Shown one piece after another: positions 1-64,000 of a DNA stretch of 64,000 nt. The stretch lies in the NCBI GenBank assembly GCA_023267855.1, contig JALNLN010000005.1:21558-85557 (forward strand). The letters run 5' to 3'. Positions within the stretch are counted from its first letter, which is position 1, and the number at the start of each line of letters is the position of its first letter. Origin of the DNA: Candidatus Geocrenenecus dongiae (lineage in GTDB: Archaea > Thermoproteota > Nitrososphaeria_A > Caldarchaeales > Wolframiiraptoraceae). A model generated the notes under the pieces. The model was given only the letters and a program-made list of their open reading frames with translations, did not search any database and had not been told where the DNA came from. The position numbers and the translations under genes were made by a program.

Positions 1-12
1 AGAGATAATTAC

Positions 13-1323
13 GTGCAATCTGATAGTTTTTCACTAAGATCTTTTTTAGAAGAATTAGATAGAGAAGGTGTCCTCGTAAATATATGGAAACCTGTTTCTT
101 GTAGATTTCAGATACCTGCAATATTGAAGAAGCTTGAACCTAGACCAGTACTCTTCCACAACATCGTCGAGCATAGTGAATTTAGACTAGTTGGTAATAT
201 CTGCGCTGATAGAAACATAGTCTCGAGATCACTAAACACTTCTGCAAATAGTTTAAGAGATAAGATTATAGATGCTATCGAGAATCCTGGAGAGATAAAC
301 ATAATAGAGAATCCACCATGCCAGGAAATCGTAATAGATGAACCCGACCTTAGAAGACTACCATTCATATGGACTGGATTAAATGATAAAGCTCCATACA
401 TATCTGCAAGCATAATAATAGCATACGATAGAGAATATGGTTATAATGCTAGCTTCCATAGATTAATGTTTCTAGATAAGGAGAGAGTTGCAGCTAGGAT
501 AGTTCCCCGCCATCTATACAAGTATATTGAGAGAGGGGTAAGAGATGTAGCGATAACTATTGGAAACCATCCAGCGTTCATGTTAGCGTCAGCTATCACA
601 ACGGAGATCGGGAGAAGCGAGCTTCAAATAGCATCAAAACTAGCTCCAATTAAATACGCTAAAACCTTAACAAACAACCTACTGGTTCCAGCAGATTCTG
701 AAGTAGTCTTAGAAGGAAGGATAACGGATGAATTTGTAGATGAGGGGCCATTCATAGACATCCTCGGAACATATGATGCTGTAAGAAAGGAGAGGATAAT
801 AGAGATAACTTGTATAACTATGAGACGTAATCCAATCTTCCAGTACATACTTCCATCAGGATTAGAGCATAAGAATCTCATGGGCTATCCGAGGGAAGTA
901 GCGATCTTTAAAGAAGTATCCAAGATATGTGAATGTCTAGATGTTAGATTAACTCCTGGAGGTGCCTCTTGGCTTAACGCAGTAATAAAGATAAAGAAGA
1001 AGAATGAAGATGATCCAAGGAAAGCTATAGAAGCAGCATTCAAAGCACATGAAAGCTTGAAGTATGTTATCGTTGTAGATGAAGATGTAGATATAGATAA
1101 TCCGCTGGAGGTAGAGTGGGCAATAGCTACTAGAACTCAGCTTGATAAAGATTTAATAGTTAAGCTCGGTGAGAAAGGTTCATCCCTAGACCCTTCGGCA
1201 GATCAGATTACCAGAGAAACATGTAAAGCAGGTCTAGACGCCACAATTCCACTCAATAGAGATAGATCAAAATTCATGAAAGCCAAGATACCAGACGTAG
1301 ACTTAAAACAATTCTTAGAATAA
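13..1323 (+). CDS. UbiD-family decarboxylase, probable anhydromevalonate phosphate decarboxylase
   Basis: 436 aa ORF with UbiD-like motifs (NPPCQEIV, FHRLMFLDKERVAARIVPRHL, EGPFIDILGTYD); directly upstream of AcnX subunits. Confidence 0.85.
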   Translation: MQSDSFSLRSFLEELDREGVLVNIWKPVSCRFQIPAILKKLEPRPVLFHNIVEHSEFRLVGNICADRNIVSRSLNTSANSLRDKIIDAIENPGEINIIENPPCQEIVIDEPDLRRLPFIWTGLNDKAPYISASIIIAYDREYGYNASFHRLMFLDKERVAARIVPRHLYKYIERGVRDVAITIGNHPAFMLASAITTEIGRSELQIASKLAPIKYAKTLTNNLLVPADSEVVLEGRITDEFVDEGPFIDILGTYDAVRKERIIEITCITMRRNPIFQYILPSGLEHKNLMGYPREVAIFKEVSKICECLDVRLTPGGASWLNAVIKIKKKNEDDPRKAIEAAFKAHESLKYVIVVDEDVDIDNPLEVEWAIATRTQLDKDLIVKLGEKGSSLDPSADQITRETCKAGLDATIPLNRDRSKFMKAKIPDVDLKQFLE

Positions 1324-1447
1324 TGTATTCACTCCACCTCACTATAAACTTATCTTAAACACAATTTACCTAACGAACCCGTAAAGTTTATCCTAACATT
1401 TTGGCTAGATGTAGGATAGATAACCTCGTTCATGGTGATGGTTGTAG

Positions 1448-2635
1448 ATGTATTTGACTAAGGAAGAAGAGAAGATGCTTAATGGAGAGATGGGGTATGC
1501 TAAGCAGATCGCTATGGAGATCTTGGTGGCTCTTGGAAAGATATATAATGCTGAAAAAATGATACCAGTAAAGAGTACACAGATATCTGGAGTATCATAT
1601 AAGAATCTTGGAGAAGCGGGTTTAGAATGGCTTGAAGAAATAGCTAGAGATGGTAGAGTAGAAGTATTATCAACATTAAACCCTGCTGGAGTAGATCTGG
1701 AAGACTGGGGTAAGATGGGGGTAGATGAAGAATTTGTCTCAACTCAGAAAAAGATTGTAGAAACCTATGTTAAAATGGGTGTGCAGCCAACACTCACCTG
1801 CACGCCATACTATGTCGGGAATAAGCCACAGCTAGGAGATAATGTAGCTTGGAGTGAGAGTTCAGCGATAATCTATGTAAACTCTGTTATAGGTGCTAGA
1901 ACGAATAGAGAAGGTGGGCCGAGCGCTCTAGCATCAGCATTAACTGGTAGAACACCATACTATGGATTACACGTAACAGAGAACAGGGCCCCATCAATAG
2001 AAGTCCATGTACCAGAATTGAGAGATGAATACGATTACGCACTCTTAGGATATTTTATCGGAAAGATGTGTAGAGGAAAGATACCTTTGTTTAAAGGTGT
2101 GAAGTCTGTGGACAACGTGGAACTTAAAGCACTTGGAGCAGCATTAGCAAGTAGTGGAGATCTAGCAATCTTCCATATAGAAGGATTAACACCAGAATAC
2201 ACATTAAAACCTATAGAGAAGATGGAGAGGATAGAAGTAGAAGAAAGAGATTTGAGAGAAGCTAGAGATGAACTTAACGATGATTCTCCAGTAGATCTAG
2301 TATTCATAGGCTGTCCACACGCTTCACTGGAAGAGATAATAATGTTTATGGAGAAGCTTAATGGTAGACAGGTTAGAAAAGAGACCTGGATATGTACATC
2401 TAGAAGTATTAAGAATCTATGTGTTGAGCTAGGTGTGAAGAAGAAGCTTGAAGAACTAGGTGTAAAGATACTGGCAGATACATGTCCAGTGATAGCTCCG
2501 ATAGAACAAGTGGGGGTACGGTCGATAGCTACAAACTCTGCTAAAGGTGCATGGTACTCTAGAAACTTGAATAAGCTTAAAGTTAAGATCGCTAGGATGG
2601 ATGAACTTGTAGAAGAAGCGGTGAAAGAATATTGA
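1448..2635 (+). CDS. Aconitase X catalytic (large) subunit, probable phosphomevalonate dehydratase large subunit
   Basis: AcnX-like sequence ([50 protein letters not shown]-like); overlaps the small subunit ORF. Confidence 0.88.
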   Translation: [395 protein letters not shown]

Positions 2636-3048
2636 TCAAAGTTAAAGGTAGAGTGATAAAGAAGGGTAAAGTACGTGGAGAAGCATTAAGATCAACTCAG
2701 CCTATAAGCTTCCTAGGTGGAGTAGACCCGGAAACAGGGATAGTTATAGAGAAAGGACATGAGCTTGAAGGTAGATCTATAGCTGGAAAAATACTTGTCT
2801 TCCCGAGAGGTAAAGGATCTACCGTAAGCTCATACATACTTTATAGATTGAAGAAGAAAGGCTTAGCACCTTCAGGAATAATAAACGAATTCTGTGAACC
2901 AATAATAGCTGTAGGAGCCGTAATCTCAGATATACCGACCGTAGACAAGATAGACATAAACCTCATAGAAACAGGAGACTGGGTAGAAATAGATAATGAA
3001 ACAGTAACTATTTGGAAAAGGGGGGATAAAAACCCTATAAATATGTAG
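2632..3048 (+). CDS. Aconitase X small (swivel) subunit, DUF126-type
   Basis: 138 aa; FLGGVDPETG and FPRGKGSTVSSYILYRLKKKGLAPSGII; ATG-overlap with large subunit. Confidence 0.88.
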   Translation: MIKVKGRVIKKGKVRGEALRSTQPISFLGGVDPETGIVIEKGHELEGRSIAGKILVFPRGKGSTVSSYILYRLKKKGLAPSGIINEFCEPIIAVGAVISDIPTVDKIDINLIETGDWVEIDNETVTIWKRGDKNPINM

Positions 3049-3101
3049 TTGAAAGTAGTGGTTTTTAATTACCTTGCGATTATTATCTATGGGAACATCT
3101 T

Positions 3102-3998
3102 TTGCTTATATATGCTCGTTTCCACGGTCGTGGGGGGCATGGCGTAAAAACTGCGAGTAGAATTCTCGGTACATCTGCACATCTAGAAGGATTCCATGTA
3201 CAAGACTTTCCGATATATGGTGCAGAGAGGAGAGGAGCGCCAGTAACAGCGTTCACTAAGATTTCTGATGATCCGTTAAAACTACTTGATAGGGGTTACA
3301 TCTTTAATCCGAATCTAGTGCTAGTCTCAGATGAATCACTATTATCTGATCCTATAGCAAACCCATTATCAGGGATACAGACAGGTGGAACAGCATTCAT
3401 AAACACTACCAAGAACATAGATCATCTACAGATAAAACACGATAACATAAACATCGTTGTAGGAGATGTTACAGGGCTATCTCTTAGGTATGTTGGCAGA
3501 GTTGTTTTAAGTACTGGGATAGGTGCTATCGCTACTAAACTCACAGGTATGATTAGATGGAACTCACTTGAAGAAGCCGTTAAAGAAGAACTTCAAGAAA
3601 TAGGTATAAAAGGAGAGCTTCTAGAAAAGAACATACTCTTAGCGAAAACATGTTTCGAGCTCGTTTACCCCGCACCGCTACCACCCCCATCACAACAAAA
3701 GAAATACAAGATAGTTGAATTAAACTGGACCCATCCACCCTACAATATACCCGAGATATGGAATATTGGAAATACTAAGATAAGGAAGACGGGAAGTTGG
3801 AGAGTATTCAAACCATTGATAAATCTTGAGAAATGTACTAGATGTAGTTTATGCGTAATCTACTGTCCAGAAGGAGTAATAGAAATGGTTGATAACAGTC
3901 TAGTGGTAGATTATGATAACTGTAAAGGTTGCTTGATATGTTTCAATGAATGCCCTGTTAAAGCTATAAGTTATGTGAGGGAGGCTGAAGCAGTATGA
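3102..3998 (+). CDS. 2-oxoacid:ferredoxin oxidoreductase gamma-delta fusion subunit
   Basis: N-terminal FHGRGGHGVKTASRILG gamma domain; C-terminal two CxxCxxCxxxC clusters (CTRCSLCVIYCP, CKGCLICFNECP). Confidence 0.88.
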   Translation: MLIYARFHGRGGHGVKTASRILGTSAHLEGFHVQDFPIYGAERRGAPVTAFTKISDDPLKLLDRGYIFNPNLVLVSDESLLSDPIANPLSGIQTGGTAFINTTKNIDHLQIKHDNINIVVGDVTGLSLRYVGRVVLSTGIGAIATKLTGMIRWNSLEEAVKEELQEIGIKGELLEKNILLAKTCFELVYPAPLPPPSQQKKYKIVELNWTHPPYNIPEIWNIGNTKIRKTGSWRVFKPLINLEKCTRCSLCVIYCPEGVIEMVDNSLVVDYDNCKGCLICFNECPVKAISYVREAEAV

Positions 3999-5290
3999 TA
4001 AGAACTAAACTTATATTAGAACTTGGATTTAAGAGGTATCTGGTACCACCAGTTAAACGTGCAGTAATGATGACAGGTAACACAGCAGCTGCGTGGGCTG
4101 CTAGACTAGCAGAAGTAGATTATATTCCAGCTTATCCAATAACACCTCAAACAGAGATCATAGAAAAATTGGCAGAATGGATAGCGAATGGGGAGATGAA
4201 GGCGAAATTAACGATACTGGAATCAGAACATTCTATGTTGACAGCTGCTGGGACAGGAGCGCTTTCAGGTGCAAGAGTTTTTACAGCAACATCTAGCCAA
4301 GGACTATTGTATGCTTATGAAATGTTGTATAACGTAGCTGGGTGGAGAGCTCCAATAGTCTTAGTAAATGTTAGTAGAGCTGTTGCCGCACCTATAACCT
4401 TGGAGCCAGATCACAATGATTTCCTCTCAACAAGAGACTCTGGTTTCATACTCCTACATGCAGAAACATGTCAAGAAGTATTAGACTTAATCCTGATAGC
4501 CTACAGGGTTTCAGAAGATTATAGAGTCCTCCTTCCAAGCATAGTTAACATGGATGGTTTCCACATTTCTTTCACACGTGAACCGGTAATCCTTCCAGAG
4601 ATTGAAGAAGTTAGAAGATTCCTACCTAGATACAATTACGTGAATCCGTTTAGAGCAGGAAAACATTCAGCTAAAGGTGTTACAGTGCTTAGACCACCAC
4701 TATACAGTTTCTACAAATACCAGATGCATTTCTCATCTCTTAACGCTGTAAAAGTGTTTAAAGAAGCTTGTAGCGAGTTTGAAGAACACTTTGCTAGAAG
4801 ATACGATGTAGTCGAGAAGTACATGCTTGATGATGCAGAATACGCTATAGTAATGATGGGGTCTTTCTCAACGATAGGTAAGAAAGCTGTAAGAATATTT
4901 AGAGAAGAAGGATTCAGCGTAGGTTTACTTAAGATAAGAATGGTCCGACCCTTCCCAAAAGAAGACATTAGAGAAGCACTAAAGAATAAGAAAGGAGTTA
5001 TAGTGATAGACCAAAACATATCGCCAGGTTTCGGTGGAATACTGTACGGTGAGATATGCTCAGCATTATATGGTTTTAGAGATAGGCCTCCATTAATCTT
5101 ATCAGTAATAGGTGGAGTAGGTGGAAAAACATTAACCATAGATGAGATAAGATATGTATTCGAATACCTGCTTGACTGTGAAAGATCTGGAAAAGAGCCT
5201 CGGCCAATACTATTGTTTAGAGAAGATGAACTTGAGGAAGTCAAATCTCTATTAAAGGTGGGGTTTGGTGGAGATGTCTTCCAACTCTAG
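3995..5290 (+). CDS. porA: 2-oxoacid:ferredoxin oxidoreductase alpha subunit
   Basis: TGNTAAAWAARLAEVDYIPAYPITPQTEIIEKLAEW, SEHSMLTAAGTGALSGARVFTATSSQGLLY. Confidence 0.88.
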   Translation: MIRTKLILELGFKRYLVPPVKRAVMMTGNTAAAWAARLAEVDYIPAYPITPQTEIIEKLAEWIANGEMKAKLTILESEHSMLTAAGTGALSGARVFTATSSQGLLYAYEMLYNVAGWRAPIVLVNVSRAVAAPITLEPDHNDFLSTRDSGFILLHAETCQEVLDLILIAYRVSEDYRVLLPSIVNMDGFHISFTREPVILPEIEEVRRFLPRYNYVNPFRAGKHSAKGVTVLRPPLYSFYKYQMHFSSLNAVKVFKEACSEFEEHFARRYDVVEKYMLDDAEYAIVMMGSFSTIGKKAVRIFREEGFSVGLLKIRMVRPFPKEDIREALKNKKGVIVIDQNISPGFGGILYGEICSALYGFRDRPPLILSVIGGVGGKTLTIDEIRYVFEYLLDCERSGKEPRPILLFREDELEEVKSLLKVGFGGDVFQL

Positions 5291-6227
5291 GTATAGATCT
5301 ATCAAAGATCTACTAAGTGAAGATTATGTTGTAGCTGGAACACCCCTCTGCTCTGGATGCGGCGCCATACTGACGCTGAGAATCTTCCACAAAATTTTAG
5401 GTGGAAATGTTGTGTGGGTGAATGCCGCTGGATGTGTTACACTCATGGTGAACTACCCCTTCACACCACTCAAATCTTCATGGATGTATACTGCGATGGC
5501 TTGCGCACCTGCTGGAGCACAAGGGATAAGAGATGCGTTAGATATACTTATGGAGAAGGGTAGGATTCCAGTAGACCAGGACTTGAAGGTCGCTGTTATT
5601 ACAGGTGATGGTGCAGCATATGATATAGGTTTACAGAGTAGTTCTGGAGCAATATATCGTGGACTAGACTTCTATTATCTATGTTATGATAATGAAGCAT
5701 ATGGGAATACTGGTTTCCAGTTTTCTTCTGCAACACCTCTAGGTTCTAGAACTGCTACATCTCCACCAACACCACTAAACCCAGAAGGATATAAGAAAAA
5801 GAAGAAAGATTTATTCGAGATATGGAGAGCCCACAAACCACCATACCTAGCAACAATATCTCCATCACATCCACTAGACATAGCTAGGAAGATAGAGAAA
5901 GCTGAAAAATATAGAGGACCTAAACTCTTCATAGCTATCTCTCCATGTCCACCTGGATGGGGTTTTGAAACCATGGAGACTGTTAGAATGGCTAGACTAG
6001 CTGTAGAGACAGGCATATGGCCACTTAAAGAAGCCATATATGGTGAAGTTAAACACACATATATACCGAGAAAACTGAAGCCAGTTGAAGAATATCTTAA
6101 GACACAAGCAAGATTCAGACACTTATTCTACCCAGTAAAGAATGCTGAGATAATACAGACAATCCAAGGAGAAATAGAAGAATACTGGAGAGAAGTATAC
6201 AGAAGAGAACTAGGAGAAAATATTTAG
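5265..6227 (+). CDS. porB: 2-oxoacid:ferredoxin oxidoreductase beta subunit
   Basis: GTPLCSGCGAILTLR, TPP-binding GDGAAYDIGLQ; follows alpha subunit. Confidence 0.88.
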   Translation: MVEMSSNSRYRSIKDLLSEDYVVAGTPLCSGCGAILTLRIFHKILGGNVVWVNAAGCVTLMVNYPFTPLKSSWMYTAMACAPAGAQGIRDALDILMEKGRIPVDQDLKVAVITGDGAAYDIGLQSSSGAIYRGLDFYYLCYDNEAYGNTGFQFSSATPLGSRTATSPPTPLNPEGYKKKKKDLFEIWRAHKPPYLATISPSHPLDIARKIEKAEKYRGPKLFIAISPCPPGWGFETMETVRMARLAVETGIWPLKEAIYGEVKHTYIPRKLKPVEEYLKTQARFRHLFYPVKNAEIIQTIQGEIEEYWREVYRRELGENI

Positions 6228-6326
6228 AAGAAAAATATGCATAATACTTCAGTTACTGCAGCCTTCATCATCTCTTCAGGGTACCTCAACTTCATCATCA
6301 AAAAATATTACGTATGAGATGTATTT

Positions 6327-7802
6327 CTATATTTTTACACCGAAGATTGTCTGCAAGATAACGGCCGCTAAGAAGAATCCATAGAATATTGCTCCACATG
6401 CCAGTATTAATGTTGTTATAGGTGATGGTCTCAGTTCTTTAGGCATGTACTTATAGTTTACTATTATTTGTAGTGGGTAGGCGATCGTTAAAGCAAGTAA
6501 TCCTAGATTTGCACCTATCAATGTAAGCATGTAGGGAGAAGCCCAACCATAAACTAGTGACCCAATCATTATTATCAATGATACGAAGAACATAATGTAC
6601 AGTATTAGATAGTAGATTCTTCTAGGATCGCCTTTAGCAAACTTCCTAACATTTTCACTAGCTAGCCAGAAGTTATCGACGATAACTCTGGTCGTAGAAT
6701 CCATCAGACCCCACTGTGTATCAAATAAGATCCAGAAACCTGAGAGCAGAACTACGAACCATGCAGCTACACCTAGATATGTAGCAAGTGCTTGTGCTTG
6801 AGCAGCAGCTATGCCAAACCCTCTAAGTGATGCTGCTTGCTCGGGTGTTAGAAGAGCGTGAGCCATAGTGGTAGTCATGATGAGGGTTATGAATGTTATC
6901 AAGCTGAAGACGATCCAGCTATCTATCCTCAATATCATTAACCATCTTTTCCACTTCTTCATATTCTCTTCATTTATTCTGAAAGGCACTTCTTCAGCCT
7001 TTAATTCAACCTTCCTCCCACCGATTACCGCTGATATGTATCCTATTTTTGAAGCCATTCCCCAGCCCTTATCTCTAGCATAACTAGATAACATTAGATT
7101 AAATCCAAATCCAGCTGGAATATATGCTATGGCTCCGGAAATAGCTATCCAGTCTATTTTACCTGGAGGCGGTAGACCTCCTCTCTCTGATAGAAAACCA
7201 CCTAAACCACTAAGAACATCAATCCAGTCAGAAGGTTTAGCAGCAACTACGACACCTATGAGAACAGTCGTAAACAACAAAATTATCAGAGGCCAACTAA
7301 TAATCTCCAAGGTTCTCTGAATCTTCCATCCAATATGTAGTACGAGAATACCTATAACTAATGCAACTATACCCCAAGCCAATAGTAACATAGAATCCTG
7401 CGGTCCCGGAAGTCTACCAAGTTGGAGAGCCGTTATAGCTGTAGCTGAAGCAATAGCCCAAGAAGGCCACATAACGGGAATGAATAACAGTAAAGTCCAT
7501 ATCCAAGCCCATCCAAAAGGGCCGGGTGGAAGCTTTTGGTATGCTTTATGAACGGGCTGCCCACAGTATACAGGATACTTCATAGATTCTACACCGAGCA
7601 CTGCTTGAAGTAGACATGAAAATGCTGCAAGCCATAGAAGTTGTGGACCGTAAGCAGCTACAGCAGCTGGAAAGAGAATCCATTCACCTGAACCTATTGC
7701 TAGCGAAGCCATTATAACCCCTGGTCCAAGAGCTTTTAGATATGATAGGAATCCTGGTGGTGGCGGTGGTGGAAGATCATTATTCAGATCACTGGACCCC
7801 AT
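6327..7802 (-). CDS. Nramp-family divalent metal ion transporter-like membrane protein
   Basis: Polytopic 491 aa; ALGPGVIMASLAIGSGEWILFP and SGFWILFDTQWGLMDSTTRV resemble Nramp-type cores. Confidence 0.65.
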   Translation of the reverse strand: MGSSDLNNDLPPPPPPGFLSYLKALGPGVIMASLAIGSGEWILFPAAVAAYGPQLLWLAAFSCLLQAVLGVESMKYPVYCGQPVHKAYQKLPPGPFGWAWIWTLLLFIPVMWPSWAIASATAITALQLGRLPGPQDSMLLLAWGIVALVIGILVLHIGWKIQRTLEIISWPLIILLFTTVLIGVVVAAKPSDWIDVLSGLGGFLSERGGLPPPGKIDWIAISGAIAYIPAGFGFNLMLSSYARDKGWGMASKIGYISAVIGGRKVELKAEEVPFRINEENMKKWKRWLMILRIDSWIVFSLITFITLIMTTTMAHALLTPEQAASLRGFGIAAAQAQALATYLGVAAWFVVLLSGFWILFDTQWGLMDSTTRVIVDNFWLASENVRKFAKGDPRRIYYLILYIMFFVSLIIMIGSLVYGWASPYMLTLIGANLGLLALTIAYPLQIIVNYKYMPKELRPSPITTLILACGAIFYGFFLAAVILQTIFGVKI

Positions 7803-7932
7803 ATTTGATCAAGAATGTACAAAAATACAACCAGAATTTAAAACTTTACATTCTAAGTATTAGATCTTTAAATTCTTTTCATTTGGAAATTCTTATAACG
7901 CCGTCATAAAAACCCTCAAAACTATACGAACT

Positions 7933-8460
7933 TTAAGGAGATTTCCGTTTAAGTGTTTCTTCAAAAATTCTGTAAGTTTCATCATCGTAAAGGCAGAGTA
8001 TTATCTTTTTTAAGCCAGTCTTCTTAGATTTCAGGTAATCTATTATTGCTGTGAGCATTACTTCTGCACATTTATCTTTCGGATAGCCAAATATTCCGGT
8101 AGATATTGCTGGAAAAGCTATAGATTCAACTCTATGTTTATCTGCAAGTTCGAGAGCGCTTAAAGTTGCTGAACGGAGTTTCCTATCTTCATCTCCTTCA
8201 CCCATTCTAGGTCCTACAGCGTGGATAACGTATCTTGCTTTCAAGTTTCCAGCAGATGTAATTACGGCACCACCTACAGGACAGTAACCAATCTTATCAC
8301 ATTCTTCTTGAATCACTCTACCACCCTTCCTTAAGATTGCGCCTGCTACTCCTCCACCCATCTTTAAACTTGAATTAGCAGCATTAACAATAACATCTAC
8401 TTCTAGATCTGTAATATCTCCTTTAATAAGCTCAATAACTGTCTCACCAATCTTCAACAT
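7933..8460 (-). CDS. Macro domain protein (O-acetyl-ADP-ribose deacetylase-like)
   Basis: [24 protein letters not shown] and [13 protein letters not shown] macro domain motifs. Confidence 0.92.
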
Positions 8461-8653
8461 ACCTAGTAATGAAGATCTCTTCCAAAATTAAAAACTTTAA
8501 CCATAGTTTTAATCCTTTAAATTTTAGATCAAAGATTGATAAAGCATGTAGACATTACGTAGAGTTCGTTATGATAAAATTGTTAGAACACTTAATTCAA
8601 GTAACGTATCTATTTGAGAATTCTTTAAAAATAAGGTTTTACATGTTTTTTGT

Positions 8654-9883
8654 ATGGATTTTGAGTTTTCGGAGGATGAATTGAGATTTAGAGAGAGTGT
8701 TCGGGAATTTTGTAAGAGGTATATTGAGCCGAAGTGGGTTGAGATAGATGAGAGAGGCAGGATACCTGTAGACTTGATCAAGAAGATGGGTGAACAAGGT
8801 TTACTGGCTATACCTGTTTCTGAAGAATATGGAGGCATGGGTGGAACGATAACTATGGCCGCTATAGCTGCTGAAGAAATAGGATATCATGATCCTTCTG
8901 TAGCAACAGCGGTTTACGTTCTTTTGAATAATGGTTGGCCTTTCTTAATGGAGAAGTATAGTGGCGAAGAAGCGAAACAAGAAATTCTACCAAAGGTTGC
9001 AAAGGGAGATGCATTCTACGGCATAGCTTCAACAGAATCTCACGGAGGTTCAGATGTAGCTGGAATAAAAACAACAGCCGTAAAGAAGAATAGTACATGG
9101 ATTCTGAACGGTGAGAAAACGTATATAAGCGGTATAAGAGAGATACAAGAACTACCAGAAGGTGGGGGATACTTTCTAGTAGCGAAAACAGGTAAACCAG
9201 AATATGGGCACAGAAATATCACAGCCTTCAACTTAATCGTTAAATGGAATGGTAAAGTTAAAGCTGGATGGAAACCAACAATCTTTGAAGAGATAGGTAG
9301 AAGAGGGATAAGCACTGGATCCTTCACACTAGAGGATTTCGAAGTGGAAGACAAATACAGAATCGGAGAAGAAAACAAAGGATTCTACTACTTAATGGAA
9401 GGATTCAATGTTGCAAGAATACTTGTAGCAGCTGCAACAATTGGAAGCGGTAGGTGGGCTCTAGACCAAGCAGTAGAATGGATTAGGAATAGAAGACTCT
9501 TTGAAGGAAGATCTATAGCGTCTTTCCAAGGAGTGAGCTTTAAGTTCTCAGAACTTTACAGTGAGCTTGAAGCTGCGAGACTACTAACATATAGAGCTGC
9601 GTGGCTTGCAGACAAGATATACGTAGAGAAAGATTCTAGGTGGAGGGAAAGAGATCTGAACGTGCCTGTAGCATTATGTAAACTTAAAGCTCCAGAAGCA
9701 ACTTCAAAGATATATGAAGAATTAATGAAATGGTATGGAGCGTATGCGTATACGAAAGATTGTAATGCGTTCAGAGGATGGCTTGGAACATTCTCATATA
9801 CGATAGGTGCGGAGGGAGCACAGAATATAATGAGGTTGATAATTGCTAGAGACATAATAGGATCAGAATACGTTAAAGGATAA
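8654..9883 (+). CDS. Acyl-CoA dehydrogenase family protein
   Basis: EEYGGMGGTITMAAIAAEEIG, SHGGSDVAGIKTTAVK, NGEKTYISG; C-terminal GAEGAQNIMRLIIARDIIG. Confidence 0.88.
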   Translation: MDFEFSEDELRFRESVREFCKRYIEPKWVEIDERGRIPVDLIKKMGEQGLLAIPVSEEYGGMGGTITMAAIAAEEIGYHDPSVATAVYVLLNNGWPFLMEKYSGEEAKQEILPKVAKGDAFYGIASTESHGGSDVAGIKTTAVKKNSTWILNGEKTYISGIREIQELPEGGGYFLVAKTGKPEYGHRNITAFNLIVKWNGKVKAGWKPTIFEEIGRRGISTGSFTLEDFEVEDKYRIGEENKGFYYLMEGFNVARILVAAATIGSGRWALDQAVEWIRNRRLFEGRSIASFQGVSFKFSELYSELEAARLLTYRAAWLADKIYVEKDSRWRERDLNVPVALCKLKAPEATSKIYEELMKWYGAYAYTKDCNAFRGWLGTFSYTIGAEGAQNIMRLIIARDIIGSEYVKG

Positions 9884-9903
9884 TGTACAGGTGAGAACAT
9901 AAA

Positions 9904-10674
9904 GTGAAGATACTCACACTCATAAAGCTAACTGTAGATGTATCTCAATTAAAATATGAGAAAGATGGTAGTCCTCTAGTAGAGATAGCTCCAAATAAGA
10001 TGGGAGATTCAGATAAATGTGCTGTAGAAGAAGCTATCAGATTGAAGGAACGTTACGGTGCAAGTGTAACCGTTTTAACGGTGGGTGCGACTAGAGATCA
10101 CGAAAGAATTATTAGAGATGCATATGCTATGGGTGTAGATGAAGGATACATTATAGAAGTAGAAGAATACCAGAAACTCCAAGCTACAACTATAGGCGAC
10201 ATCGTAAAAGCCTTCGTAGAGAAGACTGGACCATACGATTTAATACTTCTCGGAGCAGGATCACTTGACACACACTCCTACACACTAGGCTCAATAATCT
10301 CATCTAAAATAGGAATCCCTATAATATCTTCAGTAGACTCATTAAGCTATAATGGATCTATAGTGAAGGCTGAATCTGTAATGGAGGACGGTGTATACGT
10401 TTTCCAAGCTCCGCCCCCACTCGTAATCACTCTAACTACAGAAGCAAACGAACCACGCATTCCAACACTTAAAACAATACTTAAATCTAAAAAAATGGAA
10501 GTGAAAAAACTAAGACTTGAAGAACTGGGAGTAAAGCCGAGATATGTAACTATAGAAGATGTTAGAAAGTATTTCGTGGAGAGGAAGAAGATAATCATAG
10601 ATGCTGGTGAAGATTTGGAGAAAGCGGTAGAAACGATATACAGTATTCTGAAGATGGAGGGATTAGTTAAGTGA
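9904..10674 (+). CDS. etfB: Electron transfer flavoprotein beta subunit (FixA/EtfB)
   Basis: EtfB fold motifs (DKCAVEEAIRLKERYGASVTVLTVG; APPPLVITLTTEANEPRIPTL). Confidence 0.9.
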   Translation: MKILTLIKLTVDVSQLKYEKDGSPLVEIAPNKMGDSDKCAVEEAIRLKERYGASVTVLTVGATRDHERIIRDAYAMGVDEGYIIEVEEYQKLQATTIGDIVKAFVEKTGPYDLILLGAGSLDTHSYTLGSIISSKIGIPIISSVDSLSYNGSIVKAESVMEDGVYVFQAPPPLVITLTTEANEPRIPTLKTILKSKKMEVKKLRLEELGVKPRYVTIEDVRKYFVERKKIIIDAGEDLEKAVETIYSILKMEGLVK

Positions 10675-11588
10675 AGATACTATGTTATGGTGAGAATAGT
10701 GAGTGGATAAAATACTCAAGAATAATTATAGATAAACTTGGTGGATACCCGTACTGCGTTACACCTTCTAGAGAACTGGCAGAAGAATCCTCAAAATACT
10801 TTGAGGAAACCTACTTCTTCAATGGTGGAGTATATGAACCTAGTAAATACTGTAGAGCAATACTTGAAGTAGCCGGAAGAATTTTTCCAGACGTCTCCCT
10901 CTTTCCATCAACAATCAAGGGAAGAACAATTGCAGGACTATATGCAGGTGCTAGAGACGAATCAATCATAACAGACATCGTAGACGTAGATCATGAAGAC
11001 AGCGTTCTCAAATTGAAGAGACTAGTATATGGTGGATCATGTATAGCGACCATTAAATCTACACTACCAGCAACACTATGCATAACACCTGGAACACAGA
11101 AACCTCCAGAAACCTCCAGGAAAGGATCTATAGAAGAATTGAGAATAAGCTTAGAAAACAGGATAACGGTTTCCCTGAATCCTAGAGTGGGTGGTGGTCC
11201 ACCTTTAGAGAAATCTGACTTGGTTGTAGCTGCTGGTAGAGGCTTCAAGAATAGAGAAGATCTAGAAATGGTGAGAGAACTAGTATCTTTAACCGTTAAT
11301 TCTGCTTGGAGTGTTACTAGACCTTTAGCAGCAGAATATGGTTGGGCTGACAACTGGATAGGAATATCCGGAGTAACCGTAAATCCAAGAATATATCTTG
11401 CAGTAGGAGTCTCAGGACAACCACTACACATGGTCGGAGCAAGAAACTCTAAAATAATAATAGCTATAAACAAAGATCCAAACGCACCGATATCCCAAGA
11501 AGCAGACTACTTCATCGTAGGAGATCTCTACAAAATACTACCAAAACTGATTGAAAAAATAAAAACAACTAAAACATCATCAACATAA
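10671..11588 (+). CDS. etfA: Electron transfer flavoprotein alpha subunit (FixB/EtfA)
   Basis: FAD domain VVAAGRGFKNREDLEMVREL...VTRPLAAEYGWADNWIGISG...GVSGQPLHMVGARNSKIIIAINKDPNAPI. Confidence 0.92.
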   Translation: MKILCYGENSEWIKYSRIIIDKLGGYPYCVTPSRELAEESSKYFEETYFFNGGVYEPSKYCRAILEVAGRIFPDVSLFPSTIKGRTIAGLYAGARDESIITDIVDVDHEDSVLKLKRLVYGGSCIATIKSTLPATLCITPGTQKPPETSRKGSIEELRISLENRITVSLNPRVGGGPPLEKSDLVVAAGRGFKNREDLEMVRELVSLTVNSAWSVTRPLAAEYGWADNWIGISGVTVNPRIYLAVGVSGQPLHMVGARNSKIIIAINKDPNAPISQEADYFIVGDLYKILPKLIEKIKTTKTSST

Positions 11589-11636
11589 GGAATAATTCAA
11601 ACATCAACTTTTACACAAATTTAACATCACTGTCAG

Positions 11637-12905
11637 GTGGTTTACATGAGTGGTGAGTTTGATGTAATAGTGGTGGGAGCGGGACCGGCAGGTCTATCTA
11701 CAGCATATTTCCTAGCTAAGAAGGGGTTCAGTGTAGTAGTTTTAGAGAGAGGATCTGAACCAGGTTCTAAGAATGTTTTTGGAGGTAGAGTGTACAGTTA
11801 CGTACTGGATAAGAATATGCCAGGCTGGAGAATGGATGCACCTATAGAAAGATGGGTTAGAAGAGAAGGTTTATCAATACTGTGTCATGACGGTTCTTCC
11901 ATAAACCTACAATATATCATCAATAGATCTAGCGATGGATACGATAGTTTTACAACTTTCTTAACAGAATTCCTGAAATGGTTTTCTTACAAGGTTGAAG
12001 AAGCTGGAGGCACAATAGCTACTAGAGTCAAAGTTGATAAATTGATATTTGAGGGAGGGAGAGCTGTAGGTGTAGAAGCAGGTGGAGAGATTCTTAGATC
12101 GGATTATGTGGTGATAGCTGAGGGAGCGAACACGCTACTACTCGAGAAACATGGATTAAGATGTAGGCCTAAACCAGAAGACATATCTGTCGGTGTAAAA
12201 GAAGTCATAAAACTTAAGAAAGAAACTATAGATGAAAGATTTTCTCTAGAAGACGATGAAGGTGTAGCCTACTTTATACTCTACCCAAGACTTGGAGGTG
12301 GAGGATTCATTTATACGATGAGAGAATACGTATCTATAGGAGTCGTATACAGACCCTCATTTTCTCTGAATATAGAAGCTAGAGACGTCATAGAAGAACT
12401 ACGTACACATCCACAGATCCTGAAACTTGTGAGAGATGGTGTACTCGTAGAGTATTCAGCCCACATGATTAGAGAAGCTGGATACAGAGATTTCATGGAG
12501 AAGCCTTATGGAGTAGGATACCTAGTCGTTGGAGATGCAGCTGGATTACTAATCAATACAGGTTTCACAGTTAGAGGTGTAGATATAGCGATAGAATCAG
12601 GTAGAATAGCGGCGGAAGCAATAGAGAAAGCAGGCACACCGGACGATCTATCAATATATAGAAAACTCTTAGAAGAAAATCACGTAATCTCAAAACTAGA
12701 AAAATTCAAGAAAACTCCAAACATACTCTCCAACAATAGGCTCTATACATATTATCCGGAAATCCTATGTAAAATCTTTAGTAAAACTTACACGGTTGAA
12801 GAAGAGCTATACACTCTAAGGGAATCTATTCATGAATCTGTAGGAGGCTTAACCTCATTAATTAAGATCTTCCTAGAACTCGTGAGGGCGGTGTCTTCAC
12901 TATGA
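11637..12905 (+). CDS. fixC: FixC-like electron transfer flavoprotein:quinone oxidoreductase
   Basis: FAD-binding DVIVVGAGPAGLSTAYFLAKKGFSVVVLERG; VVGDAAGLLINTGFTVRGVDIAIESG. Confidence 0.9.
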   Translation: MVYMSGEFDVIVVGAGPAGLSTAYFLAKKGFSVVVLERGSEPGSKNVFGGRVYSYVLDKNMPGWRMDAPIERWVRREGLSILCHDGSSINLQYIINRSSDGYDSFTTFLTEFLKWFSYKVEEAGGTIATRVKVDKLIFEGGRAVGVEAGGEILRSDYVVIAEGANTLLLEKHGLRCRPKPEDISVGVKEVIKLKKETIDERFSLEDDEGVAYFILYPRLGGGGFIYTMREYVSIGVVYRPSFSLNIEARDVIEELRTHPQILKLVRDGVLVEYSAHMIREAGYRDFMEKPYGVGYLVVGDAAGLLINTGFTVRGVDIAIESGRIAAEAIEKAGTPDDLSIYRKLLEENHVISKLEKFKKTPNILSNNRLYTYYPEILCKIFSKTYTVEEELYTLRESIHESVGGLTSLIKIFLELVRAVSSL

Positions 12906-13189
12906 GTTACAGAAAGCTGAGTGTTGAAGAGAGAATAGCATTAACAAAATTCGAGGTTTATGGTGATCCTCACATAAAAATAGATGTCGAGAAGTGTAGA
13001 AAATGTAGCATAAAGCCATGTGTCTACTCTTGTCCTGCAGGGCTCTACCAAATTGATGAAACAGGCAACATAAAATTTACGTATGAAGGATGCCTAGAAT
13101 GTGGAACATGTAGAATAGTGTGCCCATTAAATGTGGTAAGATGGGATTATCCACCAGGCGGTTTTGGAGTAATATACCGTTTCGGATAA
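12902..13189 (+). CDS. fixX: FixX-like ferredoxin
   Basis: CRKCSIKPCVYSCPAGLY and CLECGTCRIVCP; ATGA overlap with fixC. Confidence 0.9.
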   Translation: MSYRKLSVEERIALTKFEVYGDPHIKIDVEKCRKCSIKPCVYSCPAGLYQIDETGNIKFTYEGCLECGTCRIVCPLNVVRWDYPPGGFGVIYRFG

Positions 13190-13227
13190 TCTTATCTTTA
13201 GCCAACTAGAAAGGTAGCGGATAGTTA

Positions 13228-13929
13228 ATGGTAACAGTTGAAGAGTTCTCGGAGATTTTAAGAATCCTCGAGTCTAGGTATAGATTAGAGATCCCATCGC
13301 ATATTTCTGAAGACCCCTTCAGAATACTTGTAGGGACCATACTCTCACAGAGAACGAAAGATGAGATAACGGATAGTGCCTACAAACGGTTATTTGAAAA
13401 ATTCCCGACAATAGAATCTCTCGCAAACGCATCCATCAGAGAGATTGAGAAACTAATAAAACCAGTAGGGTTCTATAGAATTAAGGCTAAGAGAATAAAA
13501 CAGGTAGCAAGAATAATCTTGGAGAAATATGATCGCCGTGTCCCTAAAGATAGAGAAGAATTGTTAAAACTTCCAGGGGTTGGAGACAAGACTGCAGACA
13601 TAGTCTTATCGGTTGGTTACGGTCTCCCCGAGATCGCCGTAGACACACATGTTGAAACCATAGCTAAGAGACTTGGAATAGCTCATGAACGTGATAAATA
13701 CATGGATGTAAAGAAGAAGCTAGAAGAATTAACACCCATCCACAAGAGAAACATAGTAAACCACCTACTCGTAGCCTTTGGAAAAGAAATATGTAAAAAA
13801 CCTAAACCAAAATGTACCATCTGCCCAATCAAAAACTTCTGCAACCACTATAAACTTCAAACAATTAATGAAAAAATAACAAAAAACCAAAACCCAGATA
13901 GAAACTACGTTTCATTTACCAGAATTTAA
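13228..13929 (+). CDS. nth: Endonuclease III-family DNA glycosylase/AP lyase
   Basis: LPGVGDKTADIVLSVGYGLPEIAVDTHV HhH-GPD motif and C-terminal CKKPKPKCTICPIKNFC Fe-S loop. Confidence 0.92.
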   Translation: MVTVEEFSEILRILESRYRLEIPSHISEDPFRILVGTILSQRTKDEITDSAYKRLFEKFPTIESLANASIREIEKLIKPVGFYRIKAKRIKQVARIILEKYDRRVPKDREELLKLPGVGDKTADIVLSVGYGLPEIAVDTHVETIAKRLGIAHERDKYMDVKKKLEELTPIHKRNIVNHLLVAFGKEICKKPKPKCTICPIKNFCNHYKLQTINEKITKNQNPDRNYVSFTRI

Positions 13930-14064
13930 TAGAAAAATCATCCTACCCGCTGTTAAAATTCCTATATAAACCCTTATTAAGCCGGGGAATAACTATATTT
14001 AATCCTAGAATTTTAGATGTGTGGGATCAAGGTCCTAGAGAAGATCTAGCTGAGTGGTGGAAGA

Positions 14065-14712
14065 ATGGTTGATTTAAAGATAGTTGAAGAAGATGAGAAG
14101 AGTCTGAAGGTGGAGATTCGAGACCTCCATCTCTCTATAGCTAATGCTATAAGGAGATTAGCGATAAGTGAAGTTCCAACAATGGCTGTAGAAGAGATTC
14201 TCATAATAGAGAATACTTCAGCTATGCCTAACGAGGTTTTAGCCCATAGAATCTCACTGATACCCTTCATATCAGATATAGATAGATATGTTCAGCCAGA
14301 AGAATGTACATGTGGTAGTAAGCTTGGATGCGATAGATGTGTAGTAAGATATGTTCTTAGAGCTGAAGCTAAAGATGAGCCTATAACAGTCTACTCAAGA
14401 GACTTAATACCGGAAGATCCGAATACAATAGTTAAACCTGTCAGCCCGAATATACCAATAATCAAACTTGCTCCAAAACAGAGAATAGAGATGGAACTGT
14501 ACGTAAGAGTAGGAACAGGGAAAAAGCATGCAAAATGGCAAGCATCTATAGCTACACTCTATGATAAAGATGGAGAACCAGGTAAGAAGATACTCTTCAT
14601 AGAATCTATAGGATTCCTTCCACCTAGAAGAATACTTCTAGAAGCAGTGAAAATCTTCAAGAAGAAGATTGAAGAATTGAAAGAGAAGATCATGGGAGAA
14701 CTTGGAGGGTGA
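14065..14712 (+). CDS. rpoD: DNA-directed RNA polymerase subunit D
   Basis: LHLSIANAIRRLAISEVPTMAVEEILIIENTSAMPNEVLAHRISLIP; syntenic with L18e/L13/S9. Confidence 0.93.
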   Translation: MVDLKIVEEDEKSLKVEIRDLHLSIANAIRRLAISEVPTMAVEEILIIENTSAMPNEVLAHRISLIPFISDIDRYVQPEECTCGSKLGCDRCVVRYVLRAEAKDEPITVYSRDLIPEDPNTIVKPVSPNIPIIKLAPKQRIEMELYVRVGTGKKHAKWQASIATLYDKDGEPGKKILFIESIGFLPPRRILLEAVKIFKKKIEELKEKIMGELGG

Positions 14713-15080
14713 TGTGGATGGTTAGTAGGAAGAAGACTGTTAAACCAGGCTTCAAGAACATGATACTCTCACAGATCCCCAGAACCGTTAGGAAGACTAG
14801 GTTCTGGAAGAGAATTATAGAAGAAGCTGAAAGATCTAAGAGAAGTAGAAGAGTAGTAAATCTATACAAAATAAGTAGACTTACAAAACCAGGGGACGTG
14901 GTATATGTTCCAGGTAAAGTTCTAGGTAGCGGAGAGATAAACCATCCGATAACTATCTCAGCTTTTTCTTTCAGTAAAACTGCATACGAGAAGATATTGA
15001 AAGCAGGTGGAACAGTACTAACAACAAGAGAATTTATAGAGAAATATCCAACTGGAAGTAACGTGAAGCTTATCGGATAA
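14709..15080 (+). CDS. rpl18e: Ribosomal protein L18e
   Basis: GDVVYVPGKVLGSGEINHPITISAFSFSKTAYEKILKAGG. Confidence 0.92.
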   Translation: MMWMVSRKKTVKPGFKNMILSQIPRTVRKTRFWKRIIEEAERSKRSRRVVNLYKISRLTKPGDVVYVPGKVLGSGEINHPITISAFSFSKTAYEKILKAGGTVLTTREFIEKYPTGSNVKLIG

Positions 15081-15152
15081 CCCTGTATACATGTTTTTCT
15101 TGTTGAATAGTTATATAGCGCTAGATATGGATCTTGGCTGAAGAAGAATACT

Positions 15153-15632
15153 ATGATCTCTCAAGCTGTGAGTGGAAGAATAGTGGTTGATGCTACGAAT
15201 CAGCGTCTTGGTAGAATGGCTTCTAGAATCGCTAAACTCTTACTTTCAGGCGTAGAGGTAGTCGTAGTAAATGCAGAAAAAGCAATCGTAACTGGAAGCA
15301 AACAAGCAATACTAGAAAAATATCTAAAACTAATTAGGAGGAGGCAGTTAACATCCCATAAAGTTGTAAAGGTCTGGTATCCAAGGAAACCAGATAGACT
15401 TGTCTTCTACTCTATCATAAGAATGCTTCCAAGAGATAAGCCTAGAGGTAGGGAAGCTGTAAAAAAGTTAAAAGTTTATGTAGGTGTACCGAAAGAGTAC
15501 GAGAAGGTGGAGAAGATAAACTTCAAGGAAGCATGTTTAGGTGAAGGTATGAGTAGGTCTGGTAGGAGGATAAGGTATATGACTATAGGCGAGATTTCGA
15601 GGTTGATATCTGGAGGTCGATCAACAGTATGA
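15153..15632 (+). CDS. rpl13: Ribosomal protein L13 (uL13)
   Basis: DATNQRLGRMASRIAKLLLSG, VVNAEKAIVTG, RMLPRDKPRGREAVKKLKVYVG. Confidence 0.93.
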   Translation: MISQAVSGRIVVDATNQRLGRMASRIAKLLLSGVEVVVVNAEKAIVTGSKQAILEKYLKLIRRRQLTSHKVVKVWYPRKPDRLVFYSIIRMLPRDKPRGREAVKKLKVYVGVPKEYEKVEKINFKEACLGEGMSRSGRRIRYMTIGEISRLISGGRSTV

Positions 15633-16027
15633 CGAAGATTATGGGACCATTCGTAGGGAGAAGGAAAACAGCTATAGCTCAATTATACATCAGACCAGGA
15701 AAAGGAAACATATACATAAACGATCAACCTTTAGAATGTTTTGGAAACGACATCATCAGAAGTAAAATACTCACGCCTCTCTACTTTGATGAGAAGTTCT
15801 GGAAGAGTCACGATTTCTATGTAAAAGTTAGTGGTGGTGGAGTAATGGCCATAGCGGATGCCGTATCTTTCGCCATTAGTAAAGCTTTAGCATCCAGAAG
15901 TGAGACAGTAGCACAAATGATAAAAGAATACAATAGAGTCCTTCTAGCTGGAGACCCGAGACAAACTGAACCGAAAAAACCAAACAGATACTCAGCTAGA
16001 AGATTTAAACAGAAATCTTATAGATGA
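15629..16027 (+). CDS. rps9: Ribosomal protein S9 (uS9)
   Basis: C-terminal RQTEPKKPNRYSARRFKQKSYR and GRRKTAIAQLYIRPGKG. Confidence 0.94.
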   Translation: MTKIMGPFVGRRKTAIAQLYIRPGKGNIYINDQPLECFGNDIIRSKILTPLYFDEKFWKSHDFYVKVSGGGVMAIADAVSFAISKALASRSETVAQMIKEYNRVLLAGDPRQTEPKKPNRYSARRFKQKSYR

Positions 16028-16044
16028 GAAGATATCCAGAAATT

Positions 16045-17235
16045 TTAATTAGAGTTTGTAGAAAGTAGTTTCTCTAATTGTTCATAGTACTTGTATACGT
16101 GGTCTGGCATAACTAGAACTGTTACGCCTTCTATCTTTGGAAGTTTCTCTAAAGCTGCGACGACAGCTCCAGAACTAAACCCAACTGGTAATCCTTCATT
16201 CCTAGCTACTTTAACTAAACCTTTGAAGGCTTCTACTCTAGTTACATCTACTATTCTATCTATCTCAACCATATGTATCCATTTCATACCTGTCTCAACC
16301 CTTCTCATGCCTGGAATAACTTCATCCTTAGCAGGCTGAACACCGACAACTTCTACTCTACCTGGATACCTATTCTTAAAGTAGAATGCGATCGCACTAG
16401 CATGACCAGAAGTACCTAGAGCACAAATTATCCTACTAGGAATCTTCCCTATTTTCTCCAACTGTAAATCTATTTCTTTTGCAGTAAACTTAAGGTGGGT
16501 TATGAAGTTTGCATCATTTTCAAATTGGTTGATGTGTAGTGCTTGATCTTTTTCAGAATCTCTTTTCACACGATCTATCGTTTCAGTTGTTAAAAATTCT
16601 GGAACTCTAACAACTTCGGATCCAAGTATCTTCATGTATAAATCGCTGGATTTCTGAACACTGCTTGGAAAATAGATCTTCGTTCTTAAACCAAAGTTTT
16701 TAGCTATGCAAGTTAAAGCTATACCAGTGTTTGTTGAAGATGCCTCATACACATATTTAGTATCTTTCCCACGTGGATCATTCTTCAATATATCGATAAG
16801 CATGTACCAGCCGATCCTATCTTTTATACTATTACTAAAGGGATTTAGATATTCTAACTTAGCCCAAACCTCATTTAATTCTCCAGAGAAAGATCTGAGG
16901 AAGAATAATGGGGTAGGCCAACATGAAGTAATCAGCTCACTATGATCTCTACAGACTCTAAAAATATTTCTGGGAAAATTATCTCTAAACCCGAGCTCGT
17001 CTAAAGTTAAATCTATCTTTTCATTACCATCAACGGTTACAGGCACCTTGCTTACACCGATAATCTTCAAAGCATGATATCTTTCAGAATCCTTCAAGCT
17101 AACATTAAAATCCCTATCTATCTGTATCGTTTCATGTATCTTCATTGTTCTTAGGAAGATGGCAGCTTCTCTCAACAATCTCTCTAAAGGTGGTCTAGGA
17201 GGACTTTTAAGATCTTCAATCTCCATTAACTCCAT
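16045..17235 (-). CDS. PLP-dependent beta-family enzyme, probable O-phosphoserine sulfhydrylase/cysteine synthase
   Basis: EYLNPFSNSIKDRIGWYML PLP-lysine region, SSTNTGIALTCIA, GTSGHASAIAFYF, long N-terminal extension; paired with SerK-like gene. Confidence 0.75.
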   Translation of the reverse strand: MELMEIEDLKSPPRPPLERLLREAAIFLRTMKIHETIQIDRDFNVSLKDSERYHALKIIGVSKVPVTVDGNEKIDLTLDELGFRDNFPRNIFRVCRDHSELITSCWPTPLFFLRSFSGELNEVWAKLEYLNPFSNSIKDRIGWYMLIDILKNDPRGKDTKYVYEASSTNTGIALTCIAKNFGLRTKIYFPSSVQKSSDLYMKILGSEVVRVPEFLTTETIDRVKRDSEKDQALHINQFENDANFITHLKFTAKEIDLQLEKIGKIPSRIICALGTSGHASAIAFYFKNRYPGRVEVVGVQPAKDEVIPGMRRVETGMKWIHMVEIDRIVDVTRVEAFKGLVKVARNEGLPVGFSSGAVVAALEKLPKIEGVTVLVMPDHVYKYYEQLEKLLSTNSN

Positions 17236-17737
17236 TATTTATCCACCCCTCTACCAAATTGCTGAGCGGAATGTTGATTTCAGGTATGTTATATCTTCTA
17301 ACAATATGTCTACTAGTTTTGAATGGAAGCTTCTTCTCTTTTAATCCAGCTTCAATAACCATTTCTTTAGTTACTCTCCAATCTTCTCTCCAAGAATAAA
17401 CTTCTACGTCAGGTGAACTATAATCTACGAGGAAGACAGGAGCAATCCTCGCTCCAATCTTTCTTAAAACAACATACCTATGATGTCCGTCTAGAATTAT
17501 TAGATACTTGTTTTCTACAAGTAAAGGTTTCTTGAGAACTCCATCTCTTAGGATCTCTCTATACAGTAGATCGAGATGTTCATTTGATATCTCTTCATGC
17601 ATTCTAAGAACTTCTATTGGAAGAAAACAGAGCTTCCATGAATTGGTGGCTTCTTCAGATTTAGGTAATGACACAAAAGTAGACCACCTTAATATAACGG
17701 CGTAATAATTTCTATTTAACTTTTCACTATTTAACAA
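17216..17737 (-). CDS. ParB/sulfiredoxin-fold protein, probable free serine kinase (SerK-like)
   Basis: PIEVLRMHEEI...LREILRDGVLKKPLLV...LDGHHRYVVLRKIGARIAPVFLVDY; overlaps the sulfhydrylase ORF. Confidence 0.75.
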   Translation of the reverse strand: MLNSEKLNRNYYAVILRWSTFVSLPKSEEATNSWKLCFLPIEVLRMHEEISNEHLDLLYREILRDGVLKKPLLVENKYLIILDGHHRYVVLRKIGARIAPVFLVDYSSPDVEVYSWREDWRVTKEMVIEAGLKEKKLPFKTSRHIVRRYNIPEINIPLSNLVEGWINNGVNGD

Positions 17738-17815
17738 TAAACTTGTAAACTAGGAGATCAACTTAAGAGGAATCCTTATATATAGTGTTAGAAATCTGAC
17801 TCTCTGGATCTAGTC

Positions 17816-18037
17816 ATGATGTTTCCTATACGTTGTTTTACCTGCGGAGCTTTAATTGCTGATAAATGGGAGGAGTACGTTAAGAAGGTTGAAATGGGGG
17901 AAGAACCTGGAAAAGTTCTTGACTCACTTGGTATAAAGAGATACTGTTGTAGAAGAATGTTCCTTACACATTACGAATATTATGACGAGATCGTATCATT
18001 TCACACACTATACGGATACAAAGAACAATCAGAATAA
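17816..18037 (+). CDS. rpoN: DNA-directed RNA polymerase subunit N (Rpb10-like)
   Basis: MMFPIRCFTCGALIADKWEEY and YCCRRMFLTH zinc motif. Confidence 0.95.
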   Translation: MMFPIRCFTCGALIADKWEEYVKKVEMGEEPGKVLDSLGIKRYCCRRMFLTHYEYYDEIVSFHTLYGYKEQSE

Positions 18038-18206
18038 ACCAACAAAACTAAATCCACAAAACTTTCTTCACAAAAAATCTTCCATACATTTTGAAAATAC
18101 TTTTCCATATCCTCCATGTTCTTCAAATAAGTATTTTACCAACTTCTAAATAACTGTGAAACCACATCGTTAAGTATTTTAATTCAATAATAAAAGTAAT
18201 TCCTAG

Positions 18207-19454
18207 ATGTCAGAGACGATTATTAGAGACGTTAAAGCACGCCTCGTATACAATAGTAGAGGGGAGGAGACGATTGAAGTTGATGTTATAGTTGGGCGGA
18301 GTCTTGGGAGAGCTGCAGCACCAGCTGGGAAGAGTAAAGGTGGAAAAGAAGTTTTTTACTATCCAGAAGGTGGTGTAGAAGAAGCTGTAAAAATTGTTAA
18401 CGATAATTTATCAAGAATCTTGAAAGGTGTTGATGCTTCTAATATTGTAAATGTAGAAGATGCACTTAGAAGATATGATGAAAGTATAGATTGTAGAAAA
18501 ATAGGTGGGAACACAGTCTTCGCAATCTCTCTAGCCACATCTATAGCTGCCTCAAAAGAAATCGGTATTCCATTATACAAGTATCTCAAGATAACTGATG
18601 ATTTTAAGCTACCATTACCTTTAGGAAATGTTATAGGAGGAGGTAAACATGCAGGTAGAGGTGCACCAGACTGGCAGGAACTTCTCTCCATACCTCTAGA
18701 AGCACCAAACATAAAGCTAGCCGTAAAAGCAAATTTTAAAGTACATGAGTATACTGGCAAACTTCTAGACAAACATCTTGGAGGATTCACTTTAGGAAAG
18801 GGTGATGAGGGTGCATATGCACCTACAACTACTACTGAGAAAGGTTTAGAGATACTTAGAGAAGCTGTAGACAAAGTTTCTGATGAACTTGGATTTAAGA
18901 TAGGTTTAGGTGTAGACGTAGCTGCCTCAAGCCTCTGGGATCCGAGAGAGAAGATGTATGTATACTCGACGGAAGGCAGAAAGCTTACGAGAGAACAACA
19001 AATAGAACGTGTCTTAGAGTATGTTGATAGATTTAATCTATGTTACGTTGAAGATCCATTAGAAGAAGATGATTTTGATGGTTTCTCTGAGATTGTAGAA
19101 TCTCTAAAAGAGAAAGCTATAGTATGTGGTGATGATCTAATTGCTACAAACCCGGCAATACTTAGAGAAGCTATCAAGAAGAAATCTATAACTGGGTTAA
19201 TAATAAAACCTAATCAGGTAGGCTTCTTAACAAGAGCTATAGAGGCAGCGGAGATATCCCGTAGAGAAAACATAGTTCCAGTAGTTTCCCATAGATCTGG
19301 AGAACCTCCAGAAGGATATCTAACGCATCTCGCCGTAGCGTGGGGTGGGAAAATACTTAAAGCAGGGATAGTAGGTGGAGAAAGAGTAGCAAAGATAAAT
19401 GAATTGTTAAGAATAGGGGAAGAGATAGGATTTGAGAAGATAGCGAGGTTGTAG
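18207..19454 (+). CDS. eno: Enolase
   Basis: VKARLVYNSRGEETIEVDV, EDPLEEDDFDGF, GDDLIATNP, IIKPNQVG, SHRSGEP. Confidence 0.95.
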   Translation: MSETIIRDVKARLVYNSRGEETIEVDVIVGRSLGRAAAPAGKSKGGKEVFYYPEGGVEEAVKIVNDNLSRILKGVDASNIVNVEDALRRYDESIDCRKIGGNTVFAISLATSIAASKEIGIPLYKYLKITDDFKLPLPLGNVIGGGKHAGRGAPDWQELLSIPLEAPNIKLAVKANFKVHEYTGKLLDKHLGGFTLGKGDEGAYAPTTTTEKGLEILREAVDKVSDELGFKIGLGVDVAASSLWDPREKMYVYSTEGRKLTREQQIERVLEYVDRFNLCYVEDPLEEDDFDGFSEIVESLKEKAIVCGDDLIATNPAILREAIKKKSITGLIIKPNQVGFLTRAIEAAEISRRENIVPVVSHRSGEPPEGYLTHLAVAWGGKILKAGIVGGERVAKINELLRIGEEIGFEKIARL

Positions 19455-19457
19455 AAC

Positions 19458-20066
19458 ATGTCGCTTGAAACTAGACCATTAAGACCAGAAGAGATCAAGG
19501 AACTCTTAGTGAAAGGTAGTCTACACATAGGTTCCCAGATTAAAGTAAAACATATGGAGAAATTCATATTCAAACTTAGACCAGATGGAGTCTACCTAAT
19601 AGATATAGATAAAACTATCGAGAGATTAAATATAGCTGCGAAGTTCATCTCATATTATCCGCCAGATAAAGTTGTAGTCATATCTACACATGTATATGGT
19701 GTTAAGCCTGTGAAGAGATTCTGTGAGCTTACAGGATGTATACCGATAACAGAAAGATTTGAACCAGGCACATTTACAAATCCATCTCTGCCAACATACA
19801 TAGAGCCAGAATTAATACTGGTCTCAGATCCGAGATATGATAATCAAGCTGTATTTGAAGCAAGAATTGCGAGAATACCTGTAATCGCTATGTGTAGTAC
19901 AGATAACACTCCAAAAGACATAGACTTAGTAATACCTATGAATAATAGAGGTAGAATGGCTTTACCATATGCTTTCTGGTATCTAGCTCGTAGAGTTTTG
20001 ATAGAGAGAGGTGTAATAACAGAAGAACTTGCAAACAATATAAAACCAGAAGAATTCATCACCTAG
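19458..20066 (+). CDS. rps2: Ribosomal protein S2 (uS2)
   Basis: LHIGSQIKVKHMEKFIFKLRPDGVYLIDIDKT; LILVSDPRYDNQAVFEARIARIPVIAMCSTDN. Confidence 0.94.
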   Translation: MSLETRPLRPEEIKELLVKGSLHIGSQIKVKHMEKFIFKLRPDGVYLIDIDKTIERLNIAAKFISYYPPDKVVVISTHVYGVKPVKRFCELTGCIPITERFEPGTFTNPSLPTYIEPELILVSDPRYDNQAVFEARIARIPVIAMCSTDNTPKDIDLVIPMNNRGRMALPYAFWYLARRVLIERGVITEELANNIKPEEFIT

Positions 20067-20106
20067 TAATTAAAAGAATGTATAATATTAGATGTTAGGA
20101 AAATAT

Positions 20107-20883
20107 TTAGGAGATCTTCAACTTAGTGCATAGAACTTCTCCTCCAAGTACAGCTGTCCTCAATCTTTCTTCTATAAGCCCGTTCACTAATATGACTTCA
20201 ACACCTCTTTCAGCAGCCTGAAATCCTTCTTCAATCTTCCCAACTATACCTCCAGTTACATCCTCGTTTGCCGCACCTAGATTCTCTACCCACATACCTG
20301 GAGTAAAGTATTCCGCAATCTTCACTTCTCCTGTCTGCCTATCTCTAACGTATACTCCATCAACGTCTATAGCGTAAATGAGTTTTTCTGCTTTAAGTCT
20401 AATTGACAGGTAGGATGAAATCGTATCTCCAGATAATACTGTGAATCCAAGTTTTCTATCGAAAACAACATCACCGCATGTTACTGGAACAATGTTAGAA
20501 TTCAGAGCCATCAATATTGAATCGAGATTACATGTTTCTATTCTTTTATCTTTTGTAATCATTATCGTTGAGGCAGGTATCCCTATACACTTCAAACCAG
20601 AAGATGAGAGTGCTTCGACAACCTCAAGATTCAATCTTCTAACTATTTTAGAAGTTTCTATAAACCCCTTCATATGTTCTGGAGTAATATTTCCTTCGTA
20701 AACTCTATACTGTTTGGCTACTGGATGAGCGTAAGATCCACCTCCGTGAACTAATATTATAGGTCTGTCCAGATCTGAAAGTTCTCTACCGATTCTCTCT
20801 AATACGTTTCTTCTCAAAGTGTATGGTTTACTTTTATCTGTTATTAATGAGCCTCCAAGTTTAACAACGACCAGTTTTTTCAT
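20107..20883 (-). CDS. Isopentenyl phosphate kinase
   Basis: VVKLGGSLITDKSKPYT, ILVHGGGSYAHPVAKQYRV, DVTGGIVGKI; overlaps mevalonate kinase. Confidence 0.93.
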   Translation of the reverse strand: MKKLVVVKLGGSLITDKSKPYTLRRNVLERIGRELSDLDRPIILVHGGGSYAHPVAKQYRVYEGNITPEHMKGFIETSKIVRRLNLEVVEALSSSGLKCIGIPASTIMITKDKRIETCNLDSILMALNSNIVPVTCGDVVFDRKLGFTVLSGDTISSYLSIRLKAEKLIYAIDVDGVYVRDRQTGEVKIAEYFTPGMWVENLGAANEDVTGGIVGKIEEGFQAAERGVEVILVNGLIEERLRTAVLGGEVLCTKLKIS

Positions 20884-21788
20884 GTCTTCTCCTCTCTAAC
20901 ACCTTCAGCAGATAAACGTGGAGTATAAACTTTAAACTTTTCTGAAATCATGGATACTGCTTTCTCTAATCTATCTTCATCTATCAAGGCTACTACACAT
21001 CCACCTCCACCTGCACCTGTAAGCTTAGCACCGTAAGCACCAGCATCTAGAGCAGTCTTGATAGCTTTCTCTATCTCTTCACAAGATACTCCGATCTCTC
21101 TTAACAATTCCTGGTTTCTCAACATGAGTTTTCCAATATCTTCAAGATTCCTGTTCTTAAAAGAATCTAGAACAGAATTCAGTATCTCGTCATATTCTTC
21201 TAGAATTTCTTTAAACTTCTCTTTATTCTCTTCATAGAACTCTCTAACTTTTTTAACCATCTCACCAGTCTTCCGTGTCTTCCCAGTATCTATTACCAGC
21301 AGTCTATCTATGGATATATTGATAGGTTTCAAGCTTTCTGCACGTGTGTAGAGTCCACTACCACCGTAAAGTGCTATAGATGTATCTATTCCAGATGGAT
21401 TAAAATGTACGAGCTTCTCACCTACGAATGCAGCTTCTCTAACAAGATCTAAGTCTATTCTATCTAGGAGTAGAAGTGATGTAGCTGCAGCAGAAGCTAC
21501 AGAGATAGATGCGGATGAACCTAGCCCGGCACTTGGAGGTATAGTGGACTCGATATCTATTATTAAGCCTAAGTTAATCTTCAGTTCTTGAAGGATGTAT
21601 TCAGCTGCTTTCACTGCTGGATTATGTGTACTTCCATTAGATAGTTTAACCTGAGGCTCAGAAGTTGGCTGGATTTTTACTTTAGCTCTAAGATCTATCG
21701 CTGAAACTATGGCAGGCTTGCCGTAAACTACGAAGTGTTCTCCAAAGAGTATAATCTTTCCAGGAGAAGAAGCAGACCTAACCTTCAA
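20880..21788 (-). CDS. mvk: Mevalonate kinase
   Basis: GHMP kinase PGKIILFGEHFVVYGKPAIVSAI, IPPSAGLGSSASISVA, KLTGAGGGGCVVAL. Confidence 0.94.
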   Translation of the reverse strand: MKVRSASSPGKIILFGEHFVVYGKPAIVSAIDLRAKVKIQPTSEPQVKLSNGSTHNPAVKAAEYILQELKINLGLIIDIESTIPPSAGLGSSASISVASAAATSLLLLDRIDLDLVREAAFVGEKLVHFNPSGIDTSIALYGGSGLYTRAESLKPINISIDRLLVIDTGKTRKTGEMVKKVREFYEENKEKFKEILEEYDEILNSVLDSFKNRNLEDIGKLMLRNQELLREIGVSCEEIEKAIKTALDAGAYGAKLTGAGGGGCVVALIDEDRLEKAVSMISEKFKVYTPRLSAEGVREEKT

Positions 21789-21865
21789 TCTAATTCAATA
21801 GAGTAAATGAGTTATAGATAATTTTTTCTTCTAGAAAGATGGGAGAATCTTTACTTAAGTCGTTT

Positions 21866-22579
21866 TCATTTTTCTTTCTCTTTACTCAGGTATATGAGTG
21901 GATGGATGACTCTATGTATGTAGTCTATGAATTCTTTTAGATCCATTCGTGTGAAAGCTGTAACTACACAGTTTCTCGTTAAACCCATAACATAATGTGT
22001 TCCAGGGATCTGGTAGACAAGGTACCAGATCTTCCCATGTCTAAGATATTCTTCATATAGACTTGAATCTTTAACACTTTCACCGTAGAGTGCTAGCTTA
22101 TCTATATCTGGTATGTCTAGATCATCAAAGTATATTACCTTTGTGTTTTCAGGATTTCTTTCATGAAACTCTCTCATGACTTCTGGAGATATTCTTGCTT
22201 CTACTATCGCACGGTAACTTAAGAATAAGTGGTGGGAAAGGATAGATGCAACGGCATTCGCAAAATGTTTCTCCTGTACAACTGTTAGTAAAGTTGTTTC
22301 CCGTTCTCTTCTAAAGATTATCCTAGCATCTGTAGTCTTAACTATAGGTACAAGTCTTCCTCTCTGAGGTATCAGAATAAGTTTATCTTTACTGAACACA
22401 CCTTCAAGAATATTGCCGTGTAATTCTAAATCTCTGACCTCTGTAATAAGCTCAAACCTCAACCCCTCCTCTTCTCTCTCTTCAACAATCTTGTAATCTT
22501 TAAGTTTTTCAGCTAACTCTTCAAGAGGTGTGTTGGGCTTAACATCAAATATCTTTGATGCAAGAGGCATAGAATCCAC
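21866..22579 (-). CDS. Conserved-looking protein of unknown function
   Basis: 237 aa uninterrupted ORF with no family I recognise; lies on the same strand as the mevalonate kinase operon. Confidence 0.6.
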   Translation of the reverse strand: MDSMPLASKIFDVKPNTPLEELAEKLKDYKIVEEREEEGLRFELITEVRDLELHGNILEGVFSKDKLILIPQRGRLVPIVKTTDARIIFRRERETTLLTVVQEKHFANAVASILSHHLFLSYRAIVEARISPEVMREFHERNPENTKVIYFDDLDIPDIDKLALYGESVKDSSLYEEYLRHGKIWYLVYQIPGTHYVMGLTRNCVVTAFTRMDLKEFIDYIHRVIHPLIYLSKEKEK

Positions 22580-22674
22580 CTCATCGATGAACTTTTCCTG
22601 GAATGGTGCTATAGATATGTAGTAGATTAGGTTGTATTAAAGATAATTCTGGCAGAGTATATTGTTTAGTCCAG

Positions 22675-23688
22675 CTACCTCAGCTCTGTCAGTAATCTCC
22701 ATAATTCATCCTGAACCATCTCACCTACAACTTCTTCACTTCCATCTTTCCTAATGAGTATATTGCTATACTTCTTCTTTCTCAGCTCTCCAATTATTTT
22801 GAACTCAAGTTTAGTAAGTCTCTTTATATTCTCTCTTGGCACTGTAGCGAGCAGCACACCTGAACTAATAAGTTTTAGAGGATCACATTTCAACGTATTG
22901 CATATTATTTCTGTCTCTTTTGCTACAGGTATCTTCTCTTCATAGACTATGAACGAGGTTCTGCTTGCTTCAGCTATTTCGTAAACTCCTCCTAGAACTC
23001 CTCCCTCCGTTGGATCATGCATAGCCGTAGGTATGTTTCTCTTAGCCAAGCTCATGGCCTCTTCAACAACACTGACCATTTCATAGTATCTTGCAGCCTT
23101 ATCTAAAACTTCTAGTGGAATCTTATCCTTAATCTTATCTCTAAAATCTGTAGCAAGTATAGCTGTACCTTCTATGCCCGCCGTCTTAGACATAACTATC
23201 AAATCTCCAACTCTACCTCCACCACTCTTTATAGGTCTCATAGATACTAAGGGGCCGGCCATTTGACCTGCTACTATTGGGTGGGAAATTCCAGGTGTTA
23301 CCTCAGTATGTCCTGTAACTATAGATACTTTAAGCTTGAGACATGCCTTATGCATATCATCCATTATTTTTTCTAGATGAGTCTTATTGTATCTTTCGGG
23401 GAGGAGTATGATTGGTGAAAACCATCTAGGTTCTCCTCCACATACAGCTACGTCGTTTGCATTTATGTAGACGGATAGCCAGCCGATCTTCTCAACAGCG
23501 CCTGTAATCGGATCACATGCTATCACAATATGCTTCGACCCGATCTTAACTATGCCTGCATCTTCACCGAAGGCAGGGCCTAGAACGACATCCCGCCTCT
23601 TCCTACCAAGTCTCTTATAAACAATTTCCTCAAGTACGTCTCTACCAACTTTCCCAAACCTAAGCATTAACACACTCCCAAAATTCAT
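22675..23688 (-). CDS. AIR synthase-like / HypE-related protein
   Basis: GPAFGEDAGIVKIG, ANDVAVCGGEPRWFSPIILLPE, MHDPTEGGVLGGVYEIAEAS. Confidence 0.85.
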   Translation of the reverse strand: MNFGSVLMLRFGKVGRDVLEEIVYKRLGRKRRDVVLGPAFGEDAGIVKIGSKHIVIACDPITGAVEKIGWLSVYINANDVAVCGGEPRWFSPIILLPERYNKTHLEKIMDDMHKACLKLKVSIVTGHTEVTPGISHPIVAGQMAGPLVSMRPIKSGGGRVGDLIVMSKTAGIEGTAILATDFRDKIKDKIPLEVLDKAARYYEMVSVVEEAMSLAKRNIPTAMHDPTEGGVLGGVYEIAEASRTSFIVYEEKIPVAKETEIICNTLKCDPLKLISSGVLLATVPRENIKRLTKLEFKIIGELRKKKYSNILIRKDGSEEVVGEMVQDELWRLLTELR

Positions 23689-23782
23689 AAAAGAATTTCT
23701 TTATTTAAGATAATCTCTCTAGAAATATCTCGCCACGTTTCTGGTTCTTCTAGATGTTAGGTTTATAGATTTTAATCTTTTC

Positions 23783-24409
23783 CTATTCTCTACTGATTTT
23801 CTTTCTCTTCAATATGTTTTCTACTCTCTTTACATCTACTGGACTGGAAACTCTCATGAACATTAAGAGTTTTTCATCAAAGATCTTCAAACTATTACTT
23901 GATAGGTACAATATTCCACAAACCTTTTTTACGATTGAATCCATATCGTCTTTAGGGTTTCTTAAGAAAACTTCTATGAATGGTTTGGTTTGATATGCTG
24001 CAATTAGGTACATTGATTCTCTCATCTGGTTTCTTGGAATTACTGCTGGAAACTTTACAGAAGCTTCTATCAAGAAGCTTGTAAATTCTCTTGTAACTAG
24101 AGGTATATCGCAAGGTAAGACTAGAACACTACTACTTGAAGCTGTTGAGATAGCGAACTCTATCTTCTCCCTCGTAGAATGAGAAATATTCTCAGAAACT
24201 ACCACCTTAGCCCAATGTTCTTCTGCAATCTCATTATATGCATGAGCTTTCTTTTCATCATCAACAGCTATAAATATGTCTGAAACATCGTCAGGAACAC
24301 CCTCCAAAACATATTCTATCATAGGTTTACCGGCAATAGGAACTAAACCTCTTTCATAACCTTTAAACCCTTTCATATCTGCGAAAATAACTACGGCCGA
24401 ATCCTTCAA
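23783..24409 (-). CDS. MobA-like nucleotidyltransferase family protein
   Basis: VIFADMKGFKGYERGLVPIAGKPMIEYVLEG, VLVLPCDIPLVTREF. Confidence 0.75.
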   Translation of the reverse strand: MKDSAVVIFADMKGFKGYERGLVPIAGKPMIEYVLEGVPDDVSDIFIAVDDEKKAHAYNEIAEEHWAKVVVSENISHSTREKIEFAISTASSSSVLVLPCDIPLVTREFTSFLIEASVKFPAVIPRNQMRESMYLIAAYQTKPFIEVFLRNPKDDMDSIVKKVCGILYLSSNSLKIFDEKLLMFMRVSSPVDVKRVENILKRKKISRE

Positions 24410-24507
24410 CTTAACTCTAACTAACCATATTCAAAATGAAATTTAAATATTAAACTATGACTAATCGTATTCCATGAGTTTTAGATTCATGTTCTAGGGT
24501 TCCCGCT

Positions 24508-25479
24508 TTATGATGGTATGATTGCTGGGCATTGTTCAGTTAAGATTACCATGCCGAGTTTTTCGTGGAGTGTTATAGGTGGAGGCCACATTAAAAGCAC
24601 TTCATAACTTATCTTCATTCCACTATTAGTAGCACTTCCACCAAATAATAATTCTAGTAAGCTCTTTGTTTTAGGTCTCACCCATTTTACAGGAGAATTC
24701 TGTGGAAGTCCAGCTAGTTCTCTAGCTTTATTAATAGCATCTTCCAGAGACCCGATGCTATCTACTAGACCAGCTTTCAATGCTTGTGTTCCAGTGTATG
24801 GTCGGGCGGACAAAACTTCATCCCAGTCTTTTATCTTCCCACCTCTATGTTCTCTCACCCTATTTACAAAAACTTCTGCAATATCTTCTATCATGGATTG
24901 AAGTATCTTTCTCTCTTCTTCATTCATCTTCCTCCATCCACTTCCAATATCTTTAAATTCTCCACTCTTGAAGACTTCAACTTCTATTCCTAATTTTTTA
25001 GCAAGTTCTTCAATACTCATTACTATTGAGATTGCTCCAATAGATCCTGTGAGAGAGTGTGGAGAAGCTATAATCTCTCTTGAAGGTAGAGCTATGTAGT
25101 ATCCTCCAGAAGCACCATACTCTGTGATATATGAGACTAATATCTTCTTTCCGGCTACATTCTTAATAATATTGTAGATTTCTTCTGATGCAGATGCACT
25201 TCCTCCAGGACTATTGATGACCAAGACAACAGCTTTAGCATAAGGATCGTTTTCAACTTTCCCCAACAATTCTTCTACCTCTCTAGGTGTAATTGTCTCT
25301 CCAGATACTAGCGCTAGAGGAGATTCTGAATAAGCTATCGTACCAGATAACTCAACAACAGCTACGTAATCTAATTTAACCTCGAAAGGTTTAGAAATAA
25401 ATCCTATGAAGAGTATCGAGGTAGCTGAAACTCCTATAACTAAGCCTATTAATAACCAAACCCACCGAGAACTCTTCAT
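24508..25479 (-). CDS. sppA: Signal peptide peptidase SppA-like serine protease
   Basis: N-terminal TM; VLVINSPGGSASASEEIYNII, YGASGGYYIALPSREIIASPHSLTGSIG. Confidence 0.92.
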   Translation of the reverse strand: MKSSRWVWLLIGLVIGVSATSILFIGFISKPFEVKLDYVAVVELSGTIAYSESPLALVSGETITPREVEELLGKVENDPYAKAVVLVINSPGGSASASEEIYNIIKNVAGKKILVSYITEYGASGGYYIALPSREIIASPHSLTGSIGAISIVMSIEELAKKLGIEVEVFKSGEFKDIGSGWRKMNEEERKILQSMIEDIAEVFVNRVREHRGGKIKDWDEVLSARPYTGTQALKAGLVDSIGSLEDAINKARELAGLPQNSPVKWVRPKTKSLLELLFGGSATNSGMKISYEVLLMWPPPITLHEKLGMVILTEQCPAIIPS

Positions 25480-25662
25480 CTAAACCTACACCACGATAAG
25501 TTTATCTAGAATCTCTGAGATAAGTATTTTCCTCAGGAAGAAGATATGTAAAAAGAATCCCAAGTTATCCTCTACAGTATTTTCATCGTCTTAATTCTGT
25601 AACAATCTCTAAGTAGCGTTAATATACTATTATGAGAGAAAGTCGTCTCGGTGATCCATTAA

Positions 25663-26310
25663 GTGAAGTTTCCATTCGGATTAAAATCTGAGAAACAGAA
25701 TCCGCAACCCCAGCCTAGACCACTCTCACTACTAATGAACAATAGGCTTATGGAAGTTCTAACCCAGTTAAAGATTCAGTCTGAAAAGTTGAAGAGAACT
25801 TATCAGAGACTACTAGCTAGAGATAGATCTCTATTCGAAGCATGTGTAAGAGCAGAACAAGAACTCGACCGGGATAGGGCCATAATCTATGCAAACGAGA
25901 TTGCTCAGCTGAGAAAGATGAGTAGAACAGTACTTAAGAGTCAAATATCTTTAGAGAAAGTGATTCTGAGACTTGAAACAGTTCAAGAATTTGGAGATGT
26001 TATGAGAGCTTTAGCACCTGCAACAAAGATAATCAAACAAGTACAGTACGAGCTTTCAGGACTAGTTCCAGAAGTATCAAATGCTCTAAGAACCATTGAC
26101 GAAATGCTTGAGACAGTAATAATAGAAGCTGGAAATGTAACGGGAGCACAAGTATCAGTGATGATATCAGATAGTGAAGCACAGAAGATACTAGAAGAAG
26201 CTGCAGAAATAGCTGCTCAGAGAATGAATAGCCAATTCCCACAACTACCAGAAACAATAAGAGACCTAACCGATCAAACAACAACAGAAGGAAAAACAAA
26301 AACACTCTAA
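25663..26310 (+). CDS. ESCRT-III-like (CdvB/Snf7-type) protein
   Basis: 215 aa helical charged protein with QLKIQSEKLKRTYQRLLARDRSLFEACVRAEQELDRDRAIIYANEIAQLRKM; acidic C-terminus. Confidence 0.75.
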   Translation: MKFPFGLKSEKQNPQPQPRPLSLLMNNRLMEVLTQLKIQSEKLKRTYQRLLARDRSLFEACVRAEQELDRDRAIIYANEIAQLRKMSRTVLKSQISLEKVILRLETVQEFGDVMRALAPATKIIKQVQYELSGLVPEVSNALRTIDEMLETVIIEAGNVTGAQVSVMISDSEAQKILEEAAEIAAQRMNSQFPQLPETIRDLTDQTTTEGKTKTL

Positions 26311-26533
26311 ACAGAGAGCAAATCCACACAATTTAAACAAAGATTGGAAAATACTTAACTATATAGCATACCATGAGTTACTCGGTTAAGAATACCTACA
26401 AAGCATTAAACTGAGAAACATGAATTACTGAATAACACTTCAACTAGGAACTTCAGCCTACTTTTAATTTCCAAGTTCATTTTATTCATAAACAAAGTAA
26501 AGTTAATTTAGTGAAATAGTAATGTGTATTTAG

Positions 26534-27277
26534 ATGGACGTAGAATTTTTTTCTTCAAAGAATTCGAGAAGTAAGATTATTATTCCACCACCATTAATAG
26601 TTCCCTCTATACTCTCCGCAGACTTTAAGAAGCTTGGAGAAGCTGTGAGACAGGTTGAAGAAGCAGGTGCGGATATGATACATTTCGACATCATGGACGG
26701 TCATTTTGTGCCGAACATAAGTTTCGGACCAATGGTTGTAAAAGCATTGAGAGATGAATCTTCACTTCCATTTGTAGTACATTTAATGGTTGAAGATCCA
26801 GAGAGATTCATTGATCCTGTTGTAGATGCTGGAGCAGATATTATCTTCTTTCACATAGAAGTCTCACCACATGCATGGAGAATTATAGATAGAATTAAAT
26901 CTAGAAGTGTAAAAGTAGGAGTAGCCCTCAATCCTTCTACTCCTCTCACGACGCTAGATTATATTCTAGAAGAAGTAGATGGTGTATTGATTATGACGGT
27001 AAGCCCTGGCTTCGGAGGTCAAAAACTAATTGAGAGAATGTATAAGAAGATAAATGATTTAAGAATAAAGCTCTCCAGCATGGAGATACCTCTCACCATA
27101 GCGGTAGATGGTGGTGTAGACTTTGAGAATGTCGGTCGATTGATCAAGTCTGGAGCAAACATGCTCATAGCTGGAACAACAATCTTCAAACATACTAGTA
27201 TACCTGAAGCAGTAAAGAAACTAAAAACGATAGCGCTTCAAGAATATTCAAAACTACAGAAAATTGGAGAAGACTGA
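26534..27277 (+). CDS. rpe: Ribulose-phosphate 3-epimerase
   Basis: VPSILSADFKKLGEAVRQVEEAGADMIHFDIMDGHFVPNISFGP, MTVSPGFGGQKLI. Confidence 0.95.
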   Translation: MDVEFFSSKNSRSKIIIPPPLIVPSILSADFKKLGEAVRQVEEAGADMIHFDIMDGHFVPNISFGPMVVKALRDESSLPFVVHLMVEDPERFIDPVVDAGADIIFFHIEVSPHAWRIIDRIKSRSVKVGVALNPSTPLTTLDYILEEVDGVLIMTVSPGFGGQKLIERMYKKINDLRIKLSSMEIPLTIAVDGGVDFENVGRLIKSGANMLIAGTTIFKHTSIPEAVKKLKTIALQEYSKLQKIGED

Positions 27278-27307
27278 GATGTAGTATAGAAAGATTAAAC
27301 GATGAGT

Positions 27308-28255
27308 TTATCTTATTACTTCAAGTTTGTCGAGTATCCAATCATATAAATCTACTCTAGGCTTCCAGCCTAACTCATGTAAGGCACGAGATATGTCTGC
27401 TACACTATACCTAACATCAACATTTCTAGGCTCTCTATGAACTATCCCAACCCCGACCCTGCTATCTATAAACTCTGCTAAATCTCTTATAACAACAGGT
27501 TTACCAGAACCTATATTAAGAATTCTAGGATTCTTTGAAGAAGTATAGTAGGCTCGTATTATTCCTTCTACAACATCATCAACATAGATAAAATCTCTAA
27601 CATACATTCCATCACCATAGACTGTGAGCGGTCTTCCAGAGTACACAGCTTCTAGAAAATTCTTGATAACTCCACTTCTAGCATCTTCACCATACACGTT
27701 GAATAATCTTAGGATCGTTACTTCAATCTTATCTGAATACTTTAGACATTTCTTCTCAGCTTCAAGTTTCGTAACACCGTAGAAATTAGCTGGATTTACT
27801 GGATCATCTTCTCTCGCATATCTTTCTAGCTCACCATACACGGCCGCAGAGCTTGTAAATAACATCTTCATACCTTTTCTTGATGCAGCTTCCAGCACAT
27901 TTACAGTACCATCTACATTTACACTCCAATAGAGATCTTTAAAGTGTTGAGATTCTTCAGCATCCGTCAATGCGGCTAAATGAAAAACGCCTTCACCTTG
28001 AAGATAACTTAAAACTTTCTCAAAACATCTAACATCAACAATCTTAACTTCAACTCGATTAAGATTCTTCAATCTTTCTAAAACTCTAGGAGAAGCTCTA
28101 GACAAATTATCTAACACGGTAACCCTAAAACCTTCTCCAATTAATCTTTCAACAAGCCTACCACCAATAAAACCACACCCACCAGTAACAACAACATGCA
28201 ACCAAACCGCCTCTCTACAAAAACCATAAACCATGAATATAACGATAAAAAACAC
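27308..28255 (-). CDS. NAD-dependent epimerase/dehydratase (UDP-glucose 4-epimerase-like)
   Basis: VVTGGCGFIGGRLVERLI; YGVTKLEAEK; VYGDGMYVRDFIYVDDVVEGI. Confidence 0.92.
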   Translation of the reverse strand: MFFIVIFMVYGFCREAVWLHVVVTGGCGFIGGRLVERLIGEGFRVTVLDNLSRASPRVLERLKNLNRVEVKIVDVRCFEKVLSYLQGEGVFHLAALTDAEESQHFKDLYWSVNVDGTVNVLEAASRKGMKMLFTSSAAVYGELERYAREDDPVNPANFYGVTKLEAEKKCLKYSDKIEVTILRLFNVYGEDARSGVIKNFLEAVYSGRPLTVYGDGMYVRDFIYVDDVVEGIIRAYYTSSKNPRILNIGSGKPVVIRDLAEFIDSRVGVGIVHREPRNVDVRYSVADISRALHELGWKPRVDLYDWILDKLEVIR

Positions 28256-28398
28256 ATAGAATCATCTTTAATAGAAACTATAGAAAACATTTATATCCAG
28301 CCCAAAACATAATAAACTTGGCATTAATAGCAATATAGATGAAAGCCTCCAACAAGAAGAAGATTGGAGGCTGGATGCTGATGGGCGGAAGCTCACAT

Positions 28399-28449
28399 GA
28401 AGCATCTACAGGAATAGAAGATACCGCAAACCAGATAGTAAGAAACACA

Positions 28450-28450
<1 letters not shown>
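28399..28450 (+). other. 5' arm of 23S pre-rRNA processing stem
   Basis: GAAGCATCTACAGGAATAGAAGATAC is the exact reverse complement (26 nt) of sequence at ~31553-31578; pairing continues through CCAGATAGTAAG. Confidence 0.9.
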
Positions 28451-31520
<3,070 letters not shown>

Positions 31521-31525
<5 letters not shown>

Positions 31526-31578
31526 CTAGGTGGTCTTACTATCTGGGCGAAAGTATCTTCTATTCCTGTAGATGCTTC
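31521..31578 (+). other. 3' arm of 23S pre-rRNA processing stem
   Basis: GGGCCTAGGT...CTTACTATCTGG...GTATCTTCTATTCCTGTAGATGCTTC pairs with 28399-28457. Confidence 0.9.
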
Positions 31579-31667
31579 TCATATACTTCTTACCTACATT
31601 ATCTCTTTGAAATGAAATCAGAGTAGGTAGAAATGTAGAAATAGCTTGATTCTTCTATTCTTATTTT

Positions 31668-32588
31668 GTGGAGGCTGTTGTTGCTGAAGATCTGAGTAAG
31701 ATTTATGGAAATGGTGTTAAAGCTCTCAGCAATGTTTTTCTTAAGGTTAGGTCTGGAGTTATCTTTAGTTTACTTGGAAGGAATGGTGCGGGGAAAACTA
31801 CTTTCCTCAGAATTATGGCTACCCAGCTTATGCCTACTAGTGGTAGAGGCTATGTACTAGGATACGATGTTGTTTCTGAAGCAGAGAAGGTTAGAGAACT
31901 CATCGCTATAATCCCCCAGGAAGCTAGACCGATGTATCTACTCACAGTTAAAGAACACATAAAGTACTTCTTGATGATGAGAGGTTTCCCAAAATGGGAA
32001 GCTTCTAGAAAGACTATAGAAATAATCCAAGAACTAGGATTAGAAGAATATCAAGATACTTTGTGTATGAAGTTGTCTGGAGGGTTGAAGAGGAAAGTCT
32101 TAGTAGCTATGGCTATGGCTACTGAAGCTGAAGTATTATTCTTAGATGAACCGACGACAGGTCTAGACCCTGTATCGAGGAGACAAGTATGGGATATTAT
32201 AAGAAAAGCATCGAAGAAAGGTCAAACAGTATTCTTGACAACACACTACATGGATGAAGCAGAAAAAATCTCAGATGAAGTAGCATTAATCAATCTAGGA
32301 AAACTAATAATTTCTGGAACTATAGAGTATTTGAGAGAAAGCTTACCATACAAGATGAGAGTAGAGATCCCTCTAGAAAACATGCGGAATGAAGATGTTT
32401 TCAAGAATTACGGTAAAACAGTGAAAGTTGGAAATAAGCTTTGGATATACGTTGAAGATGATGAAAAATCTAGGGAACTGTATAACTATTGTCTCTCAAA
32501 GAACATACCCGTATTCTTCTCAAAAATAAGTTTAGAAGATGTCTTCATAGAAATGGTGAAGAGAAATGAAGCTTGTGAAGCAACTTAG
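31668..32588 (+). CDS. ABC transporter ATP-binding protein
   Basis: GRNGAGKTTFLRIMATQLMPTSG Walker A, LSGGLKRKVLVAMAMATEAEVLFLDEPTTGLDP. Confidence 0.95.
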   Translation: MEAVVAEDLSKIYGNGVKALSNVFLKVRSGVIFSLLGRNGAGKTTFLRIMATQLMPTSGRGYVLGYDVVSEAEKVRELIAIIPQEARPMYLLTVKEHIKYFLMMRGFPKWEASRKTIEIIQELGLEEYQDTLCMKLSGGLKRKVLVAMAMATEAEVLFLDEPTTGLDPVSRRQVWDIIRKASKKGQTVFLTTHYMDEAEKISDEVALINLGKLIISGTIEYLRESLPYKMRVEIPLENMRNEDVFKNYGKTVKVGNKLWIYVEDDEKSRELYNYCLSKNIPVFFSKISLEDVFIEMVKRNEACEAT

Positions 32589-33312
32589 AGCCATAGAAGC
32601 TCTTGTAATGATGAACGGTTTTAAACCTATAGTACGGAGCCCGCTCTGGCTAATTGTACAATTATCATTTCCCTTAACATTAGTATTCTTTATCTCACTG
32701 TATGCTTCAGGAGAAGCTGTATCAGAAGCACTTGTAGGAGCTTTAATCTCCATGATAGTTATGAGTGGGCTCGCTCTTCAAGGAGATGTAGTTTGGCTAA
32801 GAGTGGAGTTGAAGTTTCAGGACATGGTTGTAGCCTCCTCAGTTTCACCTGTATCCTACATGCTTGGACTAGCACTCTCAGAACTAGCATACAGTTCTCC
32901 AGCAATAGTTTTCTTAATAGTGTTAATAACTCTAAGAGGATTAATTAGATTAGAGAGTATTCCGATGTTGTTTTTCTCATTATTCTTATGCTGGGTTTTA
33001 GCAGTTTCTCTCGGCTTCTATCTATCAATACGTATAACAGATATGAGGCACGTATGGGCGTTGAATAGCCTGCTCTCAGTATTGATAAGCATGCTTCCAC
33101 CAGTCTACTACCCAATATGGATTCTACCAGAATGGCTTCAGAAGATAGCGTACGCAATTCCAACAACACATGTAGCACTACTAGTAAAAGAAGCAGTAGA
33201 GATAACTAAACTTACAACTGTGGAGAGAACATTTAACATACTAACACTCCTGGCCTGGACAACAGTGCTATTAACAATAGTTGTGAGAAAATCTACGTGG
33301 AGAGAGAAATAA
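32566..33312 (+). CDS. ABC-2 type transporter permease
   Basis: Polytopic, overlaps ATPase; PPVYYPIWILPEWLQKIAYAIPTTHVALLVKEA typical of ABC-2 permeases. Confidence 0.85.
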   Translation: MKLVKQLRAIEALVMMNGFKPIVRSPLWLIVQLSFPLTLVFFISLYASGEAVSEALVGALISMIVMSGLALQGDVVWLRVELKFQDMVVASSVSPVSYMLGLALSELAYSSPAIVFLIVLITLRGLIRLESIPMLFFSLFLCWVLAVSLGFYLSIRITDMRHVWALNSLLSVLISMLPPVYYPIWILPEWLQKIAYAIPTTHVALLVKEAVEITKLTTVERTFNILTLLAWTTVLLTIVVRKSTWREK

Positions 33313-33458
33313 AGAGCAAACACCTACTACCAAGATATTGGAAGCCACACTCTTCTTAAGGATTTATGATGTGAGAAGACACATCAGTCTACCAGACCTA
33401 CTTCGACAATTATTCTTGAGACATGTAAGTATGGTAGAAGACTTACAGTAAATAGATT

Positions 33459-34211
33459 TTATGGCTTCTTCTGACCATATCTCAACTCCTTAAATTTTTG
33501 AAGATATCTTATTTCTTCTTCTGTGAATTCTTCAGGTTGACCAAGTATTAAGGCGAAGACTGTTGAGGTTGCAATATCTTCTACCAGTATCGCGTTGTCT
33601 AAAGCTTCTTCAGCCGTCTCTCCATAAACAATCACACCATGTTTTGGCAGTAATGCTGCTCTACTAATCTTTAATGCTTCTACTATGCTTTCTAGTTCTT
33701 CTATATTTGTTGTTCCAGGATAGGAATACTTTTTTACTATAGGTATCTTTCCGCCGAAGTTGAATACTTGTTCGGGAGTTACGCAGGGAATTTCTCTTCC
33801 AAGTATTGAGAAAACAGTTGCCATAGGTGAGTGTGTATGAACAACACAGTTTGCTTCTTTAATGTTCTTGTGTATAAAGACGTGCATAGGTGTTTCAGTA
33901 GAAGGTTTCAAGTTTCCGGAGACAACTCTTCCTCCAAGATCAACTATTACGAGGTTTTCTTTTACAATCTTTCCTTTCTTAAAACCAGTTGGAGTTATAA
34001 CAACATATTCCGTACCTGGAATACGTTCACTAACTACTCCGAAAGTACCTTTAACAAGTCTTTCTTCAAAAAGAGTCTTAGAAATATACACGACATCCTC
34101 CATGATTTTATCTAACAAGACTCTATCAACGTTCAGCAAACTCGCACCAATATTTTCTGGAAACATTATCATATTTAAACTGTCATGAACACTGTCTCTT
34201 ATTAAAATCAC
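33459..34211 (-). CDS. Class II aldolase/adducin family protein (fuculose-phosphate aldolase-like)
   Basis: VITPTGFKKGKI, PMHVFIHKNIKEANCVVHTHSPMATVFSILG, LLPKHGVIVYGETAEEALDNAILVED. Confidence 0.88.
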   Translation of the reverse strand: MILIRDSVHDSLNMIMFPENIGASLLNVDRVLLDKIMEDVVYISKTLFEERLVKGTFGVVSERIPGTEYVVITPTGFKKGKIVKENLVIVDLGGRVVSGNLKPSTETPMHVFIHKNIKEANCVVHTHSPMATVFSILGREIPCVTPEQVFNFGGKIPIVKKYSYPGTTNIEELESIVEALKISRAALLPKHGVIVYGETAEEALDNAILVEDIATSTVFALILGQPEEFTEEEIRYLQKFKELRYGQKKP

Positions 34212-34295
34212 TGTATTTTCTCGGTAACTATTCTCAGCACTCTATATCATTTAGTTTAAAATACTGGTTTACGAAGTTGTAGGAGAAGATGCGTC

Positions 34296-36302
34296 ATGGA
34301 TGGAAGAGATGAACTTATCATAAATACGATAAGATTTCTTAGTCTCGATCAGATCGAGGCTGCGAAGTCTGGTCATCCTGGCATGCCTCTAGGTGCATCT
34401 CACATAGCCTATCTAATATTCGATAGATTCTTAAAATTCAATCCAAAGAATCCGAGATGGATAGACCGTGATAGATTCGTACTTTCGGCAGGTCATGCAA
34501 GTGCTATGCTTTATGCTCTCCTCTTTGTGAACGGCTACGATATAACTATAGATGATTTAAAGAAGTTTAGACAGTTAGATAGCATAACTCCAGGTCATCC
34601 CGAATATGGCTTAACTCCTGGAGTAGAAGTTACGTCTGGTCCACTCGGTCAAGGGTTTGGGAATAGTGTTGGTATGGCTATAGCTGAAAAATATCTTTCA
34701 AGCTACTTCAATAGAGATGGGCTCAACATAATAGACCACTACACGTATGTGTTGGCGAGTGACGGAGACTTAATGGAAGGTATCTCAACAGAGAGCGCAG
34801 CTCTAGCAGGACATTTCAAACTTCATAAACTCATAGTTATCTGGGATAACAATAAAGTTACGATAGATGGTCCTACACTTCTATCATGGTCTGAGAATGT
34901 TTTAGAGAGATTCGATGCTCTCGGCTGGTATGTGCAGGACATTGAGGATGGTTATGATTTATCTAAGATAGAAAATGCTGTTAAGAGAGCTAAAGAACAG
35001 AAGAAGAGACCATCATTCATAGCTATTAGAACCCATTTAGCATATGGGAGTAGACTACAAGATGATAGTCGAGCACATGGTGCACCACTTGGAAAAGAGA
35101 TTGTAGAAGAAATGAAGAAGAAATTTAATTGGTCTCTAGAAATCTTCTATGTTCCAGAAGAAGTATTGAAATATAGAGAAGAGAAGATAGTTGAAGGAAG
35201 AAAGAAGGAAGAAGAATGGTTGAAAACATTCTCAAAGTATAGAGAGCATTATCCAGAACTTGCAGAATTATTGTTGAAATGTTTTAATCGTGAGTGGGGT
35301 GATGAGTACAAGAAGCATCTACCAGTTTTCAGTGAAGCTATGGCCACACGGGCAGCGAGCGGTAAAGTCCTAAACGCTATAGCTAAATATCTTCCAACAA
35401 TGATAGGGGGTTCAGCAGATCTCTCAGAATCAACGAATACTTATCTACATGGTATGGGAGACTTTCTTGCGGAGAACCCTCTGGGAAGAAATATTCACTA
35501 CGGTGTAAGAGAACATGCGATGGGCGCTATAATGAACGGTATGGCTTATCATGGAGGTGTACTGCCCTATGGGGGAACATTCCTAGTTTTCTCAGATTAC
35601 ATGAGACCGGCGATAAGATTAGCGGCCATGTCAGGTCTACAAGTAGTCTACGTTTTCAGCCATGATTCTCTATGGATTGGAGAAGATGGTCCAACACATC
35701 AACCTGTTGAGCAACTATCTTCTCTCCGCCTCATACCAAACCTCTGGGTTATACGTCCATGCGATCCTAACGAAGTATCAGTTGCGTGGGAGATAGCTAT
35801 AGAGAGGAAAGATGGTCCAACGGCAATAATATTAACGAGACAGAAAGTCCCCGTACTAGATAGGAGCAAGTACCCTCCTGCAGAGAATATTAAACGTGGT
35901 GCATATGTGCTTGCAGATACAGAGGGTGATCCAGACATATTGATAATCGCTTCTGGATCAGAAGTACATCTCGCATTAGAAGTAAGATCACTCTTAGAGA
36001 AGATGGGTGTAAAGATACGTGTAGTCAATATGGCCTCATTCGAAATCTTCGAACTACAGGATGAAGAGTATAGAAGGAAGGTTATTCCGAAAAATGTTAG
36101 GAAAGTAGCTATAGAAGCAGGTCGAGGTCTATGCTGGTATAAGTATGTTGGAGAAGATGGTTTAGTCATAAGTATAGAGAGATTCGGTAAATCAGCACCC
36201 TACCAAGATTTAATGAAAGATTTTGGATTCACAGCAGAAAAGATAATTGAAAAAATATCTGAACACTATAACCTCCAATTAAGAGGAAAAAATATTTCTT
36301 AG
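34296..36302 (+). CDS. tkt: Transketolase (full length)
   Basis: AAKSGHPGMPLGASHIAYL, DGDLMEGISTESAALAGHFKLHKLIVIWDNNKVTIDGPT, HDSLWIGEDGPTHQPVEQLSSLRLIPN. Confidence 0.95.
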   Translation: MDGRDELIINTIRFLSLDQIEAAKSGHPGMPLGASHIAYLIFDRFLKFNPKNPRWIDRDRFVLSAGHASAMLYALLFVNGYDITIDDLKKFRQLDSITPGHPEYGLTPGVEVTSGPLGQGFGNSVGMAIAEKYLSSYFNRDGLNIIDHYTYVLASDGDLMEGISTESAALAGHFKLHKLIVIWDNNKVTIDGPTLLSWSENVLERFDALGWYVQDIEDGYDLSKIENAVKRAKEQKKRPSFIAIRTHLAYGSRLQDDSRAHGAPLGKEIVEEMKKKFNWSLEIFYVPEEVLKYREEKIVEGRKKEEEWLKTFSKYREHYPELAELLLKCFNREWGDEYKKHLPVFSEAMATRAASGKVLNAIAKYLPTMIGGSADLSESTNTYLHGMGDFLAENPLGRNIHYGVREHAMGAIMNGMAYHGGVLPYGGTFLVFSDYMRPAIRLAAMSGLQVVYVFSHDSLWIGEDGPTHQPVEQLSSLRLIPNLWVIRPCDPNEVSVAWEIAIERKDGPTAIILTRQKVPVLDRSKYPPAENIKRGAYVLADTEGDPDILIIASGSEVHLALEVRSLLEKMGVKIRVVNMASFEIFELQDEEYRRKVIPKNVRKVAIEAGRGLCWYKYVGEDGLVISIERFGKSAPYQDLMKDFGFTAEKIIEKISEHYNLQLRGKNIS

Positions 36303-36375
36303 TCTGCAAAAACATTTAAAACAGACACGTGAAAGTTTATCTTTAATAGTTTATCTTTCTTTGTAGACTAAGAGT

Positions 36376-36756
36376 ATGCCGTACAGACTATTAATAAAAT
36401 TCAGTAGTGGTTTAGAAGTCTTATGTCTACTGAGAGATGAAGCTGAATTAGAGAAACTTATCAGTAAATCATCTTTCAAATCAACTGCCAGACTTTGGGG
36501 GGATGAAGTATACTTTAAGCTACCAGTAAAATTAAAGCTGAAAGGTGAGAGGAAAGTGATGGAGATAGGAGAAGTAGCATACTGGCCTGAAGGAAACGCT
36601 CTATGTTTATTCTTTGGACCAACACCAGTAAGTACAGACGATAAACCTGTAGCTTACTCAGAAGTAAAACCTCTTGGAAAGATAGTTCAAGGTTTGGAAT
36701 ATTTGAAGAATGTTAGAGACGGTGAAGAATTAGAATGTAAGATCACTAGAGAGTAA
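36376..36756 (+). CDS. Small cyclophilin-like (TM1367-type) protein
   Basis: EIGEVAYWPEGNALCLFFGPTPVSTDDKPVAYSEVKPLGKI; similar in plan to 56287-56679. Confidence 0.65.
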   Translation: MPYRLLIKFSSGLEVLCLLRDEAELEKLISKSSFKSTARLWGDEVYFKLPVKLKLKGERKVMEIGEVAYWPEGNALCLFFGPTPVSTDDKPVAYSEVKPLGKIVQGLEYLKNVRDGEELECKITRE

Positions 36757-36822
36757 GTAATATTCTTCTGAAAATTTATTCTTCTCTGTATTTTTAAATA
36801 GTAGCTGAAGCCAATTAACATT

Positions 36823-37731
36823 ATGAAGATCTTCTTAGATACTGCTGAAATAGATGAGATAAGAAGTGCTGTATCTCTAGGCGTCATCGATGGTGTAACT
36901 ACAAACCCTTCTCTAATAAAACATGCTGTTGAGAAGAGAGGTAACGTAGTAGATATGGAAGACTATATTAGAGAGATACTTGAAGTAACTCCCGGCCCCG
37001 TCAGCCTCGAGGTTATCAGTATCACTTATGAAAAGATGGTTGAAGAAGCGGTAACCATATACGAGAAATTTAAGAAGTATGGACAACCAGTTATAAAGAT
37101 ACCTGTATGTTCAAGCTTAGACGGTGTAAATAATATTTACGATGGCTTAAGAACTATTAGAGAATTGTCTAGAAGGGGAATTCCAGTAAATGCTACTCTC
37201 GTAATGTCTCCTGAACAAGCACTACTTGCAGCTAAGGCAGGAGCTACATATGTTAGCCCATTTGCAGGTAGGATAGATGACTATCTGAGAGATAGAGTGG
37301 GGATGAAGAGGGGGAAAGACTACCAGAAGCAAGACTACTACAACTTTAATCTAATGAAAAAACTAGAAAATATGATTACCGATAAAATACTTTCGTCGAA
37401 AGATCTCAGCTCTGTGAAAGAAGTCTACCTAGATGAAGAAGTTGGAAAATATACCTCGCTGTTAAATGATAATGGAGTTTACAGTGGAGTAGACTTAGTA
37501 AAATCGATAGTCACAATCTTTAGAAACTATAACTTCAAAACACAGATAATTGCTTCAAGCATAAGAAACGCTAGACAGGTTAGAGAAGTAGCAGAGATAG
37601 GAGTAGACATAGTCACAATCCCCTTCTACATCTTAAAAGAAATGCTAATACACTACAAAACAATAGAAGGTATAAACGACTTCATAAAAGATGTAGTAGA
37701 ACAATACAGAACAATATTCAAAAGAAAATAA
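36823..37731 (+). CDS. Transaldolase / fructose-6-phosphate aldolase family protein with internal insertion
   Basis: MKIFLDTAEIDEIRSAVSLGVIDGVTTNPSLI, IKIPV, VNATLVMSPEQALLAAKAGATYVSPFAGRIDDY, ASSIRNARQVREVAEIGVDIVTIPF. Confidence 0.9.
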   Translation: MKIFLDTAEIDEIRSAVSLGVIDGVTTNPSLIKHAVEKRGNVVDMEDYIREILEVTPGPVSLEVISITYEKMVEEAVTIYEKFKKYGQPVIKIPVCSSLDGVNNIYDGLRTIRELSRRGIPVNATLVMSPEQALLAAKAGATYVSPFAGRIDDYLRDRVGMKRGKDYQKQDYYNFNLMKKLENMITDKILSSKDLSSVKEVYLDEEVGKYTSLLNDNGVYSGVDLVKSIVTIFRNYNFKTQIIASSIRNARQVREVAEIGVDIVTIPFYILKEMLIHYKTIEGINDFIKDVVEQYRTIFKRK

Positions 37732-37753
37732 ATCAAGTCCAGCGAACTAGAAC

Positions 37754-37762
37754 TTTATATAT
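37754..37762 (+). promoter_or_regulatory. TATA box upstream of RNase P RNA
   Basis: TTTATATAT about 27 nt before the predicted RNA 5' end. Confidence 0.6.
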
Positions 37763-37784
37763 AGAAACCATGAATATTAGATTA

Positions 37785-38088
37785 GGGCGAGCGGCGGGGC
37801 GGGTCACGGGGCACTCCCGAGGAAGTTCCTCCCCCATTAGAAGGCACGTGGCACCGTGAGGTGCTGGGGGAGACCCCAGGCAACGCATCAGAAACGAAAC
37901 CCCTCCACTTACAATGAAGATGAGACAGCTGTGCAAACTGTTGAAAGAGTGGGTGGAGAGTGGTTGAAACGGGCGGCCCACGTGGGGAAAGGCTGGGGGT
38001 TCTATGATCCTGCCTTCGGAGAGACCCCTGGAAACCGACAAGACGAATCCCGCCTAAATACAGAAGGAGGGCTACCGCCGCACGCCCC
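37785..38088 (+). ncRNA. rnpB: RNase P RNA (archaeal type)
   Basis: GC-rich ~304 nt; P1 ends pair (GGGCGaGCGGCGG / CCGCCGCaCGCCCC); GAGGAAGTTCCTCCCCC, GACCCCAGGCAACGC, CCTAAATACAGAAGGAGGGCTA resemble conserved RNase P regions. Confidence 0.88.
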
Positions 38089-38494
38089 AAAATACTTTAC
38101 GAATATCAACATTTTTTGTGGCCTAGCCATCAAATGTTTTGTAAAATGATTGAAGTGTTAGCTGACTTGTAATGGTTCTCATGTGGCATGAAGCATCTTG
38201 ACCAAGTTTTTCACGGTTAATATTCTTACTCATGTTATTAGAGTCTACATTATATGTGCAAAAGATATAGGAGTTAGGGATTGTGATTGGGGACGATTAA
38301 GTAATCTTTCTTTGAGTAGGATCGTCTCCCACCAACTCTTAATTTCTCCCAATAGTTTTTCTCCAATCTTCTTCTACCGTATTTCTTAGAAGAGGCTTCC
38401 TTAAAGCTTAAGCTGGAACAAGAAATATAACTAAATGTCATAATACAGATGAGATGATAGATAAAAAAGTGAGGTGGAAGATCATGCTGATAGC

Positions 38495-38985
38495 ATTTTA
38501 CGCTTCCTGAGATATTCCTCTAACCGTTTTTGCTTTCTCTCTATTGTAAATCTAAATGAGTTTGTAGAATCATGCTACTCAAACGTTCCGATAGAAACGT
38601 AGTATGCATCCTTTCTCCTCGTATACGCCTTTCTGTCAATTCATTAAAAAGACTCTTTTTTACATATATCCTTGGTTCAGCTGTTTTCAATTTAAGAATA
38701 TTTAAGATCTTCTTCTCAACATATTGAGGGAATTCTATATTTGTATTATAGCAATGAATACACGTCTTTAGTAATGCATCCTTCGCCATCAAAGTCTCTT
38801 CTAAGGAAACTCCTCATACATTCTTCGTAATGTTTCACGAAAAATACTATTTTATCTATGTTTATTGACTTCTTAAGAACCTCGTACAAAGTTTTCGATC
38901 TGACACTTACTAGAACATACCGTTTTTACGTAGCCTCGACCTCGCTGGCATTCTTCCAAGAATTTTCCTTAAACATGTAGAGAAT
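38495..38985 (-). pseudogene. Degenerate LAGLIDADG-type endonuclease copy
   Basis: Readable similarity in matching order to the ORF at 63354-63956: IHCYNTNIEFPQYVEKKILNILKLKTAEPRIYVKK vs IYCYNTDVQLLQYVKKILNLLGIRTTEPKMCVKK; tail CTGAGATATTCCTCTAACCGTTTTTGCTTTCT vs CTTGAGATATTCTTCGAGTCGTCTTTGCTTTTT; reading frame broken. Confidence 0.75.
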
Positions 38986-39142
38986 TGAAAGCAGTATCTT
39001 TTTGTGAAATAAGCGGTACAATATTTTAATTTTTAAACTGTGAAAACATAAAATTAGAACTCATGTTTTTACTTATATCTTCAACATAAACTTAAATTTA
39101 TTAACTCAGATGATTTCATTATTACACGGGTTTAGAATTTTC

Positions 39143-39883
39143 ATGGATGTTACCGTCGTTTTTCCTTCCAGAAATCGGGAGAAGTATGTTGCCAGAGCTG
39201 TACGTACAGCTTTTAAGGCTAAGCATGTTCATGAAGTTATAATTGTTGATGGTGGGAGTTCTGACAATACGGTAAATATTGCTTTAAAAGAAGGAGCCAA
39301 GGTAATTATTCAAAGTAATCTGGTTTATCCTGGTAAGGGTGTAGCTATGAGGGATGGAGCTTATCTTTCATCTGGAGACATAGTAGTCTTCGTAGACATC
39401 GATATCGCTAATCTTACATCACAATTCATAGAGAAACTGTACATGCCGATAATGAGGGGGGAAGCAGAATTTGTTAAAGGATGTTTTGAGAGAGCTGCAG
39501 GCAGGGTCACAGAACTCGTAGCTAAACCTCTTCTAAGAATGTTTTATCCTGAGTTAGCTAAGTTTAAACAACCATTGAGTGGAGAGATTGCTGGTTTGAG
39601 GAAAATCTTCTACCAGGTAGAATTTGAGAATGGGTGGGGTGTAGATGTAGGCCTACTAATAGACTTATACAATAAAGGCGTAAAGATCATTGAAGAAGAT
39701 CTAGGATTTAAAGAACATGAAATGAAGCCTCTTCACGCTCTTACAGATATGGCTTATCAAGTAGCTGAAGCAATATTGAAGAGGGCTATCAGAGATAGGA
39801 AAATAGATGAAAGCTGGGCGAAGAGATACCTCTCAACTGTAGGTGAGATAGACTTAGGTATGGAAGGAAAGGGATACGCATGA
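39143..39883 (+). CDS. Family 2/81-type glycosyltransferase resembling glucosyl-3-phosphoglycerate synthase
   Basis: IVDGGSSDNTVNIALKEGAKVI, PGKGVAMRDGAYLSSGDIVVFVDIDI, AGRVTELVAKPLLRMFYPELAKFKQPLSGEIAGLR; ORF track starts at 39110 but internal Met at 39143 (MDVTVVFPSRN) is more plausible. Confidence 0.8.
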   Translation: MDVTVVFPSRNREKYVARAVRTAFKAKHVHEVIIVDGGSSDNTVNIALKEGAKVIIQSNLVYPGKGVAMRDGAYLSSGDIVVFVDIDIANLTSQFIEKLYMPIMRGEAEFVKGCFERAAGRVTELVAKPLLRMFYPELAKFKQPLSGEIAGLRKIFYQVEFENGWGVDVGLLIDLYNKGVKIIEEDLGFKEHEMKPLHALTDMAYQVAEAILKRAIRDRKIDESWAKRYLSTVGEIDLGMEGKGYA

Positions 39884-40542
39884 GATCTATAGTTATAGGA
39901 GGTGGTCATTCAGCATACTTCGTAATTACAACTCTGAGAGAGATAGATCCTAAGGGAAGAATAATAATCATAGAGTTTACGTCTGAGAAAATCGAGATGC
40001 TTAAGAAGACTTTCCCATACGCGGAAGCCATACAACAAAGTGTAGACAGAGTGGAAGAATATATTGCTGAAAATCGTTCTCTTATAGACGTCCTTGTATC
40101 CGCTACAGACTCAGATGCCCTCAATCTAAGATATGCTAAACACTCGATTAAGAATGAGATACCGATGGTAATCGCTGTCTTGAACAACCCCCTCAATGAA
40201 CCTATATTCATAAAAGAAAACATAAGATGTTTAATCAACCCTTATAAGATGATCACGTCTAAAGTCAAGGAGATAGTAAACAAGTTTTCAGTCAATACCG
40301 TGTACGAGTTTTCTAGAATCAATGGAGGAATCTATGCTCTAAAAATTGAGGATACAAGAATTCTACGTAAAGTCCAGAGTTTTATACTGAAGAAGAATCT
40401 TCCATTCTTTACAATATCTGTTGATGGTAAAGTGAGAGCTAGCTCTATAAAGAATATAGAGATCGGAGATGTAGTATACGTCGTATGTGTAGATAAAAAT
40501 ATTAGAGACCTTCTAGAAAAGATTGTGGAAGGTGGAAAATGA
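39880..40542 (+). CDS. RCK (TrkA-N/TrkA-C) regulatory protein
   Basis: N-terminal nucleotide-binding pattern IVIGGGHSAYFVITTLREID...VLVSATDSDALNLRYAKH; C-terminal TrkA_C-like SSIKNIEIGDVVYVVC; ATGA overlap. Confidence 0.78.
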   Translation: MRSIVIGGGHSAYFVITTLREIDPKGRIIIIEFTSEKIEMLKKTFPYAEAIQQSVDRVEEYIAENRSLIDVLVSATDSDALNLRYAKHSIKNEIPMVIAVLNNPLNEPIFIKENIRCLINPYKMITSKVKEIVNKFSVNTVYEFSRINGGIYALKIEDTRILRKVQSFILKKNLPFFTISVDGKVRASSIKNIEIGDVVYVVCVDKNIRDLLEKIVEGGK

Positions 40543-41276
40543 CCCCGGAAGAATATTCCCTCATGATAAGAATAATCTTCGCAGGGCTCTCCATAATTCT
40601 TTCGATATTCCTAGGCTTAAAATTAAGAGGGATAATAACGAGGAATCTAAGCAAGTTTGGTCAATCGTTTGCCTCAAAATTTGCCGAGGTGTTAAGATAC
40701 TTTCTTATAATTTTAGGGACGGTCATAGCATTCAGCATACTAAGTCTAGACGTAGTAGTACTGACAGGTATATCCATCGGGATATTCATAGTTATATTGA
40801 TAAGCATTAGAGATATACTTTCAAATTATGCTGGAGAAATCTATCTGAGAGTCAGGAGACCATTTAGTGAAGGAGACTTCATAAGAATTGGAAGATTCTC
40901 TGGTAGAGTATTATCGATAAATAGTCAAGATGTAGAGGTCGTATCTCCTGAGGGAGAAAGAATAATAATCCCGAATCAGTTCTTCCTTAGACATCCAGTA
41001 ATAAATAAGTCATCAACAATACCTACATCCATAGAGATGAAAGTAGTTTTCAAGGGGTTGGAGATCGATAAAGCTGAAGAGGCCATAACTGAAGCATTAA
41101 ACGAGATCAGACCCGAGCTCTTCGAAGATCCCAGGATAATCTCGATCAACCAGAGAAATGGTAGAGTCGAGATTATTGTACTACTCCACATAGTGAACCA
41201 GCGGAAGATAAAATGGGTGATAAACAAACTCTCCAGCGAGCTTCATAGAAGAGGTGTTGAGATTGAGATCGAGTAG
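40539..41276 (+). CDS. MscS-family mechanosensitive ion channel
   Basis: TM helices then SIRDILSNYAGEIYLRVRRPFSEGDFIRIGRFSGRVLSINSQDVEVVSPEGERIIIPNQFFL. Confidence 0.92.
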   Translation: MTPEEYSLMIRIIFAGLSIILSIFLGLKLRGIITRNLSKFGQSFASKFAEVLRYFLIILGTVIAFSILSLDVVVLTGISIGIFIVILISIRDILSNYAGEIYLRVRRPFSEGDFIRIGRFSGRVLSINSQDVEVVSPEGERIIIPNQFFLRHPVINKSSTIPTSIEMKVVFKGLEIDKAEEAITEALNEIRPELFEDPRIISINQRNGRVEIIVLLHIVNQRKIKWVINKLSSELHRRGVEIEIE

Positions 41277-41949
41277 GGCCATAGTGTTAGACCTTGATGG
41301 AACACTGACGAAAGGCGGGGAAGAGAGGGTGGCTCCAGAGCTGAGGAGCATGCTCGAGCAATTTAAGAGAGATGGATGGCTACTAATATTGGCTACTGGG
41401 AGAGATAAGAAGTATCTTGAGTCTAGAGATGATTTAAGAAACCTATTTGATGGATGGGTTTGTGAAGCAGGCATCTCAATATACATTCCCTCAACAAACG
41501 ATTACAGGATATTGGTTGATGAACGGTGGCTTCAATTTATCAGTGAAGTAAAAAGGAAAGTAAAATGCGTAGTCTTCAAAGAAAATACAGTGAACCTGTT
41601 ATCCAAAGAATGTATAGGAGAAATCAACGAGATCGCTTCTAGGATCGGTGTACACTATAAGGTGCTGAATAATAAGGGTTCACTATTACTACTTCCTACC
41701 AATACTGATAAATATACAGGGTTAAATGAATTACTAAGATTAATGGATTTTCATGGATATCTGGTTGTGATCGGGGACTCGGAAATAGATATTGAGATTC
41801 TTAAGAACGCTGATTTCAAAGCTGCCCCCTCGAATGCAGACCAAGCTGTCAAAGAAATAGTAGACTATCTTTCTTCAGGAGAAGATGGTGAAGGAGTAAT
41901 TGAGATACTGAGAAATCTTAGACATAAATTTAAATTTATTGGAAAATAA
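41254..41949 (+). CDS. HAD-superfamily (Cof/SPP-like) phosphatase
   Basis: VLDLDGTLTKGGEERV, LATGRDKKYLE, VVIGDSEIDIEILKNADFKAAPSNA. Confidence 0.88.
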   Translation: MLRLRSSRAIVLDLDGTLTKGGEERVAPELRSMLEQFKRDGWLLILATGRDKKYLESRDDLRNLFDGWVCEAGISIYIPSTNDYRILVDERWLQFISEVKRKVKCVVFKENTVNLLSKECIGEINEIASRIGVHYKVLNNKGSLLLLPTNTDKYTGLNELLRLMDFHGYLVVIGDSEIDIEILKNADFKAAPSNADQAVKEIVDYLSSGEDGEGVIEILRNLRHKFKFIGK

Positions 41950-42128
41950 ATAGAAGATTTAGAGTAACCATCTTACACTATAATTCTTATCTGAAGAAAT
42001 ATGTTCTTCATTTTAGTGTGACAAGGGCCGCCATTACCATGCTAGCGATGATTACACCTACAACGGTTTCTACAAAGTTTACTGTATGAGCATATAATGA
42101 AAAATAATAAATTTTTGCTCCTACCTAC

Positions 42129-42311
42129 TTAGTGAATGGTCATCGTTATTAACAAGTTGCATGCTGATATAGGTTTTTCCACGTATGTTCTAGCGTAAGC
42201 TGAGGCTCCGTTGACGTAGAAGAAGGCTTTCCTCCTAGCTACTGCTAACACACTTAAGCCAAGCTTGTAGTAGGGATCTGCTATAGTTAATGCTTCGCTA
42301 GGGCCCTAGAC
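42129..42311 (-). pseudogene. Gene remnant (C-terminal fragment of unidentified protein)
   Basis: Reverse-strand reading SEALTIADPYYKLGLSVLAVARRKAFFYVNGASAYARTYVEKPISACNLLITMTIH* looks protein-like but lacks an intact start. Confidence 0.4.
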
Positions 42312-42369
42312 TACTCGCATCTCACAAATGTTTATACAGAATCGTTAATATTTATTAATCAATTAGGTA

Positions 42370-44205
42370 ATGGAAGATAGAAGTATGGTCCCATCTTATG
42401 GTGGTTTTATTCTCAATGTAGACTTAACTAATAAACTTGTTGAAAAGAAAGAACTTGATGAGAAGCTTTGTAAAATGTTTGTAGGGGGTAAAGGATTCGG
42501 TACAAAGCTTCTATATGATGCAAGAATAGAAAAAGCTGATCCTTTATCTCCCGATAATCTACTCATTATGAGTATTGGGCCCGGCGCTGGAACAATTATT
42601 CCTTTCACATCTAAAGTTAATTTCAACTTTAAGTCTCCTCTAACTGGATGTTATGGCGTATCGCAGATGGGTGGATATTTTGCACCAAAATTAAAATGGG
42701 CTGGTTACGATATCGTGATAGTACGTGGTAGATCAGAGAATCCCGTATACTTGTATATAGATGAGAATGGTGGTGAAATAAGAAATGCAGATTATCTATG
42801 GGGGAAGACTACACAAGAGACTGAAGAAATATTAATGAAGGAGCTGGAGCAGAAAGCAGCGGTTTTAGAAATAGGGCCTGCAGGAGAAAATCTTGTGAAA
42901 TTCGCATGTATTTGTCATGCAAATGCTTGGAGACAAGCAGGAAGAACAGGACCTGGAGCAGTCATGGGAAGCAAGAAATTAAAAGCTATAGCAGTTGTTA
43001 GTGATAGGAAAGAGGTAGCGGTAGATAATCCCCAAACAGTGCATGAACTTGTTGAGGAGATTCATAAACATATTAGAGAAGATCCTGTGGGAACATTAGC
43101 AGAGAATTATAGAAAGTATGGGACCCCTAGAATGGTTGAGATAGCCAATGAGCTCCACTTCTTCCCAACTGGATACTGGCGTGACGTATACTTTGAAAAA
43201 TACAAGAAAATAGGACCAGAAGCAATGGCTAAATATATTGTCAGTAATAGAACATGTTGGAATTGTCCATTTGCATGTGGTAAACTAATTGAGATAAAAG
43301 AAGGACCTTATGCTGGAACTAGAGTAGAAGGACCTGAATATGAAACTATTTATGCTTTTGGTGGACTTTGTAAAATAGATAGTATTGAAGCTATCGCTAA
43401 GATAAATGAGCTATGTGATCTATACGGTATCGATACCATGACTATGGGAAACGTTGCATCTTTTGCAATAGAAGCTTATAAACTTGGAAAATTAAAATTA
43501 GAGAAAGGTGTAGATTATTCTGACCCAGAAGGTGTAATCCAGTTAATTGAAAAAGTCGTGAAAAGAGAAGGAGTAGGAGATCTTCTTGCTGAAGGTGTCA
43601 GATATGTGGCAGATACTCTAGGTCTCACTGATTTAGCTATCGAGAGTAGAGGGCTTGAACCCGCAGGATACGATCCAAGAAGCTTACCGGGAATGGCGTT
43701 AGCTTACGCTTTAAGTGATAGAGGTGCATGTCATCTAAGATCTGTAATGTATGCTGTTGATATGTCTGGGAAAGTTGAGAGATTTGCTATATCTTCAGAG
43801 AAGGTCTCAATATACATAGACAATGAAGATAGATACAACGTGTTTGATTGTATGGTCTTATGTAGATTTAGTAGACAAGTTTTTACATGGGATAAGCTAG
43901 TGAAGATGGTTAAAGGTCTTACAGGATTCAACTATGATATAAATAAACTAAAAGAAGTTTCTCAAAGAATACAAGCCTTATCCAGATTATTTAATCTAAA
44001 ATGTGGAAGTAAATGTTCAGAGGACACAGTATCTAAAAGATTTATGACTGAAGCAGTAAAAGTTAATGATAGATTGGTTACAGTAAATGAAAAAGAATTA
44101 CGGCAAGCTATTAATGAATATTATCAGAGAAGAGGGTGGGATGAGAAAGGCACTCCTAAAGAAGAAACTTTAAAGAACTTAGGATTAACTGATAAGACAT
44201 CTTAA
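42370..44205 (+). CDS. Aldehyde:ferredoxin oxidoreductase family protein (tungsten/pterin)
   Basis: VGGKGFGTKLLYD, QMGGYFAPKLKWAGYD, GPGAVMGSKKLKAIAV, CWNCPFACGKLIEI, GDLLAEGVR, HLRSVMY. Confidence 0.93.
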   Translation: MEDRSMVPSYGGFILNVDLTNKLVEKKELDEKLCKMFVGGKGFGTKLLYDARIEKADPLSPDNLLIMSIGPGAGTIIPFTSKVNFNFKSPLTGCYGVSQMGGYFAPKLKWAGYDIVIVRGRSENPVYLYIDENGGEIRNADYLWGKTTQETEEILMKELEQKAAVLEIGPAGENLVKFACICHANAWRQAGRTGPGAVMGSKKLKAIAVVSDRKEVAVDNPQTVHELVEEIHKHIREDPVGTLAENYRKYGTPRMVEIANELHFFPTGYWRDVYFEKYKKIGPEAMAKYIVSNRTCWNCPFACGKLIEIKEGPYAGTRVEGPEYETIYAFGGLCKIDSIEAIAKINELCDLYGIDTMTMGNVASFAIEAYKLGKLKLEKGVDYSDPEGVIQLIEKVVKREGVGDLLAEGVRYVADTLGLTDLAIESRGLEPAGYDPRSLPGMALAYALSDRGACHLRSVMYAVDMSGKVERFAISSEKVSIYIDNEDRYNVFDCMVLCRFSRQVFTWDKLVKMVKGLTGFNYDINKLKEVSQRIQALSRLFNLKCGSKCSEDTVSKRFMTEAVKVNDRLVTVNEKELRQAINEYYQRRGWDEKGTPKEETLKNLGLTDKTS

Positions 44206-44527
44206 TCTCTGCAACTGTTTTTCATAATAGAATCTATGACACATCTAAGATTAATGAAAATAACCATCAACTAAGATTAAGATTCCTGCAGAAACTTTCT
44301 TAAACACATGTTACATGTACTATGTCTTCGCTTAACAATATTCTTTCTTCCATTTTGATGAAATATTTTTGTTTTATCTTTACTGATAGCTAGTGAAGGT
44401 ATGAGTATTTTTCTTCAGACCGTAGTTTATCTGTATTTCAAATTAGGCTCTACCTATTTTAGGATACTATGTTTATGTTAAAGTAAATACATGCTTTTTA
44501 TATAGAAGTTTTATCTTTAAATATTAG

Positions 44528-44541
44528 ACCGACCAGTCGGT
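44528..44541 (+). promoter_or_regulatory. Palindromic TetR-type operator
   Basis: ACCGAC-CA-GTCGGT perfect 6-bp inverted repeat immediately upstream of a TetR start codon, just downstream of an AT-rich TATA-like element. Confidence 0.75.
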
Positions 44542-44548
44542 ATATAGA

Positions 44549-45112
44549 ATGACCCACTCAACAAAAGAAAATATAATTAAAGCGGCGTTGGAACTATTTT
44601 CTCAACATTCTTACTATAAAGTATCTTTGAAAGATGTTGCTGATAAGGCTAATATCTCGAAAGGTGCGTTATTTCACTATTTTCCAACTAAGCTTGATCT
44701 CGCTGAAGCAGTTATGAAGAAGATACTTGAAGAAATAGAGAAAAGTGTTAGGGATGTTTTCTCGATACCTATAGATGATCATGAGAAACTTAAGAGGTTG
44801 ATAGATTTAGCTATAGAGAAGGTAGAGCTCGGTAAAAATAATATGCGTTCTCTAGATTTTATCTCAGAGATATGTAGAGAACTTTTCGAGAATGGTCGTT
44901 ACAGTTTTATAGAAGAATATTATAAGAAGTTGAAAGATCTTCTTGCCAGCTTGTTTAGGAAAGCTAGAGTTGTTAATTCAGAAGTGAGAGCAGTGCTTTT
45001 CATGATAACTCTAAATGGGTTAATCCATTACAGTTTCTTTTATCCAAAACCAATTGAAGAACATCTTCTCAACGATCTTAAGAAAGAAATAGTGGAGGTA
45101 ATGTTCTCATGA
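44549..45112 (+). CDS. TetR/AcrR family transcriptional regulator
   Basis: N-terminal HTH KENIIKAALELFSQHSYYKVSLKDVADKANISKGALFHYFPTKLDL. Confidence 0.93.
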   Translation: MTHSTKENIIKAALELFSQHSYYKVSLKDVADKANISKGALFHYFPTKLDLAEAVMKKILEEIEKSVRDVFSIPIDDHEKLKRLIDLAIEKVELGKNNMRSLDFISEICRELFENGRYSFIEEYYKKLKDLLASLFRKARVVNSEVRAVLFMITLNGLIHYSFFYPKPIEEHLLNDLKKEIVEVMFS

Positions 45113-45807
45113 GCATTCCTAAACCTGTCATAGAACTCATAAACTTAAAGAAGGTATATTACTCAAACAGCATTCCTACACCTGCACTTAGAGGAATAAA
45201 TCTAAAGATACTTGAAGGAGAGTTTACATCAATTGTTGGCCCGTCAGGCAGTGGTAAATCAACACTACTAAATATGATTGGAGCTCTGGATAGACCGACA
45301 GAGGGAAAAGTCTTGATAGATGGTGTAGATATATCTAAGCTATCAGACGATGAGTTAGCTGAACTTAGAAATAGGAAGATAGGTTTCGTGTTCCAAGCAT
45401 ACAACCTACTCTCAAGAATAACAGTTCTAAGAAATGTAGAATTACCGTTGATAGTACGTGGAATCCAAGCATCTGAAAGAAGGATCATGGCCTTGAAGGC
45501 GCTAGAAGAAGTTGGATTGAGAGATGCTGCTTACAAGAAGCCTACACAGCTTAGTGGAGGAGAACAGCAACGTGTAGCTATAGCTAGAGCATTAGTTACA
45601 GATCCGAAAATAATCTTAGCTGATGAACCTACAGGGAACCTCGATTCAGCTAACGCTAGAATAGTAGTCGAAATCTTTAGGAGGCTTAACGAGAAGGGTA
45701 GAACAATAATCATGGTTACACATAACATGGAGCTCGCCAGATATTCAAAGAGGATAATATATTTGAGGGACGGACTTATAGAGAGAGAAGAAGAGGTGAA
45801 TACATGA
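45109..45807 (+). CDS. ABC transporter ATP-binding protein (LolD/MacB type)
   Basis: GPSGSGKSTLLNMIGALDRPTEG, LSGGEQQRVAIARALVTDPKIILADEPTGNLDS. Confidence 0.95.
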   Translation: MSIPKPVIELINLKKVYYSNSIPTPALRGINLKILEGEFTSIVGPSGSGKSTLLNMIGALDRPTEGKVLIDGVDISKLSDDELAELRNRKIGFVFQAYNLLSRITVLRNVELPLIVRGIQASERRIMALKALEEVGLRDAAYKKPTQLSGGEQQRVAIARALVTDPKIILADEPTGNLDSANARIVVEIFRRLNEKGRTIIMVTHNMELARYSKRIIYLRDGLIEREEEVNT

Positions 45808-47816
45808 ACAGGACGCTCTATATGATAGCGTTAATACTGGTTGCGTCTCTACTGCTTCCCACATACATAACCACAATCCATGCCGATGGAAGCGGTATAG
45901 AGATATTAGACTATTACTGGGGTCGTCTAGGAGAGAGATGGGCAGTAGTTCCAGGAGACATAGACGCAAAGCTTACATTAGTAATTCTTAACAAAGAAGA
46001 TACAACTATCTGTGGTTTAAAAGCATACATCTATGAAGTGGGCAGAGATGTACCATACCCATTCTACGATAAACATGGTGAACGTGTCATCAAGAGCTAC
46101 TATGAAGGATACATACGTGTCGGAGAAGCAAGGTCGATAGAATTCGATGTTTCAGTAGTTCCAGAAGCGTCTCCTGGAACATATGACGTTAATGTATATT
46201 TTGAGTATATGGATTGTGAAGATCCAGACTATCCTATACTTTCACATCGCACCAGATTGAAATTGAAGGTATGGGATCTACCTAGAATAGACATAATAGA
46301 TTCTAAGTGGACTGAGCAAGATGGGTCTCCAACATATGCTGGTCCTGGAGATAATGCTAAGTTTCTTACCTTAACATTTTATGTACCTAGATACTATGCG
46401 GTACTCAATCCCAAAGCTACACTCTATCTCTCAGAGTACTTTATGAATCTTACAGGTGGAAACGTTGTCGAGGAATTTCTTTCAGGACAGATACAGGGTG
46501 GGGGTACATTCACAATACGATTCGGATTAAACATATCTCCAAACACACCTACAGGTACACATACACTAAAACTTGTATTAACTTACTATGATAAATGGTT
46601 TAGTCAGATAAGACAAGAGATCAATGTTCCAGTAAAGATCACTGGACGAGGCGAAATTGATATAGACTTAAGAGGTTTCGTCATGAACGCTGGTTCAACT
46701 CAGCTTCTAGATATAGTTATCAAGAATAAAGGCTCAGCTCCAATATACGATATAAAGGCTAGAGCAATCTCGGAGGGAGGAGTAATAGTAATCTCTGAAA
46801 TAACGAAAGATGTTGATGTACTTTATCCTGGAGAATCATTTACATTTAGACCAGTTGTCTTCGCTCCTCCTACAATTCCTGAAAGCTCATACTCAACAAC
46901 AATAACAGTAAGCTACATAGATTCTTCGGGAGTAAAAAGATCTGAGACTAGAGGTGTAGGGATATATGTTAGGTCTCCTCCAGCGATGAGTTTAACTACA
47001 TATGTAAAAGGAGAAGAATTAGTAGCGTCCAAGAAGAGTAGGATAACGGTGGTCTTGAAGAATCTCTATGATTCCAGTATAACTGATGTTAAAACTCTTA
47101 TTACACTTAAGGGGCTGCCTATAACAATAATTGAAGGAGAACAGACGTCCTATTTCCCAGAATTAAAAGCTAATGGAGAAGCGCCAATAAACCTTGTCTT
47201 ACTAGTATCTCCTAGAGCAGAAGAATCTGTTTATGAAGGTACTTTAACTGTAACCTATAGAGACCCGTACGGTCAAATTAAGACTGAGACCCTCTCAGTA
47301 CCTTTAGTGATAAAAGGTCTTCTAAGAATATCATTTAAGCAAGTTCAGATAGGTGCTTCAACAGTTTATCCGGGATCAATTGTAGACGTTCTTGGAGAAA
47401 TACTTAATGCTGGAACAATAACAGCGAGACTTACAGATGTACGGCTTGAGCTCCAAGAACCATTCTTCGAAACACAGTTCTCAAGATACTATATTGGAGA
47501 TATATCACCATACTCTACATCATCATTCACATTATCCTTCGGGATATCTGAGAACGCTAAACCTGGAAGGTACATGATAACGTTGGTGGCTGAATGTGAA
47601 AATACGTTTGGAGAGAAGGTGGAAGTGAAACAACCGATAGTAGTTGAAGTTGTAGAGAAACCAGTTCAAACCAGTATAACTTCTGGAGGTTCTCAAAAAT
47701 TACTACTGTCCTTCTCAGACATGCTTATACTAACAACTATTTCTCTGGTGGCGATAGTGTTAGTAGTAGTTCTCATTAGACGTTCTAGGAGGAGGAAGAA
47801 GATTGAAGCTACTTGA
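45804..47816 (+). CDS. Secreted/membrane-anchored protein with repeated Ig-like/COG1361-type domains
   Basis: N-terminal signal-like segment, beta-rich repeats (GSTQLLDIVIKNKGSAPIYDIKARAIS; VYPGSIVDVLGEILNAGTITARLTDVRLEL), C-terminal TM followed by RRSRRRKK. Confidence 0.78.
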   Translation: MNRTLYMIALILVASLLLPTYITTIHADGSGIEILDYYWGRLGERWAVVPGDIDAKLTLVILNKEDTTICGLKAYIYEVGRDVPYPFYDKHGERVIKSYYEGYIRVGEARSIEFDVSVVPEASPGTYDVNVYFEYMDCEDPDYPILSHRTRLKLKVWDLPRIDIIDSKWTEQDGSPTYAGPGDNAKFLTLTFYVPRYYAVLNPKATLYLSEYFMNLTGGNVVEEFLSGQIQGGGTFTIRFGLNISPNTPTGTHTLKLVLTYYDKWFSQIRQEINVPVKITGRGEIDIDLRGFVMNAGSTQLLDIVIKNKGSAPIYDIKARAISEGGVIVISEITKDVDVLYPGESFTFRPVVFAPPTIPESSYSTTITVSYIDSSGVKRSETRGVGIYVRSPPAMSLTTYVKGEELVASKKSRITVVLKNLYDSSITDVKTLITLKGLPITIIEGEQTSYFPELKANGEAPINLVLLVSPRAEESVYEGTLTVTYRDPYGQIKTETLSVPLVIKGLLRISFKQVQIGASTVYPGSIVDVLGEILNAGTITARLTDVRLELQEPFFETQFSRYYIGDISPYSTSSFTLSFGISENAKPGRYMITLVAECENTFGEKVEVKQPIVVEVVEKPVQTSITSGGSQKLLLSFSDMLILTTISLVAIVLVVVLIRRSRRRKKIEAT

Positions 47817-49068
47817 CATAATAATTCTTTCTTTTTCAGCTCTAAAAGATAGAAAGCTTAGAACAATACTCACAATACTTGGAATGGTTGTTGGTCCAGC
47901 GGCATATGTTGCAGTTATATCTTCAACGGAAGGGATAAGCGAATCTATAATTGATAGCTTAAGAGGTTTAGGTGCAGAAAAAATATTCGTATGGAGGAGT
48001 GCTAGAGGAACATTAGATATCACAGATAAGATGGTTCAGGACATATCTAGAATAGAAGGTGTAAAATATGCTATACCCTTCTATGCTATAAGTGCAGGTC
48101 AAGTGAAAGCTAAAGGGAAAACTGTAGATCTTAATCCAGCTGAAACATACTCAGTATTAGCAATGGATTTTAAAGACATAGATAAGATATTTCCAAACAT
48201 AAAATTGAGAGAAGGTACAGTCCCTCCAGCTGGAGATAACGTAGCGGTGATAGGGTCAAAAGTCTCCGAACCTGATTCAAGTGATCTACCAAGAATAAAC
48301 TTAGGAGATGCGATAACAATAATTAAATATGATCCCTCAGGTCACACTAAAAGTTCCTCAACTATAGTAGTAGGAATACTAGACTACTATGGACAATCAT
48401 TCTTCTATAACCCCGATCTACTAATCTTTATTTCTAGAGAAGCTGGAAAAAGACTTGTTGGTGGAAAAAGTTATGCAGGGATATTCGTTGTAGCTGAAGA
48501 CCGGTCTATAGTAGATTATGTAGAGAACAAGATTAAAGAAAGGTATGGTGGAGATGTGATAGTAATTTCTACTAAAACTGTTTTACAAACAGTTCAATCT
48601 GTAGCTACACTGCTCTCCTTCTTTCTAGCATCTATGTCTTCCATGTCATTGATAGTTGCTTTCCTAGCAATAATGGCCACAATGTTTACAGCTGTAACAG
48701 AGAGGATAAGAGAGATAGGTTTACTCAAAGCTTTAGGCTTCAAGACAAGACATGTATTAATGATGTTCTTAATGGAGGCGGGGTTAATCGGGTTGATAGG
48801 AGGAGTTATAGGAGTTCTCGTAGGTGCTCTTGGAGCATATATACTCGCTCAACCTTCACCAACAATCGAGGCTCCTGAAGCTGGGGTAACGCATATAAGA
48901 GGTCAGCTAGGATTCTCAGCACTAGGAATATACTATGTACCAAAGATAACGCCAGAACTAATCTTAACAGCGATAGTGATAGCTTTCATGGTTGGTATAC
49001 TTGCGGGAATAATACCTGCATGGAGAGCAGCAAAATATACGCCGGTAGAAGCTCTTAGGAGAGAATAA
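47803..49068 (+). CDS. ABC transporter permease (FtsX/MacB type)
   Basis: N-terminal ALKDRKLRTILTILGMVVGPAAYVAVISSTEGI; C-terminal EIGLLKALGFKTRHVLMMFLMEAGLIGLIGGVIGVLVG and GIIPAWRAAKYTPVEALRRE. Confidence 0.93.
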   Translation: MKLLDIIILSFSALKDRKLRTILTILGMVVGPAAYVAVISSTEGISESIIDSLRGLGAEKIFVWRSARGTLDITDKMVQDISRIEGVKYAIPFYAISAGQVKAKGKTVDLNPAETYSVLAMDFKDIDKIFPNIKLREGTVPPAGDNVAVIGSKVSEPDSSDLPRINLGDAITIIKYDPSGHTKSSSTIVVGILDYYGQSFFYNPDLLIFISREAGKRLVGGKSYAGIFVVAEDRSIVDYVENKIKERYGGDVIVISTKTVLQTVQSVATLLSFFLASMSSMSLIVAFLAIMATMFTAVTERIREIGLLKALGFKTRHVLMMFLMEAGLIGLIGGVIGVLVGALGAYILAQPSPTIEAPEAGVTHIRGQLGFSALGIYYVPKITPELILTAIVIAFMVGILAGIIPAWRAAKYTPVEALRRE

Positions 49069-49249
49069 AATATATTGTTTCAAGTTACGATCATGTTATC
49101 TTGATTATCAGATAAACCCTGCCATCTTCATCCTCAACGTCAGATACGGCCGCATTCATCACCAAAAACAAATAGAAGCTTCCCTAGAAATAAATGTATC
49201 CAGCAAAAAACATTAACTTAAATTCCAGGAGAGAGCAATATTCATAGGA

Positions 49250-49999
49250 TTGAACTTAATCTTCATAGGTACAGCTGGATGCGGTAAAACTTCTCTAACA
49301 TACACTTTCGGGGAATGGTTGAGAGAAGAACTAGATGCTAGAGTCTCCTACATAAATCTAGATCCAGGCGTACATCAACTACAATACATAACCTCATACG
49401 ATGTTAGAGAGATAGTAACTGTAGATGAACTTCTACAAAAAGGGTTTGGACCGAATGGAGCGATGATTAGAGCAGCAGAGATAATTGAAGAAAGATTAAG
49501 CGAGATCGTGTGGAAAGTCAATTCTATACAATCAGATTTTAAGCTTATAGATACTCCTGGACAGATGGAGCTCTTCTTATTCAGATCTATGGGACCTAGA
49601 TTCGTAGAAGAAATTGGAAGAAACTCAACTACAGTTGCAATCTACATTATGGATCCTGTTCTATCATCTTCCCCAATAGATCTGGTAGTCTCTCTAATGC
49701 TTCCTCTAATAACAAGATTTAGACTTAAGATCCCAGTAGTCTCCGTAGTAAATAAGTCTGATCTAAGGGAAGTAGAACAGATGGAGAAGTATTTGATGGA
49801 CACGGATTTTCTTAGAAAAGATCTAGCTACGAAAGATCTTGGAATAATAGTAGATTTGTCGATGAGGTGCATAGAGATAATTGATGAGTTCTCTAAAAAC
49901 TTTAGAGTAGTTAAAGTGTCGGCGAAGACGGGAGAAGGAATGAGCGATCTCTACACACTAATACATGAAGCGATATGTGAATGTGGCGACCTAATGTAA
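49250..49999 (+). CDS. GPN-loop GTPase
   Basis: FIGTAGCGKTSLTYTFGEWL, NLDPGVHQLQY, GPNGAMIRAAEI (GPN), IDTPGQMELFLFRSMG. Confidence 0.93.
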   Translation: MNLIFIGTAGCGKTSLTYTFGEWLREELDARVSYINLDPGVHQLQYITSYDVREIVTVDELLQKGFGPNGAMIRAAEIIEERLSEIVWKVNSIQSDFKLIDTPGQMELFLFRSMGPRFVEEIGRNSTTVAIYIMDPVLSSSPIDLVVSLMLPLITRFRLKIPVVSVVNKSDLREVEQMEKYLMDTDFLRKDLATKDLGIIVDLSMRCIEIIDEFSKNFRVVKVSAKTGEGMSDLYTLIHEAICECGDLM

Positions 50000-50039
50000 C
50001 ATGTAGAACATATACAACCATACTCTATGGATTTCCAAC

Positions 50040-51257
50040 TTAGTGTATTCTTGATCCTCTATCTGGTCCAAAATGACCTATACTCGTCTGAACTATAACA
50101 CTCCTTAACCCTCTATCTTCAAGCTTCTTCTTCACGTTGAGCATCTCTTCTACTGTCGGCCTTTTGAGATCTCTCCTTCTAAAAGATGGAAAGTAATCTA
50201 GAACTGTAACTTGGAGATCTCTATCTATTGATGCAACTCTATCTCCGATCTCTTCTATTTCTTCTAAAGTCATCCATTCTCTATTGTATGCGAACCCTAC
50301 TCCTAGATAGACTTCCCCATGATAATTATCTAGAATGTATTTTATGATGTTCCAAGAATTTTCAAGATAGCTTCTAGCGAGCTCCCTATCTATTATTCCT
50401 GTAATCTTCATATAAGTTTCTAGCCTAGATGCTTTAGGCTCTACACCAATATTGTTACAGCCAGCCTCAACCAACTCATCTACATAGTCTTCTGTAAGTA
50501 TTGTTCCATTACTATCAAGATGAAGCCTCTTATCTGGATTCAGCCTCCTAGCCTCCTTGAAGAATTCTATGAGCCATCTCCTATTAAGTGTCGGCTCACC
50601 ACCACTCACAGCTACACCTCTCGTATCATACTTTCTAGAACATAGTGTAACTATCCTGGCTGCCTCTCTAGGAGTCATTGGTTCTGAAGAGTTATCGTAG
50701 GTTACGTGGTAGTTCTGGCATTGCGGGCATCTAAGATTACATCCAGCAACCCATATAGCCGCTTCAATATATCCTACTCCTACCTCCCACCAGGGTGTGC
50801 CTTTACCACCAACCCTATGTGGCTGTGGACCGTGAACTATTCTCAGAGGTTCAGTCTTCTCGGTACAAATTTCTATCTCCATACCTTCCTTCACAGCTGT
50901 TATACATGTTCTTTCAAGTCTTCCATTAATAATAACACTACAAGCCCAGCATCCTCCTATATTACATGGTGAGGATAGATTACGTGAACCAGGTTTACCG
51001 AACACCACCCCTAACCTCTCTAAAACTTCTTTCACAGTTGAAGGATAGATTACACTATACGTTACACCTTCCACACGTATCTTTACATATTTTTCTTCAA
51101 CATCTATTATTCTCATTTTCCTTGCATTGTATGGGCAGGCCCAGTAACATGAAAAACAACCTACACATTGATCTTGGTTCATACATCTATTAACGCTTAT
51201 ACAGAATCCACATTCTCTACAAGATTCTTTATCTACTTTGATTACTCTTCTCAGCAT
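50040..51257 (-). CDS. Radical SAM protein with N-terminal ferredoxin and plant-type 2Fe-2S-like domains
   Basis: CRECGFCISVNRC...CVGCFSCYWACP; PCNIGGCWACSVIINGRLERTC; radical SAM CNLRCPQC. Confidence 0.88.
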   Translation of the reverse strand: MLRRVIKVDKESCRECGFCISVNRCMNQDQCVGCFSCYWACPYNARKMRIIDVEEKYVKIRVEGVTYSVIYPSTVKEVLERLGVVFGKPGSRNLSSPCNIGGCWACSVIINGRLERTCITAVKEGMEIEICTEKTEPLRIVHGPQPHRVGGKGTPWWEVGVGYIEAAIWVAGCNLRCPQCQNYHVTYDNSSEPMTPREAARIVTLCSRKYDTRGVAVSGGEPTLNRRWLIEFFKEARRLNPDKRLHLDSNGTILTEDYVDELVEAGCNNIGVEPKASRLETYMKITGIIDRELARSYLENSWNIIKYILDNYHGEVYLGVGFAYNREWMTLEEIEEIGDRVASIDRDLQVTVLDYFPSFRRRDLKRPTVEEMLNVKKKLEDRGLRSVIVQTSIGHFGPDRGSRIH

Positions 51258-51282
51258 GTATCTTCAACCCATATTTTGCTCT

Positions 51283-51633
51283 TCAGCATGTTAAGTGGAA
51301 TGCTCCACAAACTCTAAATCCCTTCTCTAATAGTTCATTATATTTTCTCCACGCATTTCTTGTGTTCTCTACAATTACCTTCACATTCTTTTCCTCGAAC
51401 TTATCGATAACCTCTCTAGAAACATCTATACGTCCAAAGTACCCTGTTCCTAGTACTAGGTAGTCTATGTCTTCTTCAAGTACCTCCACTAAATCTGCTA
51501 GTTCAATTTTATGCCCCTCTCTTCTCCACCAATTCGTTATTAATTTATCTGGAAGTATTATTAGATCTCTACTATATGTTACGCCATTAACGACTATGTA
51601 TCCGAAACCGTAGCTCTCTATCTTGTAGACCAT
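51283..51633 (-). CDS. Mth938-like domain protein
   Basis: YGFGYIVVNGVTYSRDLIILPDKL, DYLVLGTGYFGR, VENTRNAWRKYNELLEKGFRVCGAFHLTC. Confidence 0.8.
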   Translation of the reverse strand: MVYKIESYGFGYIVVNGVTYSRDLIILPDKLITNWWRREGHKIELADLVEVLEEDIDYLVLGTGYFGRIDVSREVIDKFEEKNVKVIVENTRNAWRKYNELLEKGFRVCGAFHLTC

Positions 51634-51669
51634 CCCGAAGTATAGTATAGAAGATCGTAGATATATTTG

Positions 51670-52110
51670 TTAAAGTTTCTTAAAAGCTTCATAAGCATCC
51701 CTACCTAAACCGTAGTAGTTTTTAATCAATCTCGAGATTCTGTACCCCCTCTTTAGGTAGAATTCTACGGCCGTCTTATTACTTACCTCAACCTGTAGTA
51801 TTATCTTCTCTATATTCATCTTCTCCACTTCTTTCTCTAATGTTTTTAGTAAGTTAGATCCAATCCCCATATTTCTGTAAGCTTTACGTACATTTATCGT
51901 GAGTATGGTGCATTCTCTACTGTGATAAGTAGCTAGAATAAAACCAGCTATCACGTTATCTACCACAGCTTTCAGAAACACTGTATTCTTCTTCTCCAAC
52001 ACATATTCAAATAAGTATTTTGGGTAAGCGTCTTCTCCAAAACATTCTAACTCTATCTCATATATTGTTTCCAAGTCTTCTCTGCTGACCGGCAGTATCT
52101 TTACTTCCAC
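51670..52110 (-). CDS. rimI: GNAT family N-acetyltransferase (RimI-like)
   Basis: ILTINVRKAYRNMGIGSNLLKTLEKEVEKM, LQVEVSNKTAVEFYLKRGYRI. Confidence 0.9.
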   Translation of the reverse strand: MEVKILPVSREDLETIYEIELECFGEDAYPKYLFEYVLEKKNTVFLKAVVDNVIAGFILATYHSRECTILTINVRKAYRNMGIGSNLLKTLEKEVEKMNIEKIILQVEVSNKTAVEFYLKRGYRISRLIKNYYGLGRDAYEAFKKL

Positions 52111-52144
52111 AACTATACTCTCCTTAGTCTATTGAAGATTTAAA

Positions 52145-52296
52145 GATGGGCTGTGGGGGCTTCTGTCGCTGGAGTCGATTAGTGTATGTTGCTGATGCCC
52201 CCTTGAGGTTCACTGGTCTCAGGCTTCTCCGGGTTCATTGAAGCCTTATCATAGACCTCTCCCCCAGTCAGGGGCCAGCCCACAGCCCCTCCATCC
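52145..52296 (-). ncRNA. Candidate GC-rich structured RNA, family unknown
   Basis: GC-rich ~150-nt island with complementary ends (GGGCTGTGGG / CCCACAGCCC), internal helices AGGCTTC/GAAGCCT and CCCC/GGGG, no ORF >=60 aa in the track; CTATATAG at 52317-52324 is ~25 nt upstream of the minus-strand 5' end. Confidence 0.5.
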
Positions 52297-52299
52297 AAA

Positions 52300-52662
52300 G
52301 TTAGAAGATACATCTACTATATAGATTATAGTAGATGTGGAGATAAAGAGTGGAATGGATTTTGCGATGATGAGGTTATTAAAGAAATTATTGAGGAAGT
52401 AGAGAAATATGGGAAGATCCGCCCAAACATCTATGTACTGTCAAGTGAAGAAATCTTCAATTTTATTGAGTTTTGTAGAAGACTATTAATAGAAGAATTT
52501 AGTGATGAAGCTGTCGAAAGAATATGTGAAATAGTGAAACCTGAAAAACTTGAGATGTTGGAGGAGGATTAAGCTAAACTAAAGTTCATGGAGAAAGATG
52601 AGGTATCCATTAATGACTACAATCTTATTTTTACTAGAGACATTACCGAAAAAGAAAGGTAG
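52300..52662 (+). pseudogene. Degenerate acidic protein gene (no start, internal TAA)
   Basis: Open frame VRRYIYYIDYSRCGDKEWNGFCDDEVIKEIIEEVEKYGKIRPNIYVLSSEEIFNFIEFCRRLLIEEFSDEAVERICEIVKPEKLEMLEED*AKLKFMEKDEVSINDYNLIFTRDITEKER*. Confidence 0.5.
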
Positions 52663-52898
52663 ATGATTAGTTATGCTATAAATAAGCTTTATTTCATTCT
52701 TACATAAACCTCTTTTTTCTTTAATATATTTTTAGACAATCTTTAGTTACATCTTATTACTTCTCCATATAATAATATAATGGTTTCTCTAAGACTAGGA
52801 TAAGTTTAGGTTCAGGAAACAATTCAGGATCTTCAGCTACAGCCTGTCTTATACTGATTTCCTTTTCTACAACAATTTTAGATACAGTCTCTTATATC

Positions 52899-54281
52899 CT
52901 ATAATATATGATAGACGTCCAATACATGGAGTATGAAGAAGAGGAATCTATAGACTATGTAGAGAAGGAGTAAAACAGCAGATATAGATAAAATCTTTAA
53001 ACTTACTATTATTGATCTTCTAACGGTATCTATTATGAAAGTATAGCCGAGAAGAGTATTACTGTAAAGAATTTGAGAGAATGTTCTCGCATACTCTTCT
53101 GGAACTACTGCGACTTCAGTTATAGTGAAGTAGGCGATGAGTATGGAGATCAATCTAACAGCTAGAGAAGACATGAATAACACAACGTAGTCTTCTCTAA
53201 ACATTATCCCGAAAATAGCTGATAAAAATTGAGATAGATTCGTTATCAATGTTAAAAGTAAGCTTATTCTAACTATACCTATCAAGCTTCGCTGTCTAGC
53301 AAATAAGAATAATCCTAGAAAATTAGCTCCCATGAATGTGAAGCTTCCGAAGAAAGATACACCTACGTGTAGTATCGGTAGAGGTGATAAAACTGCAAGT
53401 ATAGGTGTAAGACTGGTTAGGAAAAGAGAAATCCTAAGTTTCTTGAAAGATGCTTTAGACCATAAGATAGCTGAAAACACACTTGCTAAACTTCCAGCAA
53501 AATTGATTATAGTGACAAGGTAATCAGGTGTATTCAGAACCCTCATCAAGTAAGGTGTCCACGCAAGGTTAAATATGTTAGAAGATAGTAGTAGAGCTGT
53601 AAAAAAGGATGTGATTGAGAATGTACGCTCCGGCTTCTTATCTTCTCCGACAACGCTCATTAAGATGCTTTGAGACTCTGTTTTAATAGATACTAAGAAT
53701 ATTATTGAGACCGATCCAAGCAGGCCTCCAAGTGTGAAGAGTATTTTGAACTTTGCTACATCTTTGAAAGAGTAGAATATGAATATTACGAGAATATAAC
53801 CTAAAATGTTTACAATATTTGAGACTGCTGTTCTTTTTGCCGTAATATCTCTAATATCTTCTTCACCGAGTAAACCATAGATTAGGAAGTTCGTGTAGAG
53901 GCTGGAGAAGATAGATGAAACCATTACGATCGTGTAACAGAGAATTATTGTTAATGGATCAGAAGAAAAGCCTATCGGTATAAAGAAGAGTTTCTCAAAA
54001 ACGTAGAAGAGTAAAAACTCATTTCTAGAAATTCTAGAAATAAACTTAAAGTACTTGTAGATAAGCATCGAGGTTAATGTAGAAATGATGGTTGATAAGA
54101 AAACTATACCTGAAATTAATGTAACTGGAAATCCAAGTGAGGTTAAGTAGAGTACAAAGAGGTTCCTAGACATGACTAGGTATAGACTATAGAAGAGAGC
54201 TTCTCCAGTAAGACCGATTTTAAACAAATTCTTCTCAATAACTTCTCTCAAACTCAGCCAAGTTCTAAGACCACTTCCCAT
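52899..54281 (-). CDS. Polytopic membrane transporter, MFS-like
   Basis: ~12 hydrophobic segments; GLTGEALFYSLYLVMSRNLFVLYLTSLGFPVTLISGIVFLSTIIS. Confidence 0.65.
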   Translation of the reverse strand: MGSGLRTWLSLREVIEKNLFKIGLTGEALFYSLYLVMSRNLFVLYLTSLGFPVTLISGIVFLSTIISTLTSMLIYKYFKFISRISRNEFLLFYVFEKLFFIPIGFSSDPLTIILCYTIVMVSSIFSSLYTNFLIYGLLGEEDIRDITAKRTAVSNIVNILGYILVIFIFYSFKDVAKFKILFTLGGLLGSVSIIFLVSIKTESQSILMSVVGEDKKPERTFSITSFFTALLLSSNIFNLAWTPYLMRVLNTPDYLVTIINFAGSLASVFSAILWSKASFKKLRISLFLTSLTPILAVLSPLPILHVGVSFFGSFTFMGANFLGLFLFARQRSLIGIVRISLLLTLITNLSQFLSAIFGIMFREDYVVLFMSSLAVRLISILIAYFTITEVAVVPEEYARTFSQILYSNTLLGYTFIIDTVRRSIIVSLKILSISAVLLLLYIVYRFLFFILHVLDVYHIL

Positions 54282-54390
54282 TAAAGCTTACCGTAAAATA
54301 TGTATTAATACGTATTTAGATTTAGTATTCTCCTTGATGTATGTTTTATAACAATATATATGGGCTACTTCGTTTATTGGTATTTGAAGT

Positions 54391-55623
54391 ATGAAAGCTG
54401 TTATCGTGGTATGTGATGGCATGGGGGATAGACCATCGAGGATTCTGAAAGGTCTTACACCACTACAAGCTGCAGAAGCAGAAGTATTCAATGAAATTGC
54501 TAGACTTGGAGAATGTGGTATAATAGATGTGATTTCACCTGGTCAGCCTCCTGGAAGTGATACAGCTCATCTCGCATTATTTGGATACGACCCCCATATC
54601 TACTACTCTGGGAGAGGAGCATACGAAGCTCTGGGAGCTGGTGTAGATCTGAAAAATGGAGATGTAGCTTTTAGATGTAATTTTGCTACAGTAAATCAGG
54701 AAGGAGTAGTAGTAGATAGAAGAGCGGGTAGAATATCAACAGAAGAAGCAAGGATACTTGCTGAAGCACTTAAAGATATAAAACTTGAAGACGCTGAAAC
54801 AATATTCCTCTCAACAGTAGAACATAGAGGTGTTCTTGTATTAAGAGGAGAGAAACTTTCTAGGATGGTCTCAGATGTAGATACCCATGAACTTGGAGTA
54901 AAAATTCCTGAACCTCGACCACTTGAAGATAGTGAAGAAGCTAGACGTACAGCAAGAATACTAAAAGAGTTTATAGAGAAGGCTAGAAAGATTCTAGAAG
55001 AACATCCACTAAACATAGAGAGAGCTTCTAGAGGATTAAAACCTGCAAACATCATTCTCCCACGTGGTGCAGGAACACTACCAAACATTAAGCCCATAGG
55101 AGAAATGTGGAATATTAAAGCAGCGGCTATAGCTGGAGGAGCACTCTACAAAGGAGTTGCGAAAGCTTTAGGTTTCGATATTATTAATGTTCCAGGGGCT
55201 ACTGGAACGGTGAACACAAATTTGAAAGGAAAAGTTGAATACACTATAAATGCTTTAAAAAATTATGATCTTGTATTTCTCCATATTAAAGCAACAGATA
55301 CGGTCAGCCATGATAAAGATCCTCTTAAAAAGAAAGAAGTTATAGAATGGATTTCTAGAGAACTTCACCCACTCTTAGAAATAGTCAGGGAGAAGGAATA
55401 CTACCTAGTCTTAACTGCAGATCATACAACACCTTCAGAGATAGGAGATCATAGAGGTGATCCTGTACCGTTAGCGATCATGGGGCCTGCTGTTAGAAGA
55501 GACTGGGTAGAGAGATATGATGAATTAGCGTGTGCGAGAGGAGGTTTAGGTAGGATTAGAGGTATAGATCTAATGAGAATACTGATGAACTATATGGATA
55601 AAGTCCCACTCTTTGGTGAGTGA
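54391..55623 (+). CDS. apgM: 2,3-bisphosphoglycerate-independent phosphoglycerate mutase, archaeal type
   Basis: VVCDGMGDRP, PGSDTAHLALFGYDPHIYYSGRGAYEALGAG, HIKATDTVSHDKDP, LTADHTTPSEIGDHRGDPVP. Confidence 0.95.
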   Translation: MKAVIVVCDGMGDRPSRILKGLTPLQAAEAEVFNEIARLGECGIIDVISPGQPPGSDTAHLALFGYDPHIYYSGRGAYEALGAGVDLKNGDVAFRCNFATVNQEGVVVDRRAGRISTEEARILAEALKDIKLEDAETIFLSTVEHRGVLVLRGEKLSRMVSDVDTHELGVKIPEPRPLEDSEEARRTARILKEFIEKARKILEEHPLNIERASRGLKPANIILPRGAGTLPNIKPIGEMWNIKAAAIAGGALYKGVAKALGFDIINVPGATGTVNTNLKGKVEYTINALKNYDLVFLHIKATDTVSHDKDPLKKKEVIEWISRELHPLLEIVREKEYYLVLTADHTTPSEIGDHRGDPVPLAIMGPAVRRDWVERYDELACARGGLGRIRGIDLMRILMNYMDKVPLFGE

Positions 55624-56198
55624 ACATATCTCTTGTAGAGCATATAGATGACGGTGGCGATTATTATCAAGGATACGGAGATCCATGATATTAATGTAAA
55701 GTTCTCTTCAACGAGTTTTACTGCTTCCCTTCCCCACATCCCTATTAGCACCGCTTCAGATATAAGTCTAACACCTCTTCCAGCCAGGCATACTATAAAG
55801 TATCCTGCTAGATTGCTTAGCCTAAGTAGTCCAGAAGTTATCGTGAATGCTTTAAAAGGTATCGGTGAGAATGCAGCTACGAATACAGCTATCAAACCAT
55901 ACTTACGATACACCTGCTCTGCTTTCATTATGCTACTCGGCTTTAGTAATTTTTCAGCTATAGGTCTACCTAGCTTCAATCCAATTACATACCCTACTAG
56001 TGCTCCGAAAGATGAAGAAAGAGTTGCAGAGAAACCATAGAGCAGAGAGTTGGCTGGATCCACTAAAACCAGAGGAATCAAGAAAACATCTGGAGGAATT
56101 GGAAAGATAAATGCTTCAAGAAAAGAGATTATTACGAGCCCAGTAAAGCCAAGTGAAGAAAAATATGAAACTAAGAGATCTAGATCAATTAACCCCAT
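55590..56198 (-). CDS. DedA/VTT-domain membrane protein
   Basis: FLEAFIFPIPPDVFLIPLVL, GALVGYVIGLKLGRPI, RKYGLIAVFVAAFSPIPFKAFTITSGLL. Confidence 0.88.
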   Translation of the reverse strand: MGLIDLDLLVSYFSSLGFTGLVIISFLEAFIFPIPPDVFLIPLVLVDPANSLLYGFSATLSSSFGALVGYVIGLKLGRPIAEKLLKPSSIMKAEQVYRKYGLIAVFVAAFSPIPFKAFTITSGLLRLSNLAGYFIVCLAGRGVRLISEAVLIGMWGREAVKLVEENFTLISWISVSLIIIATVIYMLYKRYVHSPKSGTLSI

Positions 56199-56286
56199 AA
56201 GCCTCTGGATTCTTGGATGCTAGTCTCCATAAAGATTTTTCTCTTAAAGAAAACTACATATAGTGTGGGGAAAGGTTTAGGAGAAT

Positions 56287-56679
56287 ATGGATGTTAAGGT
56301 ACCGCACTCACTTACAAGAATACCTGTAAAAGTATACTTAGAAGATGTTGGAGAATTTAGAGGCGAGTTCATAAGATTCCATGCACCATCAACAATTAGA
56401 GAACTACTTAAATTAATGCCTCTGGAAGGTTTTGCAGCTAAATGGGATTACGCAGTTTATTTTCAAGTAAATCTTAAGAGAGGTGCGGAGAAGATTATTT
56501 CTAAGATCTCTCCAGGAGATATACTTTACTGGCCTCCTGGTCCATACATTGTTTTAGCTTTTAGAGAAAGCCTGCCTCCAGCTCAGATAGTTAAGATAGG
56601 TGAAATGAAAGAAGGCGTTGAAGAAATGTTTAAGATTAAACATGGATCAAAAATTCGTATAACAGTTGCTATTGAGTAA
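56287..56679 (+). CDS. Small cyclophilin-like (TM1367-type) protein
   Basis: DYAVYFQVNLKRGAEKIISKISPGDILYWPPGPYIVLAFRES; resembles 36376-36756. Confidence 0.65.
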   Translation: MDVKVPHSLTRIPVKVYLEDVGEFRGEFIRFHAPSTIRELLKLMPLEGFAAKWDYAVYFQVNLKRGAEKIISKISPGDILYWPPGPYIVLAFRESLPPAQIVKIGEMKEGVEEMFKIKHGSKIRITVAIE

Positions 56680-56689
56680 CTACTCTCTA

Positions 56690-57076
56690 TTATTCTTTCT
56701 TCTTTTTCTTAGATGTTTTCGGTGCTGGTGTTTTTTCTTTAACTTCTTCTTTCGCAGCATGTTTTTCAACAGCTGCAGCTATCTCTACAGGTGCGTAGAT
56801 CTTAAAATCACTATCTCCAGCTACCAACTTTACTAACTTCATTTCTGCTAATCTATTGAGAACCTGTTTAGCTATGGATAATTTTATACCGAACTTTTCA
56901 GCTACTACTGTCGGTGTAAGATATTTCTGAGTTTTTATAAAGCTCACTACTTCATCTATACTAGGTGGAATTACCCCACCCGACATCTTCTCTTTTGTCT
57001 GCTGTTTTTCTTCTTCCTTACTCTTCAATAACTTCTTTTCAAGTTGGCTAATACTAGGTTTTTTAGCGCCGCCCAT
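56690..57076 (-). CDS. rps25e: Ribosomal protein S25e with extended charged tails
   Basis: MGGAKKPSISQLEK...QKYLTPTVVAEKFGIKLSIAKQVLNRLAEMKLVKLVAGDSDFKIYAP. Confidence 0.85.
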   Translation of the reverse strand: MGGAKKPSISQLEKKLLKSKEEEKQQTKEKMSGGVIPPSIDEVVSFIKTQKYLTPTVVAEKFGIKLSIAKQVLNRLAEMKLVKLVAGDSDFKIYAPVEIAAAVEKHAAKEEVKEKTPAPKTSKKKKKE

Positions 57077-57267
57077 CTAAAACCGCCATCATCATATAAA
57101 TGAAACTAGCTTATAAATAGATCGTGAAAAAGATCTTGTACATATTTTCTAATTGTGTATCTCTTATAAAAAAGGTTCTTTTGTCAAGGTATATTTAAGT
57201 TTTTTTGGCATATTTCCCTATTTTTTAGTTTTTTATTGGCAAAAATACATATAGTGGATAAACCTTA

Positions 57268-58245
57268 TTGTCTCTGTTAAATTGGGTTGGAAGGTGCAGG
57301 TTCATGGATATGCAGGTAGTAAATTTGACTGATAGACTAGGTAATTCTAAGATGATGAGCATACTTAGGATACAGACATGCTTATTGAAGAGTATGGTTG
57401 ATTATCTTTTATCTAGAGGTTTCGTTTGGATACTTCCTATAATGTTGGCTAAATCTACTGACCCATTATGGCCTGATCCAAGTTACAGTATTGAGAAGAG
57501 AGTAGAGGTTGAGATATACGGTGTTAAGGTTAAAACTATGCAGAGCATGATCGTCCATAAGAGAGTTCTAGTTTCACTTGGTCCGGAGAAAATATTTATA
57601 CTATCACCAAACATAAGAATAGAAAACAGAGATAGACATGCTACTGGAAGACATCTATACGAATTTACACAACTCGATCTAGAAGTAGCTTACGCAAAGA
57701 TGAATGACATATTCAGGTTATTTGAAGAAATGATAAAGAAGGCAGTAGAAGATGTAAAGAAGGAGAGACGTGAAGATCTCGAGCTCCTAGAGAGAGATTT
57801 GAAGATACCTAGCACGCCGTTCAGAGTATACAAGAGAGGAGAACTTGAAGAAAAATATGGAGCGAACTGGGAAGAAATAATTTCAATAGAATCGGTAGAT
57901 CCAGTTTGGGTTACAGACATACCTAGACAATTCTATGATTATGAAGATCTAGAAACTGGAGAATGGAGAAACTATGATCTAATACTTCCAGAAGGACATG
58001 GTGAAGTACTTTCCGGAGGAGAGAGAGAATATGAATATGAGAAGATGCTGGCGAAAATCAGACGAGACAATCTAAATATAGAAGATTTTAAAGCAATCTT
58101 AGAGCTGGCTAGAAGAGGTTTACTGAGGCCTTCAGCCGGAGCAGGACTTGGAGTAGAAAGATTCGTAAAATATGTTTGTGGATTAAAGCATATTGGAGAA
58201 GTACAACCATTCCCAAGAATCCCAGGACAAGTCATAGACCTCTAA
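57268..58245 (+). CDS. Archaeal asparagine synthetase A / AspRS-AsnRS catalytic-domain paralog
   Basis: Class II aaRS-like core (RDRHATGRHLYEFTQLDLEVAYA; GAGLGVERFVKYVCGLKHIGEVQPFPRIPG) with no N-terminal anticodon-binding domain. Confidence 0.85.
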   Translation: MSLLNWVGRCRFMDMQVVNLTDRLGNSKMMSILRIQTCLLKSMVDYLLSRGFVWILPIMLAKSTDPLWPDPSYSIEKRVEVEIYGVKVKTMQSMIVHKRVLVSLGPEKIFILSPNIRIENRDRHATGRHLYEFTQLDLEVAYAKMNDIFRLFEEMIKKAVEDVKKERREDLELLERDLKIPSTPFRVYKRGELEEKYGANWEEIISIESVDPVWVTDIPRQFYDYEDLETGEWRNYDLILPEGHGEVLSGGEREYEYEKMLAKIRRDNLNIEDFKAILELARRGLLRPSAGAGLGVERFVKYVCGLKHIGEVQPFPRIPGQVIDL

Positions 58246-58334
58246 ATACCTAAACATTACCTAAATCTCGATAGAGTAGTATCGGAAAGTAAACAGACTA
58301 TTTGAATTGAACTATATACTTCAAGCATAAATTC

Positions 58335-59210
58335 TTGAATATGTATGTAGGTAGTGGAGAAACTTGTAGTATGCCTAGTTTTAAAGAGTTTCTTTCCAGC
58401 AATCTTCCAGATGTTCCAAGACATCTACTACCATCTAGAGCTAGGATCGTTGATAAAGTTGCTTTGATAAGAATTCCTGAAGAACTTGATCCCTGGGCTG
58501 AAGAGATAGGTAAACTTACACTTGAGTACTATCGTAGAGTTAGGTGCGTTTATAGGTGGTATGGAGTGACGGGGATTGAAAGACTGCCGATCATAAAACA
58601 TTTGGCGGGAGAACGGATAAACATCGTTGAGCATAGAGAGTATGGATGGGTTTTGAAACTCGATATCGAGAAGCTAATGATATGTCTTGGGAATAGTTTT
58701 GAGAGGCTTAGGCTAGCTAGGATGGTTAAGAAACATGAAGTAGTTGTAGACATGTTTGCAGGTATAGGCCAATTTACGATACCTATAGCTACGATAAGCA
58801 AACCTAGAAAAATCTACGCCATAGAAATAAACTCTGAAGCATACAAGTACCTAGAAGAGAATATAAGACTGAATAGGGTTGAAGATATAGTTGAACCAAT
58901 ACTTGGAGATTGTAGAGAAATTGTTGGAAAAGAGATAAAGAAGATTGCAGATAGAGTTATCATGGGGTATTTTGGAGGAACAATTGAAGCTATACCTCAA
59001 GCTCTACAAGCAGTAAAAAATGAAGGAGGCATAATACATTTCCATGAACTCGTTAGAAGAGGAAGCGAAAAAGAATACATTGAAGAATTCAAGAAAAAAA
59101 TTGAAGAACAAGGATTCATGATAGATGTAAAGAATTGGAGGATAGTTAAATCCTACTCAAAAACAAGAAATCACATCGTGATAGATTTCTATACAAAACC
59201 TAATCTTTAA
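58335..59210 (+). CDS. Trm5/Tyw2-type tRNA methyltransferase
   Basis: LPRHLLPSR-like VPRHLLPSRARIVDKVALIRIPEEL; VVDMFAGIGQFTIPIA; YAIEINSEAYKYLEENIRLN; DRVIMGYFG. Confidence 0.88.
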   Translation: MNMYVGSGETCSMPSFKEFLSSNLPDVPRHLLPSRARIVDKVALIRIPEELDPWAEEIGKLTLEYYRRVRCVYRWYGVTGIERLPIIKHLAGERINIVEHREYGWVLKLDIEKLMICLGNSFERLRLARMVKKHEVVVDMFAGIGQFTIPIATISKPRKIYAIEINSEAYKYLEENIRLNRVEDIVEPILGDCREIVGKEIKKIADRVIMGYFGGTIEAIPQALQAVKNEGGIIHFHELVRRGSEKEYIEEFKKKIEEQGFMIDVKNWRIVKSYSKTRNHIVIDFYTKPNL

Positions 59211-59240
59211 TAAAGAGGTAGGGGACATATTATTTTTGAA

Positions 59241-59594
59241 ATGGATCTAGAACTGCTTAGAGAAGTAGAAAGAATTGTAAACATCGTTAATTCTGATTAC
59301 GCTATTAAGAAGAATCTTCCAAGAGAATCCATTACCGTCGAGTTGAAAGTTGAGGAAGATGAATCAATTTTTATCGAAGTAAGTGAAGAAGGTTTAAGAA
59401 TCTTAGAGGAATTTAAAGAACAGCCTGATTCAAAAATCATAGCTAAAAAAGATGTACTCATAAAGATGCTGAGAGGAGAACTTGATCCCGTTAAAGCATT
59501 CTTTCTCGGTAAAGTGAAAGTTGAGGGAAGCATAGACCTAGCATACATACTACAATCTAGAATGAAAGACTACCAGAAAATCTTAAGAAAATAA
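59241..59594 (+). CDS. SCP2 sterol-binding-domain-like protein
   Basis: LKVEEDESIFIEVSEEGLRIL... DVLIKMLRGELDPVKAFFLGKVKVEGSIDLAYILQS. Confidence 0.8.
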   Translation: MDLELLREVERIVNIVNSDYAIKKNLPRESITVELKVEEDESIFIEVSEEGLRILEEFKEQPDSKIIAKKDVLIKMLRGELDPVKAFFLGKVKVEGSIDLAYILQSRMKDYQKILRK

Positions 59595-59606
59595 GTACTC
59601 AGAAGG

Positions 59607-60041
59607 CTAGATAATCATACTAGCTATATTAGCTATTCTAGGCCATCTCTCAGCCGCTTCTTTGGCTACAGGTCCTTTGATCTCTGTTGCTTTAACATCA
59701 CCTTCAGGCGTTATTAATACTGCAGCAGTATCTTCAAAAGCTATCCATGTTCCATCAGGTCTCCTATAAGGCTTCCTCTGCCTAATTATTACTGCATGCA
59801 TAACCTTCTTCCTTAAATCTGCCGGCCCCTTCTTAACTGTTACTGAAACGAGATCACCTACACCTGCACATGGATGTTGACGATGCCTGGTCTTCATACC
59901 GTGTACCTGTATTATCTTTAATACTTGTGCTCCAGAATTATCTGCACATATAACTTCTGAACCTACATTTATGGTTCTAGGTATGTTCGGTCTTCTTTCA
60001 AGTATACCGACAGCGGAAACAGCTCTACTCTTCTTAGACAT
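59607..60041 (-). CDS. rpl14: Ribosomal protein L14 (uL14)
   Basis: GSEVICADNSGAQVLKIIQVHG; VIIRQRKPYRRPDGTWIAFEDTAAVLI. Confidence 0.95.
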   Translation of the reverse strand: MSKKSRAVSAVGILERRPNIPRTINVGSEVICADNSGAQVLKIIQVHGMKTRHRQHPCAGVGDLVSVTVKKGPADLRKKVMHAVIIRQRKPYRRPDGTWIAFEDTAAVLITPEGDVKATEIKGPVAKEAAERWPRIANIASMII

Positions 60042-60232
60042 GTACTCTACCCGTAATCTAATTCTAGACGAAACGTCTATATAAATTATTGTAGAAATAA
60101 GTTAACAATTTAAGAAAAACGTTTAGAACTATTGTCACTAAGAGATTTATACTCAGTCAGAATATAGTACAGTGCTTGAATATTTTCCATGTTTTAATTC
60201 TCAGAGAAAAGTGGGTGGATAGTACTGTTTTA

Positions 60233-60559
60233 CTAGTCTTCTTTAGAGATTACAACGAAGCTTACAGTCTTGCTTATAGGTCTACATTCAGCTATTTTTA
60301 CTGTGTCTCCTTCCTTCACATCTATACATGGGGGAAGATGTGCAGGTATATTGCTTCTCCTCCTTTCATATCTCTTATACTTTTTAACATAGTGTAGGTA
60401 TTCACGTCTAACTATTACTGTCTTATCCATTCTCTTCTTGTAGACTGTTCCTGTTAAGATTATTCCTCTAACTTTTAAGTATCCATGAAACGGGCAGTTC
60501 GGGTCGTTACATTCTCTCTGGGGTGGGTTTACAGGTATCCCTATATTCTTCGTCACCAT
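60233..60559 (-). CDS. rps17: Ribosomal protein S17 (uS17)
   Basis: [62 protein letters not shown]. Confidence 0.95.
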
Positions 60560-60855
60560 CTTCTCACCTTTTTCTTTAATCTATCTTCTGGTCTACCAAT
60601 TAGTACACCACCTTCTACAAGTACTTTTTCATTATTCGGTAAAGTGAACTCGAAGGAATATATGTCTTTAGGTAATGTAACTATTCTCCCATTATCTTTA
60701 AGTATCTTTAAAGTCTTCATGGTTTCTCCCACAACCTCTCCTTCATGTACAGTACCATTTCTCATATTCCTAGCTTTAACTCTTAGTCCTAATAACTCGT
60801 GTTTCAATATGTTTTTAGCTGTAAGTGTTTTATACACGTATACCCCTCTCTCCAA
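60553..60855 (-). CDS. rnp1: RNase P protein component 1 (Rpp29/Pop4)
   Basis: [38 protein letters not shown]; located between L29 and S17. Confidence 0.92.
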
Positions 60856-61036
60856 GTATCGTTAGTATTCTAGCAATTCTTTTCTTAGTGTTTCTTATGA
60901 GTGAAGGTTTCTCTAGTGTTCCATGAGGTTTGCTTTTAAGTAGTATGAGTTCAGCTCTAAGCCTATCTAACTCATCTAGTAATTCTTCGTTACTCTTCTT
61001 CTTTAGCTCCTTTACCTCCTTGACCATTATCTTCAA
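60830..61036 (-). CDS. rpl29: Ribosomal protein L29 (uL29)
   Basis: [44 protein letters not shown]. Confidence 0.94.
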   Translation of the reverse strand: MKIMVKEVKELKKKSNEELLDELDRLRAELILLKSKPHGTLEKPSLIRNTKKRIARILTILGERGIRV

Positions 61037-61673
61037 CCACCTCTACTTTTACATCAGATAACTTGAGGTTAGATAACTTCTCAATATCTAGCTTTATTTC
61101 TTCGGGGAGCGGAGCGTCTGGTGGATATATTTTTACTTTTACTCCGAATATGCCTGTCTTTAAGAGTACGGATGCTTTTCCAACTTTTACATATTGTAGA
61201 GCGTAGTCTCCTGATTTAGGCATTAAGCCAGCTGTATATTTTTCTGTTCTAGCTCTAGCCGATGTGAGTTTTCCACTTATCTCTATCTCTACACCTCTAG
61301 CTCCAGCATCCATTATTCTTCTCAAAGCCCAGAAGGCTACTCTTCTATGTCTAATGCCTCTCTCCAATGCTTGAACTATTCTTTGAGCCATAACATATGG
61401 ATTTAGTTCCGGGACTTCTATCTCAGTTACAGTAACATTCGGATTCTCTATACCGAACTTGTTCATCAAAGTCTCTGATATTTCTTTTATCGTTTTGCCT
61501 CTCGGTCCTATGACCCTGCCTGGATGCATAGCGTATATCGTTACCCTGGTTCCTATTGGTGTAAATATTATATCTACGCCGCCGAATCCAGCATCCTTCA
61601 ACTTCTCTCTAAGATATTCTTCTATCTCTGCTTTCTTCTTTCTCTTTTCAAGTAGTTGTCTTACAGCTGACAA
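60990..61673 (-). CDS. rps3: Ribosomal protein S3 (uS3)
   Basis: KH domain GTRVTIYAMHPGRVIGPRGKTIKEISETL; GVEIEISGKLTSARARTEKYTAG. Confidence 0.95.
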   Translation of the reverse strand: MSAVRQLLEKRKKKAEIEEYLREKLKDAGFGGVDIIFTPIGTRVTIYAMHPGRVIGPRGKTIKEISETLMNKFGIENPNVTVTEIEVPELNPYVMAQRIVQALERGIRHRRVAFWALRRIMDAGARGVEIEISGKLTSARARTEKYTAGLMPKSGDYALQYVKVGKASVLLKTGIFGVKVKIYPPDAPLPEEIKLDIEKLSNLKLSDVKVEVVEDNGQGGKGAKEEE

Positions 61674-62132
61674 TTATTCTTTCACCTCACCTATTACCTC
61701 TATATGTGTTAATGTTTTGTTATATGGTGTAGCTCTACCAAAAGCTCTCTCAATAAACTTCTTGATAACTCTTCCCTTATGAGCTACAGCATACCTTATT
61801 ATAACACTATCTGGATCGAGACCTTTGAATTCAGCATTAGCTTCAAGACTTTCAAGAAGCTTTAACATATGTTTAGCTATTTTTACTGGATAACCTCCTG
61901 GACCCCTAGTTTGTGCATGGTGTGCTCTCTTCTTCCTATATCTCCTGTAGGGTATCATCTTCTTCATAGCGATAACATCTTCCATAAGTTTCTTTGCTTC
62001 AGGTATTGTTAAACCTACGATAGCTCTACAAACTTCTCTAGAAAACTTTGGAGAAACATCAATCTCTCTGAGACTGGCTTTAACGGTTCTAGCTGGATCG
62101 AGATCTTTAACTGAATAATCCCAGTGAGGCAT
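61674..62132 (-). CDS. rpl22: Ribosomal protein L22 (uL22)
   Basis: VSPKFSREVCRAIVGLTIPEAKKLMEDVIAMKKMIPYRRYRKKRAHH. Confidence 0.94.
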   Translation of the reverse strand: MPHWDYSVKDLDPARTVKASLREIDVSPKFSREVCRAIVGLTIPEAKKLMEDVIAMKKMIPYRRYRKKRAHHAQTRGPGGYPVKIAKHMLKLLESLEANAEFKGLDPDSVIIRYAVAHKGRVIKKFIERAFGRATPYNKTLTHIEVIGEVKE

Positions 62133-62277
62133 CTTTCATCAGCCTTCTAGCTCTCCCCTAATGCCGACACCTATCAAACCCGCTATTTAAGTTTCAATAA
62201 AAAAGAAAACTAGATAAATGAATGAAAAATCTTAACTTAACATACATCTCCATACTACTTCTTCTCTACCGTAAGGT

Positions 62278-62463
62278 TTATTCATAGACTTTAAAACCGA
62301 GGCTGGGCAGGATTTCGTTAGCACATCTTCTACATATATATAGTTTGTATTTTCTTATAACACCTACCGTTGTTCCACATCTCCTACACTTAACTACACC
62401 TTTACCAAACTTCCTATCTTTAGGTGGCTTTTGCTTCACGTCTCCACACCCTACCTCCACCAA
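62278..62463 (-). CDS. rps14: Ribosomal protein S14 (uS14, zinc type)
   Basis: CRRCGTTVGVIRKYKLYICRRCANEILPSLGFKVY. Confidence 0.88.
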   Translation of the reverse strand: MVEVGCGDVKQKPPKDRKFGKGVVKCRRCGTTVGVIRKYKLYICRRCANEILPSLGFKVYE

Positions 62464-62820
62464 ACCTTCTAAGAAAAACTACGTAAACCACTCTCAACCT
62501 ATCTAAACTAAGATAAACTCTTATTTAAAGTAAAACATCTACATAAGAAAAACCATCCACATATATTTAGAAAACTTTCTAATGATTTCAAACAACGTGA
62601 TAACAGTGATATACTTTATCAAGAATACCAGAAAAATAAGTTGAACATTTATCAAAAGCTATTCTATATGACATTACTACAATTACAATTAAACTAAAAA
62701 CAGATCAATAAAACTTTTCCAAAATCTCTCATCCTACCAATATTCTTCTTTAGAAATTACTTAACTCTAGAAAACTACAACGTTAATGTTAAAACCTAGC
62801 TAAACAAAAGTAACTATAGA

Positions 62821-62927
62821 GGGCCCGTTGCCTAGAATGGATAGGGCGCCGGCCTCCGGAACAAGGCTCAGAAAAATTTCTTGTTGGAGAGAGCCGGTAG
62901 TCGGGGGTTCAAGTCCCCTCGGGCCCG
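62821..62927 (+). tRNA. tRNA-Arg(CCG) with 32-nt canonical-position intron (62860-62891)
   Basis: Acceptor GGGCCCG/CGGGCCC, anticodon stem CCGGC/GCCGG with loop CTCCGG|A, T-arm GGGGGTTCAAGTCCCCT. Confidence 0.9.
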
Positions 62928-63000
62928 CTACCCCTGATTCTAGAACTTGGAAGTTGGTAGATAGGTATTGTGTAATGGTTACTGTTTGTGGTTTTTGGTG

Positions 63001-63075
63001 TGGGGCCGCTGGGATTTGAACCCAGGACCACGCGGGCCCGAGCCGCGTATCATAACCAAGCTAGACCACGGCCCC
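63001..63075 (-). tRNA. tRNA-Pro(CGG)
   Basis: Reverse strand GGGGCCG...CGCGG-CTCGGGC-CCGCG...CTGGGTTCAAATCCCAGCGGCCCCA. Confidence 0.93.
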
Positions 63076-63194
63076 ATCTCTACGTTACGTTATCCAGGTT
63101 TTCTATTATAACTCTTTCTCCATTTAATGTTGAAGACTAAGAGTTATGTTTGTTTAAAGCATAATAGGAGGGAGTGTTTATTCATGGTTTGGTG

Positions 63195-63288
63195 GCCCCG
63201 GTAGCTCAGCGGGTAGAGCGGCGGCCTCGTATCTTTAGGTTGTGTTGGAGAAAGCCGCAGGTCGCGGGTTCAAAGCCCGCCCGGGGCT
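63195..63288 (+). tRNA. tRNA-Thr(CGT) with ~21-nt intron (63232-63252)
   Basis: Acceptor GCCCCGG/CCGGGGC, anticodon stem GCGGC/GCCGC, loop CTCGTA|A, T-arm GCGGGTTCAAAGCCCGC. Confidence 0.9.
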
Positions 63289-63353
63289 CTACATTACTCT
63301 ACATTTATGGTAAGAATGAATAGGTTAAAAAATAGAGTGGGGTTGTGGGGGCA

Positions 63354-64000
63354 TTATAGTAGTTTATGTTTCTTGAGATATTCTTCGAGTCGTCTTTGCT
63401 TTTTCTGAATAGTGAATCCAATCAGTTTATGGAATCTTGGTAAATCCGGCATTCTAATATAAATACGGTATTCATTCTTTCTTGCTGCATATGTCTTTCC
63501 ATTTCTTCTATCGAGGATCGTAGTCCCCTTCTTCACACACATCTTTGGTTCAGTCGTTCTTATTCCAAGAAGATTTAGAATTTTCTTGACATATTGGAGA
63601 AGCTGTACATCTGTGTTATAGCAGTAAATCCTTCCATCTTTACCTATGCCTCCTTCACTATCAAAAAATCCTCTAACAAAACTCCGCATACACTCTTCGC
63701 AATGCTCAACGTAAGGTGCTATTTTATTTATGTCTAATGGTTTCTTGAGTAGCTCATATAGAGCTTTAGATTCGACTTCTACTGCGAGCCTCCCGTCTTT
63801 CTCTTGTCTGGGTTTCGGCGGATCTCTTCTAAGAACTTTTCCCAAGCATCTAGAGAATTCTTCTATGAAGTCCTTGTCCTTTGCCCCAGCTCCTACTATA
63901 TGTCTACCATTCTTCTTCTTGACTGCCCATCCATCACCAGCAACAACACCTATCACCTGTGAGAGTTCTGGAGACGGTTCTAAGAAGTCTATTGAAGGTA
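63354..64000 (-). CDS. LAGLIDADG homing endonuclease-like protein, 5' end outside window
   Basis: Frame remains open to the edge: PSIDFLEPSPELSQVIGVVAGDGW... then MRSFVRGFFDSEGGI (second LAGLIDADG-like motif). Confidence 0.85.
   Translation of the reverse strand, partial: PSIDFLEPSPELSQVIGVVAGDGWAVKKKNGRHIVGAGAKDKDFIEEFSRCLGKVLRRDPPKPRQEKDGRLAVEVESKALYELLKKPLDINKIAPYVEHCEECMRSFVRGFFDSEGGIGKDGRIYCYNTDVQLLQYVKKILNLLGIRTTEPKMCVKKGTTILDRRNGKTYAARKNEYRIYIRMPDLPRFHKLIGFTIQKKQRRLEEYLKKHKLL

Follow-up and report, generated by a model that had tools for sequence, protein, structure and literature searches.

A GT81-like glycosyltransferase operon with adjoining RCK and MscS genes in Caldarchaeales, and a recurrent archaeal gene pair that may form a ligand-gated MscS channel

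Why should an archaeal operon place the gene for a soluble RCK protein between the genes for a glycosyltransferase and an MscS-family channel? RCK domains are familiar as switches on K+ channels, on Trk/Ktr transporters and on Kef antiporters, and MscS is known as a tension valve. The arrangement was found in a stretch of DNA of 64,000 nucleotides (hereafter the window) from a Wolframiiraptoraceae (Caldarchaeales) MAG of 1.44 Mb. This MAG is 98% complete and consists of 39 contigs, so that gene absences in it are not absolute. The operon extends from 39110 to 41949 on the plus strand and, according to the ORF calls, comprises four co-directional genes in the order GT81-like glycosyltransferase (GT), RCK, MscS and HAD-IIB phosphatase. 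The ORF coordinates bear out the original prediction of four same-strand ORFs with successive overlaps of 4 bp, 4 bp and about 23 bp. Judging from the position at which its orthologues start, the GT probably begins at an ATG at 39143. Candidate starts of the HAD gene are the GTG at 41254 and a nearby TTG, and its overlap with the MscS gene may therefore be 14-23 bp. Between a transaldolase-like gene and the operon lies an archaeal RNase P RNA (37787-38085, plus strand; RF00373, 178 bits), which is unrelated to the operon; the ORFs called across it are spurious. The window also contains a complete archaeal 23S rRNA (28449-31531, plus strand), and no SSU rRNA was detected at threshold within its 64 kb; the rRNA genes of the host appear to be unlinked here.

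The first gene (39110..39883, plus strand) encodes a Pfam Glycos_transf_2 protein that is 88-89% identical to the nearest named records, which are from Geocrenenecus. Its best curated model is the NCBIfam model for GpgS (NF010496, E 4e-59), and because the score of 200 bits lies under the cut-off of 262 bits, the exact 'GpgS' function is not claimed. Among the solved structures in the PDB its best relatives are GpgS (7p5l, 9e-33) and MpgS of Rubrobacter (3f1y, 1e-28). A profile of the archaeal GTs ranked the PDB entries similarly, with GpgS (5e-42) and MpgS (7e-36) ahead of mannosylglycerate synthase (7e-14) and dolichol-phosphate mannose synthase (3e-12). The motifs YPGKG, DxD, GRVTELVAKPLL, QPLSGE and KxH are invariant or nearly so in an alignment of the archaeal set. 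In Mycobacterium tuberculosis GpgS, P112-G113-K114 bind the nucleotide, D136 and H258 the metal, and V186-T187 the carboxylate of 3-phosphoglycerate (PMC2581804). All of these residues are aligned in the window GT, where PGKG, DxD, GRVTE and a loop His match the donor, metal and 3-phosphoglycerate positions and are kept in relatives. Curated models and PDB ranking thus both group the enzyme with the GT81 GpgS/MpgS proteins, as had been predicted, and not with the dolichol-phosphate synthases. A role as a dolichol-phosphate or S-layer GT was rejected in view of weaker model scores (AglJ, 68/325 bits) and the PDB ranking. By these likenesses, the window GT is likely to transfer glucose or mannose to 3-phosphoglycerate, the two sugars not being separable on this basis.

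The last gene (41254..41949, plus strand) had been taken for a Cof/SPP-like HAD phosphatase, and this is confirmed by its matches to Hydrolase_3 in Pfam (70 bits, E 3e-19) and TIGR01487 in NCBIfam (E 3e-28). The HAD motifs D13/D15, T48, K153 and D175/D179 are invariant in an alignment of 10 orthologues. The closest NCBIfam model is that of archaeal phosphoglycolate phosphatase (99 bits, cut-off 123), and the protein scores below the cut-offs of the curated MpgP models TIGR01486 (24.6/164.75 bits) and TIGR02461 (24.5/244 bits). It should be noted that the scores of the GT and the HAD protein under curated cut-offs count against the explanation that we consider best. HAD phosphatases are operon or fusion partners of GT81. 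In three genomes from other families (G089, G156, G242) the gene order is GT81, RCK, SerB-like HAD and MscS, which indicates that the class of phosphatase was exchanged and the set kept, and in Hadarchaeum a single ORF (L048:7992-9395, plus strand) represents a GT81 fused to a SerB-like HAD. The swap and the fusion, both seen outside the window, are the best support for a pathway of synthase plus phosphatase, with the window HAD as a candidate glycosyl-3-phosphoglycerate phosphatase for the second step. The fused Hadarchaeum gene sits inside an apparent A-type ATPase gene cluster. A route from NDP-sugar and 3-phosphoglycerate to a sugar-glycerate is thus the likely reading of these two genes. 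Glucosylglycerate made by GpgS and GpgP is the primer of methylglucose lipopolysaccharide (MGLP) in mycobacteria (PMC4555173), and GT81 and HAD could in the same way make a polysaccharide or glycolipid primer in place of a compatible solute. We consider this improbable, since the operon has no polymerizing, methylating or acylating gene and GT81 is constantly linked to a solute channel.

The gene order is conserved in relatives of the host. It is intact in the loci L037-L043 and L047, which belong to Wolframiiraptoraceae, Nezhaarchaeota and Hecatellales; at L044 and L046 the operon is interrupted by contig ends, and at L045 GT, RCK and MscS are present and a HAD match is absent. Because the same four genes recur in the same order in relatives with identities down to 33-45%, the operon is not a product of chance. 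Within the host family, 9 genomes carry the GT, the RCK and the orthologous MscS, and 12 carry none of the three. Across the phylum sample a strong GT81 match was present in 19 genomes, 15 of which also have RCK and MscS with the GT. The operon of G006 is split across two contigs, the GT of G198 is broken, and G319, G282 and G333 hold divergent GT81 copies in other contexts. In view of the conserved order and the co-inheritance, the possibility that the operon is an unrelated co-transcribed set was rejected. Two further loci were observed. At L049 (659-1152), a GT81 gene 87% identical to the window GT is frame-shifted and has no RCK, MscS or HAD downstream, which is module decay in one MAG. 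L224, in another archaeal family, has an asparagine-synthase-like gene directly behind a divergent GT81-like gene, and an MscS gene lies close by.

The two inner genes encode the proteins that the original prediction had named. The second (39880..40542, plus strand) specifies a soluble RCK/KTN protein of 220 aa, with a Pfam TrkA_N score of 33.9 bits (cut-off 23.8) and TM1088B as closest PDB sequence. Its structural model (pLDDT 87) has the RCKs of KtrA, TrkA and MthK as best Foldseek matches, with E-values down to 3e-9. Pfam TrkA_C is absent from this protein and present in 48 of 59 MscS-linked RCKs; the model has a second alpha/beta lobe that aligns over its full length with KtrA and MthK, the overall TM-score of about 0.48 probably resulting from lobe orientation. 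The third gene (40539..41276, plus strand) specifies a 245-aa protein with MS_channel_2nd (PF00924; 41.9 bits, cut-off 20.2), three TM helices, a beta domain and an alpha/beta domain. For the model of this protein (pLDDT 81), the best Foldseek match is E. coli MscS (6vyk), at full length and with an E-value of 9e-15. The overall TM-scores of the two models are only about 0.45-0.5, probably through differing domain orientations, and the folds were therefore assigned from the E-values and not from the TM-scores.

Does the RCK of the host have another membrane partner? A K+ channel elsewhere in the genome had been named as evidence that would speak against the predicted link, and family searches, on which our statements of absence in the host are based, gave no match to TrkH or Ion_trans_2 in its genome (controls matched in 11 of 14 genomes). 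On this ground a partnership of the RCK with TrkH, or with a K+ channel of the 2-TM type, was rejected for the host. The TrkA_N family search of the host genome missed the window RCK, and it was consequently not used as proof of absence. The relatives G006, G018 and G021 do carry Ion_trans_2 channels. The host has one Na_H_Exchanger antiporter (PF00999; an ORF of 403-413 aa with no apparent fused RCK), which is possibly the main remaining rival partner. Kef antiporters are regulated by RCK domains in bacteria (PMC10224563), and both facts favor a reading in which RCK and MscS are merely co-expressed in an osmotic regulon, the MscS being purely tension-gated and the RCK regulating a transporter elsewhere, for example this CPA antiporter. 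We regard such mere co-expression as rather unlikely; within the host family the RCK is gained or lost along with the GT and the MscS, which argues against it, as does part of the wider survey described below.

To see how far the pairing extends, 398 Thermoproteota genomes were surveyed with an RCK profile, which matched in 156 of them, and the neighborhoods of about 108 best RCK matches were read. In 70 of these loci the RCK gene has an MscS gene at a distance of at most 100 bp. The MscS gene is invariably on the 3' side of the RCK gene; the two are on the same strand in 59 loci and overlap in 25. Three further GT81 loci have a phosphatase gene between RCK and MscS, which brings the total to 73 loci in 69 of the 398 genomes and in 20 families, although the survey favors MscS-linked RCKs because its profile was built from such RCKs. 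Pfam confirmed MscS in 52 of 60 scanned neighbors and TrkA_N in all 59 scanned RCKs. No RCK-MscS gene fusion was seen at the surveyed loci, a point against control of MscS by the RCK. With few MscS genes in a genome of about 1,600 genes, we estimate chance adjacency at well under 1%. The pairing is thus real and far wider than had been guessed. It had also not been known to be described, and in agreement with this a search of 5.39 million open-access papers gave no description of it.

RCKs that are located away from MscS have a TrkH neighbor in 24 of the 30 cases scanned, plus three CLC channels. No PF00999 protein occurs among these scanned neighbors, which weakens the case for an antiporter as the RCK's target. 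At L158, L173 and L178 a stand-alone RCK gene and an adjoining gene for a CLC chloride channel are divergently oriented, CLC being one more non-K+ neighbor of RCK; at L193 and L200 the RCK gene is convergent with an amino acid permease gene, in the same genomes that hold the RCK-MscS pairs L117 and L113. In about 25 loci TrkH also stands beside the RCK-MscS pair, and since it adjoins the pair, the RCK may serve TrkH there. The RCK-MscS association may thus partly reflect a K+ osmotic cluster, and these TrkH-RCK-MscS trios are a point in favor of mere co-expression. However, 30 genomes with an RCK-MscS pair, the host included, have no TrkH match. The trios include L147, L148, L189, L192, L195, L197, L199, L201, L203 and others, and in several of their MscS-like proteins the pore helix is strongly diverged and the usual Gly/Ala pattern is missing from it. 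Within classes, the distances among RCKs rise with those among MscS proteins (r 0.84-0.98), a value that ignores kinship and that shared inheritance would give likewise.

In a tree of the RCKs, those linked to GT81 fall into a single group (SH-aLRT 99, in a quick tree with long branches and one long-branch intruder). Their glycine-rich loop holds an invariant His, and E32, the acid that ends strand 2 at the nucleotide ribose site, is present in 14 of 14. In KtrA, E125 is the Glu of the cation site (PMC6957272). At the column after a conserved Pro that putatively corresponds to it, KtrA itself being outside the alignment, Glu occurs in none of the 14 GT81-linked RCKs versus 13 of 21 TrkH-linked RCKs, and Tyr occurs in 10 of the 14. 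With Glu missing from this putative site, the ligand of the GT81-linked RCKs may differ from ATP/Mg. The separate grouping, the invariant loop His and the missing Glu would also fit an RCK that senses a metabolite such as NAD(H) or 3-phosphoglycerate for the biosynthetic enzymes, controlling for instance GT81 and not the channel. We hold this to be very unlikely, because GT81 is missing from the vicinity of most RCK-MscS pairs and the constant partner of the RCK is therefore MscS. On the channel side, 10 of 15 unlinked MscS proteins, a small and non-random control set, have Gln at the pore-helix position that aligns with R91 of the window MscS, where most RCK-linked ones carry R, W, K or Y.

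Putative control of MscS by the RCK is the most likely reading and, taken singly, the one that explains the pairing best. From the genes, their predicted folds, order and co-inheritance, and the lack of TrkH and Ion_trans_2 matches in the host, we infer activities, a ligand, a contact and a mode of gating as follows. GT81 would join the sugar of an NDP-sugar to 3-phosphoglycerate, and the HAD enzyme, in view of its family, motifs and partnership with GT81, would strip the phosphate to yield glucosylglycerate or mannosylglycerate. MscS would be the exit valve for solutes, K+ among them, and possibly for the sugar-glycerate anion. The RCK would act as the cytosolic ligand sensor, its Rossmann site binding a nucleotide, probably an adenine nucleotide, or a metabolite, and it would alter the opening of MscS in the way known for RCK rings on TrkH, KtrB and K+ channels. 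Against this stands that RCK rings are mostly octameric and MscS is a heptamer, so that contact between them would involve a symmetry mismatch. The GT81 operon would be a specialized version of the pair, marked by a separate RCK group and by changes at the ligand site. That the operon serves to synthesize and handle a charged sugar-glycerate solute, that its RCK gates MscS and that RCK-MscS is a widespread archaeal unit is a reading for and against which we see the balance as even. Slightly more tentative is the general proposal that the RCK-MscS pair encodes a ligand-gated MscS channel widespread in archaea, a two-gene system in which RCK gating has moved onto the MscS fold and which in one lineage is tied to sugar-glycerate synthesis, placing production and release under one metabolite signal. 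That the pair recurs in 20 families of archaea, in many cases in the absence of TrkH, leads to the prediction of a metabolite-gated MscS, which is directly testable and, if true, would show how thermophilic archaea time solute release. The data also point to an osmolyte pathway in Caldarchaeales, among them the cultivated Wolframiiraptor gerlachensis, in whose published description osmolytes and mechanosensitive channels are not mentioned.

The operon can be compared with several known systems. As with GpgS/MpgS, a phosphatase gene follows the window GT and a GT-phosphatase fusion exists in Hadarchaeum; in contrast to them, the window GT is shorter (about 246 aa), falls under the curated GpgS cut-off and is linked to a channel and an RCK. 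The phosphatases are of the HAD-IIB archaeal phosphoglycolate type or SerB-like, and are neither curated MpgP nor the mycobacterial GpgP Rv2419c. The predicted channel resembles E. coli MscS in its three TM helices, beta domain and C-terminal alpha/beta domain, but its pore helix has neither the Gly/Ala-rich pattern nor the Gln that many unlinked MscS proteins of the same phylum share, and it is encoded together with an RCK. MscK of E. coli is an MscS-type channel under ionic (K+) control, yet it is a large single protein without an RCK, whereas a small MscS and a separate RCK gene are present here. With KtrAB/TrkAH, which are K+ uptake systems gated by RCK, the locus shares a stand-alone 220-aa RCK of the KtrA/TrkA fold, a gene position beside the presumed membrane partner and the acid conserved where strand 2 ends. 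It differs from them in that the membrane neighbor is MscS and not TrkH/KtrB, and in that the GT81-linked RCKs lack the Glu putatively equivalent to KtrA E125.
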